Source: Deltaproteobacteria bacterium (GTDB taxonomy: Bacteria; Desulfobacterota; Desulfarculia; Desulfarculales; Desulfarculaceae). From it: a stretch of DNA of 37,413 nt. The number at the start of each line of letters is the position of its first letter. Positions within the stretch are counted from its first letter, which is position 1. Shown here one piece after another: positions 1 through 37,413 of this stretch. Under the pieces are notes generated by a model. That model had not been told where the DNA came from. It saw only the letters and a program-made list of their open reading frames with translations, and searched no databases. The stretch covers positions 1-37,413 of the forward strand of contig JAHLLK010000062.1 in assembly GCA_020444165.1 (NCBI GenBank). The letters run 5' to 3'. The position numbers and the translations under genes are program-made.

Positions 1-1
1 C

Positions 2-307
2 GGCGGCGCCTGGGCCATGCCCTACACCAACGAGCGCCTCTACTACGGCCGCAAAAAGGCCGAGCAGATCCGCGAGACCGGGGCCGAGATCGTCATCGCT
101 CCCTGCCACAACTGCCGCGACCAGATCATGAAGGCCCTGACCCCGGAATTCGAACTGCCGGTGGAGACCTTCTATCTGTGGGAGCTCTTGTCCGAGGCCA
201 TCATCATCGAGCCTTGGAGTGACGAAGAGATCGAGAAGTCCCGCGCCGCCGGGGCTGCCCAGTGGGAAGAGCTGGGAGTCGATCTGGAAGAAGAGGATAT
301 GGAGTAG
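2..307 (+). CDS. HdrD/TmcB-like (Fe-S)-binding protein, CCG domain, 3' end only
   Basis: This is the C-terminal part of a larger protein whose 5' end lies left of the window; the reading frame is open from base 2 and stops at 305-307. The visible segment begins GGAWAMPYTNERLYYGRKKA and contains PCHNC about 30 residues later. This is the second half of the cysteine-rich CCG domain found in HdrB/HdrD, DsrK, GlpC and the TmcB/HmcF subunits of sulfate-reducer transmembrane complexes. Such subunits sit on the cytoplasmic face and bind a special [4Fe-4S] cluster involved in thiol/disulfide or quinol-linked electron transfer. The tail after the domain is acidic. I infer a TmcB- or HdrD-like subunit; which complex it belongs to cannot be decided from the fragment. 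A strong terminator follows, so this is probably the last gene of its operon. Confidence 0.7.
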   Translation, partial: GGAWAMPYTNERLYYGRKKAEQIRETGAEIVIAPCHNCRDQIMKALTPEFELPVETFYLWELLSEAIIIEPWSDEEIEKSRAAGAAQWEELGVDLEEEDME

Positions 308-339
308 CCTCCGGTCTTCTCCAACCTTCGGTTTGACCC

Positions 340-372
340 GCAGGGCCGCCCATGGGGCGGCCCTGCTCTTTT
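340..372 (+). terminator. Rho-independent terminator after the CCG-domain gene
   Basis: A perfect 12-bp stem GCAGGGCCGCCC / GGGCGGCCCTGC (340-351 and 355-366) with a 3-nt loop is followed by TCTTTT. It lies 33 nt after the stop codon of the left-edge gene and would end its transcription. Confidence 0.85.
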
Positions 373-434
373 CTCGCCGGGTCGCTGAAAACGGGGCAGG
401 ACGTCTCTGGGCAGCAGGGCCGCGGTTTTTCGTT

Positions 435-440
435 TATAAT
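435..440 (+). promoter_or_regulatory. Possible -10 box for the gene at 501
   Basis: A perfect TATAAT sits in a T-rich patch of otherwise very GC-rich DNA, 61 nt upstream of the TTG start at 501 and downstream of the preceding terminator. I could not find a convincing -35 box at 16-18 nt, so this is a weak promoter call based on the -10 hexamer and its position. Confidence 0.3.
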
Positions 441-500
441 TGCCCAGACCCTGGCCCTGGGGGGGAGCCCCGCGGCCGGCCGCGACACCGGAGGTAAGTT

Positions 501-1043
501 TTGGCGGACATCAAATCCAGTCTGGAAATCGCCCTGGAGCGGGCCGCCGCTCTGGAGGCCTCCTCGTCCCAGGATGAGGAGCGTGAGGCCCGGGAGCGGG
601 GAGAAGCCTGGACCCGGGCCTTTTTGAACGGCGACATCGCGCCGGAGGAGTACAGCCAGCGCTGGGCCAGCCTGAGCCCGGCGGGCCGGCCCGCCGCCCT
701 GGGCGTGGCCTTGGAGAGCCTGGCCCAGGCCTTGGGCCAGGGCTCGCCCCAGGCCCTGGCCGGCCTCCGGGTGTTGACCCAGGGCAAGCCCGCCGCCGAG
801 CCGCTGCTCAAATCCTTGGAGGAAGTGCTGGCCAGCCTGGAGCAGGAAGTGCTCCGGCTGGAAGCGGTGTTGAGCCAGCGCGCCTTGGAGGAGCTGGCCG
901 AGCTGGGCATCCGGGGCGACGCGGTGCGGCCCAATGCCCTGGCCCATCCCGATTTCCCGGCCCTGTGGCGGGAGGGTTCCCGGGAAGCCTACAACCGCCT
1001 GTCCGCGCTCACCGACAAACTGGGAGAGCTTCTCCTGGGCTGA
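501..1043 (+). CDS. Uncharacterised soluble coiled-coil protein (180 aa)
   Basis: I do not recognise this protein. The start is TTG at 501, chosen because GAGGTA (491-496) is spaced correctly and no ATG fits. The 180-residue product has no signal peptide, membrane segment or cysteine cluster. It is rich in Ala, Leu, Glu and Arg. Two stretches, about residues 8-40 and 100-135 (LLKSLEEVLASLEQEVLRLE), have the heptad-like spacing of coiled coils. The C-terminus (HPDFPALWREGSREAYNRLS) looks structured and may be the conserved part. It lies between a terminator and the glycosyltransferase-like pair, and 127 nt separate it from the next gene, so it may be monocistronic. Function unknown; that it is a real gene is supported by its RBS and its codon use resembling the neighbours. 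Confidence 0.6.
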   Translation: MADIKSSLEIALERAAALEASSSQDEEREARERGEAWTRAFLNGDIAPEEYSQRWASLSPAGRPAALGVALESLAQALGQGSPQALAGLRVLTQGKPAAEPLLKSLEEVLASLEQEVLRLEAVLSQRALEELAELGIRGDAVRPNALAHPDFPALWREGSREAYNRLSALTDKLGELLLG

Positions 1044-1170
1044 GACCTCGGCCGGGCCGCGGGAGTAAATGCCGGTCTCCCGCGGCTGCCCGCGTTCGGG
1101 GGCCCGCCCCAGGGTCGGCCCCGCGGAGCGGACCACCCCGGCCCCTGATGCCGCTCCCCAAGGTAAGGGC

Positions 1171-2859
1171 ATGCCTCGTAAAGCCATTTCGTCAGCGCCG
1201 GCCCGTTGGTTGGCCCTTCTCTTGCTGCCCGCCCTGTTTTGGGCCGGGGGAGCGGTGTTTCTGCACGGCCGCGGGCCGGGTTACCTGCCCTTCAACCAGG
1301 ACCCCGAGTATCCCTATCTTTTCGCCAGCCTGAATCTGGTGCACAGCTTCACCATCGACAAGCTGTTGCACCACCCCGGCATCACCACCATGGCCCACGA
1401 CGGACTGGTCATGGCCGTGCAGAATGCCCTGGCTGGCGGCGGCCCCCTGGTGGACGAGGTGCTCCGCCACCCCGAAGATTTCATGAGCGCCGTGCGCGCG
1501 GTGCAGTTGGCGGAGTACGCCCTGGTCCTTTGGCTCGCGGGTGTGCTTCTGCTGGCGGTCACCGGCCGCTGGCTGCCGGCCTTGGCCGTCCAGCTCACCC
1601 CCCTGGTGTCCCTGGCCTTTTTGCTGAACCACACCTTCGTGGTGCGCCCCGAGGCCCAGCTCCTCCTCTTGGGCCCGCTGTTGGGAGTGGCGCTGGCGGC
1701 CCATCTGGCCGGGCGGCCGGCCTCGGGGGAGCCTTGGGGGTTCACCGCCCTTTTGGCCCTGGTCTACGCCCTGTTCGTGGCCACCAAGATCACCAGCTTG
1801 CCCTTGTTGGTCATCCCCCTGGCGCTTCTGCCCTCCTGGCGCACCCGGCTGGGCTTCGCCGCCCTATGGCTGGGGCTCACCGCCTTGTTCCTCGCGCCCC
1901 TGTGGCCCCATTGGGACTTCTTCAGCGGCTGGTTCCTGCAGCTCATCCACAACTCGGGCAAGTACGGCACCAACCAGTCTTTTATGGACTGGGGCCTGTT
2001 CTTAGGCAACCTGGTCACCCTGGTGTCGCTCACGCCCTTTTACTGCCTCCTGGTCAGCCTCACCGGCCTGGCCGGCCTCTCGGCCTGGCTGGCCCGGAAG
2101 GGGGATCCCCGCCTGGCCAAATGCCTGGTGAGCGTGGCCGCGGCCCAGGCCTTGGGGCTGGTCATGGTGGCCCGCAGCTTTCCGGCGGGGCGTTATCTCA
2201 TCCCCACCCTGGCCCTGGGCGGCCTCAACCTGGTGCTCCTGATCTGGTGGGCAGAACGCTTTGTCTCCCGCCGCGGCCTCCGCGGGGCCCTGGCCGGGGT
2301 CCTGGCCGCAGCCATGCTGGCCGGGGCGGGCTGGGACTTGCGCCTGGGCCTGAACAAGCTGGCCGAGCGGCGGACCGAAACCGTGGCCCGGGAGGCTTTC
2401 GCGGCCCAGGTGCGGCCCCTGATCCTGCCCTCCTCCACCGCGTTCTCCAAGTACGTCACCTCCCAGGAGGCGGCCCTGGGCTACGGCCTGGTCTACAACT
2501 ACAGCCTGCAGCCGGACTTCTGCCGGGTCTGGCCGGAGATCAAGTACTTCTATTCGCCCTATTCCCAGAAAACCGACCTGTTGTGCGCCTCTCCGGCCCC
2601 GGTCTCCTGGTGGCCCCGCCAGGTGGCGGCCCAGGATCCGGGGGTGCTGTTCTGGGTGCCCACCCGCTTTTTGCCCCCGGGTCTCCGCCTGGAGCTTTTG
2701 GCCGAGCTGCCGGTGCCCTCGGAGCTGGGCGAAGGGCTTTTCCGGGTGGCGGGACTTTTGGACGATCCCCAGGCCCCGGCCCAGGTGGTCAACCGCGCCA
2801 ACGGCGGCCGAGCCGCCCCGTCCACCGGCCCGCGCCCGGAAGGCGAATCCGGCGACTGA
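1171..2859 (+). CDS. Polytopic membrane protein, GT-C glycosyltransferase-like (paralog 1)
   Basis: A 562-residue integral membrane protein. ATG 1171 is preferred over upstream in-frame codons because AAGGTAAGGG precedes it directly and the length then matches the tandem paralog. An N-terminal hydrophobic helix (about residues 13-30) is followed by a loop with the conserved segment NQDPEYPYLFASLNLV, then about ten hydrophobic segments to about residue 430, and a soluble C-terminal domain. An acidic D-x-E motif in the first extracytoplasmic loop, followed by many helices, is the layout of GT-C glycosyltransferases (PMT, ArnT and EptA-like families) that use polyprenyl-phosphate sugars; here DPE would be the acidic motif. 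That assignment is inference. The gene shares its whole length with the next gene, and their last 35 codons are almost identical in DNA. Confidence 0.72.
   Translation: MPRKAISSAPARWLALLLLPALFWAGGAVFLHGRGPGYLPFNQDPEYPYLFASLNLVHSFTIDKLLHHPGITTMAHDGLVMAVQNALAGGGPLVDEVLRHPEDFMSAVRAVQLAEYALVLWLAGVLLLAVTGRWLPALAVQLTPLVSLAFLLNHTFVVRPEAQLLLLGPLLGVALAAHLAGRPASGEPWGFTALLALVYALFVATKITSLPLLVIPLALLPSWRTRLGFAALWLGLTALFLAPLWPHWDFFSGWFLQLIHNSGKYGTNQSFMDWGLFLGNLVTLVSLTPFYCLLVSLTGLAGLSAWLARKGDPRLAKCLVSVAAAQALGLVMVARSFPAGRYLIPTLALGGLNLVLLIWWAERFVSRRGLRGALAGVLAAAMLAGAGWDLRLGLNKLAERRTETVAREAFAAQVRPLILPSSTAFSKYVTSQEAALGYGLVYNYSLQPDFCRVWPEIKYFYSPYSQKTDLLCASPAPVSWWPRQVAAQDPGVLFWVPTRFLPPGLRLELLAELPVPSELGEGLFRVAGLLDDPQAPAQVVNRANGGRAAPSTGPRPEGESGD
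2755..2859 (+). repeat. 105-bp direct repeat, copy 1 (3' end of paralog 1)
   Basis: The last 105 bp of this gene, from CTTTTGGACGATCCCCAGGC to the TGA, are identical to 4531-4635 except for one base (A at 2824, G at 4600; Thr versus Ala). The match starts and stops abruptly: bases before 2755 and after the stop codon differ. The rest of the two genes is much more diverged. Confidence 0.95.
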
Positions 2860-2940
2860 GGATAATTTCTGGCTCGGGGTCCGCCAGCGGCTATCCTGGC
2901 TGGAGTGCTAAGGGTGGTCCCCAAAGAAGGAGTCCGCTTG

Positions 2941-4635
2941 GTGCCGTCAAATGCCACGCAAAGGGGACAGGGTTTCCCGCCGACCTTCCGGCGTCTGCTC
3001 TGGTTGCTCATCCTCCCGGCCCTGTTGTGCGGGGCAGGGGTTTGGCCTTTGGAAGGCATTGGCCCCGGCTACCTACAGGGGAATCAGGACCCCGAATACC
3101 CCTACCTTTTTGGGGCCCTGAACATGGTGGAGCATTTCAGGGTTGACGGCCTGATCCACCATCCCGGGGTGACCACCACCTTGCACGATGGCTTGGCCGC
3201 GGCGGCCTGGCACACCCTTGCCGGGCAGGCCGACCTGGCCACGGACCTGCTGCAAAACTCCGAAAGATACCTGCTCTTTCTGCGTTGGTTGCATCTGGCG
3301 GAATATGCGCTGCTGCTTTTCGCGGCAGGAGCCTGGGTTCTCTGGGCCACCGGCCGCCTGAGCCTGGCCCTCTTGCTGCAAATGGGCCCTCTGGTGTCCT
3401 TGATCACCCTGTGGCAGGACAGCTTCCGAGTGCGCCCCGAGGCTCAGTTGCTGCTTCTGGCGCCGCTCTTGGGCGCCTACTTGGCCGGCTACCTTCTGCG
3501 GCCCCCCGAAGAAGCGAAAGGCTGGCGACCCGCGGCGGCTTTGGCTCTCCTGGCCTCCATGTTGGTGGCCACCAAAATCACCAGCCTGCCCCTGTTGCTG
3601 ATACCGATCATGGTTTTGATCACCTGGCGGCAACGCTTGGTGTTCTGCGGCCTTTTCGCTGGGTTTTCCGCCCTTTGGCTGGCCCCTTTCTGGTCCCGCA
3701 TGGTTTTTTTCCTGCGCTGGTCCTTTAAGCTGGCCGGCCATGCCGGCAAGTACGGCAGCGACCCTTCCGTCTTCAATGGAGACATCTTCTTCAGCAATTT
3801 GAGCGCGCTGGCCTCGTCCTGCTCCTTTTATTTCCTCTTGGTGGGGCTGACCGCCTTGGCCGGAATCCTGGCGGCGGCCTCCAACCGGGAAGACCGGCGG
3901 CTCACCCGTGCCCTTCTGGCGGTGTCCGCGGCCCAAATCCTGGCGATTTTCCTGGTGGCGCGCAGCTCCCCCCTGGCCAGGTATCTGGTCCCAACCCTGT
4001 CCCTCTGCGGCCTCAACCTCATTTTGCTGTGGTTGTGGAGTGAACGGACGCAGCCCAGCCGGGCCCGGCGTCTGGCCATGGTGGCGGGAGTCTGCGTACT
4101 GTGGGTGGGGCAGATCGTCCACGACGGCGGCGAGAGCCGCCGCTGGATGGCGGAGAAGCAAGCCTTGGCCCGGGAGCATTTGACGTTCGAGGCCGCCATC
4201 GCCCCCCGGGTCCGGGCCACGCCGACCATCCATGCGCAATACTCGTCTTCCCCCGCGGCGGCCACCTGCTTTGGGCTGGCCTACAATCCCCGGCTGCACC
4301 AGGAATTCCTGCGGGTTTACCCCCAGCCCCTGTTCTACTACTCCCCCTTCGACCGACCGCCGATCATGGTGACCACCGAGAAAAAACGGCAGACCTTGCG
4401 CGACTTCGCCGCCGGCCGTCTCGGCTGGCAGATACACCTCCCCCTGCGCTTTCTGCCCAAGGGTTTACTTCTGACCGCGTTGGCCGAGTCCGGTGGCGCG
4501 GAGCCGGAAGGCCTCTACCGGATCGACAGCCTTTTGGACGATCCCCAGGCCCCGGCCCAGGTGGTCAACCGCGCCAACGGCGGCCGAGCCGCCCCGTCCG
4601 CCGGCCCGCGCCCGGAAGGCGAATCCGGCGACTGA
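2941..4635 (+). CDS. Polytopic membrane protein, GT-C glycosyltransferase-like (paralog 2)
   Basis: A 564-residue paralog of the preceding gene. An upstream in-frame GTG at 2905 exists, but GTG 2941 has AGAAGGAG (2925-2932) at 8-nt spacing and gives a length two residues from paralog 1, so I use 2941. The architecture is the same: an N-terminal helix, the loop motif NQDPEYPYLFGALNMV with the same D-x-E, HHPGVTTTLHDG, the RVRPEAQLLLL and VATKITSLPLL helices, a GKYGS loop, and a soluble C-terminal domain ending in RANGGRAAPSAGPRPEGESG. It probably transfers a sugar from a lipid carrier to an extracytoplasmic acceptor (inference). The tandem arrangement and the shared tail point to a local duplication followed by recent exchange. 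A terminator follows. Confidence 0.72.
   Translation: MPSNATQRGQGFPPTFRRLLWLLILPALLCGAGVWPLEGIGPGYLQGNQDPEYPYLFGALNMVEHFRVDGLIHHPGVTTTLHDGLAAAAWHTLAGQADLATDLLQNSERYLLFLRWLHLAEYALLLFAAGAWVLWATGRLSLALLLQMGPLVSLITLWQDSFRVRPEAQLLLLAPLLGAYLAGYLLRPPEEAKGWRPAAALALLASMLVATKITSLPLLLIPIMVLITWRQRLVFCGLFAGFSALWLAPFWSRMVFFLRWSFKLAGHAGKYGSDPSVFNGDIFFSNLSALASSCSFYFLLVGLTALAGILAAASNREDRRLTRALLAVSAAQILAIFLVARSSPLARYLVPTLSLCGLNLILLWLWSERTQPSRARRLAMVAGVCVLWVGQIVHDGGESRRWMAEKQALAREHLTFEAAIAPRVRATPTIHAQYSSSPAAATCFGLAYNPRLHQEFLRVYPQPLFYYSPFDRPPIMVTTEKKRQTLRDFAAGRLGWQIHLPLRFLPKGLLLTALAESGGAEPEGLYRIDSLLDDPQAPAQVVNRANGGRAAPSAGPRPEGESGD
4531..4635 (+). repeat. 105-bp direct repeat, copy 2 (3' end of paralog 2)
   Basis: Second copy of the 105-bp tail described at 2755-2859, with one mismatch (G at 4600). 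Flanks differ on both sides, so the homogenised block coincides with the last 34 codons plus the stop. Confidence 0.95.
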
Positions 4636-4659
4636 CCAGGCAGGAAGCCGCACAGGAAA

Positions 4660-4696
4660 GGCGGCGCCCCCGCGCGGGGCTGCCGCCTCTGCTTTT
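4660..4696 (+). terminator. Terminator between convergent genes
   Basis: The stem GGCGGCGCCCC (4660-4670) pairs with GGGGC-T-GCCGCC (4676-4687), with one bulged T and a 5-nt loop, and is followed by TCTGCTTTT. It ends the glycosyltransferase-like operon just before the convergent ligase gene. Confidence 0.6.
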
Positions 4697-4730
4697 GCGC
4701 CAAGGCGAGCCGTGGACTCAGACGCCGACC

Positions 4731-6338
4731 CTATCCCAACTGGGGCTGCGCTTCCGCCCGGCGCAGTTGGAAACGCTGGATCTTGCCGGTGGCGGTCTTG
4801 GGCAGCTCCGGCACGAAGTTGATCCAGCGGGGGTATTTGTAGGGCGCCAGCCCGCCCTTGCACAGCTTCAGAAGGTCGTCCCGCAGGTTCTCGCAAGCCT
4901 CCTGGGCGTTTTTCAGCACGATGTAGGCCGCGGGCTTGACCAGGCCGTTCTCGTCGTTCTGTCCCACCACCGCGGCCTCCAGCACCTGGGGGTGCTCGAT
5001 GATCTTGGCCTCGATCTCAAAGGGCGAGCACCAGATGCCCCCCACCTTGAGCATGTCGTCGTTGCGCCCGCAGTAGTAGTAGAAATCCCCGGCGTCCTTG
5101 TAGTAGGTGTCGCCGGTGTCCAGCCAACCCTCAGCCAGCATGGTGCCGGCGGTCTTGGCGGGGTTGTTCCAATAATACTTGGCCGTGGAGCCGCCGCGGA
5201 TCAACAACCGCCCCGCCTCGCCCACCGGCAGTTCCGAGCCCTCGCGGTCCACGATGCGGGCCTCGTACCCCTCCACCAGCTTGCCGCTGGAGCCGGGCAT
5301 CACATCTCCCGGGCGGTTGCAGATGAAGATGTGCAACACCTCGGTGGAACCGATGCCGTCCAGGATGTCCCGGCCGGTGTGCTCCCGCCAGCGCCGCAGG
5401 ATGTCGGCCGGCAGGGCCTCGCCGGCCGAGACGCAGGCCCGCACCGCGGAGGTGTCGCGGGGGGCTTTTTCCAGGGCGGCCAGTTGGGCGGCATAGAGGG
5501 TGGGCACCCCGAAGTACAGGGTGGGGCGGAGTTTTTCGATCACCGCGAAAGTGGAGTCCGGGGTGGGCCGCGCGGCCGAGAGCACCGCGGTGCCGCCGCA
5601 CCACAGGGGGAAGTACATGCCGTTGCCCAGGCCGTAGGCAAAGAACAGCTTGGCCGCGGAGAAGAACACATCGTCCGGCCCCACGCCCAACACCCCCTGG
5701 GCGAAGTAGTGGCTGGTGAACACCATGTCCTGGTGGCAGTGCACGGTCCCCTTGGGCGCGCCGGTGGAGCCCGAGGAGTAGAGCCAGAAGCACTCGTCCG
5801 TGGCCTTGGTGGGGTGGAGGTCCAGCTCGTCGCTGGCCTCGGCCATGAGGGTGGCGAAATCCCGCCCCTGGCCTTGGGTGCGGATGGCAAAGCGCGGGCC
5901 CTGGGTGGCCTGGGCCAGGGCCGTTTCCACCTCGCCGGCGTACTCGGGCGAGTACACCACCGCGCCGCAGCCCGAGTCCTCCAGCATGAACTTGTAGTCC
6001 TTGGCCCGCAGGATGGTGTTGATGGGCACCGGCACCAGCCCGGCCTTCACCGCCCCCCAGAAAACATAAAAGAACTCCGGAGAGTCCTTGATCATCAGCA
6101 GCACCCGGTCGCCCGGGGTCAAGCCCAAGCCCAGGAGAGCTTGCCCGGCCCGGTTCACCCGCCCCGCCAGCTCCGCGTAGGTTACGTTCTCTCCCTCGTC
6201 GGTGCGTATGGCCGCTTTGCCGCCGCGGCCTTCCCCCAAGTGGCGGTCTATGAAATGACCGGCCACGTTGAAACAGGGTGCAAAAACCAAGCGGCTGGTG
6301 GAGCCAACCGAATCAACTGTGAAGGTGTGGTTTTGCAT
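4731..6338 (-). CDS. Benzoate-CoA ligase family protein (AMP-forming)
   Basis: A 535-residue class I adenylate-forming enzyme. It would activate benzoate or a substituted benzoate with ATP and CoA to the aryl-CoA thioester, the entry step of anaerobic aromatic degradation. ATG 6338 is chosen for its GGGAGGGAGAG Shine-Dalgarno; 33 upstream in-frame codons lack a site. Visible motifs: the P-loop YSSGSTGAPKGTVH, GIGSTEVLHIFICN (A5), the DTGDTYYKDAGDFYYYCGRN hinge region (A7-A8), and the catalytic lysine in PKTATGKIQRF near the C-terminus. The HxFxCN-type segment after GSTE and the overall size fit the benzoate/hydroxybenzoate-CoA ligase branch rather than acetyl- or long-chain ligases. Exact substrate is inference. 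A sigma-54 promoter and upstream dyad precede it, next to an NtrC-type regulator gene. Confidence 0.85.
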   Translation of the reverse strand: MQNHTFTVDSVGSTSRLVFAPCFNVAGHFIDRHLGEGRGGKAAIRTDEGENVTYAELAGRVNRAGQALLGLGLTPGDRVLLMIKDSPEFFYVFWGAVKAGLVPVPINTILRAKDYKFMLEDSGCGAVVYSPEYAGEVETALAQATQGPRFAIRTQGQGRDFATLMAEASDELDLHPTKATDECFWLYSSGSTGAPKGTVHCHQDMVFTSHYFAQGVLGVGPDDVFFSAAKLFFAYGLGNGMYFPLWCGGTAVLSAARPTPDSTFAVIEKLRPTLYFGVPTLYAAQLAALEKAPRDTSAVRACVSAGEALPADILRRWREHTGRDILDGIGSTEVLHIFICNRPGDVMPGSSGKLVEGYEARIVDREGSELPVGEAGRLLIRGGSTAKYYWNNPAKTAGTMLAEGWLDTGDTYYKDAGDFYYYCGRNDDMLKVGGIWCSPFEIEAKIIEHPQVLEAAVVGQNDENGLVKPAAYIVLKNAQEACENLRDDLLKLCKGGLAPYKYPRWINFVPELPKTATGKIQRFQLRRAEAQPQLG

Positions 6339-6420
6339 GGCATCTCTCCCTCCCGGCCCGGAGGCCGGCTGCCTTGGCGTTTGGCGGGCCATCTTCGCGG
6401 GCCCCAATGGTGGGAGAGAA

Positions 6421-6436
6421 AGCAAGGGCCATGCCA
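6421..6436 (-). promoter_or_regulatory. Sigma-54 (-24/-12) promoter of the benzoate-CoA ligase gene
   Basis: On the minus strand the sequence reads TGGCATGGCCCTTGCT, matching the sigma-54 consensus TGGCAYR-N4-TTGCW at every conserved position, with GG and GC at the obligatory spacing. Transcription would start near 6410, leaving about a 70-nt leader before ATG 6338. The neighbouring regulator carries the GAFTGA motif needed to activate sigma-54. Confidence 0.85.
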
Positions 6437-6519
6437 CCCGGGGTGCTGCCGGGTTAGCCCTTGATTTAACGTTACTTATGCCATGGGAATCGGTTGCGTT
6501 GCCGCAGGAGGGAGCGAAA

Positions 6520-6538
6520 CTGTAAAGCTATTTTACAG
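6520..6538. promoter_or_regulatory. Probable activator-binding dyad (UAS) for the NtrC-type regulator
   Basis: A perfect inverted repeat CTGTAAA-GCTAT-TTTACAG, centred at 6529, lies about 120 bp upstream of the predicted start of transcription of the ligase gene. That is the usual distance for an upstream activator sequence bound by a sigma-54 activator dimer. A further TTTTACA half-site occurs at 6565-6571. That it binds the neighbouring regulator is inference. Confidence 0.6.
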
Positions 6539-6659
6539 CTGTGCCCGCCGAGGCTTGCCAATTTTTTTACAATATTGGCCCTCCCGGCCGGGGCGCCCCG
6601 GCTCAGGTTTGTGGCCATGTGCGCGGCCCTCCCGCGCCGGCTCTCGCCGCCGCACCGGC

Positions 6660-8024
6660 TCAGGTGGGGGACTTCACCAACAGGCCGTGGCGCAGCATGC
6701 GTTTGTGCAGGGTGGGCCGCGAGATGCCGAGCGCCCGGGCGGTGGCCGAGTAGTTCCACCCGGTGGCGGTGAGGGCGGCCAGGATGCGGTCCCGCTCCGC
6801 GGCCGCGGCCGGCGGCGGCGCGGCCGGGGCCGGGCTGGGCGGCGGCTGGCTGGCCAGGGCCGCCTGCACCACTTCCGTCAGCAGCACGGCGCCCCGGGCC
6901 TCCAACAGGGCCTTGGTCAACACGTTCCTGAGTTCCCGCACGTTGCCCGGCCAGTCATGGGCCAACAGCACGGCCAGGGCCCCCTTTTCCACCCGGGTCA
7001 CCCGGGTGCCCAGTTCGGGGTTCAAGCGCGAGATGAAATACTCCACCATCTCCAGGATGTCTTCCTTGCGCTCCCGCAGGGGCGGCACCCGGATGCTGAT
7101 GACTTTGAGCCGGTAGAGGAGGTCCTGGCGGAAGCGCCCCCGGCGCACCAGCTCGCCGCAGTCGTGGTTGGTGGCGGCGATGATGCGGGCGGCCGAACGC
7201 AGCACCTGGGTGCCGCCCACCCGGGTGAACTCCCGGTATTCCAGGAAGCGCAGGAGCTTGGCTTGCAAGGTCAGGGGCAGGTCGCCGATTTCGTCGAAGA
7301 AGATGGCGCCCTCCCCGGCCAGCTCCAGGCGGCCGGGCTTGGCTTCCAGAGCCCCGGTAAAAGCCCCGCGTTCGTGGCCGAACAGCTCGGACTCCAGGAG
7401 GTTCTCCACCAGGGTGGTGCAGTCCACGGTCACGAAAGGCTCTCCGCCCAACAGCGAGGACTGGTGAATCACCTGGGCGATCAGCTCCTTGCCGGTGCCG
7501 GTCTCGCCCTCGATGAGCACCGTGGCCCGGTTGCGGGCCAACAGCCCCACGGTCTTGAAGATGCCGCGCATCACCGTGGTGCGGCCCACCAGGCGCTGGG
7601 AAGGCGGGAACTCCCCCAGGGGGTGGGACAGGGCCCGGGAGCCGTGCAGGGCCTCGTTCATGCGCATGGCCCGGCTCACCGTCTGCTCCAGCTCGTCCAC
7701 GTCCAGGGGCTTGTTGAGATAATCGAAAGCGCCGCCGCGCATGGCCGCGATGGTGGAGTCGATGTCGTGGAAGGCGGTGATGATGATCACGTTGGCCAGG
7801 GGGTCCTCGGCCATGATCGTGGCCAACACCTCCAGGCCCGACATGTCCGGCAGGCGGACATCCAGGATCACCACCTGGGGTCGCTGGCGCTGCCACAAGG
7901 CCAAGCCCTCGGCGCCATTGGCGGCCGTGCGCACGGCATAGCCCTTTTCCCGCAGGAACATGTCCAGGGACTCCCGGATGGAGGCCTCGTCATCCACCAC
8001 CAAAATGGACTTCAGGGCAGGCAT
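6660..8024 (-). CDS. Sigma-54-dependent response regulator, NtrC/AtoC family
   Basis: A full-length 454-residue NtrC-type regulator. The receiver domain (1-120) has the acidic pair D11-D12, phosphoacceptor D55 (VVILDVRLPD), T83 and K105. The AAA+ domain has Walker A GETGTGKE (173-180), GAFTGA (220-225), Walker B IFFDE (241-245) and the RFRQDLLYRL sensor region. After a Pro/Ala linker, a Fis-type helix-turn-helix (about 412-446, NYSATARALGISRPTLHKRM) binds DNA. Its ATG at 8024 lies 13 nt inside the kinase gene, so the two are translationally coupled and almost certainly form a cognate pair. The divergent-free arrangement places the ligase directly downstream with its own sigma-54 promoter, which makes the ligase the most likely target. 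Confidence 0.93.
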   Translation of the reverse strand: MPALKSILVVDDEASIRESLDMFLREKGYAVRTAANGAEGLALWQRQRPQVVILDVRLPDMSGLEVLATIMAEDPLANVIIITAFHDIDSTIAAMRGGAFDYLNKPLDVDELEQTVSRAMRMNEALHGSRALSHPLGEFPPSQRLVGRTTVMRGIFKTVGLLARNRATVLIEGETGTGKELIAQVIHQSSLLGGEPFVTVDCTTLVENLLESELFGHERGAFTGALEAKPGRLELAGEGAIFFDEIGDLPLTLQAKLLRFLEYREFTRVGGTQVLRSAARIIAATNHDCGELVRRGRFRQDLLYRLKVISIRVPPLRERKEDILEMVEYFISRLNPELGTRVTRVEKGALAVLLAHDWPGNVRELRNVLTKALLEARGAVLLTEVVQAALASQPPPSPAPAAPPPAAAAERDRILAALTATGWNYSATARALGISRPTLHKRMLRHGLLVKSPT

Positions 8025-9586
8025 GGCAGCCTCAAGGCAAAAGTGGCCCCCTGGCCGGGACGGGTGCGCACCGTCACCTCACCGCCGTGGGCCTCCATGA
8101 CCCGCTTCACGTTCAAAAGCCCCAGACCGGTGCCCTGCTGCTTGCGGGTGAAGAACGGTTTGAACAAAAGCGGCAGATCGGCCGGCGCGATGCCCGGGCC
8201 CTGGTCCCGCACCCCCAGTTCCAAAAAGCTCACCCCCTGGGCCCGGCCCTTGCGAGTCCACACCGTGAGCACCCCGCCGGGGGGCGAGGCGTCCAGGGCG
8301 TTGAACAATAGGTTCTGCCAGGCCTGCTGCAGGCTGGCCGCGTCGCCCAAGACCGGCGGCAGGTTGCGGGCGTGCCGCTGGCGCACGGCGAGCTGGTTTT
8401 CCCGCAGCCGGGGCTCCAGGAGGTCCAGGCCGGTCCGGGCCAGGCTGGCCAGGTCCACCGGCACGGGCTCCAGCCGCATGGGCCGCACCGTATCCAAGAG
8501 CTGGCGCATGACCTCTTCCAGGCGCCCCACTTCCGAGGCGGTGATGTCCAGGCGGCGGCGGTCAAAACCGTCCACCTCCAGGTTGCGGCAGAGGATCTGG
8601 AGGTTCATCTTGATGGCCGACAGCGGATTGCGGATCTCGTGGCTCAGGGAGGCGGTGAGTTGGCCCAAATAGGCCAGGCGCTCGTGCTCCCGGGCCTGGG
8701 CCTCCAGGTTCAGGCGCTCGCTGATGTCCCGGCAGATGCCGAGCGTCAGCCGGCCCTGGCCCAGGTCCACCAGGCGGGCCTTCATCTCGGTGGCCGCCCG
8801 CTCCGGCGGGCAGCCCAGGCGGTCGTACTCCATGAACCGGGGCGTCTCCTCGCCGGCCATGGCCCGGCGGTAGACCTCGCGCACCAGGGGCCGGGAGGCC
8901 GGAGCCACGAAGCGCAGGAACGGCCGGCCCAGGGCGTCTTCGCGGCTCACCCCGTGCATGCGGCAGAAGGCGGGGTTGGCAAAGCGGATCTTGCTCTTCT
9001 GGATGACCACGAAGCCGTCGCTTATCTCCTCCACCAGGGCCTTGTAGCGCCGGCGCTCATCGGCCAGCTCCACGGTGCGCGCGGCCACCTCCTTTTCCAG
9101 CTCCCGGGCGTGGTCGTTCACCACCTGGTCGTGCATGGCCTGGAAGTAATCCGAGAAACCCTGGATTGTGTGGGAAAGGCAGGCGTTCAGGGGCGGCAGG
9201 GCCTGGGCCAGGAGCTCTTCCCGGCCGGGGGCCAACAGGCGCTCCACCACGATGGTGCGGAACAGCTCAAAGGCCTGCTGCACGGCGGAAAGGGGAAACC
9301 CCGCCTTGAGGCGCTTCCTGGTGATGTAATCGATGAATTGCTCAATGCCGGCCAAGCTGCCGGTGGCCAGGGCCTCGTGGTAGGCCGCATAGGCGCCGCG
9401 CACGGTGTAGCCGAGCTCCGCGGCGGAGCGTGCGGCATAGCGGGGGGAAAGCCCGGCCAGGCGGCTGGCCCATTCCCGCAGGATCTCCTTCTTGTGCTCC
9501 TCCAACCAGGCCAGAAAGGCCGGCCGGGGCGGATGCCCCAGGGTTTTGCCGGAAAGGGTGGCGGTATGGGGAGGAGGCGGCGTCAT
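8012..9586 (-). CDS. Cytoplasmic sensor histidine kinase with RsbRD_N and PAS domains
   Basis: A 524-residue kinase with no membrane segment. Residues about 22-160 (LEEHKKEILREWASRL through the FELFRTIVVERLL helix) resemble the RsbRD N-terminal four-helix domain of RsbR-like stress sensors. A coiled coil (about 155-182) leads to a PAS domain (about 183-290). HisKA carries SLSHEIRNPLSAIK with phosphoacceptor H316. The ATPase domain shows the N box NLLFNALDA (425-433), DQGPGIA (461-467) and GTGLGL (485-490). It would sense an internal signal, perhaps the aromatic substrate or redox state (inference), and phosphorylate the regulator whose start it overlaps. An AGGATA lies 10-15 nt before the ATG. 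Confidence 0.9.
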   Translation of the reverse strand: MTPPPPHTATLSGKTLGHPPRPAFLAWLEEHKKEILREWASRLAGLSPRYAARSAAELGYTVRGAYAAYHEALATGSLAGIEQFIDYITRKRLKAGFPLSAVQQAFELFRTIVVERLLAPGREELLAQALPPLNACLSHTIQGFSDYFQAMHDQVVNDHARELEKEVAARTVELADERRRYKALVEEISDGFVVIQKSKIRFANPAFCRMHGVSREDALGRPFLRFVAPASRPLVREVYRRAMAGEETPRFMEYDRLGCPPERAATEMKARLVDLGQGRLTLGICRDISERLNLEAQAREHERLAYLGQLTASLSHEIRNPLSAIKMNLQILCRNLEVDGFDRRRLDITASEVGRLEEVMRQLLDTVRPMRLEPVPVDLASLARTGLDLLEPRLRENQLAVRQRHARNLPPVLGDAASLQQAWQNLLFNALDASPPGGVLTVWTRKGRAQGVSFLELGVRDQGPGIAPADLPLLFKPFFTRKQQGTGLGLLNVKRVMEAHGGEVTVRTRPGQGATFALRLPCLP

Positions 9587-9727
9587 GGGGGCTGTCTTAT
9601 CCTGCCGGCTGGAGCCAGGGTGATTTCTCCCACCATAGCAGAAAACCCGGCCGGTCAGGATGATCAGCCTCGGGATAGCCAGCCGGCGCGGGGTGTCGGC
9701 CGCCCCCCGGGCGGCGCCAGGCTATTG

Positions 9728-10285
9728 TCAACACGGGGAAAAGTAGATCCATTGGAAGCGGGTGCGGCCCTCCCGGCGGAAGGGCTTGATCTTGCGGATG
9801 TCCACCCGGGTGATAAGGGGCGGCTCCAGGTCCGGGGGCAGACGCAACACGGCCAAGGGCGCCAGCCTCAGGGCCAAGCGCACCAGGGCGGCCACCGGCG
9901 GGGTCATCTCTTCGGGGTCGGCGGTCCAGGCCGCGGGCGAAGCGCCCAGGGGAGACCAGTCCGGGTCCAGCAGCGCCGCCGTGAAAGGCAGGCCCCGGGG
10001 ATCGGGCCCGAGCGCCGGGCGGGTCAGGTCCGTGCACAGGAAGTTCACGGGATGGCGGGCCCCGGCCGCCTGGAGGTTCGCCCGGCAGGCGGCCAGGCGG
10101 TCGGCCCGGCGGTCCACGGCCAAAACCGGGCCGCGCCGGGCCAGTTGCCGGGTAAGTCCCCCCACGCCGCAACACAGCTCCAGGTAGGGCCCAGCCGGCA
10201 GGCCGCGCACCAACTCCCGGGCGGCGTCGGCCGGGGTGGCCATGGCCAGGGCCGCGGGGTCCCCGGCCAGAGGAGTCTCATTCAC
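9728..10285 (-). CDS. Class I SAM-dependent methyltransferase, TGS1/Methyltransf_15-like
   Basis: A 185-residue methyltransferase. The SAM-binding motif I is YLELCCGVGGLT (about 34-45), followed by an acidic strand VLAVDRRADRL. The catalytic-type motif is DPDWSP (about 107-112), the counterpart of the DPPW motif in trimethylguanosine synthase-like (TGS1) enzymes that methylate N2 of guanine or related RNA positions. The C-terminus returns to a beta strand with RFQWIYFSPC. The start is GTG 10285, which overlaps the cupin stop by 8 nt (GTGAATGA), so it is translated by coupling. The substrate is unknown. The TGS1 similarity is my reading of the motif and could be wrong in detail. Confidence 0.72.
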   Translation of the reverse strand: MNETPLAGDPAALAMATPADAARELVRGLPAGPYLELCCGVGGLTRQLARRGPVLAVDRRADRLAACRANLQAAGARHPVNFLCTDLTRPALGPDPRGLPFTAALLDPDWSPLGASPAAWTADPEEMTPPVAALVRLALRLAPLAVLRLPPDLEPPLITRVDIRKIKPFRREGRTRFQWIYFSPC

Positions 10286-10619
10286 GGGCGCGATAACGCC
10301 CCGGATCGGCGAAGACGTCGATCACCCAGCAATCGGAGGTGATCTCCCCCGAGTGCACTTCGCCGTCGCCGATCTGGTAGGTGTCGCCCTTCTTGTAGGT
10401 GCGGGCCACGCCCCCGATGGTCAGGGTAAGCTCGCCCTGCACCACGATGCCCCACTGGGCGCCGTGGCTGTGCGGCGGCACGCTGGCCCCGGCCGGCAGG
10501 CAGAAGAACACGGCCTGGCCCACCTCCCCGGCCAAAAGCCGGGCCTCCACCCCCTCAAAGGCGATGTCGGCGTGGGGCCATTGATGAATGAAATCCGAAA
10601 ACGGCGATTTAGCGGCCAT
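10278..10619 (-). CDS. Small single-domain cupin protein
   Basis: A 113-residue cupin. PHSHGAQWGIVVQGELTLTI is cupin motif 1, with metal ligands HxH and a Gln/Glu further on; GDTYQIGDGEVHSGEI is motif 2 with the second His. It should fold as one beta-barrel and bind a metal ion. Such small cupins are sensors, isomerases or dioxygenases, and the sequence does not say which. The gene overlaps the upstream Cys-rich gene by 11 nt and the downstream methyltransferase by 8 nt, so the three are one tightly coupled operon. Confidence 0.85.
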   Translation of the reverse strand: MAAKSPFSDFIHQWPHADIAFEGVEARLLAGEVGQAVFFCLPAGASVPPHSHGAQWGIVVQGELTLTIGGVARTYKKGDTYQIGDGEVHSGEITSDCWVIDVFADPGRYRARE

Positions 10620-10842
10620 GGGCTATCCCCTCCCGTTCATGTCGCTCCTGGCGGCGTTTTTCCTTGAGGTGGAAAAATATCACGCATTGCTCACGGAACT
10701 TGCAATATATTTCAGGGTCCGGGCAACGGGGATCGTTTTCCAGACAATCCAGACAACGGCCCTTGCCGTACTTCTGGCAGAACGCCGCGGCGGGCTGGTC
10801 GGGGTGGAAAAGGCAAGTCACCGGATCACCATTGAAACTCAT
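10609..10842 (-). CDS. Cys-rich small protein, possible zinc-binding (B-box-like)
   Basis: A 77-residue protein. ATG 10842 is preferred because CAGGCAGGGGC lies just upstream; a GTG 42 nt further up has no Shine-Dalgarno. The N-terminal half has CLFHPDQPAAAFCQK and then CLDCLENDPRC, ending with YCKFREQC. The pattern C-x2-H, C, C-x2-C, C, C suggests a small zinc-binding fold similar to a B-box finger. The C-terminus is strongly basic (EKRRQERHEREG). It is the first gene of the coupled operon with the cupin and methyltransferase. I do not know its function. Confidence 0.65.
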   Translation of the reverse strand: MSFNGDPVTCLFHPDQPAAAFCQKYGKGRCLDCLENDPRCPDPEIYCKFREQCVIFFHLKEKRRQERHEREGIAHGR

Positions 10843-10943
10843 AGCGCCCCTGCCTGAGAATGGTTCATCAAAGGTTTGTATCACCAGTGACGCCGGTCGG
10901 CAACCTCACCCGGCTTGACGGCAGGCCGCCGGGGCCGAATAAT

Positions 10944-11086
10944 CAGGCTGTTGACAAACAGCCTGCAGCGAACCATGGACGGCCCGCCGCATGGCGGCGA
11001 TGCACCAAGATCGCCGTAATTCGTGCCCTTCTGCCAAACCACGCTTTGGCAGAAGGGCGGCGGACCAAGGCCAGGACGGCCTTGGT
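10944..11086. repeat. Modular palindromic repeat element, copy A
   Basis: A run of inverted repeats in the divergent intergenic region. In order: CAGGCTGTT-gaca-AACAGCCTG (10944-10965); CCATGGACGGCCCGC (10973-10987); CGGCGAT / ATCGCCG (10995-11016); a 14-bp-arm hairpin GCCCTTCTGCCAAA / TTTGGCAGAAGGGC (11025-11058); and ACCAAGGCC-aggac-GGCCTTGGT (11064-11086). The first, second and last modules recur in the same order on the opposite strand at 18223-18296. No protein-coding potential was seen. Confidence 0.85.
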
Positions 11087-11216
11087 GGCTATCTGGCATA
11101 ATCAGGAAGGCTGCGGTGCAAGCTTGCCGGGCCGGCCCTGCCCCACCCGGCCGGGAGCTGACGGCTGCCGGCCTACCCGGGGGCGCACCCGGGAAACAGT
11201 CAAAGGAGGGTTGATC

Positions 11217-12170
11217 TTGCCCAGGATTCTGGTCACGGGCGGAGGCGGCTTCATCGGCTCCCATCTGGTGGACGTGCTCATGGCCCAGGGGCACGAGGTG
11301 TTGTGCCTGGACAACTTTTTCACCGGTTGCAGGGACAACGTACGGCAGCACCTGGGCAACCCCCGCTTCGAGCTGATCCGGCACGACGTGGTGGAGCCGA
11401 TCCTGTTGGAGGTAGACCGCATCTTCAACCTGGCCTGCCCGGCCAGCCCGGTGCACTACCAATACAACCCGGTCAAGACCGTGAAGACCAACGTCCTGGG
11501 CACCCTCAACATGCTGGGCCTGGCCAAGCGCATCAAGGCCCGCATCCTGCAGGCCTCCACCAGCGAGGTCTACGGCGATCCCCAGGTGCACCCCCAGCCC
11601 GAAAACTACTGGGGCCACGTGAACCCCATCGGGCTCCGGTCCTGCTATGACGAGGGCAAACGCCTGGCCGAGACCCTGATGATGGACTACCACCGCGACA
11701 ACAAGGTGGACGTGCGCATCGTACGCATCTTCAACACCTACGGCCCCCGCATGGCCCTGAAAGACGGCCGGGTGGTCTCCAACCTCATCGTGCAGGCCCT
11801 GACCGGCCAAGACCTGACCATCTACGGCGACGGCTCCCAGACCCGCTCCTTCTGCTACATCTCCGACCTGGTGCGGGGCCTGCTGACCATGATGGAGCAG
11901 GACAGCTTCACCGGCCCGGTGAACCTGGGCAACCCGGTGGAGAACACCATGCTGGAACTGGCCGAGGCCATCCTGCGGCTCACCGGGTCGGCCAGCCGCA
12001 TCGTGCACCGGCCGCTCCCGCCGGACGATCCGGCCAAACGCCGCCCGGACATCAGCCTGGCCCGGGAAAAGCTGGCCTGGGAGCCCTTGATCTCCCTGGA
12101 CGACGGCCTGGGGCCCACCATCGCCTACTTCCGGGAGCGTTTGGCCCAGGAAGGCGTGCATAAGGCATGA
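11217..12170 (+). CDS. uxs: UDP-glucuronate decarboxylase (UDP-xylose synthase), extended SDR
   Basis: A 317-residue NAD-dependent sugar-nucleotide enzyme that would convert UDP-glucuronate to UDP-xylose for surface polysaccharide. TTG 11217 is the best start: AAAGGAGG (11202-11209) lies 7 nt upstream and the product then begins at the Rossmann strand ([16 protein letters not shown]). Visible features: the glycine motif GGxGFIG, the catalytic Ser/Thr region [10 protein letters not shown], YxxxK as [15 protein letters not shown] and [16 protein letters not shown]. The DNFFTG and [18 protein letters not shown] segments are characteristic of the UXS branch rather than dTDP-glucose dehydratase or GalE. 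Its stop overlaps the NUDIX start by 4 nt. Confidence 0.9.
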
Positions 12171-12607
12171 GCCGGCGTTATCCTGCCTCGCCCGTGGTGG
12201 GAGTCAGCGGGGTGGTGCTGGCCGGCGAGTCCGTGCTTTTGGTGAAGCGGGGCGCGGAGCCGGCCAAGGGGCTGTGGTCCCTGCCCGGGGGAGGCCTGGA
12301 GCTAGGCGAGACCCTGGCCCAGGGCGTGGCCCGGGAGATCGCCGAGGAGACCGGGCTGGCGGTGGAGGTGGGGCCTCTGGTGGAGGTGGTGGAGCGCCTC
12401 CGCCGGGACGCGGCGGACCGGGTGGAGTACCACTACGTGCTGTTGGATTATCTCTGCCGGGCCGAGCCCACCCCGCCCACGGCCGGGGACGACGCGGCCC
12501 AGGCCCGTTGGGTGCCCCTGGACCAGGTGGGGGACCTGGGCCTGACCGCGGACACGGCCCGGGTCATCGCCAAGGCCGTGGCGCTCCGGGACGGGTTCCG
12601 GCCATGA
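12167..12607 (+). CDS. NUDIX hydrolase
   Basis: A 146-residue protein with the complete NUDIX box G-x5-E-x7-REUxEEx[22 protein letters not shown] followed by ETGL (about residues 42-65). It would hydrolyse a nucleoside diphosphate linked to another moiety, using Mg or Mn bound by the REIAEE glutamates. ADP-ribose/NADH pyrophosphatase-like and MutT-like activities are both possible. The ATG at 12167 overlaps the UXS stop in an ATGA arrangement, so the genes are co-translated. Co-occurrence with UXS might hint at a nucleotide-sugar substrate, but that is only inference. Confidence 0.9.
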
Positions 12608-12719
12608 GTTCCCTCCGGGTGGCGGCCCCCCGGCGCGGCCGCCTTCCCGCCAAGGTTTTCCGGGGCTTGCCCCCGCTATCTTTGTTGGCCCCCGCTTGTG
12701 ATTATCTTCTCCAGTTCAG

Positions 12720-12749
12720 TTGACAACAAACCGCCAATCCTGCTAGAGT
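12720..12749 (+). promoter_or_regulatory. Probable sigma-70 promoter of the qrc operon
   Basis: TTGACA (12720-12725) and an extended -10 TGC-TAGAGT (12741-12749) are separated by 18 nt, in an AT-richer patch upstream of qrcA. Transcription would start near 12756 and give a leader of about 200 nt. Confidence 0.6.
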
Positions 12750-12755
12750 GCCACA

Positions 12756-12954
12756 GTTTCAAGGCGGCACCGCGGTGAGCGCCCTGGGGTCCGGGTGGGA
12801 AGCTCGCTGCAACTGGCGGTAAAACCCATAAAATCTTGTCTGGGAACCAAACCACTTCTTCAGGCGGACCTGACGGAAAGAGCTTTTCCGCCGGGCGGAC
12901 CCGCGCCGGCCGTGGTTCTTTACAATGGTTAACCAAGGCTAGGGTAAGGGGCAT
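12756..12954 (+). promoter_or_regulatory. Long 5' leader of the qrc operon
   Basis: About 200 nt lie between the predicted start of transcription and qrcA. Within it are TGGGAAGCTCGCTGCA (12796-12811), which keeps the GG/GC spacing of a weak sigma-54 promoter, and two small hairpins: TCAGG-cgga-CCTGA and CGGAAA-gagct-TTTCCG (about 12862-12890). I recognise no known riboswitch class. AAGGGG precedes the qrcA ATG. Confidence 0.35.
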
Positions 12955-13572
12955 ATGGCAACAAAGGAAGAGCTCGAGAAGCTGAAGAACAGGTCACCCG
13001 CAGACTGGGCAATCTTTGTCCTGGGGTTCGTTTTGGCGGCGGCCTTGGGCTTCTGGCTCACCCCCACCATCCTCTACGCGGAGAAAGAGCAGCCCATGCA
13101 GTTCGACCACGTGCTCCACATGGAGCAGGTGTCTGACGGCTGCAAATCCTGCCATACCTTCCGCGAGGATGGCTCGTTTACCGGTATTCCCACGCTGGAA
13201 AACTGCAAGGAGTGCCATAGCGAGGAGCCACAGGGCGAGAATCCCAACGAGAAGATTTTGGCCAAGCACATCGCCGAAAACAAGCCCATCGAGTGGCTGG
13301 TCTACGCCCAGCAGCCGGATTGCGTGTTCTTTTCTCACGCGGCTCATACGGCCAACGCCGGGTTGGAATGCACCCAGTGTCACGGCAAGCAAGGCGAGAC
13401 CAAGACCCTCAGGCCGTATCAGTACAACCGCCTGACGGGTTACAGCCGCGATCTTTGGGGCCAGAGCCTGATCCCCCTGGGCTCGCCTCCCGATCGCATG
13501 AAAATGGACGATTGTGCCAACTGCCACCGCGACAATGGTGTGCGTGACGCCTGCTTCGTCTGCCACAAGTAG
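12955..13572 (+). CDS. qrcA: Menaquinone reductase subunit QrcA, membrane-anchored multiheme cytochrome c
   Basis: A 205-residue cytochrome c of the Qrc complex, which takes electrons from periplasmic type I cytochrome c3 and reduces menaquinone. A single hydrophobic helix at about 18-40 (WAIFVLGFVLAAALGFWL) acts as an uncleaved anchor. The periplasmic domain has five CxxCH haem sites at C63, C84, C139, C187 and C200. F-x-H-x2-H patterns before the first and third sites (MQFDHVLH, VFFSHAAH) supply axial His ligands, as in c3/c7-type cytochromes. Qrc cytochromes have been described as hexahaem; I see only five canonical motifs plus an isolated C123. It is the first gene of the operon, with a long leader. 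Confidence 0.93.
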   Translation: MATKEELEKLKNRSPADWAIFVLGFVLAAALGFWLTPTILYAEKEQPMQFDHVLHMEQVSDGCKSCHTFREDGSFTGIPTLENCKECHSEEPQGENPNEKILAKHIAENKPIEWLVYAQQPDCVFFSHAAHTANAGLECTQCHGKQGETKTLRPYQYNRLTGYSRDLWGQSLIPLGSPPDRMKMDDCANCHRDNGVRDACFVCHK

Positions 13573-13602
13573 GCGGGCGCATCAAGCTTTGGAGTACCTT
13601 AT

Positions 13603-15804
13603 ATGGATTGGGATAGACGGACTTTCGTAAAGTTCGTGGTGGGCGGCGTCTTGGGCATGGGAGCCAGTCCGCTGGCTTACAAGTTCATGGACGATACGGC
13701 GATCTGGACCCAGAACTGGAACTGGGTCCCCGTCCCCGAGGACGGCGCCAGAGCCTTCGCCAAAACGCTGAACCCGTCCACCAGCACCGGTCTCACCGTC
13801 AACCTCATCAACGGGCGGGTCAAGGGCGAACGGGCCATCCGTCTGGTGGGCGACCCGGACAACCCGGTCACCGGCGGCGGCGTGGTTCCCGCCGACACCA
13901 CGGCCTTGCAGCTCCTGTACAACGATGAAATCCGCCTGGCCGCTCCCTTGGTCCGCGACCGCGCCACCGGCATGCACCACCAGGTGAGCTGGGACGAGGC
14001 CCTGGCCCTTTGGTCGGCCAAGCTGAACGAGCTGACCCAGGCCGGCAAGCCCCAGGAGCTGGTGATTCTGGGCGATGACGCCGACAGCACCACGGCCCAG
14101 ATCCTCAGCCGCTTCGCCGCGGCCTTCGGCACTCCCAACCTGGCCTTCAGCCCCTCGGCCAAGACCACCCTGGCCCTGGCCGGCAAGTTCACCACCGGTC
14201 AGGAGGAGCTGGGCTTCGACCTGGCCCACGCCGACTATGTGGTCAGCTTGGGCGCGCCCTTGTTGGAAGGCTTCGGCGCCCCGGTGGCCGACCGGGCGGT
14301 GTTCCAGGCCTGGCGGGCCAACAAGGCCTACTTGGTGCAGTTCGAGTCCCGCTGCTCGATCACCGCCAGCCAGGCTGATCTTTGGCTGGCCAGCAAGCCT
14401 GGCGCCGAAGGCGCGGTGGCTTTGGCCCTCGCGGCCATCATGCTGCAAAAGGGTCTGGCCAAGGGCCAAGGCGCCGGCTTGGAGGAGTTCCGCTCCTACC
14501 TGCAGGCCAACTTCCCCGTGGCCAAGCTGGAAGCCATCACCGGCGTCTCCCCGGAAAACCTGACCAAGATCGCCGAGGAGTTCGCCAAGGCCAAGGCCGG
14601 TGTGGCCGTGATCGGCCCCGGCCCTTCCCGGGAGCCCGGCCGGCTCTACGACTTCATGGCCGTGTTGGCCCTGAACGCCCTGAAAGGCAACCTGGGTCAG
14701 CCCGGCGGCCTGGTGGTGCGGCAGGCTGCGGCCCTGAAGCCCCTGGGCGCGGACCTGCCGGCTCCCACCGCGGTCAGCCTGGACGGGCGCGAGAAATCGC
14801 CCCTGGGCCTGGCCAATATCCACAAGCTGGCCAAGGCCGCTTTGGAAGGCGAGCCCTACAAGGCCCAGGTCTTGATCCTGGCCGGCGGCAACCACGTGTT
14901 CTACGGGCCCCAGGCCAACGTAATGCACCGCCTGGCCCGCAAGACCCCCTTTGTGGTGGCCATCACGCCCTACCTGGACGAGAGCGCGGCGGTGGCCGAC
15001 CTCTGCCTCCCCGCCACCCACTTCCTGGAGGGCTGGGGCGACGCCGGCACCCCCTACGGCCTGCCGGTGGGCTTCCATGGGGTGCACAAGCCGCTGATCA
15101 ACGTGCATCCCGAGGCCAAGCCGGTGGGCGAGGCCTTCCTGGCCCTGGCGGCCAAGCTGGGCGGCAAACCCGCCGAGGCCCTGCCCTTCGAGAACATGGA
15201 AGCGGCCCTGACCGCGCGGGTGGCAGACCTGGGCGGCTTGGAGAGCCTGGCCGAGAAGACCTTCTGGGCCCAGGAAAAGCCGGCTTACGGCAGCCTATCC
15301 TTTGAGTTCAACAGCGCGGCCCTGGCGGCCAAGCTGGGCGGCGGGGAAAAGGGCCTGCCCTTGTGGGAGGCGCCCGAGGCCTACCAGACCAACAAGGCCT
15401 ACCCCTTCCTCATGGAAGCCATCCCGAGCCTCCGGACCAGCGCCGGGCGTGAACCCATCACGCCCTACATGGTCAAAATCCTTAGCGACACCACCCTGGC
15501 GCACACCAACAACCTGGTGGTGGAGATCAATCCCGAGACGGCCCACGAGCTGCACCTCTACGAAGGCGATATGGTCAAGGTGGAGTCCGAGGCCGGCGGC
15601 CTGCGTGCCGAAGTCCATCTGTATCACGGGGCCACCCCCGGCGTGGTTTACGTGCCGGTGGGCCTGGGCCACACCGCTTTCGGCATGTACCTGAACGGCA
15701 AGGGCGACAACTTCAACCGCGCGGTGGAGGTGGCGACCGATCCCGCCAGCGGCCAGCCCGATTGGCGGTTGACTCGGGTCAACCTCAAGAAGTTGGTGGG
15801 GTAA
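13603..15804 (+). CDS. qrcB: Menaquinone reductase subunit QrcB, molybdopterin-oxidoreductase-like protein
   Basis: A 733-residue periplasmic subunit of Qrc. It begins with a twin-arginine signal (DRRTFVKFVVGGVLGMGASP), with Tat export probably in complex with QrcC. The fold is that of the DMSO-reductase superfamily, with the C-terminal beta-barrel region near 600-733 (NPETAHELHLYEGDMVKVES). However, the N-terminal four-cysteine [4Fe-4S] motif usual for the family is absent. There is also no obvious Cys/Ser/SeC-containing molybdenum-ligand segment. This matches the reported QrcB, which binds no molybdenum cofactor and is thought to be structural. GGAG lies 8 nt before ATG 13603, 30 nt after qrcA. 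Confidence 0.94.
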   Translation: MDWDRRTFVKFVVGGVLGMGASPLAYKFMDDTAIWTQNWNWVPVPEDGARAFAKTLNPSTSTGLTVNLINGRVKGERAIRLVGDPDNPVTGGGVVPADTTALQLLYNDEIRLAAPLVRDRATGMHHQVSWDEALALWSAKLNELTQAGKPQELVILGDDADSTTAQILSRFAAAFGTPNLAFSPSAKTTLALAGKFTTGQEELGFDLAHADYVVSLGAPLLEGFGAPVADRAVFQAWRANKAYLVQFESRCSITASQADLWLASKPGAEGAVALALAAIMLQKGLAKGQGAGLEEFRSYLQANFPVAKLEAITGVSPENLTKIAEEFAKAKAGVAVIGPGPSREPGRLYDFMAVLALNALKGNLGQPGGLVVRQAAALKPLGADLPAPTAVSLDGREKSPLGLANIHKLAKAALEGEPYKAQVLILAGGNHVFYGPQANVMHRLARKTPFVVAITPYLDESAAVADLCLPATHFLEGWGDAGTPYGLPVGFHGVHKPLINVHPEAKPVGEAFLALAAKLGGKPAEALPFENMEAALTARVADLGGLESLAEKTFWAQEKPAYGSLSFEFNSAALAAKLGGGEKGLPLWEAPEAYQTNKAYPFLMEAIPSLRTSAGREPITPYMVKILSDTTLAHTNNLVVEINPETAHELHLYEGDMVKVESEAGGLRAEVHLYHGATPGVVYVPVGLGHTAFGMYLNGKGDNFNRAVEVATDPASGQPDWRLTRVNLKKLVG

Positions 15805-15807
15805 GTC

Positions 15808-16659
15808 ATGAGTCAAGCAACGGAAGGCTACAGATTCGGTATGCTCATCGACGTGGACAAGTGCACCGGTTGCGGCGCCTGTTCGGTGGCATGCATGAGT
15901 GAAAACAATATCGGAGTCTTGCCCGACGAAACCGACAAGATCCGCTCCATCACCTGGCTCAGGCTCTACCAGATCGACAACGGAGCCCCCTTCCCCGAGA
16001 CGGAGGTGGCTTTCTTCCCCCGGCCCTGCCAGCACTGCGCCGGCGGCGCCAGCGGCAAATGGAAGGATGGCTTCTTCGAGGAGGACCAGGACCCCCAGCA
16101 CCATCACACGCCCTGCGTGTCGGTGTGCCCGGCCACGGCCACGGACTACGACGACTTCACCGGCATCGTGAGCCAGATCCCCACCCGCTGTATCGGCTGC
16201 CGGTACTGTGTCGCGGCGTGTCCGTATCACGCCCGTTACTTCAACTGGTATGACGTGCCCTGGCCCAAGGGCAGCGAGCGAGCCCTGTCTCCCTTTGTGG
16301 CCCCCCGCATGCGCGGCGTGGTGGAGAAGTGCACCTTCTGCTTCCACCGCTACCAGGCGGCCCGCAACAAGTGCCTCCTGGACGGCAGCGAGTTGGAAGA
16401 GGCGGCCTACCAGACCGCCTGCACCCAGGCCTGCCCCTCCCAGGCCATCATCTTCGGCGATCTGCACAACGAAGAGCACGAGGTGAGCAAGAAGATCAAG
16501 GAGTACCGCGAACAGGGGCGCTATGTGTTCCGTTTGCTGGAAAGATTGGCCACCGACACCAAGGTCTACTACGCCACCGACCGGATGTGGGTCCGCCGCC
16601 TGGGCGACAACTACCTGCCCGGCGAAGTGGTGACCCCGGCCAAAAAAGCCGGAGCCTAG
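15808..16659 (+). CDS. qrcC: Menaquinone reductase subunit QrcC, four-cluster ferredoxin-like protein
   Basis: A 283-residue iron-sulfur subunit of Qrc, related to PsrB/NrfC/DmsB proteins. Four cysteine groups are visible: CTGCGACSVAC (about 19-29), CQHC with CVSVCP (about 74-111), CIGCRYCVAACP (about 129-140), and CTFC with CTQACP (about 175-217). They should bind four cubane-type clusters forming a wire between QrcA and QrcD. It has no signal peptide of its own, so export with the Tat-tagged QrcB is expected. The start lies 3 nt after the qrcB stop with GGTGGGG upstream, so expression is coupled. Confidence 0.95.
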   Translation: MSQATEGYRFGMLIDVDKCTGCGACSVACMSENNIGVLPDETDKIRSITWLRLYQIDNGAPFPETEVAFFPRPCQHCAGGASGKWKDGFFEEDQDPQHHHTPCVSVCPATATDYDDFTGIVSQIPTRCIGCRYCVAACPYHARYFNWYDVPWPKGSERALSPFVAPRMRGVVEKCTFCFHRYQAARNKCLLDGSELEEAAYQTACTQACPSQAIIFGDLHNEEHEVSKKIKEYREQGRYVFRLLERLATDTKVYYATDRMWVRRLGDNYLPGEVVTPAKKAGA

Positions 16660-16707
16660 CAGACTATTTGGGGTTAATGAATTCATAAAGGATTAGCGAG
16701 GTCTCCT

Positions 16708-17946
16708 ATGGTGGTGGATGATTCCAGGTTCTGGCCAAAGGGAGTGACCCGGGGCAGACCCGAAGCCTTCGGCGTTTGGATGGCTGTCTGCTTGGGCATC
16801 CTGGGTTGGTCGGGCCTTTCCGTGTTCCTGGTGTTGTGGAAAGGTCTCAACCAGACCAATATGAATGACTATTTCGCCTTCGGCGTGTGGATCGTGGTGG
16901 ACCTGGCGGTGATCGCCCTGGGCGCCGGCGCGTTCTTCACCAGCTTCTTGAGCTACATCATCGGCATCAAGGAGCTGAAGAACATCGTCAACGTCGCGGT
17001 GCTCATCGGGTTCATCTGCTACACCGGCGCCATCATCATGCTGGGCGTGGACATCGGCCAGCCGATCCGGGGTTGGTTCGGCTTCTGGCATGCCAACGTG
17101 CACTCCATGCTCACCGAAGTTATGTTCTGCATCACCACGTACGCGATAGTCTTGACCATCGAACTGTTGCCCACGGTGCTGGAGAACCGGCAGATCGTCA
17201 AGGTGGCCGAGCTGGGCACCTTCTCCCACAACCTGCACCGCATCATGATCGTGTTCGCGGCGTCGGGCACCTTCCTGTCCTTCTTTCACCAGGGCTCCCT
17301 GGGCGGTATGTACGGCGTGCTTTACGCCCGTCCCTTTGCCTACCGCACCGGGCTGTTGATCTGGCCCTGGACCTTCTTCCTGTTCATCCTCTCGGCCATT
17401 GCCGCCGGCCCCTCCTTCACCACCCTGATCACCATGATCACGGAGCAGGTGACCGGCCGTAAGCTCACAACCCACAAGGTCAAGATGCTTATGGGCAAGA
17501 TCAGCGGCATCCTGTTGTCGGTGTACGTGGTCCTGAAGATCATCGACACCTGGTACTGGGCCGAGGTCATGGCTTCCAACGCCGGCTTGCCCGCCGCCTC
17601 CTTCTACCACGAGCCTTACGGCGTCTGGCTGGTCTGGGTCGAGATCTTCTTCTGCGGGGTGCTGCCGGCCATCATGCTCCTGGTGCCCCGGGTGCGGGAG
17701 AGCTACTGGGCCCTGTTCACGGCCATGCTCTTGAACTGCATCGGGGTCTCCCTGAACCGCTTCGTGTTCACCATCCAATCCTTGGCCCTGCCGGTGCTGC
17801 CCTTTGAGAAGTTCTACTCCTACTTCCCGAGCTGGCAGGAATGGGGCATCGCGGCCATGGTTATAGGCTACGGCTGCCTGATCTACTCCCTGGCTTACCG
17901 CTACCTGCCGGTGTTCCCCCAGGAACCGGGCCTGAACAAGAACTGA
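16708..17946 (+). CDS. qrcD: Menaquinone reductase subunit QrcD, NrfD/PsrC-type membrane protein
   Basis: A 412-residue integral membrane protein with about ten transmembrane helices spread over residues 22-400, of the NrfD/PsrC family. It is the quinone-binding membrane subunit of Qrc and, in Desulfovibrio, takes part in electrogenic menaquinone reduction. Buried polar residues typical of the family are visible (IMLGVDIGQPIR, FGFWHANVHSMLTEV, SHNLHRIMIVFA and the SFFHQGSLGGMYG segment). ATG 16708 has GAGG 6 nt upstream. The 48-nt gap to qrcC contains no terminator. A small membrane-protein gene follows with its Shine-Dalgarno overlapping the qrcD stop. Confidence 0.95.
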   Translation: MVVDDSRFWPKGVTRGRPEAFGVWMAVCLGILGWSGLSVFLVLWKGLNQTNMNDYFAFGVWIVVDLAVIALGAGAFFTSFLSYIIGIKELKNIVNVAVLIGFICYTGAIIMLGVDIGQPIRGWFGFWHANVHSMLTEVMFCITTYAIVLTIELLPTVLENRQIVKVAELGTFSHNLHRIMIVFAASGTFLSFFHQGSLGGMYGVLYARPFAYRTGLLIWPWTFFLFILSAIAAGPSFTTLITMITEQVTGRKLTTHKVKMLMGKISGILLSVYVVLKIIDTWYWAEVMASNAGLPAASFYHEPYGVWLVWVEIFFCGVLPAIMLLVPRVRESYWALFTAMLLNCIGVSLNRFVFTIQSLALPVLPFEKFYSYFPSWQEWGIAAMVIGYGCLIYSLAYRYLPVFPQEPGLNKN

Positions 17947-17956
17947 GGAGGCGGAT

Positions 17957-18145
17957 ATGTTTCCCTTCGTATATGAATGGCATTGGGATATTGGCCATTT
18001 CATCTTCTTCGGGCTGTTCTTCGGTATCCTGACCGTGGTCACCGGCACCCTGTTCGGCACCATCGTGAAGACCATCATGGATCTGAACGCCGGCCACGCC
18101 CACGCTGAGGACGACGAACACGGTCATGGCCACGCCCACGCCTAG
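17957..18145 (+). CDS. Small membrane protein with His-rich tail, last gene of the qrc operon
   Basis: A 62-residue protein. GAGGAGG (17945-17951) overlaps the qrcD stop codon and lies 5 nt before the ATG, so it is clearly translated with qrcD. One long hydrophobic helix (about residues 12-38, IGHFIFFGLFFGILTVVTGT) follows an aromatic N-terminus (FPFVYEWHWD). The hydrophilic C-terminus is HAHAEDDEHGHGHAHA, with seven His among sixteen residues. The canonical Qrc complex has four subunits, so this would be an extra subunit, assembly factor or metal handler. I recognise no named family. Confidence 0.8.
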   Translation: MFPFVYEWHWDIGHFIFFGLFFGILTVVTGTLFGTIVKTIMDLNAGHAHAEDDEHGHGHAHA

Positions 18146-18185
18146 GCCTGATCCGGCCTTGGTTTCCCTGGCTTAGCCAAGCTAT

Positions 18186-18296
18186 ACGGCGGGGTCCCGA
18201 CAGGGACCCCGCCGTTCATATTGCTGACCAAGGCCGTCGTGGCCTTGGTCAGCGGGCCATCCATGGCCCATACTGGCTGTTTGTCAACAGCCAGTA
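18186..18296. repeat. Modular palindromic repeat element, copy B (inverted relative to copy A)
   Basis: A chain of palindromes after the qrc operon. ACGGCGGGGTCCC-gaca-GGGACCCCGCCGT (18186-18215) comes first. Then GCTGACCAAGGCC-gtcgt-GGCCTTGGTCAGC (18223-18253), GGGCCAT-cc-ATGGCCC (18255-18270) and TACTGGCTGTT-tgtc-AACAGCCAGTA (18271-18296). The last three are the reverse complement of modules in copy A at 10944-11086, in matching order. Confidence 0.85.
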
Positions 18297-18332
18297 CGGC
18301 CAGGTCCCGACAGGCACCCCGCCGTGTTTTTT
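18296..18332 (+). terminator. Probable terminator of the qrc operon, degenerate second copy of the GGTCCC hairpin
   Basis: An imperfect stem (ACGGC...GGTCCC-gaca-GG...ACC...GCCGT, 18296-18325) repeats the perfect palindrome at 18186-18215 with a few changes and is followed by GTTTTTT. The U-run makes this the likely end point of qrc transcription, about 150 nt past the last gene. Confidence 0.6.
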
Positions 18333-18512
18333 GCGGCCCCGGGCCCGTGGTAGTAAGATAGCCCTGGGCCTGGTGACCCCGTGGCCCGGGGAGCGGCGTG
18401 GCGCCGCCCCCGGCGGGACCAGCCCCGGCGGCTGGCTCGCCAGCCTGGGCCCTCATCCTCTCTCAGCCCGGGGCAGGATGGCCCGTGCTTCCCCCTTGCC
18501 ATGGTGAGAATC

Positions 18513-19154
18513 ATGACCCCACCTCCCCAGGCCCAGCCCGCCCGCCTGAAGGCGGTGATCTTTGATCTGGACGGCGTCATCTTCGACTCCCAGGACGCCA
18601 ATGTAGCCTTTTACAACCACATCCTGGAAGCCCTGGGCCTGCCGCCCCGGGCCGAGGAACAGCGGGAGATCATTCACCGCGAGGCCATGGAGGGAGCCCT
18701 CCGGGCCCTGGTGGGGGATGGCGAGCTCTTGCAGCGGGGCCTGGCCTATTGGCGCACCATGGACACCCGCCCCTTTGTGGCCAAGTTGACCTTGTTTCCC
18801 CAAGTGCGGGAAACCCTGGACTTCCTGGCCGGGACCTTCCAACTGGCCGTGGCCACCAACCGCACCAGCACCGCCCGGCCGGCCCTGGAGCGCTTCAACC
18901 TGTGGGAGCGTTTCTCCGTGGTGCTCACCCCCCTGGACGTCGGCCCGCCCAAGCCCCACCCGGCCATCATGGAGGCCACCCTGGCCCACCTGGGCCTGGG
19001 CCGGGAGGAGGTGCTATACGTGGGGGACTCGGCCATCGACGAGGAGCTGTGCCTGGCCGCCGACGTGCCGCTGTTGGCCTTCCGCAACCCGGAACTCCGG
19101 GCTTGGGCCCACGCGGAGGAGTTTCCCCAGATCCCTGGTCTGTTAGGGCTTTAG
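18513..19154 (+). CDS. HAD-superfamily hydrolase, phosphoglycolate-phosphatase-like
   Basis: A 213-residue HAD phosphatase of the Gph/PgmB branch. Motif I is DLDGVIFDS, with nucleophile and general-acid aspartates (about residues 16-24). A helical C1 cap follows. Motif II is AVATNRT, motif III is the Lys in PPKPHP, and motif IV is YVGDSAIDEELC. It would dephosphorylate a small phosphate ester; phosphoglycolate is the common assignment but the substrate is not determined by the motifs. ATG 18513 follows GGTGAG; an alternative in-frame ATG at 18501 gives four more residues. It is separated from qrc by the repeat and terminator region. Confidence 0.88.
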   Translation: MTPPPQAQPARLKAVIFDLDGVIFDSQDANVAFYNHILEALGLPPRAEEQREIIHREAMEGALRALVGDGELLQRGLAYWRTMDTRPFVAKLTLFPQVRETLDFLAGTFQLAVATNRTSTARPALERFNLWERFSVVLTPLDVGPPKPHPAIMEATLAHLGLGREEVLYVGDSAIDEELCLAADVPLLAFRNPELRAWAHAEEFPQIPGLLGL

Positions 19155-19205
19155 GGGAGGAGAGGGAAGATGTGGGGGAAAACCCCTTTCCCCAAAAAAA
19201 CTTGA

Positions 19206-19300
19206 TAAAGGTCGTAACTACGCGATGCTGGTAAACAGCCTCTTCGGCAGGCCAGGGCAACCCTGCCAGCAAGTTTGCAGTTAGCTAAGTCAATCTGAGG
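19206..19300 (+). ncRNA. Candidate structured RNA (unclassified)
   Basis: Nested inverted repeats occur in a non-coding stretch. The outer pairs are TAACT (19215-19219) with AGTTA (19279-19283) and GCTGG (19227-19231) with CCAGC (19266-19270). Inside are GCC-tcttc-GGC and CAGGG-caa-CCCTG hairpins, giving a branched fold. GAGGAGGA follows at about 19297 but no reading frame begins there. I matched it to no riboswitch or known RNA class, and the strand is a guess. Confidence 0.3.
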
Positions 19301-19392
19301 AGGACTTTCCCCGGCACACTCCCCATGGGAGGCCGTCGGGTGAGGCGACGATCGGCGGGGATAGACGGCAGGTCGGGGGGCCCGGTCAGGGG

Positions 19393-19563
19393 TCAGCCCT
19401 GCTCCCGGGGATCGCGGGCCCAGCCTGGGAACAACGACGGCTGCCGGTACTCTTGCCAGGCCGGACAGCGGGGGTTGTGGCGGCATTCCCGGCAGACCTC
19501 GGGCGGCACCCGATGACGTCCGGTGCGGCGGGGACAGGCCAAATATTGACGCGCGGCGTTCAT
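19393..19563 (-). CDS. Small Cys-rich protein (56 aa), putative zinc-binding
   Basis: A short minus-strand reading frame, ATG 19563 to TGA 19393. The product begins MNAARQYLACPRRTGRHRVP and continues PEVCRECRHNPRCPAWQEY, ending in a Trp/Pro-containing tail. Four cysteines (one alone, C-x2-C, then one six residues on), with basic residues between them, suggest a zinc knuckle. The start lacks a strong Shine-Dalgarno (only TTAGG). It is divergent from lepB. I recognise the style of small Cys-rich proteins common in Desulfobacterota but not a named family. Confidence 0.45.
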   Translation of the reverse strand: MNAARQYLACPRRTGRHRVPPEVCRECRHNPRCPAWQEYRQPSLFPGWARDPREQG

Positions 19564-19714
19564 GGCGAGAGCCTAACACGGCCTGGGCCCGGGCGAAAGC
19601 CCCCAATTGGCCGACCAAAAATTCGTTTACAGATGCCAACCCAGTGGCTATCTTTGCTAGCGTCGCCCCGATCCCAGGAGCGGCCTCAGGAATTTTCAGC
19701 GATGGGAGGCGATA

Positions 19715-20365
19715 TTGTTTAGCAGGACAAGCAAACGGGACAAGCCTAAAAAGCCGGCTTGGCGGGAGTATTTGGAAGCCCTCTTGTGGGCCCTGCTTCT
19801 TGCGGCCATCATCCGAACCTGGGGCGTGCAAGCCTTCAAAATCCCCACCGGCTCCATGATCCCCACTCTCCTGGTGGGTGACCACCTCTTGGTCAGTAAA
19901 TCCTCCTACGGCATCAAGCTGCCCTTCTCGGACATCGTGGCCATCCCCGTCAGCGATCCCCAGCGGGGGGACATCATCGTGTTCCGCTACCCCGAGGACC
20001 GCTCCAAGGACTTCATCAAGCGCATCATCGGCCTGCCGGGGGATGTGGTGGAGATCAGGGATAAAAACGTCTTCATCAACGGCAAGAAGCTGGATGATCC
20101 CTGGGGTCAATACACGGACCGGGTCATCTTGCCCAACCAACTCCAGACCCGGGACAATTTCGGGCCGGTGAAAGTGCCGCCGGACCAGTATTTCGTCATG
20201 GGCGACAACCGGGACCAGTCCCACGATTCCCGGTTCTGGTTCAACGGCCGGGGCGGCTTTGTGCCCCGGGACGACATCCTGGGCCGGGCCTTCATCATCT
20301 ATTGGTCCTGGAACGGCGACGGCTTTGGGGTGCGCTGGGACAGGATCGGCAAAATCCTGCACTGA
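19715..20365 (+). CDS. lepB: Signal peptidase I
   Basis: A 216-residue type I signal peptidase (family S26) that removes signal peptides from exported proteins. After a basic N-terminus, one membrane helix (about 20-38, LEALLWALLLAAIIRTWGV) is followed by the catalytic serine in PTGSMIPTL (box B) and the catalytic lysine in DFIKRIIGLPGDVVE (box D). Box E is MGDNRDQSHDSR near the C-terminus. One N-terminal helix rather than two is normal for non-enteric enzymes. The start is TTG 19715, with GGGAGG 5 nt upstream. A bidirectional terminator follows 21 nt after the stop. Confidence 0.95.
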   Translation: MFSRTSKRDKPKKPAWREYLEALLWALLLAAIIRTWGVQAFKIPTGSMIPTLLVGDHLLVSKSSYGIKLPFSDIVAIPVSDPQRGDIIVFRYPEDRSKDFIKRIIGLPGDVVEIRDKNVFINGKKLDDPWGQYTDRVILPNQLQTRDNFGPVKVPPDQYFVMGDNRDQSHDSRFWFNGRGGFVPRDDILGRAFIIYWSWNGDGFGVRWDRIGKILH

Positions 20366-20385
20366 ACCTCTGCCTACCAGCGTAA

Positions 20386-20419
20386 AAAATCCCGGGGAAG
20401 CCTGCTTCCCCGGGATTTT
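20386..20419. terminator. Bidirectional terminator between lepB and the AICAR transformylase gene
   Basis: A perfect 16-bp inverted repeat AAAATCCCGGGGAAGC / GCTTCCCCGGGATTTT (20386-20401, 20404-20419) has A-runs and T-runs at its ends, so it can terminate transcripts from both convergent genes. Confidence 0.9.
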
Positions 20420-20437
20420 CGTTGGCATGCGCCAGGT

Positions 20438-21727
20438 TTAGTGCTTGAAGGCGCGCTGGCCGGTGAAAACCATGGCCACCGGCGGATCGGCCTGGTTGCA
20501 GGCTTCGATGGACTCCCAATCCCGGAGGCTGCCCCCGGGGTGGGCGATGCAGGACACGCCCTGGGCCAGGCCCACGTCCACCCCGTCCCGGAAGGGGAAG
20601 AAGGCGTCGGAGATCATCACCGCGCCGCCCAGACCGGCCCGGTCCAGCATGGTGTCCTCGTAGACCTGGTCCAGCTCGCTCTCGGGGTGCTGACCCGCTT
20701 CCACCTGCTGGCACAGCTCATCGTACTTGAGCCCGTGGCGCTCCCAGGCCAGGCGGTTGGCGTACTTGTTGTACGCCTTGTCCACCGCGATGCGGGCCAC
20801 GCCCACCCGGTCCTGCTCGCCCGTGCCGATGCCCACGGTGCAGCCGTCCTTGACGTAGATCACGCTGTTGCTGGTTACCCCCTGCTCCACGGCCCAGCCG
20901 AACACCACGTCGTCCAGCTCCCGGGCCGTGGGCTGCCGCGCCGGCTCGTAGACCTGGCCCTTGTGCTCGCAACGGGCCGGCAAGAGGTCGGCCGGCTGGG
21001 CGATGCGGTTGAAGCTGGAGGTCTGGAGAATGATACCGCCGTCCATGAGGCTCTTGATGTCCAGGAAGCGCAGGTCGCGCCACTCGGACAGGCGGTCCAT
21101 GCGGGGGATGGACAGGATCCGGAGGTTCTTGCGCTGGGCCAGGATGTCCAGCACCCCTTCCTCGTAGTCGGGCGCGGCCACCACTTCCAGGTAAAGCTCG
21201 GCCATCATCTCGGCCGCGGCCTTGTCCACCGGCCGGTTCAGCACCGCGGCGCCGCCGAAAGCGGCGATGAGGTCAGCCATGAAGGCGCGGTGATAAGCCG
21301 TGGCGATGTCGCCGGCCCGGGCCACGCCGGAGGGGTTGTTGTGTTTCATGATGGCCGCGGTGGGCTGGTCCGTCAGGTAGCGCAGGATGTGCAGCGCGTT
21401 GTCCACGTCGGTCAGGTTGGTCTTGCCGGGGTGCTTGCCCGCCTGCAGCATCTGGCTTTCGTCCAGGGCGCTCACCAAACCCCGCCCGGGCTCGATGAGC
21501 CGCACCTCGCCCACGGAGAGCGCGCCATTCACCAGCTCATACAGGGCGGCCTCCTGGCCAGGGTTCTCGCCGTAGCGCAGGCCTTTCTCCACCAGTTGGC
21601 CGTCGGAGTCGGGCAGCTTCCAGGCCCGTTTGCGGAAGCGTAACACGGTGCCCCCCACCTCGATTTTCACCTCCGGGGGAAAATGGTCATCCATCACGGT
21701 GCGGTATTGTTCTTTCATGTCTGCCAA
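20438..21727 (-). CDS. Stand-alone AICAR transformylase (PurH C-terminal domain only)
   Basis: About 430 residues matching the AICARFT half of bifunctional PurH, which formylates AICAR with 10-formyl-THF in purine synthesis. Motifs include RYGENPGQEAALY and the catalytic Lys-His in MKHNNPSG (about residue 130). SDAFFPFRDGVD, HPGGSLRD and the C-terminal VFTGQRAFKH are also present. The N-terminal MGS-like IMP cyclohydrolase domain (about 200 residues) is absent, so ring closure must be done by another gene. Start choice: GGAGG lies directly against ATG 21733 but 6 nt from the in-frame TTG 21727, so I favour 21727. The 3' end faces the bidirectional terminator. Confidence 0.88.
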   Translation of the reverse strand: MADMKEQYRTVMDDHFPPEVKIEVGGTVLRFRKRAWKLPDSDGQLVEKGLRYGENPGQEAALYELVNGALSVGEVRLIEPGRGLVSALDESQMLQAGKHPGKTNLTDVDNALHILRYLTDQPTAAIMKHNNPSGVARAGDIATAYHRAFMADLIAAFGGAAVLNRPVDKAAAEMMAELYLEVVAAPDYEEGVLDILAQRKNLRILSIPRMDRLSEWRDLRFLDIKSLMDGGIILQTSSFNRIAQPADLLPARCEHKGQVYEPARQPTARELDDVVFGWAVEQGVTSNSVIYVKDGCTVGIGTGEQDRVGVARIAVDKAYNKYANRLAWERHGLKYDELCQQVEAGQHPESELDQVYEDTMLDRAGLGGAVMISDAFFPFRDGVDVGLAQGVSCIAHPGGSLRDWESIEACNQADPPVAMVFTGQRAFKH

Positions 21728-22193
21728 GGCCATCCTCCAGAGGCAAGACGAGGGTTGATCGTGTGGGTCCAGCGCCTGCCGGATGGACTGGCCGACAGGC
21801 TCCTATCCGGGGTTGGGGCCGCCCCCCGGCCGGCTTGGCGGAGGGAGGCCGCACGACGGCCCGCCGCGGGGCGGTCCTTGGCCCCTTACGGCAGCGAGGT
21901 TGCCCCGCGTGAAGCCAAGCCCGCCGCGGCGCAGGCTCGTACCTTGGGGCAAGGCCGTGCAAGATATAGAGAGGACGGCTCCCCCGCTCCGCCCGAAGAT
22001 TTGGCGCCTGGCCCCAAGGCCGGCGCCTGGCCGGAGGAGTGAGGTTTTTTTACCGGTCCCGCTAATCTAGAGTCTGAAAGAGTTGGGGATGGGGGTCAAG
22101 CTCATAAGCACGCTGGGGCGGGCAGTTTTTGCAGGTTTCGCCCGGCGCCGCTCTCCCTGGCCCGGCCGGCCTTTCCCCCGGGCCGGCGGCGGC
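21728..22193. other. Non-coding stretch between the AICAR transformylase and DUF134 genes
   Basis: About 465 nt without a convincing gene. It holds a strong hairpin GGCGCC-t-GGCC-ccaa-GGCC-g-GCGCC near 22003-22027 and a T7 run at about 22045-22051 on the plus strand. On the minus strand TTGACC at about 22096 is the only -35-like hexamer, with a poor -10. I see no RNA gene of a known class. Confidence 0.4.
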
Positions 22194-22472
22194 TTATTCG
22201 TCGGCCAAGAGCAGCGCCTCCCCCTCCACCAGGGCGTGCGCCACCTTGGCCCGGGCTGCCTTCAGGGTCCGCTGCACCGTGCCCCGGCTCACCCCCATGC
22301 GCTCCCCGGCCTCCTCCTGGGTCAGCCCCTCCAGGTCGCAGAGCTTCAGGGCTTCCAGCTCATCGTGGGCCAGGCGCTGGGTATTCAGTTGGGTCAGAGG
22401 CACGCCGGCCGGCTTGAAACCCCGGCAGGGGATCTGGCAGCCGCACTGCCGCGGTTTGCGGGGACGGGCCAT
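22194..22472 (-). CDS. DUF134 (UPF0251) family DNA-binding protein
   Basis: A 92-residue protein. ATG 22472 is set by AGGAGG 7 nt upstream; 54 upstream in-frame codons have no start signal. The N-terminus MARPRKPRQCGCQIPCRGFK has the Cys pattern C-x-C-x3-C and the basic lead typical of DUF134. The remainder (LARHDELEALKLCDLEGLTQ-like segment, then EEAGERMGVSRGTVQRTLKA) is a sigma-70 region-4-like helix-turn-helix. It is probably a small transcription factor, possibly sensing a metal or redox state through the cysteines (inference). It stands alone on the minus strand, with gaps on both sides. Confidence 0.88.
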   Translation of the reverse strand: MARPRKPRQCGCQIPCRGFKPAGVPLTQLNTQRLAHDELEALKLCDLEGLTQEEAGERMGVSRGTVQRTLKAARAKVAHALVEGEALLLADE

Positions 22473-22682
22473 GGCTTTCCTCCTCCCTGGGCAGGTCGCG
22501 GTGCGCCGGCGCGGGTCCCGCTCCACCCTGTCCCAGAGGGGGAGCGCGAGCCCGGCGCGTTTCGCAAACGCGACCCGCGGTAGTTCTTCATTCTTGCCGC
22601 CGGGGCCAACGGTGCGGCCCGGGGAAGCGGTCACTCGGCCGCCCTGCCCCCTGCCCCCCCGCCCCGAGCCGCCGGGAGGGCC

Positions 22683-23498
22683 TCAGCCCTTGCCCTGCTC
22701 CCGGCTGCGCGCCGTGGCCGCGGCCACCGCCTCCATGACGACGCCCCGGAACGCGCCCTTCTCCAGCTCCCGCAGGCCGGCGATGGTGGTGCCGCCGGGT
22801 GAGGTCACCATATCCTTCAGCTCGCCGGTGTGCCGCCCATCTTCCAGGGCCAGCTTGGCGGCCCCGGCCACGGTCTGGGCGGCCAAGAGCCGCGCCGTGC
22901 CCCGGTCCAGGCCCTGGGCCACCCCGCCGTCGGCCAGGGCCTCCAGGAACAGGAACACGTAGGCCGGCCCGGAGCCCGACAGCCCGGTCACCGCGTCCAG
23001 ATGCTTCTCGGCCACCACCACCACCCGGCCCACGGCCTCGAAGATCTCCTGGGCCGCGGCCAAAAAGTCTTCCCGGTCAGCCGCGGGGGCCGGGGCCATG
23101 GCCGTCGCCCCCATGAACACCAGGGCCGGGGTGTTGGGCATGGTGCGGATCACCGGTTGACCCACGGGCAGATGGGCGGTCAGCGTGGCCAGGGTCACCC
23201 CCGCGGCCAGGCTGATCACCAGGGAGCCGGGCGAGAGCCCCGGGCTGGCGGCCTCCAGGGCGGACGGCACGTCATAAGGCTTCACCGCCACCACCAGGAT
23301 GTCCAACTGGCCCAACTCGGCGGGAGCGCTCACCACCGCCACGCCGAACTTCTCGGCCAGGGCCCGGCCTTTGGCCTGGTCCATCTCGGCCACCACCACC
23401 TGGCCGGGAGCGACCGCGCCCTTGGCCAGCAAACCCTGCAACAGGGCGGAGCCCATGTTGCCGCCTCCCAGAACTCCCAAGCGACCCGCGATGGCCAT
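22683..23498 (-). CDS. proC: Pyrroline-5-carboxylate reductase
   Basis: A 271-residue enzyme that reduces 1-pyrroline-5-carboxylate to proline with NAD(P)H, the last step of proline synthesis. The N-terminal Rossmann motif is LGVLGGGNMGSALLQGL. AVKPYDV and IRTMPNTPALV follow. The C-terminal dimerisation domain has the signature GLSGSGPAYVFLFLEALADG and the MVTSPGGTTIAGL substrate loop. ATG 23498 has GAGGAGG 8 nt upstream, inside the end of the preceding regulator gene; only 2 nt separate that gene's stop from this start. The full-length domain set indicates a functional enzyme. Confidence 0.95.
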   Translation of the reverse strand: MAIAGRLGVLGGGNMGSALLQGLLAKGAVAPGQVVVAEMDQAKGRALAEKFGVAVVSAPAELGQLDILVVAVKPYDVPSALEAASPGLSPGSLVISLAAGVTLATLTAHLPVGQPVIRTMPNTPALVFMGATAMAPAPAADREDFLAAAQEIFEAVGRVVVVAEKHLDAVTGLSGSGPAYVFLFLEALADGGVAQGLDRGTARLLAAQTVAGAAKLALEDGRHTGELKDMVTSPGGTTIAGLRELEKGAFRGVVMEAVAAATARSREQGKG

Positions 23499-23500
23499 GC

Positions 23501-24943
23501 TCAATCCTCCTCGCGATCTTCCACCAAATAGCGCCGTCCCCGGGTCTGGCCCACGGCCCGCACCAGGCCCGCCCGGGCCAGGGCTCCCAGGAGGTTCTTG
23601 GCCGTGGTGTCCGAGCAGCCCAAGCAGGAGCGCACGTGACGGTTGGCCAGGTCCTGCCCGCGCCGCGCGGCCAGGAGCTTGGCCAGCTCCCCGGCCCGGC
23701 TGGCCAGCTTGGGCTCCAGGGCGGCCAGGGCGGCCTGATACTCTTCCGGGCCCCGGGCTTGGCCGGGGCCGGCGGCCACGAGGTCGGCGGCCAACTCCGG
23801 GGGCAGGCTGGCCAGGCCCAACACCGAGCCGCGGCCCAGGGCCACCATGTGTTGTAACACATGGGAGAGCTGCCGCACATTCCCCGGCCAAGAATAGCTG
23901 AGCAGGGCCCGGCGCAGTTCTGGCGCCAGGGTTTTTTCCCGCCGGGCCAAGCCGCAGGCCTGGGCCAGAAAATGGTCCACCAGCTCCGGCAGGTCCTCGG
24001 GGCGCTCCCTGAGGGGCGGCAACCGGAGCGGCACCACCTGGACGCGGTACAACAGGGCCGGGTTGAAGCGGCCGGCCGCCGCTTCGGCGCTCAAGTCCCG
24101 ATGGCTGGCGCACACCAGGCGGAAATCCACCCGCTCGGCCCGGCTGGCCCCCACCGGAGTTACCCGGTGCTCCTCCAAAACCCGCAGAAGCTTGGTCTGC
24201 AACAGGGAACCGGTCTCCCCCAGTTCATCCAGAAAAAGGGTGCCACCCCGGGCGGCCCGCAAGTAGCCCTCCCGGGCGGCCATGGCCCCGGTAAAGGCGC
24301 CTTTCTCGTGGCCGAACAGCTCGCTCTCCAACAGCCCCTCGGGCAGGGCCGCGCAGTTTACCGCCACGAAAGGCCCTCCGCGTCGGGGCGAAAGCCGGTG
24401 CAGCCGCCGGGCCAGCACCTCCTTGCCGGTGCCGGTTTCCCCCACCAGGAGCACGGGGAACTCGGTCTCGGCCACCAGGGCCAAGTCCTCCAACACCCGC
24501 CGGAAGGCCGGCGCCCGCCCGCCCACGGGCTCAGGGTCCTCGCCCCGGCCCACCAGGGCGGCCGGCCCCGGGGCCAGGCCCTCCCGGGCCAGGGCCACCA
24601 GGCGGGGCAGATCCACCAGGCGGGGCGCCTGGGCGCAGAGCCGGGCCAAGTGGGCCTCTTGCAGATCGGGCAGGGTCATGAGCTGCTTGCGGGCGGCGCG
24701 CTCCATGACCCGGCCGGCCTCGGCCACGCTGATCTCCTGGCCGGCCAGGGCCAGCACCGCCTCCACCGCGGCGCGGGCCAGTTGGGCCAGGCTCTGGCGC
24801 ACGTCCAGCCCCGCCGCCGCCCGCCCTCGGGGCTCGGGACGGTTCTCGGCCACCCGGGCCGGGGCTGGTCCGCCCGGTTCTTCTTCCCAGGCCCCCAAGA
24901 GCCGCTCCACCACCGCCCGCGTGACTCGCTCGGTTGCTTCCAT
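23501..24943 (-). CDS. Sigma-54-dependent activator with atypical (winged-helix-like) C-terminus
   Basis: A 480-residue activator. ATG 24943 is the likely start (a poly-G stretch about 10 nt upstream). The N-terminal 140 residues are mostly helical and contain no receiver aspartate, GAF or PAS motif that I can see. The AAA+ domain has Walker A GETGTGKE (168-175), GAFTGA (215-220), Walker B LFLDE (236-240) and [14 protein letters not shown]. So it can act on sigma-54. Instead of a Fis-type helix-turn-helix, residues about 416-475 ([20 protein letters not shown], then [20 protein letters not shown] and RGRRYLVED) read like a winged helix. It is 2 nt upstream of proC. Target genes and signal are unknown. 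Confidence 0.88.
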
Positions 24944-25421
24944 CCTACCAGGCCCCCCCAAAAGTGTTGCGGAGAAAGCCGTCCCCGCGCCCGTCCAAAC
25001 CGTCAGCTCGTGGGGGATGGGTCCTGGGCCCACCTGGGAGGCTGGCGGAGCGATTTATCCCGCGGCCTTCCGGGGAAGCGCACTTGGCCCCTTACTCCGG
25101 AGACTTGTACATACCGCACCTTCCCCTCTGGAGGCAAGAACCCCCTGGACCGGGAGCGTGGCATTTCTCCGTGCGGGATGCCGGGGCCGCCTGGACGGGA
25201 TGTGGCTTGTCACCGCCCGCCCCGGATGCTATCAAATAATTAGCAATGCGGGATTTTTACCGGAGCGGCGCCACGAAACCCCGGTTTGGCCTCGCCAAGG
25301 GGAATCTACAACGGCAAGGCCCCCTGGCCGGCTCTCTCCTCTCCCGCCCGCCTGACCGCACTTCCGCCCTGTCTCTGCGCCGGATCGGGGGCTCCTAACC
25401 TCGCAAAGGATCGACAAGACC
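24944..25421. other. Divergent intergenic region
   Basis: About 480 nt between the sigma-54 activator (minus) and the Xaa-Pro peptidase (plus), so it should hold promoters for both. I see an AT-rich patch with an imperfect dyad GCTATCAAATAATTAGC at about 25229-25245, the best candidate for a promoter or operator. No sigma-54 consensus with correct GG/GC spacing was found, and no RNA gene was recognised. Confidence 0.35.
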
Positions 25422-26522
25422 ATGATCAAGAAACGGCTGGCCCGGTTCCGCCGGGAGATAAAGGAAAAAAAACTGGACGGCTTCCTGGTCAGCCTGGCGG
25501 CCAATCGGCGCTATCTCTCGGGCTTTTCCCCGGATGACGGCCAGTTCGGCGAGTCGTCCGGCTCCCTCCTGATCACCCAGGCCGCGGCGGTGATCCTGAC
25601 TGACTTCCGGTATCAGCTCTCGGCCCGGGACCAGGCCCCCTTTTTCGAGACGGTGATCTACCCCCACGGCCTGGCCCTGGAGTTGGCCCGCCTGGCCCCC
25701 ATCCTGGGCCTGAAGCGCCTGGGCTTCGAGTCCGAGGCCCTGTTGGTTCTGGCCCACCAGCGCCTGGCCCAGGAGCTGCCCGGGGTGGAGCTGGTGCCCA
25801 CCGAGAAGCTGGTAGTGGCCCTCCGGGTAGAGAAGGACACCAGTGAGGTGCGGGACCTCATGCGCGCCCTGGCCGCCATGGAGACCGCCCTGGAGCAGAT
25901 CCTGGACGAAGACCTGGTGGGCCGGACCGAGCGGGAGCTGGCCCTGGCCGTGACCCGGCTTTCCGAGGACGCCGGCGCCGATGGGCCGGCCTTCCAGCCC
26001 ATCGTGGCCAGCGGGCCCAACGGGGCCGAAGCCCACGCCGAGCCCGGCTCCCGGGTGATCCAGGCCGGCGACCCGGTGATCTTCGACGTGGGAGCCAAGC
26101 TGGACGGCTACTGCTCGGACATCTCCCGCACCGTGGTGGCCGGGGGGCGGGAGCAGGCCGACGCGCGCTTCCGCGAGGTGTACCGCATCGTGCGCCAGGC
26201 CCAGGTGGCCGCCCTGGAGGGTATCCGGCCCGGCATGACCGGGGCCCAGGCCGACGCCATCGCCCGCCGGATCATCGAGGACGCCGGCTACGGCCCCCAG
26301 TTTGGCCATTCCCTGGGCCACGGGGTGGGTCTGGCCACCCACGAAAGCCCGTCGGTGGGGCCCCGTTCCCGGGACGTGCTGGAGCCGGGCATGATCTTCA
26401 CCGTGGAGCCGGGCATCTACCTGCCCGGCTGGGGCGGGGTGCGCCTGGAGCAGATGGTGCTGTTGGATCACGACGGCTGCCATCTCTTGAACCAGCTGGA
26501 TCATTTCTATGATTTCAGCTGA
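25422..26522 (+). CDS. Xaa-Pro peptidase, M24B family
   Basis: A 366-residue cytoplasmic metallopeptidase that removes N-terminal residues before proline or splits Xaa-Pro dipeptides. The N-terminal creatinase-like domain (1-130) contains the typical YLSGFSPDDG segment. The C-terminal pita-bread domain has the dinuclear metal ligands in order: Asp in VIFDVGAKLDGYCSDISRT (two Asp), His in GHSLGHGVGL, Glu in FTVEPGIYLP and Glu in GVRLEQMVL. The short length fits the PepQ/YpdF type rather than full PepP. AAAGGA precedes ATG 25422. It heads a long co-directional run of housekeeping genes. Confidence 0.92.
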   Translation: MIKKRLARFRREIKEKKLDGFLVSLAANRRYLSGFSPDDGQFGESSGSLLITQAAAVILTDFRYQLSARDQAPFFETVIYPHGLALELARLAPILGLKRLGFESEALLVLAHQRLAQELPGVELVPTEKLVVALRVEKDTSEVRDLMRALAAMETALEQILDEDLVGRTERELALAVTRLSEDAGADGPAFQPIVASGPNGAEAHAEPGSRVIQAGDPVIFDVGAKLDGYCSDISRTVVAGGREQADARFREVYRIVRQAQVAALEGIRPGMTGAQADAIARRIIEDAGYGPQFGHSLGHGVGLATHESPSVGPRSRDVLEPGMIFTVEPGIYLPGWGGVRLEQMVLLDHDGCHLLNQLDHFYDFS

Positions 26523-26578
26523 CTTCCTCCCCGGGAGGCTCCCGCCTCGCCGCCCGGCCGGCGGGGTCGCGGCCCCCC

Positions 26579-27511
26579 TTGCCCCAGGCCCGCGCCGTGC
26601 CGTCCTCTGAGGCGGCGGACCGCCTGGCCCCGGAGGTGGACGCCTACCTGGCCCACCTGGCCGTGGAGCGGGGGCTCTCGCCGTTGACCGTGGAGGCCTA
26701 TGCCCAGGATCTGGCGGAGTTGGCGGGCTTTTTGAGCGAGGAAGGCCTCCGGGGCTGGGAAGAGCTGGACGACATCACCATGCTGGCCTATCTGGGCCGG
26801 GCCGCCCGCCAGGGTCTGGCCCCCCGCAGCCGGGCCCGGCGCCTCTCCGCGGCCCGGGGGCTCATGAACTTTCTGGTGCGCCAGGGGCAGCTGGGCAAAA
26901 ATCCCCTGGACGGCCTGGAAGGCCCCCAGACCCCCGACGGGCTGCCCGCCTTTCTGTCCCGCCCGGACATGACCCGGCTCCTGGACGCGCCAGACCCGCA
27001 AACCGACCTGGGGCTCCGGGACCGCGCCATGTTGGAGATGATGTACGCCGCCGGGCTCAGAGCCAGCGAGGTCATCGGCCTGGGCGTGGGCCAGGTGAAC
27101 TTCCAGGTGGGGGTGGTGACGGTGCGCGGCAAGGGCGCCAAGGAGCGGCTGGTGCCCCTGAACGACACCGCCCTGGCCCGGCTCACCACCTACCTGGCCG
27201 AACCCCGGCAACGGCTCCTCCGGGAGAACCGGCGCGAAGAAGTGTTCCTGAACGCCCGGGGCGGCGCACTCAGCCGCATGGGGCTATGGAAAATAGTGAA
27301 AAAGTACGTTACCCTAGCTGGTATTAAGGGAAAGGTGACCCCCCACACCTTGCGGCACACCTTTGCCACCCATTTGCTGGAGGGAGGCGCGGATCTCCGC
27401 AGCGTGCAGCTCCTGTTGGGCCACGCCGACCTTTCCACCACGGAAATCTACACCCACGTGACCCGGGAGCGCCTGGTGGAGATCCACCGCCGCTTCCATC
27501 CTCGGGGTTGA
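26579..27511 (+). CDS. Tyrosine recombinase, XerC/XerD type
   Basis: A site-specific recombinase of about 310 residues. In the Xer system such enzymes resolve chromosome dimers at dif. The N-terminal SAM-like core-binding domain (YLAHLAVERGLSPLTVEAYA) is followed by the catalytic domain. This has Arg in GLRASEVIGL, Lys in VRGKGAKERLVPL, H-x2-R in HTLRHTFATHLL, His in LLGHADLST and the nucleophilic Tyr in EIYTHV. All catalytic residues are present. The start is uncertain: TTG 26579 and GTG 26597 are possible and neither has a good Shine-Dalgarno. XerC and XerD are not separable from motifs alone. Nothing suggests a mobile element; neighbours are housekeeping genes. Confidence 0.9.
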   Translation: MPQARAVPSSEAADRLAPEVDAYLAHLAVERGLSPLTVEAYAQDLAELAGFLSEEGLRGWEELDDITMLAYLGRAARQGLAPRSRARRLSAARGLMNFLVRQGQLGKNPLDGLEGPQTPDGLPAFLSRPDMTRLLDAPDPQTDLGLRDRAMLEMMYAAGLRASEVIGLGVGQVNFQVGVVTVRGKGAKERLVPLNDTALARLTTYLAEPRQRLLRENRREEVFLNARGGALSRMGLWKIVKKYVTLAGIKGKVTPHTLRHTFATHLLEGGADLRSVQLLLGHADLSTTEIYTHVTRERLVEIHRRFHPRG

Positions 27512-27514
27512 AGC

Positions 27515-30205
27515 ATGGCCGACCGCCCTGATCCAAAACCAGAAACCAAGCCACGGCGCGAGGTGGAAATCATCACCACCCACGTCAACGCGGATTTCGA
27601 CGCCCTGGCCAGCATGCTGGCCGCGGCCAAGCTTTATCCCGAGGCGCTGTTGGTATTTCCCGGCGCCCAGGAGCGCAGCCTGCGGAACTTCTTCGTGGAG
27701 TCGGTCTGCTTCCTGTTCAACTTCGCGAAGATCAAGGAAGTGCCCTTTGACCAGGTGCGCCGCCTGATCCTGGTGGACACCCGGCAAAAGGACCGTATCG
27801 GGCCCTTTGCCCAACTGGCCGAGGATCCGGAGGTGGAGGTCCTGGCCTATGACCACCACCCCGACACCCCCGACGACGTCCAGGCCGACCGGCAATGGGT
27901 TATGGAGGTGGGGGCCACGGTCACCCTCCTCTCCCATTTCCTGCGCGCCGCCGGGGTGCGGCTGGGCGAGGACGAGGCCACGGTGATGGCGCTGGGCATT
28001 TACGAGGACACGGGCTCCTTCAACTTCGTGTCCACCACCCCCTACGACTTCGAGGCGGCGGCCTGGTTCATGAGCCAGGGGGCCAACCTGAACGTCATCT
28101 CCGAGCTGACCACCAAGGAGCTCTCCACCGACGAGGTGGCCCTGTTGCACGACCTGATCCACTCGGCCCAGACCGTGGTGGTGGGCGGGGTGGAGGTGGT
28201 GATCAGCGAGGTCAGCCGCGAGTGGTACATGCCGGATCTGGCGGTTTTGGTCCACAAATTCATGGATATGGAGAACCTGGACGTGCTGATCGTCCTGGCC
28301 CGCATGGAGAGCCGGGTCTACGTGGTGGCCCGCTCCCGCCTGCGGGAGGTGGACGTGGGAGTCATCGCCAAGGAGCTGGGCGGCGGCGGCCACCCCTCGG
28401 CGGCCAGCGCCACCCTGAAGGACCTGACCCTCTTGGAGGTCCGCGACCGCCTGAACGCGGCCCTGCAAACCCACATCAACCCCTCGCGCACTGCGGCGGA
28501 CATCATGACCAGCCCGGTGATCTCAGTGCCGCCGGAGACCTCCCTCAGCGAGGCCCAGGCCAAGCTCACCCGCTATAACATCAACGTGTTGCCCGTGGTG
28601 ACCGGGGACCAGGTTTTGGGTCAGATCACCCGGCAAACCCTGGAAAAAGCCGCCTTCCACGGCTTGGCCGACCTGCCGGTCTCGGAGTACATGACCCCGG
28701 GGGTGGAGTCCATCACCCCCTCGGCCAGCCTGGCCCAGGTGGAGCAGGCCGTGCTGGAGCGCCGCCAGCGCCTGGTGCCGGTGATGGATCAGGGCAAGCT
28801 GGTGGGGGTGATCACCCGCACCGACCTCTTGAATCTGTTGGTGGACGAAAACCTGGTGGGTGGCCACGCCGGGCCCCAGGAAGGCAGCTACCCGCCCATC
28901 CGGCACAAAAACGTAGCCAACCTGCTCAACGAGCGCATGCCCCGGCCGGTTTTGAACACCCTGAAGGCCCTGGGCCGCACCGCCGACGACCTGGGCTACA
29001 ACCTTTACCTGGTGGGCGGCTCGGTACGGGATCTCTTCCTCCGGCACGGCAACTTGGACCTGGACGTGGTGGTGGAGGGCGACGGCATCGAGCTGGCCAA
29101 GGTCTTTGCCCAGGACTGGGGCGGCGTGCGGGTGCGCTTCCACAAGAAATTCCAAACCGCCAAGCTGATCTTCCAGGACCACCCCACCATCGACGTGGCC
29201 ACCGCCCGGCTGGAGTATTACCACGCCCCGGCCTCGCTGCCGGTGGTGGAGCACTCCAGCCTGAAGCTGGACCTTTACCGGCGGGATTTCACCATCAACA
29301 CCCTGGCCGTGAAGCTGAACGCCCGGCATTTCGGCACCCTGATCGACTTTTTCGACGCCTCGCGGGACCTGAAGGAAAAGGCCATCCGGGTGCTGCACAA
29401 CCTCTCCTTCGTGGAGGACCCCACCCGGGTGTTCCGGGCGGTGCGTTTTGAGCAGCGCTTCGGGTTCCGCATCGGCAAGCTCACGGAAAGCTTGATCAAA
29501 AATGCCATCAAGATCGACGCCTTCAGCCGGCTGAGCGGCAAGCGCCTCTTTGGCGAGCTACGGCAGATCCTGGAGGAGGAAAAGGCCATCAACTGCTTGA
29601 AGCGGCTCAAGGAGCTGAACCTCCTGAAGGTCTTCCACCCCAAGCTGCGGCTGGAGCCCTGGCACGTGACCCTCTTGGAGCGCCTGGAAAAGTCCCTGGC
29701 TTGGCACCGCCTGTCCTTCCTGGACGACCCGGTGCACCGCTGGCTGGTGATGCTCCTGGGTCTGGCCGATCCCTTGTCCGACCGCGAGCTGACCGGCCTG
29801 GGCCACCGGCTGGACTTGGCCCCCCGCCTCTTGCGCCAGATGCTGGAGATGCGGAGCCTGGCCGACCAGGCCCTGAACAATATGCAGCGCCAGCAGCCGC
29901 GGCCCTCGGAGATCTACCAATACCTCAAGCCGTTGGACTCCGAGTATCACCTCTTGATCATGGCCAAGACCGAGATCGACTGGGTTAAGCGGGCGGTCAG
30001 CACCTACCACACCACCTTATGTCGAATCCGCTGCAAGCTGAACGGTGATGATCTTAAAAGCATGGGCTTTGAGGAAGGCCCCCTGTTCAAGAATATCTTG
30101 GAGGTTTTACTCAAAGCCAGGTTGGACGGTCTGGTGCGCACCAGGCGGGAGGAGAGGGATCTGGTCATGCAGGAGTTCGGCGACCGCATCGAGAGGATTG
30201 CCTGA
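27515..30205 (+). CDS. DHH phosphoesterase-CBS-tRNA nucleotidyltransferase fusion protein
   Basis: An 896-residue multidomain protein. N-terminal DHH/DHHA1 phosphoesterase domains (about 10-315) show HVNADFDALAS, LVDTRQ, the DHHP motif in LAYDHHPDTP, and GGGGHPSAASA. Two CBS domains follow (about 322-440), likely binding adenine nucleotides. The C-terminal half is a class II poly(A)-polymerase/CCA-type nucleotidyltransferase with GGSVRDLFLRHGNLDLDVVV (two metal-binding Asp), RRDFTINTLAV and FVEDPTRVFRAVRFEQRFGF. In bacteria with split CCA addition this architecture is the A-adding enzyme; here that is inference, as no C-adding partner lies in the window. It starts 4 nt after the recombinase stop and overlaps the next gene by 1 nt. 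Confidence 0.92.
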   Translation: MADRPDPKPETKPRREVEIITTHVNADFDALASMLAAAKLYPEALLVFPGAQERSLRNFFVESVCFLFNFAKIKEVPFDQVRRLILVDTRQKDRIGPFAQLAEDPEVEVLAYDHHPDTPDDVQADRQWVMEVGATVTLLSHFLRAAGVRLGEDEATVMALGIYEDTGSFNFVSTTPYDFEAAAWFMSQGANLNVISELTTKELSTDEVALLHDLIHSAQTVVVGGVEVVISEVSREWYMPDLAVLVHKFMDMENLDVLIVLARMESRVYVVARSRLREVDVGVIAKELGGGGHPSAASATLKDLTLLEVRDRLNAALQTHINPSRTAADIMTSPVISVPPETSLSEAQAKLTRYNINVLPVVTGDQVLGQITRQTLEKAAFHGLADLPVSEYMTPGVESITPSASLAQVEQAVLERRQRLVPVMDQGKLVGVITRTDLLNLLVDENLVGGHAGPQEGSYPPIRHKNVANLLNERMPRPVLNTLKALGRTADDLGYNLYLVGGSVRDLFLRHGNLDLDVVVEGDGIELAKVFAQDWGGVRVRFHKKFQTAKLIFQDHPTIDVATARLEYYHAPASLPVVEHSSLKLDLYRRDFTINTLAVKLNARHFGTLIDFFDASRDLKEKAIRVLHNLSFVEDPTRVFRAVRFEQRFGFRIGKLTESLIKNAIKIDAFSRLSGKRLFGELRQILEEEKAINCLKRLKELNLLKVFHPKLRLEPWHVTLLERLEKSLAWHRLSFLDDPVHRWLVMLLGLADPLSDRELTGLGHRLDLAPRLLRQMLEMRSLADQALNNMQRQQPRPSEIYQYLKPLDSEYHLLIMAKTEIDWVKRAVSTYHTTLCRIRCKLNGDDLKSMGFEEGPLFKNILEVLLKARLDGLVRTRREERDLVMQEFGDRIERIA

Positions 30206-30897
30206 TGGACAGCATCACCGGGTTCCTGATTCGGCTGGTGGTTTTGGCTCCGCCGATCCTCATGGCTCTGACCATCCACGAGGTCAGCCACGGCCTGGTG
30301 GCCTGGCGCCTGGGAGACCCCACCGCCAAGGCGGCGGGCCGCCTCACCCTGAACCCTCTCAAGCATCTGGACCCCATGGGCACTCTGGTGTTTTTCATCA
30401 CCGCCTGGCTGGGTAAGGGCTTCGGCTGGGCCAAGCCGGTGCCGGTGAACCCCCGTTACTTCAAGGACCCCCGGCACGGCATGATCTGGGTTTCCCTGGC
30501 CGGCCCGGCGGTCAACCTGGCGGGCTCCCTGGTGCTGGCCCAGGTTCTGGGCTGGCTGATCCATAGCGGCTTTTTTGCCAGCAGCATGCTGGGCCTGGGT
30601 TATTATCCCCTGTGGAAACAAATGCTGGGGCAGATGCTCATCGTGGGCGTGCAGATCAACGCCATCCTGGCCTTCTTCAACCTCCTGCCCTTGCCGCCCC
30701 TGGATGGCTCGGGCATTCTGGGAGGTCTCCTGCCGCCGCGTGCGGCCCAGCGCTATTTGGAATTGAGCCGCTGGGGCTTCGTGGTGCTCCTGGCGTTCAT
30801 CATGTTGCCGGATTTCCTGCCGGGTTTTCCCGATTTCATCGACCTCCTGGTGATGCGGCCGGCCCAAGTCTACTTGAACTGGATTCTGCCCCTTTGA
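30205..30897 (+). CDS. Site-2-protease-like M50 family membrane metallopeptidase
   Basis: A 230-residue membrane protein with about five to six hydrophobic segments. The zinc-binding motif is HEVSHG (H-E-x2-H) in the first helix, and the distal ligand motif is NLLPLPPLDGSGIL, the counterpart of NPxPxxDG in M50B rhomboid-sized site-2 proteases. GPAVNLAGSLV is the conserved middle helix. It would cleave membrane-embedded substrates; the substrate is unknown. The start overlaps the upstream stop by one base (TGATG), so translation is coupled. In related bacteria this gene is commonly followed by trpS and then scpA; trpS is absent here. Confidence 0.92.
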   Translation: MDSITGFLIRLVVLAPPILMALTIHEVSHGLVAWRLGDPTAKAAGRLTLNPLKHLDPMGTLVFFITAWLGKGFGWAKPVPVNPRYFKDPRHGMIWVSLAGPAVNLAGSLVLAQVLGWLIHSGFFASSMLGLGYYPLWKQMLGQMLIVGVQINAILAFFNLLPLPPLDGSGILGGLLPPRAAQRYLELSRWGFVVLLAFIMLPDFLPGFPDFIDLLVMRPAQVYLNWILPL

Positions 30898-30993
30898 GCA
30901 CCCGGTTTCACTTGGCGGAGCGGAGTAACGGCCGGGGGCTCCGGGGCGGCCGGCCGGGCTGCCTCCACCGCCCCCGCAGCCGCTAGGTTTGCC

Positions 30994-31794
30994 ATGGAAC
31001 TGCCGGTCAAACTGGAGATTTTCGAGGGCCCCCTGGATCTCCTCTTGCACCTCATCCGCAAGAACGAGGTGGACATCTACGACATCCCCATTGCCCTCAT
31101 CACCAAGCAGTACCTGGCCTATCTGGAGTTGTTGCAGGAGATGAACATCGGCCTGGCCGGCGAATATCTGGTCATGGCCAGCACCCTGATCCACCTGAAA
31201 AGCCGCATCCTCCTGCCCAGCTCCGCTCCGGGCAGCGAGGCCGACGAGGAGGATGACCCCCGGCTGGACCTGGTGGAGGCCTTGAAGGAGCACCTGCGCA
31301 TCAAAACCGCAGCCGAGCACCTGCAGAACCGCCAAGTCCTGGATCGGGACGTGTTCTTCCGCGGCGGCGGCAAGGCCGAGGTGGACACGGCGGCCGCCGG
31401 GCGGGAAGGTCTGGTGGTGGCCGGGGTGTTTGACCTGATCGAGGCTTTCCGGCAGCTCATCAGCGAGCGGGGCAAGCAAATGATCCTGGGTCTGCCCCTG
31501 GCCCGGCTTTCCTTGGAAGACTGCATGAGCCACCTTTTGGAGCTGCTCAGGCGGCGGGAGAGCGTCTCCTTTCGGGAATGTTTTGCGCAAGCGAGCACCC
31601 GGCAGGATTTGGTGGTAACTTTTCTGGCCATTCTGGAGCTGACCCGCCTGGGCTTCCTCCGGGTCTACCAGGACCGGAGCCCGGAAGCCCTGGCTGATTC
31701 GCCTGATCCGGCCGCCACCCTGCGGCTTTTCCTGCGGCCCTTGGAGGACGAGGAGAGCCCGGAGGACCAGGGGCAGGAGGAGGCTCTGGTTTGA
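30994..31794 (+). CDS. scpA: Segregation and condensation protein A
   Basis: A 266-residue kleisin that bridges the SMC heads in the bacterial condensin, with ScpB. The N-terminal signature VKLEIFEGPLDLLLHLIRKN is followed by EVDIYDIPIALITKQYLAYL and YLVMASTLIHLKSRILLP, which bind the SMC neck. The acidic linker after SRILLP and the C-terminal winged helix (VTFLAILELTRLGFLRVYQD) bind the SMC cap. The overlap with scpB (TTGA, 4 nt) gives coupled translation. Together with scpB and the SMC gene elsewhere it serves chromosome segregation. Confidence 0.95.
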   Translation: MELPVKLEIFEGPLDLLLHLIRKNEVDIYDIPIALITKQYLAYLELLQEMNIGLAGEYLVMASTLIHLKSRILLPSSAPGSEADEEDDPRLDLVEALKEHLRIKTAAEHLQNRQVLDRDVFFRGGGKAEVDTAAAGREGLVVAGVFDLIEAFRQLISERGKQMILGLPLARLSLEDCMSHLLELLRRRESVSFRECFAQASTRQDLVVTFLAILELTRLGFLRVYQDRSPEALADSPDPAATLRLFLRPLEDEESPEDQGQEEALV

Positions 31795-32480
31795 AAAACG
31801 ATCTCCGACGCATCGTGGAGGCGCTGCTCTTTGTGGCCGAGGGGCCCCTCAGCCTGGCCCAACTGGGCCAGGTGTTGGAAACCAGCGACCGGGCGGCTAT
31901 CAAACAAGCGGTGGAGAGCCTGCAGCAAGAGTACGGGTCCCTGGAGCGGGCCTTCAGTCTGGTGGAGGTGGCCGGAGGCTACAGCTTCCGCACCCGCCCG
32001 GAGCTGGCCTTTTGGATCACAAAGCTCCGCAAGCAGCAGGTGACCCGCCTGTCCCGGGCCGCGCTGGAGACCCTGGCCATCGTGGCCTACCGCCAGCCGG
32101 TGCTCAAAGCCGAGATCGAGCGCATTCGCGGGGTGGAAGTGGGCAGTGTCTTGAAGATGCTCCTGGAAAAAGGCCTGGTCCGGGTGGCCGGCCGGCGGGA
32201 CCTGCCCGGCCGCCCCCTGGTCTACGCCACCTCCCGGCGCTTTTTGGAAGTGTTCGACCTGAAGGACCTCCGGGACTTGCCCACCATCGAGGAGATCGCC
32301 TCCCTGGGGGAGGACCTGCCCGAGGGCCTGGAAGCCGGGCAGCCGGAGTTGGACTTTTTGGGAGCCTACCAAACCGAGGCGGAGGAAGCGCCGGAGCCCG
32401 CGGGCGAGGCCTGGCCGGCCGACGCGCCGCCGCCCGACTCACCACCGCCAGACCAGGACCCCGGCCCCAGCGCGGCCTGA
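31791..32480 (+). CDS. scpB: Segregation and condensation protein B
   Basis: A 229-residue ScpB with two tandem winged-helix domains: KNDLRRIVEALLFVAEGPLS at the start, and LSRAALETLAIVAYRQPVLK with IERIRGVEVGSVLKMLLEKG in the second half. It dimerises and binds ScpA in the SMC complex. The start is TTG 31791, which overlaps the scpA stop (TTGA), with a GGAGGAGG run upstream. The last 50 residues are acidic and Pro-rich, a disordered tail often seen in this family. Gene order scpA-scpB-rluB is widely conserved. Confidence 0.95.
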   Translation: MKNDLRRIVEALLFVAEGPLSLAQLGQVLETSDRAAIKQAVESLQQEYGSLERAFSLVEVAGGYSFRTRPELAFWITKLRKQQVTRLSRAALETLAIVAYRQPVLKAEIERIRGVEVGSVLKMLLEKGLVRVAGRRDLPGRPLVYATSRRFLEVFDLKDLRDLPTIEEIASLGEDLPEGLEAGQPELDFLGAYQTEAEEAPEPAGEAWPADAPPPDSPPPDQDPGPSAA

Positions 32481-32492
32481 GGAAGCAGAAGC

Positions 32493-33392
32493 TTGGAGCG
32501 CTTACAAAAAATTTTGGCCCGGGCGGGAGTAGCCTCCCGCCGCGCGGCCGAGGAAATGATCCGCGAGGGGCGGGTGAGCGTGGACGGCCAAGTGGTGCAG
32601 GAATTGGGCGCCAAGGCCGACCCCCGCCGCCAGCGGATCATGGTGGACGGCCGTCCCCTGCCCCAGCCCGAGCACCTGACCTACTGGATCCTGCACAAGC
32701 CCCGCGGGGTGGTGAGCACGGTCCAGGACCCCCAGGGCCGCCGCCGGGTGCTGGACCTGCTGCCCCCCGAGGCCAAGGGCCGCCTATTTCCCGTGGGGCG
32801 GCTGGACGCCGACTCCGAGGGGCTGATGCTGCTGACCAACGACGGCGAGGTGGCGCTGCGCATCACCCACCCCCGCTACCAGGTGGCTCGCACCTACCGG
32901 GTGTGGGTGGAGGGCACGCCCTCGGCCACCGCCCTGACCCGGATCAAGGAAGGGGTGGACCTGGAGGACGGCCGCACCTCGCCGGCCCTGGTGACCCTGA
33001 AGGGCACCACCGACGGCCGGGCCAAACTGCGCTTGGTGCTCTTTGAGGGCCGCAAGCGGGAGATTCGCCGCATGTGCGAGGCCGTGGGCCATCCGGTGGA
33101 GCGCCTGGTGCGGGTGGGCCTCGGGCCGTTAGAACTGGGCGACCTGCCCTACGGCCACTCGCGGCCCCTGAGCCCCGGCGAGGTGACCCAGCTGAAAAAG
33201 AGTTTGGGGTTACTAAGCAGTTGCAAAACCTCTGACCATGGTGTAAAAAAATCGCCGCGGGACCGACGCACCCGGCGGGACCAGCAGGACCAGGGAGCGT
33301 GCTCCCGAACCGGCCGGGACAACGAGCGCGGCGGGGCTCCAGGCCGAAAGGGCCCAGGGCCGCACCCCGGCAAGCGAAATTCAGGGCGGTAA
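32493..33392 (+). CDS. rluB: 23S rRNA pseudouridine synthase, RluB/RsuA family
   Basis: A 299-residue pseudouridine synthase. An N-terminal S4 RNA-binding domain (LQKILARAGVASRRAAEEMI) is followed by the catalytic domain, with the active-site Asp in VGRLDADSEGLMLLTNDGEV and the KREIRRMCEAVGHPVERLVR segment. It would modify 23S rRNA near position 2605 (family knowledge). The start is TTG 32493 with GAGGAAG upstream. The last 60 residues, from about KTSDHGVKKS, are a basic, low-complexity tail rich in Arg, Gly and Asp. The gene runs 10 nt into the tRNA-Val gene: the TAA stop (33390-33392) lies at tRNA positions 8-10. Tail length is therefore set by tRNA sequence, which is odd. Confidence 0.92.
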   Translation: MERLQKILARAGVASRRAAEEMIREGRVSVDGQVVQELGAKADPRRQRIMVDGRPLPQPEHLTYWILHKPRGVVSTVQDPQGRRRVLDLLPPEAKGRLFPVGRLDADSEGLMLLTNDGEVALRITHPRYQVARTYRVWVEGTPSATALTRIKEGVDLEDGRTSPALVTLKGTTDGRAKLRLVLFEGRKREIRRMCEAVGHPVERLVRVGLGPLELGDLPYGHSRPLSPGEVTQLKKSLGLLSSCKTSDHGVKKSPRDRRTRRDQQDQGACSRTGRDNERGGAPGRKGPGPHPGKRNSGR

Positions 33393-33457
33393 CTCAGTGG
33401 GAGAGTGCCATCCTCACACGGTGGAAGTCAAGGGTTCAAATCCCTTCCGCCCTACCA
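33383..33457 (+). tRNA. tRNA-Val (anticodon CAC)
   Basis: A complete cloverleaf of 75 nt including encoded CCA. The acceptor is AGGGCGG/CCGCCCT; the D stem ACTC/GAGT has a 7-nt loop. The anticodon stem is CCATC/GGTGG with loop CTCACAC (anticodon CAC at 34-36, reading GUG), and the T arm is AAGGG-TTCAAAT-CCCTT. The discriminator base is A. It begins inside the 3' end of rluB and is followed directly by a strong terminator, so it may be transcribed from the upstream operon or from a promoter inside rluB. Confidence 0.95.
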
Positions 33458-33464
33458 CCATAAT

Positions 33465-33509
33465 AACAGCCGTTTAGCGAACCACGCTAAACGGCTGTTG
33501 CCTTTTTTT
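33465..33509 (+). terminator. Rho-independent terminator after tRNA-Val
   Basis: A perfect 15-bp stem AACAGCCGTTTAGCG / CGCTAAACGGCTGTT (33465-33479, 33485-33499), loop AACCA, followed by GCC and seven Ts. Confidence 0.95.
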
Positions 33510-33829
33510 AGCCGTGACCAGTCTGTGACCAGTCTCCAAAATGCACGCTGAAAGAATCTTTGGAGATCACCTTGTTTGGCGCCAGGAATCCCGGCTGAGG
33601 GTGCCAGCCGCCAAAGTAAGGTCATGGAATGCGGTGGCGGGCCAGAGCGTGGAAAAATTTGGTCTGAAAGAAACTCTGGGGTTGAACTTTTGAGCCCCTC
33701 CCGGGCGCTGGCGCTTCGTTTGCTGGACTTCTCGAAACCACGTTGCAGTTCGAACCTGGCTTAGGCCTAACCGGTAAAGGATCATCCGGCTCGGCGCCGT
33801 GCCGTGGGCTCAGGTCAGTCAGGAAGGGG
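33510..33829. other. Non-coding, apparently decayed stretch
   Basis: About 320 nt with no convincing gene. It opens with a tandem GTGACCAGTCT repeat (about 33515-33536). A short 50-codon frame at 33541-33693 has no ribosome-binding site and no recognisable similarity. The stretch lies between the tRNA terminator and the acyl-CoA dehydrogenase relic, and base composition is less GC-biased than the flanking genes. Confidence 0.4.
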
Positions 33830-34320
33830 CCGGGTAGCGCGGGTCTGGCGAGGCGTCTGGCGGGCTGCTTCGGTCGGGGCGACCAAGTCGACAAGCTTCC
33901 CGTTAGGGCGCTGGTTATTGAGGATGGCCTGGCCGAACTGGTGACGCTCCTGGGCCTGGGCCGCCGCGTAGTCCCAGGCCCCCCGGGCGATGCCCAAGGC
34001 CTGGACTGCTCCACCGAGACGGGTGAAATCCGGGGGCTTCCTAAGGATGTGGAAGCCGTCGCTTTCGTTGCCCAAAAGATTTTCCGCCGGAACCTCGCAG
34101 TCCTCGAAAATCAACCCCCAGGTGGAAGAGGCGCGTAAGCTCAGCTTGGTTTCATTTTTCCAACAGAAAAACCAGGCGTGTCCTTTTCCCCCACGATGAC
34201 CCTTTGTCCGGTTTTGCGAGGGGCCTTTTCCCGGTCGGTGACAGGGCAACGCACATCTACTGTGCTGTATCGCCATGGCTGATGAACCGCCGGATTACGA
34301 TCGCCGATCTCGTCAGCTAT
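33830..34320 (-). pseudogene. Acyl-CoA dehydrogenase, frameshifted and truncated relic
   Basis: Three consecutive minus-strand pieces read as the middle of an acyl-CoA dehydrogenase but in different frames. FISHGDTAQ (about 34286-34260) is followed by VTDREKAPRKTGQ...DTPGFSVGK (about 34237-34160). Then comes ETKLSLRASSTWGLIFEDCE, VPAENLLG, ALGIARGAWDYAAAQAQERH and QFGQAILNNQ (about 34155-33890). Changes of frame are near 34260 and 34158. The N-terminal third and the C-terminal catalytic helix bundle are missing. The order and spacing match the family, so this is a dead fragment and not chance. It lies next to an acyl-CoA synthetase and a racemase-like gene, which fits a former beta-oxidation-type cluster. 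Confidence 0.85.
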
Positions 34321-34406
34321 TTATGGTGCAAGGCGCAGTACTTGAGCTATAGATCGAACGCTGCCGGGCGAGAGAACAATTTACCCAATACCCCTGCTTA
34401 ACCAAA

Positions 34407-34451
34407 TAGAGACTGTTGCACAAGGCTCCCTGCCTTGTGCAACAGTCTCTA
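34407..34451. repeat. Perfect palindrome with 20-bp arms
   Basis: TAGAGACTGTTGCACAAGGC (34407-34426), a 5-nt loop TCCCT, then its exact reverse complement (34432-34451). No T-run follows on either strand, so it is not a standard terminator, though it could still stop the minus-strand synthetase transcript. Its ends resemble insertion-sequence-like terminal repeats, but no transposase is present. Confidence 0.9.
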
Positions 34452-34508
34452 AAGATACTCGCCGCGCTCAAGCGAACTCCCGAGCGCCGGTGCGTTGGGG
34501 TACTTTGA

Positions 34509-36062
34509 TTATTCGGCGTATAGATCCTTGAGGACCCTCTTGAGTATCTTGCCCGTGGGGCCCTTGGGCAGATCCTGAACAAAAATTACGGACTTGGGCG
34601 CCTTGTAGGTGGCAAGGTGCTTCTTGGTATATGCGATGAGATCCTTTTCCGACGCCTCCGCGCCTGGCTTGAGCACCACCAGGGCCACCACCTTTTCCCC
34701 CCAGTCTTCGTCGGGCAGGCCGATGACGCTGGTCTCGACGATGGCTGGGTGCTTGAAAAGCACCTCTTCCACCTCGCGCGGATAGATGTTGATGGCCCCG
34801 CTGACGATCATGTCCTTTTCGCGGTCCACGATGTAGACGTAGCCATCTTCGTCCATGCAGCCCAAGTCGCCGGAGTAGAACCAGCCGTCCTTCATGGTCT
34901 CCGCGGTCAGCTCGGGCATGTTCCAATAGCGGTCCATGAGGTTGTCACCCTTGATGATGATCTCGCCGACATCTTCCATGTCCCGCGCGATATCCGTGCC
35001 GTCCTTGTGGATGAGCCTCACCCGGGTATTGACCACCTCGCGGCCGCAGGAGCGCAAGCGCGGCAATTTGCGAGAGTCGTCCCGGATCATATGCTGCTCA
35101 GCGCTGAGCATGGTGGCAAAGCAGGTGGTCTCGGTCAGCCCGTAGCCCTGGCGGAAGATGTTGCCGAACTTGGCAATAGCCTGGTTGATCACCGACTCTG
35201 GCATGGCCGAGGAACCGTACATGATGGCCCGCAGGCTGGACACGTCCCAATCGTCTATGGTGGGGAACTGCAACAGGCGGATGATCATGGTGGGCACCAC
35301 CACCACGATGCTGATCTTCTCTTCCTGCACCGTGCGCAGGAAGAGCTCCGGCTCAAAGGCGTCCAGGATCACCGAGGTACCGCCCAAGTAGACCATGGGG
35401 ATGATGGAGCAGTTCACCGGGGCTGTGAAGAAGAGCGGATGCACCGAGAGGTTCACGTCCTCGTGCCGGAGCTGGTTTTCGATAATCCCATTCACCGCGT
35501 TGGCCACGATGGCCCGGTGGTTCAGGGCGGCGCCCTTGGGCAGGCTGGTGGTGCCACTGGTGTAGTACAAAAGGATGATGTCGCTTTCATCCACGGCCAC
35601 CGCGGGTTCGTCGGCGGGGTACTGATCGATCAGCTTTTCGTAGTCCAGGTACTCCCGGGAGCCCTGGCGGAACTCCTGGGACTCCCGGTCCACCAGCACC
35701 ACCTTTTCCACGTACCCGTACTCATCTTTTATCTTGGAGGCGTGCTTTTCCCCCACGATTACCACCCGGGGCTCGGCATTGCCCAGGATATGGTCCAGCT
35801 CGTCCTTGAGCTTGGTGCTCACCGGGGCCAGAATGAGCCCCGCCTTGGCGCAGGCCCCTACGATTTCCACGTACTTGTAGCAATTGTCCAGGATCAGGGC
35901 CACCCGGTCCTGCTTTTGCAGCCCCATGCCTATGAGGGCGTTGGCCAGGCGGTTTATGCGTTCATTCAACAGCTCGTAGGTCAGCCGCGTATCCTTGTAG
36001 ATGATCGCCGCTTTCCGAGGATATCTCTTGGCCGCTCTTTCGTACAGTTCCCCGACTACCAT
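34509..36062 (-). CDS. Acyl-CoA synthetase (AMP-forming), class I adenylate-forming family
   Basis: A 517-residue fatty-acid or other carboxylic-acid CoA ligase. ATG 36062 is chosen because AAGGAGG lies 7 nt upstream; an in-frame ATG six codons earlier precedes that site. Visible motifs: the P-loop LYYTSGTTSLPKGAALNHRA (about 165-185), YGLTETTC, YSGDLGCMDEDGYVYIVDRE, and the catalytic lysine in LPKGPTGKILKRVLKD at the C-terminus. The N-terminus starts directly at the AMP-binding domain, as in medium/long-chain acyl-CoA synthetases of Desulfobacterota. Substrate specificity is not readable. It is followed on the same strand by the palindrome and the dehydrogenase relic, and preceded by the racemase-like gene. 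Confidence 0.9.
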   Translation of the reverse strand: MVVGELYERAAKRYPRKAAIIYKDTRLTYELLNERINRLANALIGMGLQKQDRVALILDNCYKYVEIVGACAKAGLILAPVSTKLKDELDHILGNAEPRVVIVGEKHASKIKDEYGYVEKVVLVDRESQEFRQGSREYLDYEKLIDQYPADEPAVAVDESDIILLYYTSGTTSLPKGAALNHRAIVANAVNGIIENQLRHEDVNLSVHPLFFTAPVNCSIIPMVYLGGTSVILDAFEPELFLRTVQEEKISIVVVVPTMIIRLLQFPTIDDWDVSSLRAIMYGSSAMPESVINQAIAKFGNIFRQGYGLTETTCFATMLSAEQHMIRDDSRKLPRLRSCGREVVNTRVRLIHKDGTDIARDMEDVGEIIIKGDNLMDRYWNMPELTAETMKDGWFYSGDLGCMDEDGYVYIVDREKDMIVSGAINIYPREVEEVLFKHPAIVETSVIGLPDEDWGEKVVALVVLKPGAEASEKDLIAYTKKHLATYKAPKSVIFVQDLPKGPTGKILKRVLKDLYAE

Positions 36063-36127
36063 GGTGGTCCCTCCTTGCATGCCATGCGCCGCGACGGCGA
36101 TAACCGGCGGCCGCGTAAGACCTCACC

Positions 36128-37309
36128 CTAACTGAACAGTCCGTCCTTCTCCAATTGCGCGATCTCCTCTGGGGAATAGCCCAACTCCTGCAACACCTCC
36201 CGGTTGTGGGTGCCGGCCATCACTCCGGCCGGCCCATATTCCGGCGGCGTGCGGGAAAACTTCAGGGGGTTGGCCGGCTGCCGGATCTTCTCGCCGCCCT
36301 GCCCCTGCACCTCCACCAGCCAGCCCCGCGCCTGCCCCAGGGGGCTGTTCAGGGCCTGGCCCAGGCTGACCACCGGCTCCAGGCAGGCGTCCACCCCCTG
36401 AAACACCTCCTGCCACTGGGCCCGGGTCTTGGAGGCCATGATCCGGGTCACTTGGGGCTTCACCTCCGCCAGGTTGGGGGGCGACACGCTGCCCGGTATC
36501 AGGTCCTCCCGGCCAATGGCCCGGCAAAAGGCGGCGAAAAACTTGGGCTCCAGGCCTCCGAAGCTCAGGTACTCGTGGTCAGCGGTTTGGTAGAAATCAT
36601 AGAGCGAGCCGCCGTTGAGGAAATAGCCTTCCCGCCGGGGCTCCATTCCCTCCACCAAGTAGTCCATGGCCGCCACCACGTTGAAGGGAACCATCCCGTC
36701 GGTCATGGCCACATCCAGGTATTGGCCTTCCCCGGTGCGCTGGCGGTGGATCACCGCGGCCAGCACCGCGATCACCGTGCCGTAGGAGCCGGAGGCCAGG
36801 TCGGCGATCTGGGTGCCGGTAAGACTGGGGCCCTGCTCCCGGCGGCCGGAATGGGCCATGAGCCCCGAAAGGGCCAGGTAGTTGATGTCGTGCCCAGCCC
36901 GATCCCGCAGGGGCCCGTCCTGGCCGTAGCCGCTGAGGGAGCAGTAGATGAGCGAGGGGTTGACCTCGGCCAGGGCCTGGTAACCCAGCCCCAGCCTGGG
37001 CATGACCCCGGGCCGGAATTGTTCGATGAGGATATCGTAATCCGCCAGGAGCTGGTGGATTATTGCCACCCCCGCCGGATGCTTCAGGTTCAAGGTGAGG
37101 GAGCGCTTGTTGCGCCCCAGATAGGCCAGATTGGCCGCCAGGCCGGAGTTGGGGAGAAAGGGTGGCGTCTCCGCGTTCAGGTCCGGGCGGCTGGGCGAGC
37201 TTATGCGCAGGACCTTGGCCCCCAGGTCGGCCAGGTTGAGGGTGGCAAAGGGCCCGGGCAGCAGCGTGGTGAAGTCCAGTATCTTGAGTCCGTGCAGCGG
37301 CCCTGGCAT
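36128..37309 (-). CDS. CaiB/BaiF family protein, alpha-methylacyl-CoA racemase-like
   Basis: A 393-residue class III CoA-transferase fold protein. ATG 37309 has AAGGA upstream. GLKILDFTTLLPGPFATLNL, DLGAKVLRISSP and NKRSLTLNLKHP are family hallmarks. The segment RAGHDINYLALSG carries the His of alpha-methylacyl-CoA racemases, and the Asp in TQIADLASGSYG fits the second catalytic residue. True CoA-transferases usually have a different residue (often GFD) at the first site. I therefore favour racemase activity on 2-methylacyl-CoA or related thioesters, with CoA transfer as the alternative. It is 65 nt from the synthetase and follows the thiolase on the same strand, so an operon is likely. Confidence 0.85.
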   Translation of the reverse strand: MPGPLHGLKILDFTTLLPGPFATLNLADLGAKVLRISSPSRPDLNAETPPFLPNSGLAANLAYLGRNKRSLTLNLKHPAGVAIIHQLLADYDILIEQFRPGVMPRLGLGYQALAEVNPSLIYCSLSGYGQDGPLRDRAGHDINYLALSGLMAHSGRREQGPSLTGTQIADLASGSYGTVIAVLAAVIHRQRTGEGQYLDVAMTDGMVPFNVVAAMDYLVEGMEPRREGYFLNGGSLYDFYQTADHEYLSFGGLEPKFFAAFCRAIGREDLIPGSVSPPNLAEVKPQVTRIMASKTRAQWQEVFQGVDACLEPVVSLGQALNSPLGQARGWLVEVQGQGGEKIRQPANPLKFSRTPPEYGPAGVMAGTHNREVLQELGYSPEEIAQLEKDGLFS

Positions 37310-37346
37310 GGCTGGTCCTTTTCTCTCCCCACCGCTCCGGCCGGGG

Positions 37347-37413
37347 CTATATCCGTTCAATGATGGTGGCCACGCCCTGGCCGCCGCCCACGCAGGCGTT
37401 GGCGCAGCCCCAG
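37347..37413 (-). CDS. Thiolase (acetyl-CoA acetyltransferase), 3' end only
   Basis: The last 21 codons and stop of a thiolase whose 5' part lies right of the window. The visible end reads WGCANACVGGGQGVATIIER, which has the conserved C-terminal thiolase signature CVGGGQG with the proton-relay cysteine. It is the first gene of the minus-strand cluster seen here, and its stop is 37 nt before the racemase-like start. Thiolysis of acyl-CoA fits the neighbours. Confidence 0.88.
   Translation of the reverse strand, partial: WGCANACVGGGQGVATIIERI

Follow-up and report, generated by a model that had tools for sequence, protein, structure and literature searches.

How the gene for a benzoate-CoA ligase family protein is switched on is the question raised by the stretch of DNA analyzed here (37,413 nucleotides in full, hereafter the window), in which the ligase, an NtrC-type response regulator and a sensor histidine kinase are all encoded on one strand. 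A reading made from the sequence alone (the sequence-only reading) had proposed a complete local sigma-54 circuit for the ligase. We put the probability at about 80% that a cytoplasmic two-component system, likely responding to an aromatic signal, controls the adjacent ligase gene through a dyad and a sigma-54 promoter. The features on which this reading draws are as follows.

4731–6338, minus strand: benzoate-CoA ligase family protein of 535 aa, the payload (TIGR02262)
6339–6410, minus strand: predicted untranslated leader (three-way alignment)
6421–6436, minus strand: sigma-54 -24/-12 element TGGCATGGCCCTTGCT (motif match, with conservation in G001, G002 and the family)
6520–6538, no strand: operator dyad CTGTAAA-N5-TTTACAG, predicted site for the adjacent regulator (perfect symmetry and family dyads)
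6554–6572, minus strand: second conserved A-tract element TTGTAAAAAAATTGGCAAG (three-way alignment)
6660–8024, minus strand: NtrC-type response regulator with receiver, AAA+ domain with GAFTGA and Fis-type helix-turn-helix (PF00072, PF00158, PF02954)
8012–9586, minus strand: soluble sensor histidine kinase with RsbRD_N-like N-terminus, PAS, HisKA and HATPase domains (PF14361, PF08448, PF00512, PF02518)

The window ligase scores above the curated TIGR02262 cut-off (611.6 vs 375.25 bits), and its closest solved structure is the benzoate-CoA ligase 2v7b, to which the stretch AAKLFFAYGLGNG is identical in the alignment; benzoate activity is predicted. The regulator carries the domains that define the NtrC family, namely a receiver, an AAA+ domain with GAFTGA and a C-terminal Fis-type helix-turn-helix (PF02954), the last two as the sequence-only reading had described. 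The regulator gene, starting with the ATG at 8024, shares 13 bases with the end of the kinase gene (stop at 8012), an overlap that had also been claimed. NtrC-family regulators bind upstream sites as oligomers and need phosphorylation; by analogy, the window regulator would be expected to bind upstream as a phosphorylated oligomer, the dyad lying at about -119. No transmembrane-like stretch was found in the window kinase (top 19-residue hydropathy, 0.96). Its AlphaFold model shows an all-helical N-terminal domain (mean pLDDT 82.4, pTM 0.37), the domain arrangement being uncertain because of the pTM value, and the best fold matches of the model are sensor kinases, for example LOV- and PAS-containing ones. 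The kinase probably reads a cytoplasmic signal, since it combines the lack of a transmembrane-like stretch with a helical N-terminus, a PAS domain and these fold matches.

The -24/-12 element (6436–6421) differs at one position from TGGCAC-N5-TTGCW, with exact spacing and with the -24 GG and the -12 GC retained, and the ligase ATG (6338) lies 83 nt downstream, just as had been claimed. From the usual spacing behind the -12 GC, transcription is predicted to start near 6410; the perfect dyad, which the sequence-only reading had put about 120 bp upstream of this point, is centered at 6529, approximately 119 bp upstream. By motif count alone the -24/-12 pattern is not rare in the window (16 matches with up to 2 mismatches vs 20.4 in shuffles). 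With up to 3 mismatches allowed, the pattern of the dyad is matched nowhere else in the window (0.23 matches expected; one or more in 21 of 100 shuffles). Perfect 7-N5-7 dyads of any sequence number 14 in the window vs 5.6 in shuffles (maximum 12). When the search is restricted to the 321-nt gap between regulator and ligase, both elements are unusual: a sense-strand -24/-12 element with up to 1 mismatch arose in 15 of 2000 local shuffles, and a perfect 7-N5-7 dyad in 50 of 2000. Neither element is compelling alone, each being weak evidence when taken singly, and the case for the circuit rests on the conservation of both rather than on either one.

The sequence-only reading was right about these two elements and missed a further one, the A-tract element, which lies about 34 bp further upstream than the dyad and is kept in the three-way alignment. 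It is possibly a weaker second site for the regulator; the family matrix gave no high-scoring partner site within 26 bp of the window dyad. A leader block, TTGGGGCC-NGCG-N-AGA-N-GGCC, is likewise kept across the three closest loci (the window and its two closest orthologous loci). A structured leader RNA was considered and set aside, as the fold z-scores (0.89, 1.52 and -0.70) indicate no unusual fold, and an Rfam search of the window, L072 and L073 found no family in the leader, the only match being a tRNA at window positions 33383–33454. A site for integration host factor between operator and promoter was also rejected, with 8 of 52 loci matching vs 7.1 in shuffles.

A kinase scan of bacterial and archaeal genomes identified 31 loci, among which two, both in draft metagenome genomes, are close orthologs of the full module. 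Kinase, regulator and ligase are 72, 83 and 79% identical to those of the window in L001 and 70, 82 and 76% identical in L002, and the three genes are adjacent in the same order and orientation in all three loci. In the gap between regulator and ligase, the place of the dyad is taken by CTGCAAAATAGCTTTACAA in L001 and CTGCAAAATAGCTTTACAG in L002, and that of the promoter by TGGCACGCCCCTTGCT and TGGCACAACACTTGCT, respectively. The sequence-only reading had named conservation of the dyad and the -24/-12 element in orthologous loci as a check, and both are kept in these two closest loci. The operator of the window, L072 and L073 corresponds to a diverged version of the family operator, CTGYAAA-N5-TTTACAR, without a partner site at 19–24 bp. 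With up to 1 mismatch, this pattern is confined to one place in G001 and one in G002, namely the ligase promoter, which supports, and does not prove, a single-target circuit in these two draft metagenome assemblies. A wider regulon of the window-type operator was considered and rejected: no further place was found in G001 or G002 with up to 1 mismatch, and in other genomes the matches relative to a reversed-pattern control were 2/3 (G003), 16/19 (G006), 7/7 (G181), 3/4 (G203) and 5/4 (G313), so that these matches are attributed to chance, being about as frequent as the control. One exact match was present in G181, and none with up to 1 mismatch in G347.

The kinase was found in 15 of the 21 genomes from the order of G001 and in 58 of 395 genomes sampled from its phylum (E ≤ 1e-60). 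In the phylum search, the best three candidates per genome were scored; 62 places were chosen and 60 taken in, the places left out being mostly weaker or truncated. Dropped before scoring were duplicates (L001–L003), loci with no recognised regulator (L013, L095, L106), remote loci (L017–L031) and loci whose regulator runs off the contig (L004, L008, L094, L096, L105, L122). The scored set comprised 65 loci, the window included, drawn from both kinase searches; L114, whose regulator frame stops early so that the scored stretch is intragenic, is counted among them as a miss. Because the loci are related, the counts that follow do not represent independent events. A -24/-12 element with up to 1 mismatch was found on the sense strand within 500 nt past the regulator stop in 44 of 65 loci (shuffle mean 1.28, maximum 4), with 0 on the antisense strand and 1 of 65 in the kinase-gene interior. 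This strand-specific conservation argues against the view that most ligase transcripts arise by read-through from the kinase–regulator operon and that the promoter-like sequence is incidental; that view is in keeping with three genes on one strand and a gap of 321 nt, and we regard it as very improbable.

A promoter with up to 2 mismatches lies at least 40 nt behind the regulator stop in 52 of the 65 loci. Between the regulator stop and the -24 position, a strong 7-N5-7 dyad was found in 24 of these 52 (mean of 1.24 in shuffles, maximum 5); a weaker rule raised the count to 30 (shuffles 7.9, maximum 14). Among spacers of 2–9, N5 was preferred (25 sites vs at most 9). Strong dyads are absent in 28 of the 52, including L072, which is one pair short of the rule. 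The symmetrised family operator consensus is near CTGGAAAG-N3-CTTTCCAG. With a fixed-letter pattern (17 bp, fixed outer letters, up to 1 mismatch), 19 of 65 loci gave a match, and so did the kinase-gene interior in 8 of 65 (shuffles 2.8); because of these matches within kinase genes and the many TGAAA-type operators that it missed, the pattern was replaced by the symmetry rule. By the symmetry rule, no more than 4 of the 52 loci contain tandem dyads 18–25 bp apart (mean of 0.19 in shuffles, maximum 2). A left-one-out matrix, applied with no shuffle control, placed a partner site scoring above 0 at 19–24 bp in 18 of 25 loci, with no single partner offset giving a mean peak; no partner site in this range was found in the window, L072, L073, L083, L085, L087 or L115. 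The predicted operator and the promoter are conserved together with the kinase–regulator pair.

The dependence of these elements on the kinase was assessed by comparing 16 benzoate-CoA ligase loci beside the kinase with nine ligase relatives elsewhere (42–65% identity), using a rule in which GG and GC are anchored and up to 2 mismatches are allowed within 500 nt upstream; for the four loci with an SSF transporter, the stretch before the first gene of the operon was tested, and for the others the stretch before the ligase. The promoter was present in 15 of 16 linked loci vs 0 of 9 unlinked loci (Fisher P = 4.9e-6, kinship ignored), a control that is weakened because L150–L152 and others follow a same-strand gene and their promoters may lie further up. 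The one exception, L127, has the ligase and the kinase and no promoter by the anchored rule; without the GG/GC anchor, two of the nine unlinked loci (L143 and L148) match with 2 mismatches. Dyads by a loose rule precede 12 of 16 linked loci vs 0 of 9 unlinked loci, although in L127 the matching sequence is a run of A close to the gene, and the best site of L118 is a different one, at L146 12318; none was found by this rule in the linked loci L116, L124, L125 and L006. These counts bear on the alternative that some other protein binds the dyad, or that the main target of the regulator lies elsewhere and the ligase promoter is under another sigma-54 activator. Perfect dyads are common in the window, as counted above, and binding of this one by the regulator is a prediction, which leaves some room for such an arrangement; yet in many loci the dyad accompanies this regulator lineage, it is missing by the loose rule before all nine unlinked ligases and it occurs in a single place in G001 and in G002, and we consider the alternative unlikely.

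Individual loci in this comparison and beside it showed other arrangements. In L095 (G346), the kinase is followed by a TTGGAAA-N5-TTTCCAC dyad, promoter-like sequences and a ligase with no intervening regulator gene; the promoter match with the best score is found upstream of the dyad, and another with two mismatches, read by eye, downstream of it. L147 and L148 (G285 and G324) are ligase relatives with 63–65% identity and without a two-component system, preceded by TTGACA and then a TATAGATATTAG stretch, which, read by eye, could be a sigma-70-type promoter; a TGA that had appeared to lie inside these two ligases is the normal stop codon, close to where the match ends. L143 and L144 (G018 and G008) are unlinked benzoate-CoA ligases behind a gene with an end that, by eye, resembles a LuxR-type helix-turn-helix, which suggests another mode of control for these two.

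Control of the ligase by the adjacent pair is the reading preferred for the window, and the family shows how far the ligase is typical of what such pairs control. Payload labels were assigned by hand from protein clusters, with Pfam run on representatives; in L079, L081, L082 and others a longer antisense ORF hid the gene, and the label was taken from neighboring LIV genes or the antisense cluster. Directly behind the regulator, the 65 loci carry a LIV-type ABC transporter (39 loci), a benzoate-CoA ligase (11), an SSF transporter with a ligase (4), a TRAP transporter (3) or another or unclear gene (8). The dedicated circuit proposed for the window ligase is thereby supported, whereas the lineage itself is not ligase-specific and mostly drives transporters. 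In a tree of kinase plus regulator (FastTree, midpoint root, 62 loci), the ligase payloads are split among three parts that LIV clades separate. Support is 1.0 for the window clade and also for a Desulfatiglans-type clade, while the third grouping, which includes the SSF loci, stays below 0.9 overall. A LIV clade (support 0.91) is grouped with the window clade, the two together having support of 1.0. Judged by sequence, the window appears to hold the ligase form of this lineage, other members of which drive LIV-type, TRAP or SSF transporters with a sister operator (near CTGGAAAG-N3-CTTTCCAG). Both versions are found in G002, where the ligase copy (L073) has the operator CTGCAAAATAGCTTTACAG, of the CTGCAAA type, and the LIV copy (L075) has CTGGCAAG...CTTTCCAC, twice. 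We lean, if only slightly, toward a Desulfobacterota-wide cassette in which a kinase–regulator lineage with its own operator, often tandem, and a sigma-54 promoter would have its cargo exchanged, paralogs being insulated by diverged operators, as in G002. If this is true, the operator signature could be used to predict aromatic-acid uptake transporters and ligases in unannotated genomes of anaerobes.

The nature of the signal was approached through BamA (TIGR03200, E ≤ 1e-110), a marker of the benzoyl-CoA pathway, which was detected in 44 of 58 genomes with the kinase vs 57 of 337 without it among the 395 phylum genomes (P = 1.4e-18, odds ratio 15, kinship ignored); 93 of these 101 genomes are over the curated cut-off. 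BamA is over its cut-off in G001 and G002, and likewise in 20 of 23 module-bearing genomes tested. In Desulfococcus multivorans (G181), the module is found some 3 kb behind oah (TIGR03200) and directly before a glutaryl-CoA dehydrogenase gene. Passages of a study of this species report a BclA protein, not necessarily the module ligase, with all tested aromatics and with cyclohexane carboxylate (PMC5109826). From the ligase payload and the co-occurrence with BamA, the kinase likely senses an aromatic compound.

The signal could nevertheless be another carboxylic acid, because the nearer relatives of the kinase drive transporters and not the ligase. Under this alternative the circuit stands, but the kinase responds to a carboxylic acid that is not aromatic, or else to a general carbon or energy signal, and the ligase is one of several acid-activation genes under its control. 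It would fit the predominance of LIV-type transporters and the presence of TRAP and SSF transporters among the payloads, the ligases further down the LIV loci L113 and L076, which best match fatty-acyl CoA ligase models below their cut-offs, and the 14 of 58 kinase-bearing genomes in which BamA was not found at E ≤ 1e-110. Against it stand the enrichment of BamA, the ligases of the SSF loci, which are 49–51% identical to that of the window, the single locus of G025, in which kinase, regulator and LIV genes are followed by a TIGR02262 ligase, and the hosts of homologs, which among the matches listed include Desulfatiglans anilini and Syntrophorhabdus aromaticivorans, together with Desulfomonile tiedjei. 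We hold this alternative to be possible, though not probable.

With an aromatic signal as the preferred reading, the following sequence of events may be proposed. On detecting a signal inside the cell, for which benzoate, a related aromatic acid or its CoA ester is the likeliest candidate, the soluble kinase would phosphorylate the NtrC-type regulator; the regulator would then bind the dyad, perhaps aided by the A-tract element, form an AAA+ ring and loop to sigma-54 polymerase at 6436–6421, and transcription of the ligase gene would start near 6410. The circuit is conserved in sequence, as seen in its parts, their order and the retention of the predicted operator and promoter, while binding, phosphorylation, looping, start site and signal are the steps that we infer. 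For the study of how obligate anaerobes switch on benzoate activation, it offers a concrete operator and promoter to test.

Elsewhere in the window, QrcA, the multiheme subunit of a menaquinone reductase, is encoded at 12955–13572 on the plus strand (240.7 bits, cut-off 180), which suggests that the host is a sulfate reducer; large plus-strand ORFs behind it, extending to 17946, may encode other Qrc subunits. A second CoA ligase, of the fatty-acyl type (34509–36080, minus strand; NF004837, 512 bits, cut-off 476), and a family III CoA-transferase (36128–37360, minus strand) were also identified.

Among known systems, AtoS/AtoC and ZraS/ZraR share the general domain build of the window pair and are among its best NCBIfam matches; the pair nevertheless falls below their curated cut-offs, the payload differs, and the window sensor is soluble, whereas AtoS and ZraS are membrane sensors. 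The precedent is BamVW of Geobacter metallireducens, where a 2010 paper reportedly linked the ligase gene to a sigma-54 promoter and a two-component system. As there, the window has a two-component system beside a benzoate-CoA ligase gene that a sigma-54 promoter precedes, and the systems of G. metallireducens or Geotalea daltonii and the window, likened by description, share this control of the ligase in an anaerobe; the hosts differ, being Geobacter or Geotalea on the one hand and a probable sulfate reducer (QrcA) on the other. To our knowledge, neither an operator nor payload exchange is known for BamVW. No Geobacter name occurs among the best 120 of 714 and the best 120 of 775 homologs, of which a minority of entries are named. 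Among the matches listed in the open-licence literature, nothing was found on this operator or on the exchange of payloads, the operator itself not having been a query.

Passages of three papers report BamVW two-component and sigma-54 control of benzoate-CoA ligase in Geobacter/Geotalea (PMC6678401; PMC11497800; PMC7324539), and the reference list of a fourth names a 2025 paper on the regulation of the Geotalea daltonii ligase by sigma 54 and bamVW (PMC13119186); the remark in the sequence-only reading that aromatic-CoA ligase control is little described was confined to sulfate reducers and is to be read beside these reports. TdiSR, which according to parts of one paper is a two-component system of the anaerobic toluene/m-xylene pathway of Azoarcus with a pathway metabolite as inducer (PMC5874301), resembles the window, by description, in two-component control of anaerobic aromatic metabolism and differs in pathway, host group and inducer. 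For sulfate reducers, passages on the Desulfovibrio vulgaris sigma-54 regulome describe many enhancer-binding regulators (PMC4641369), a term search of that paper giving no occurrence of 'benzoate', and passages of a 2025 study describe the pathway regulators of Desulfobacteraceae as single-component activators for the most part, sigma-54-dependent ones among them (PMC11887813). The mechanism proposed here is textbook, and this kind of circuit is known from Geobacter; what is added, as read from the genomes compared, is a defined putative operator, its tie to one regulator lineage and the apparent exchange of cargo behind the regulator.
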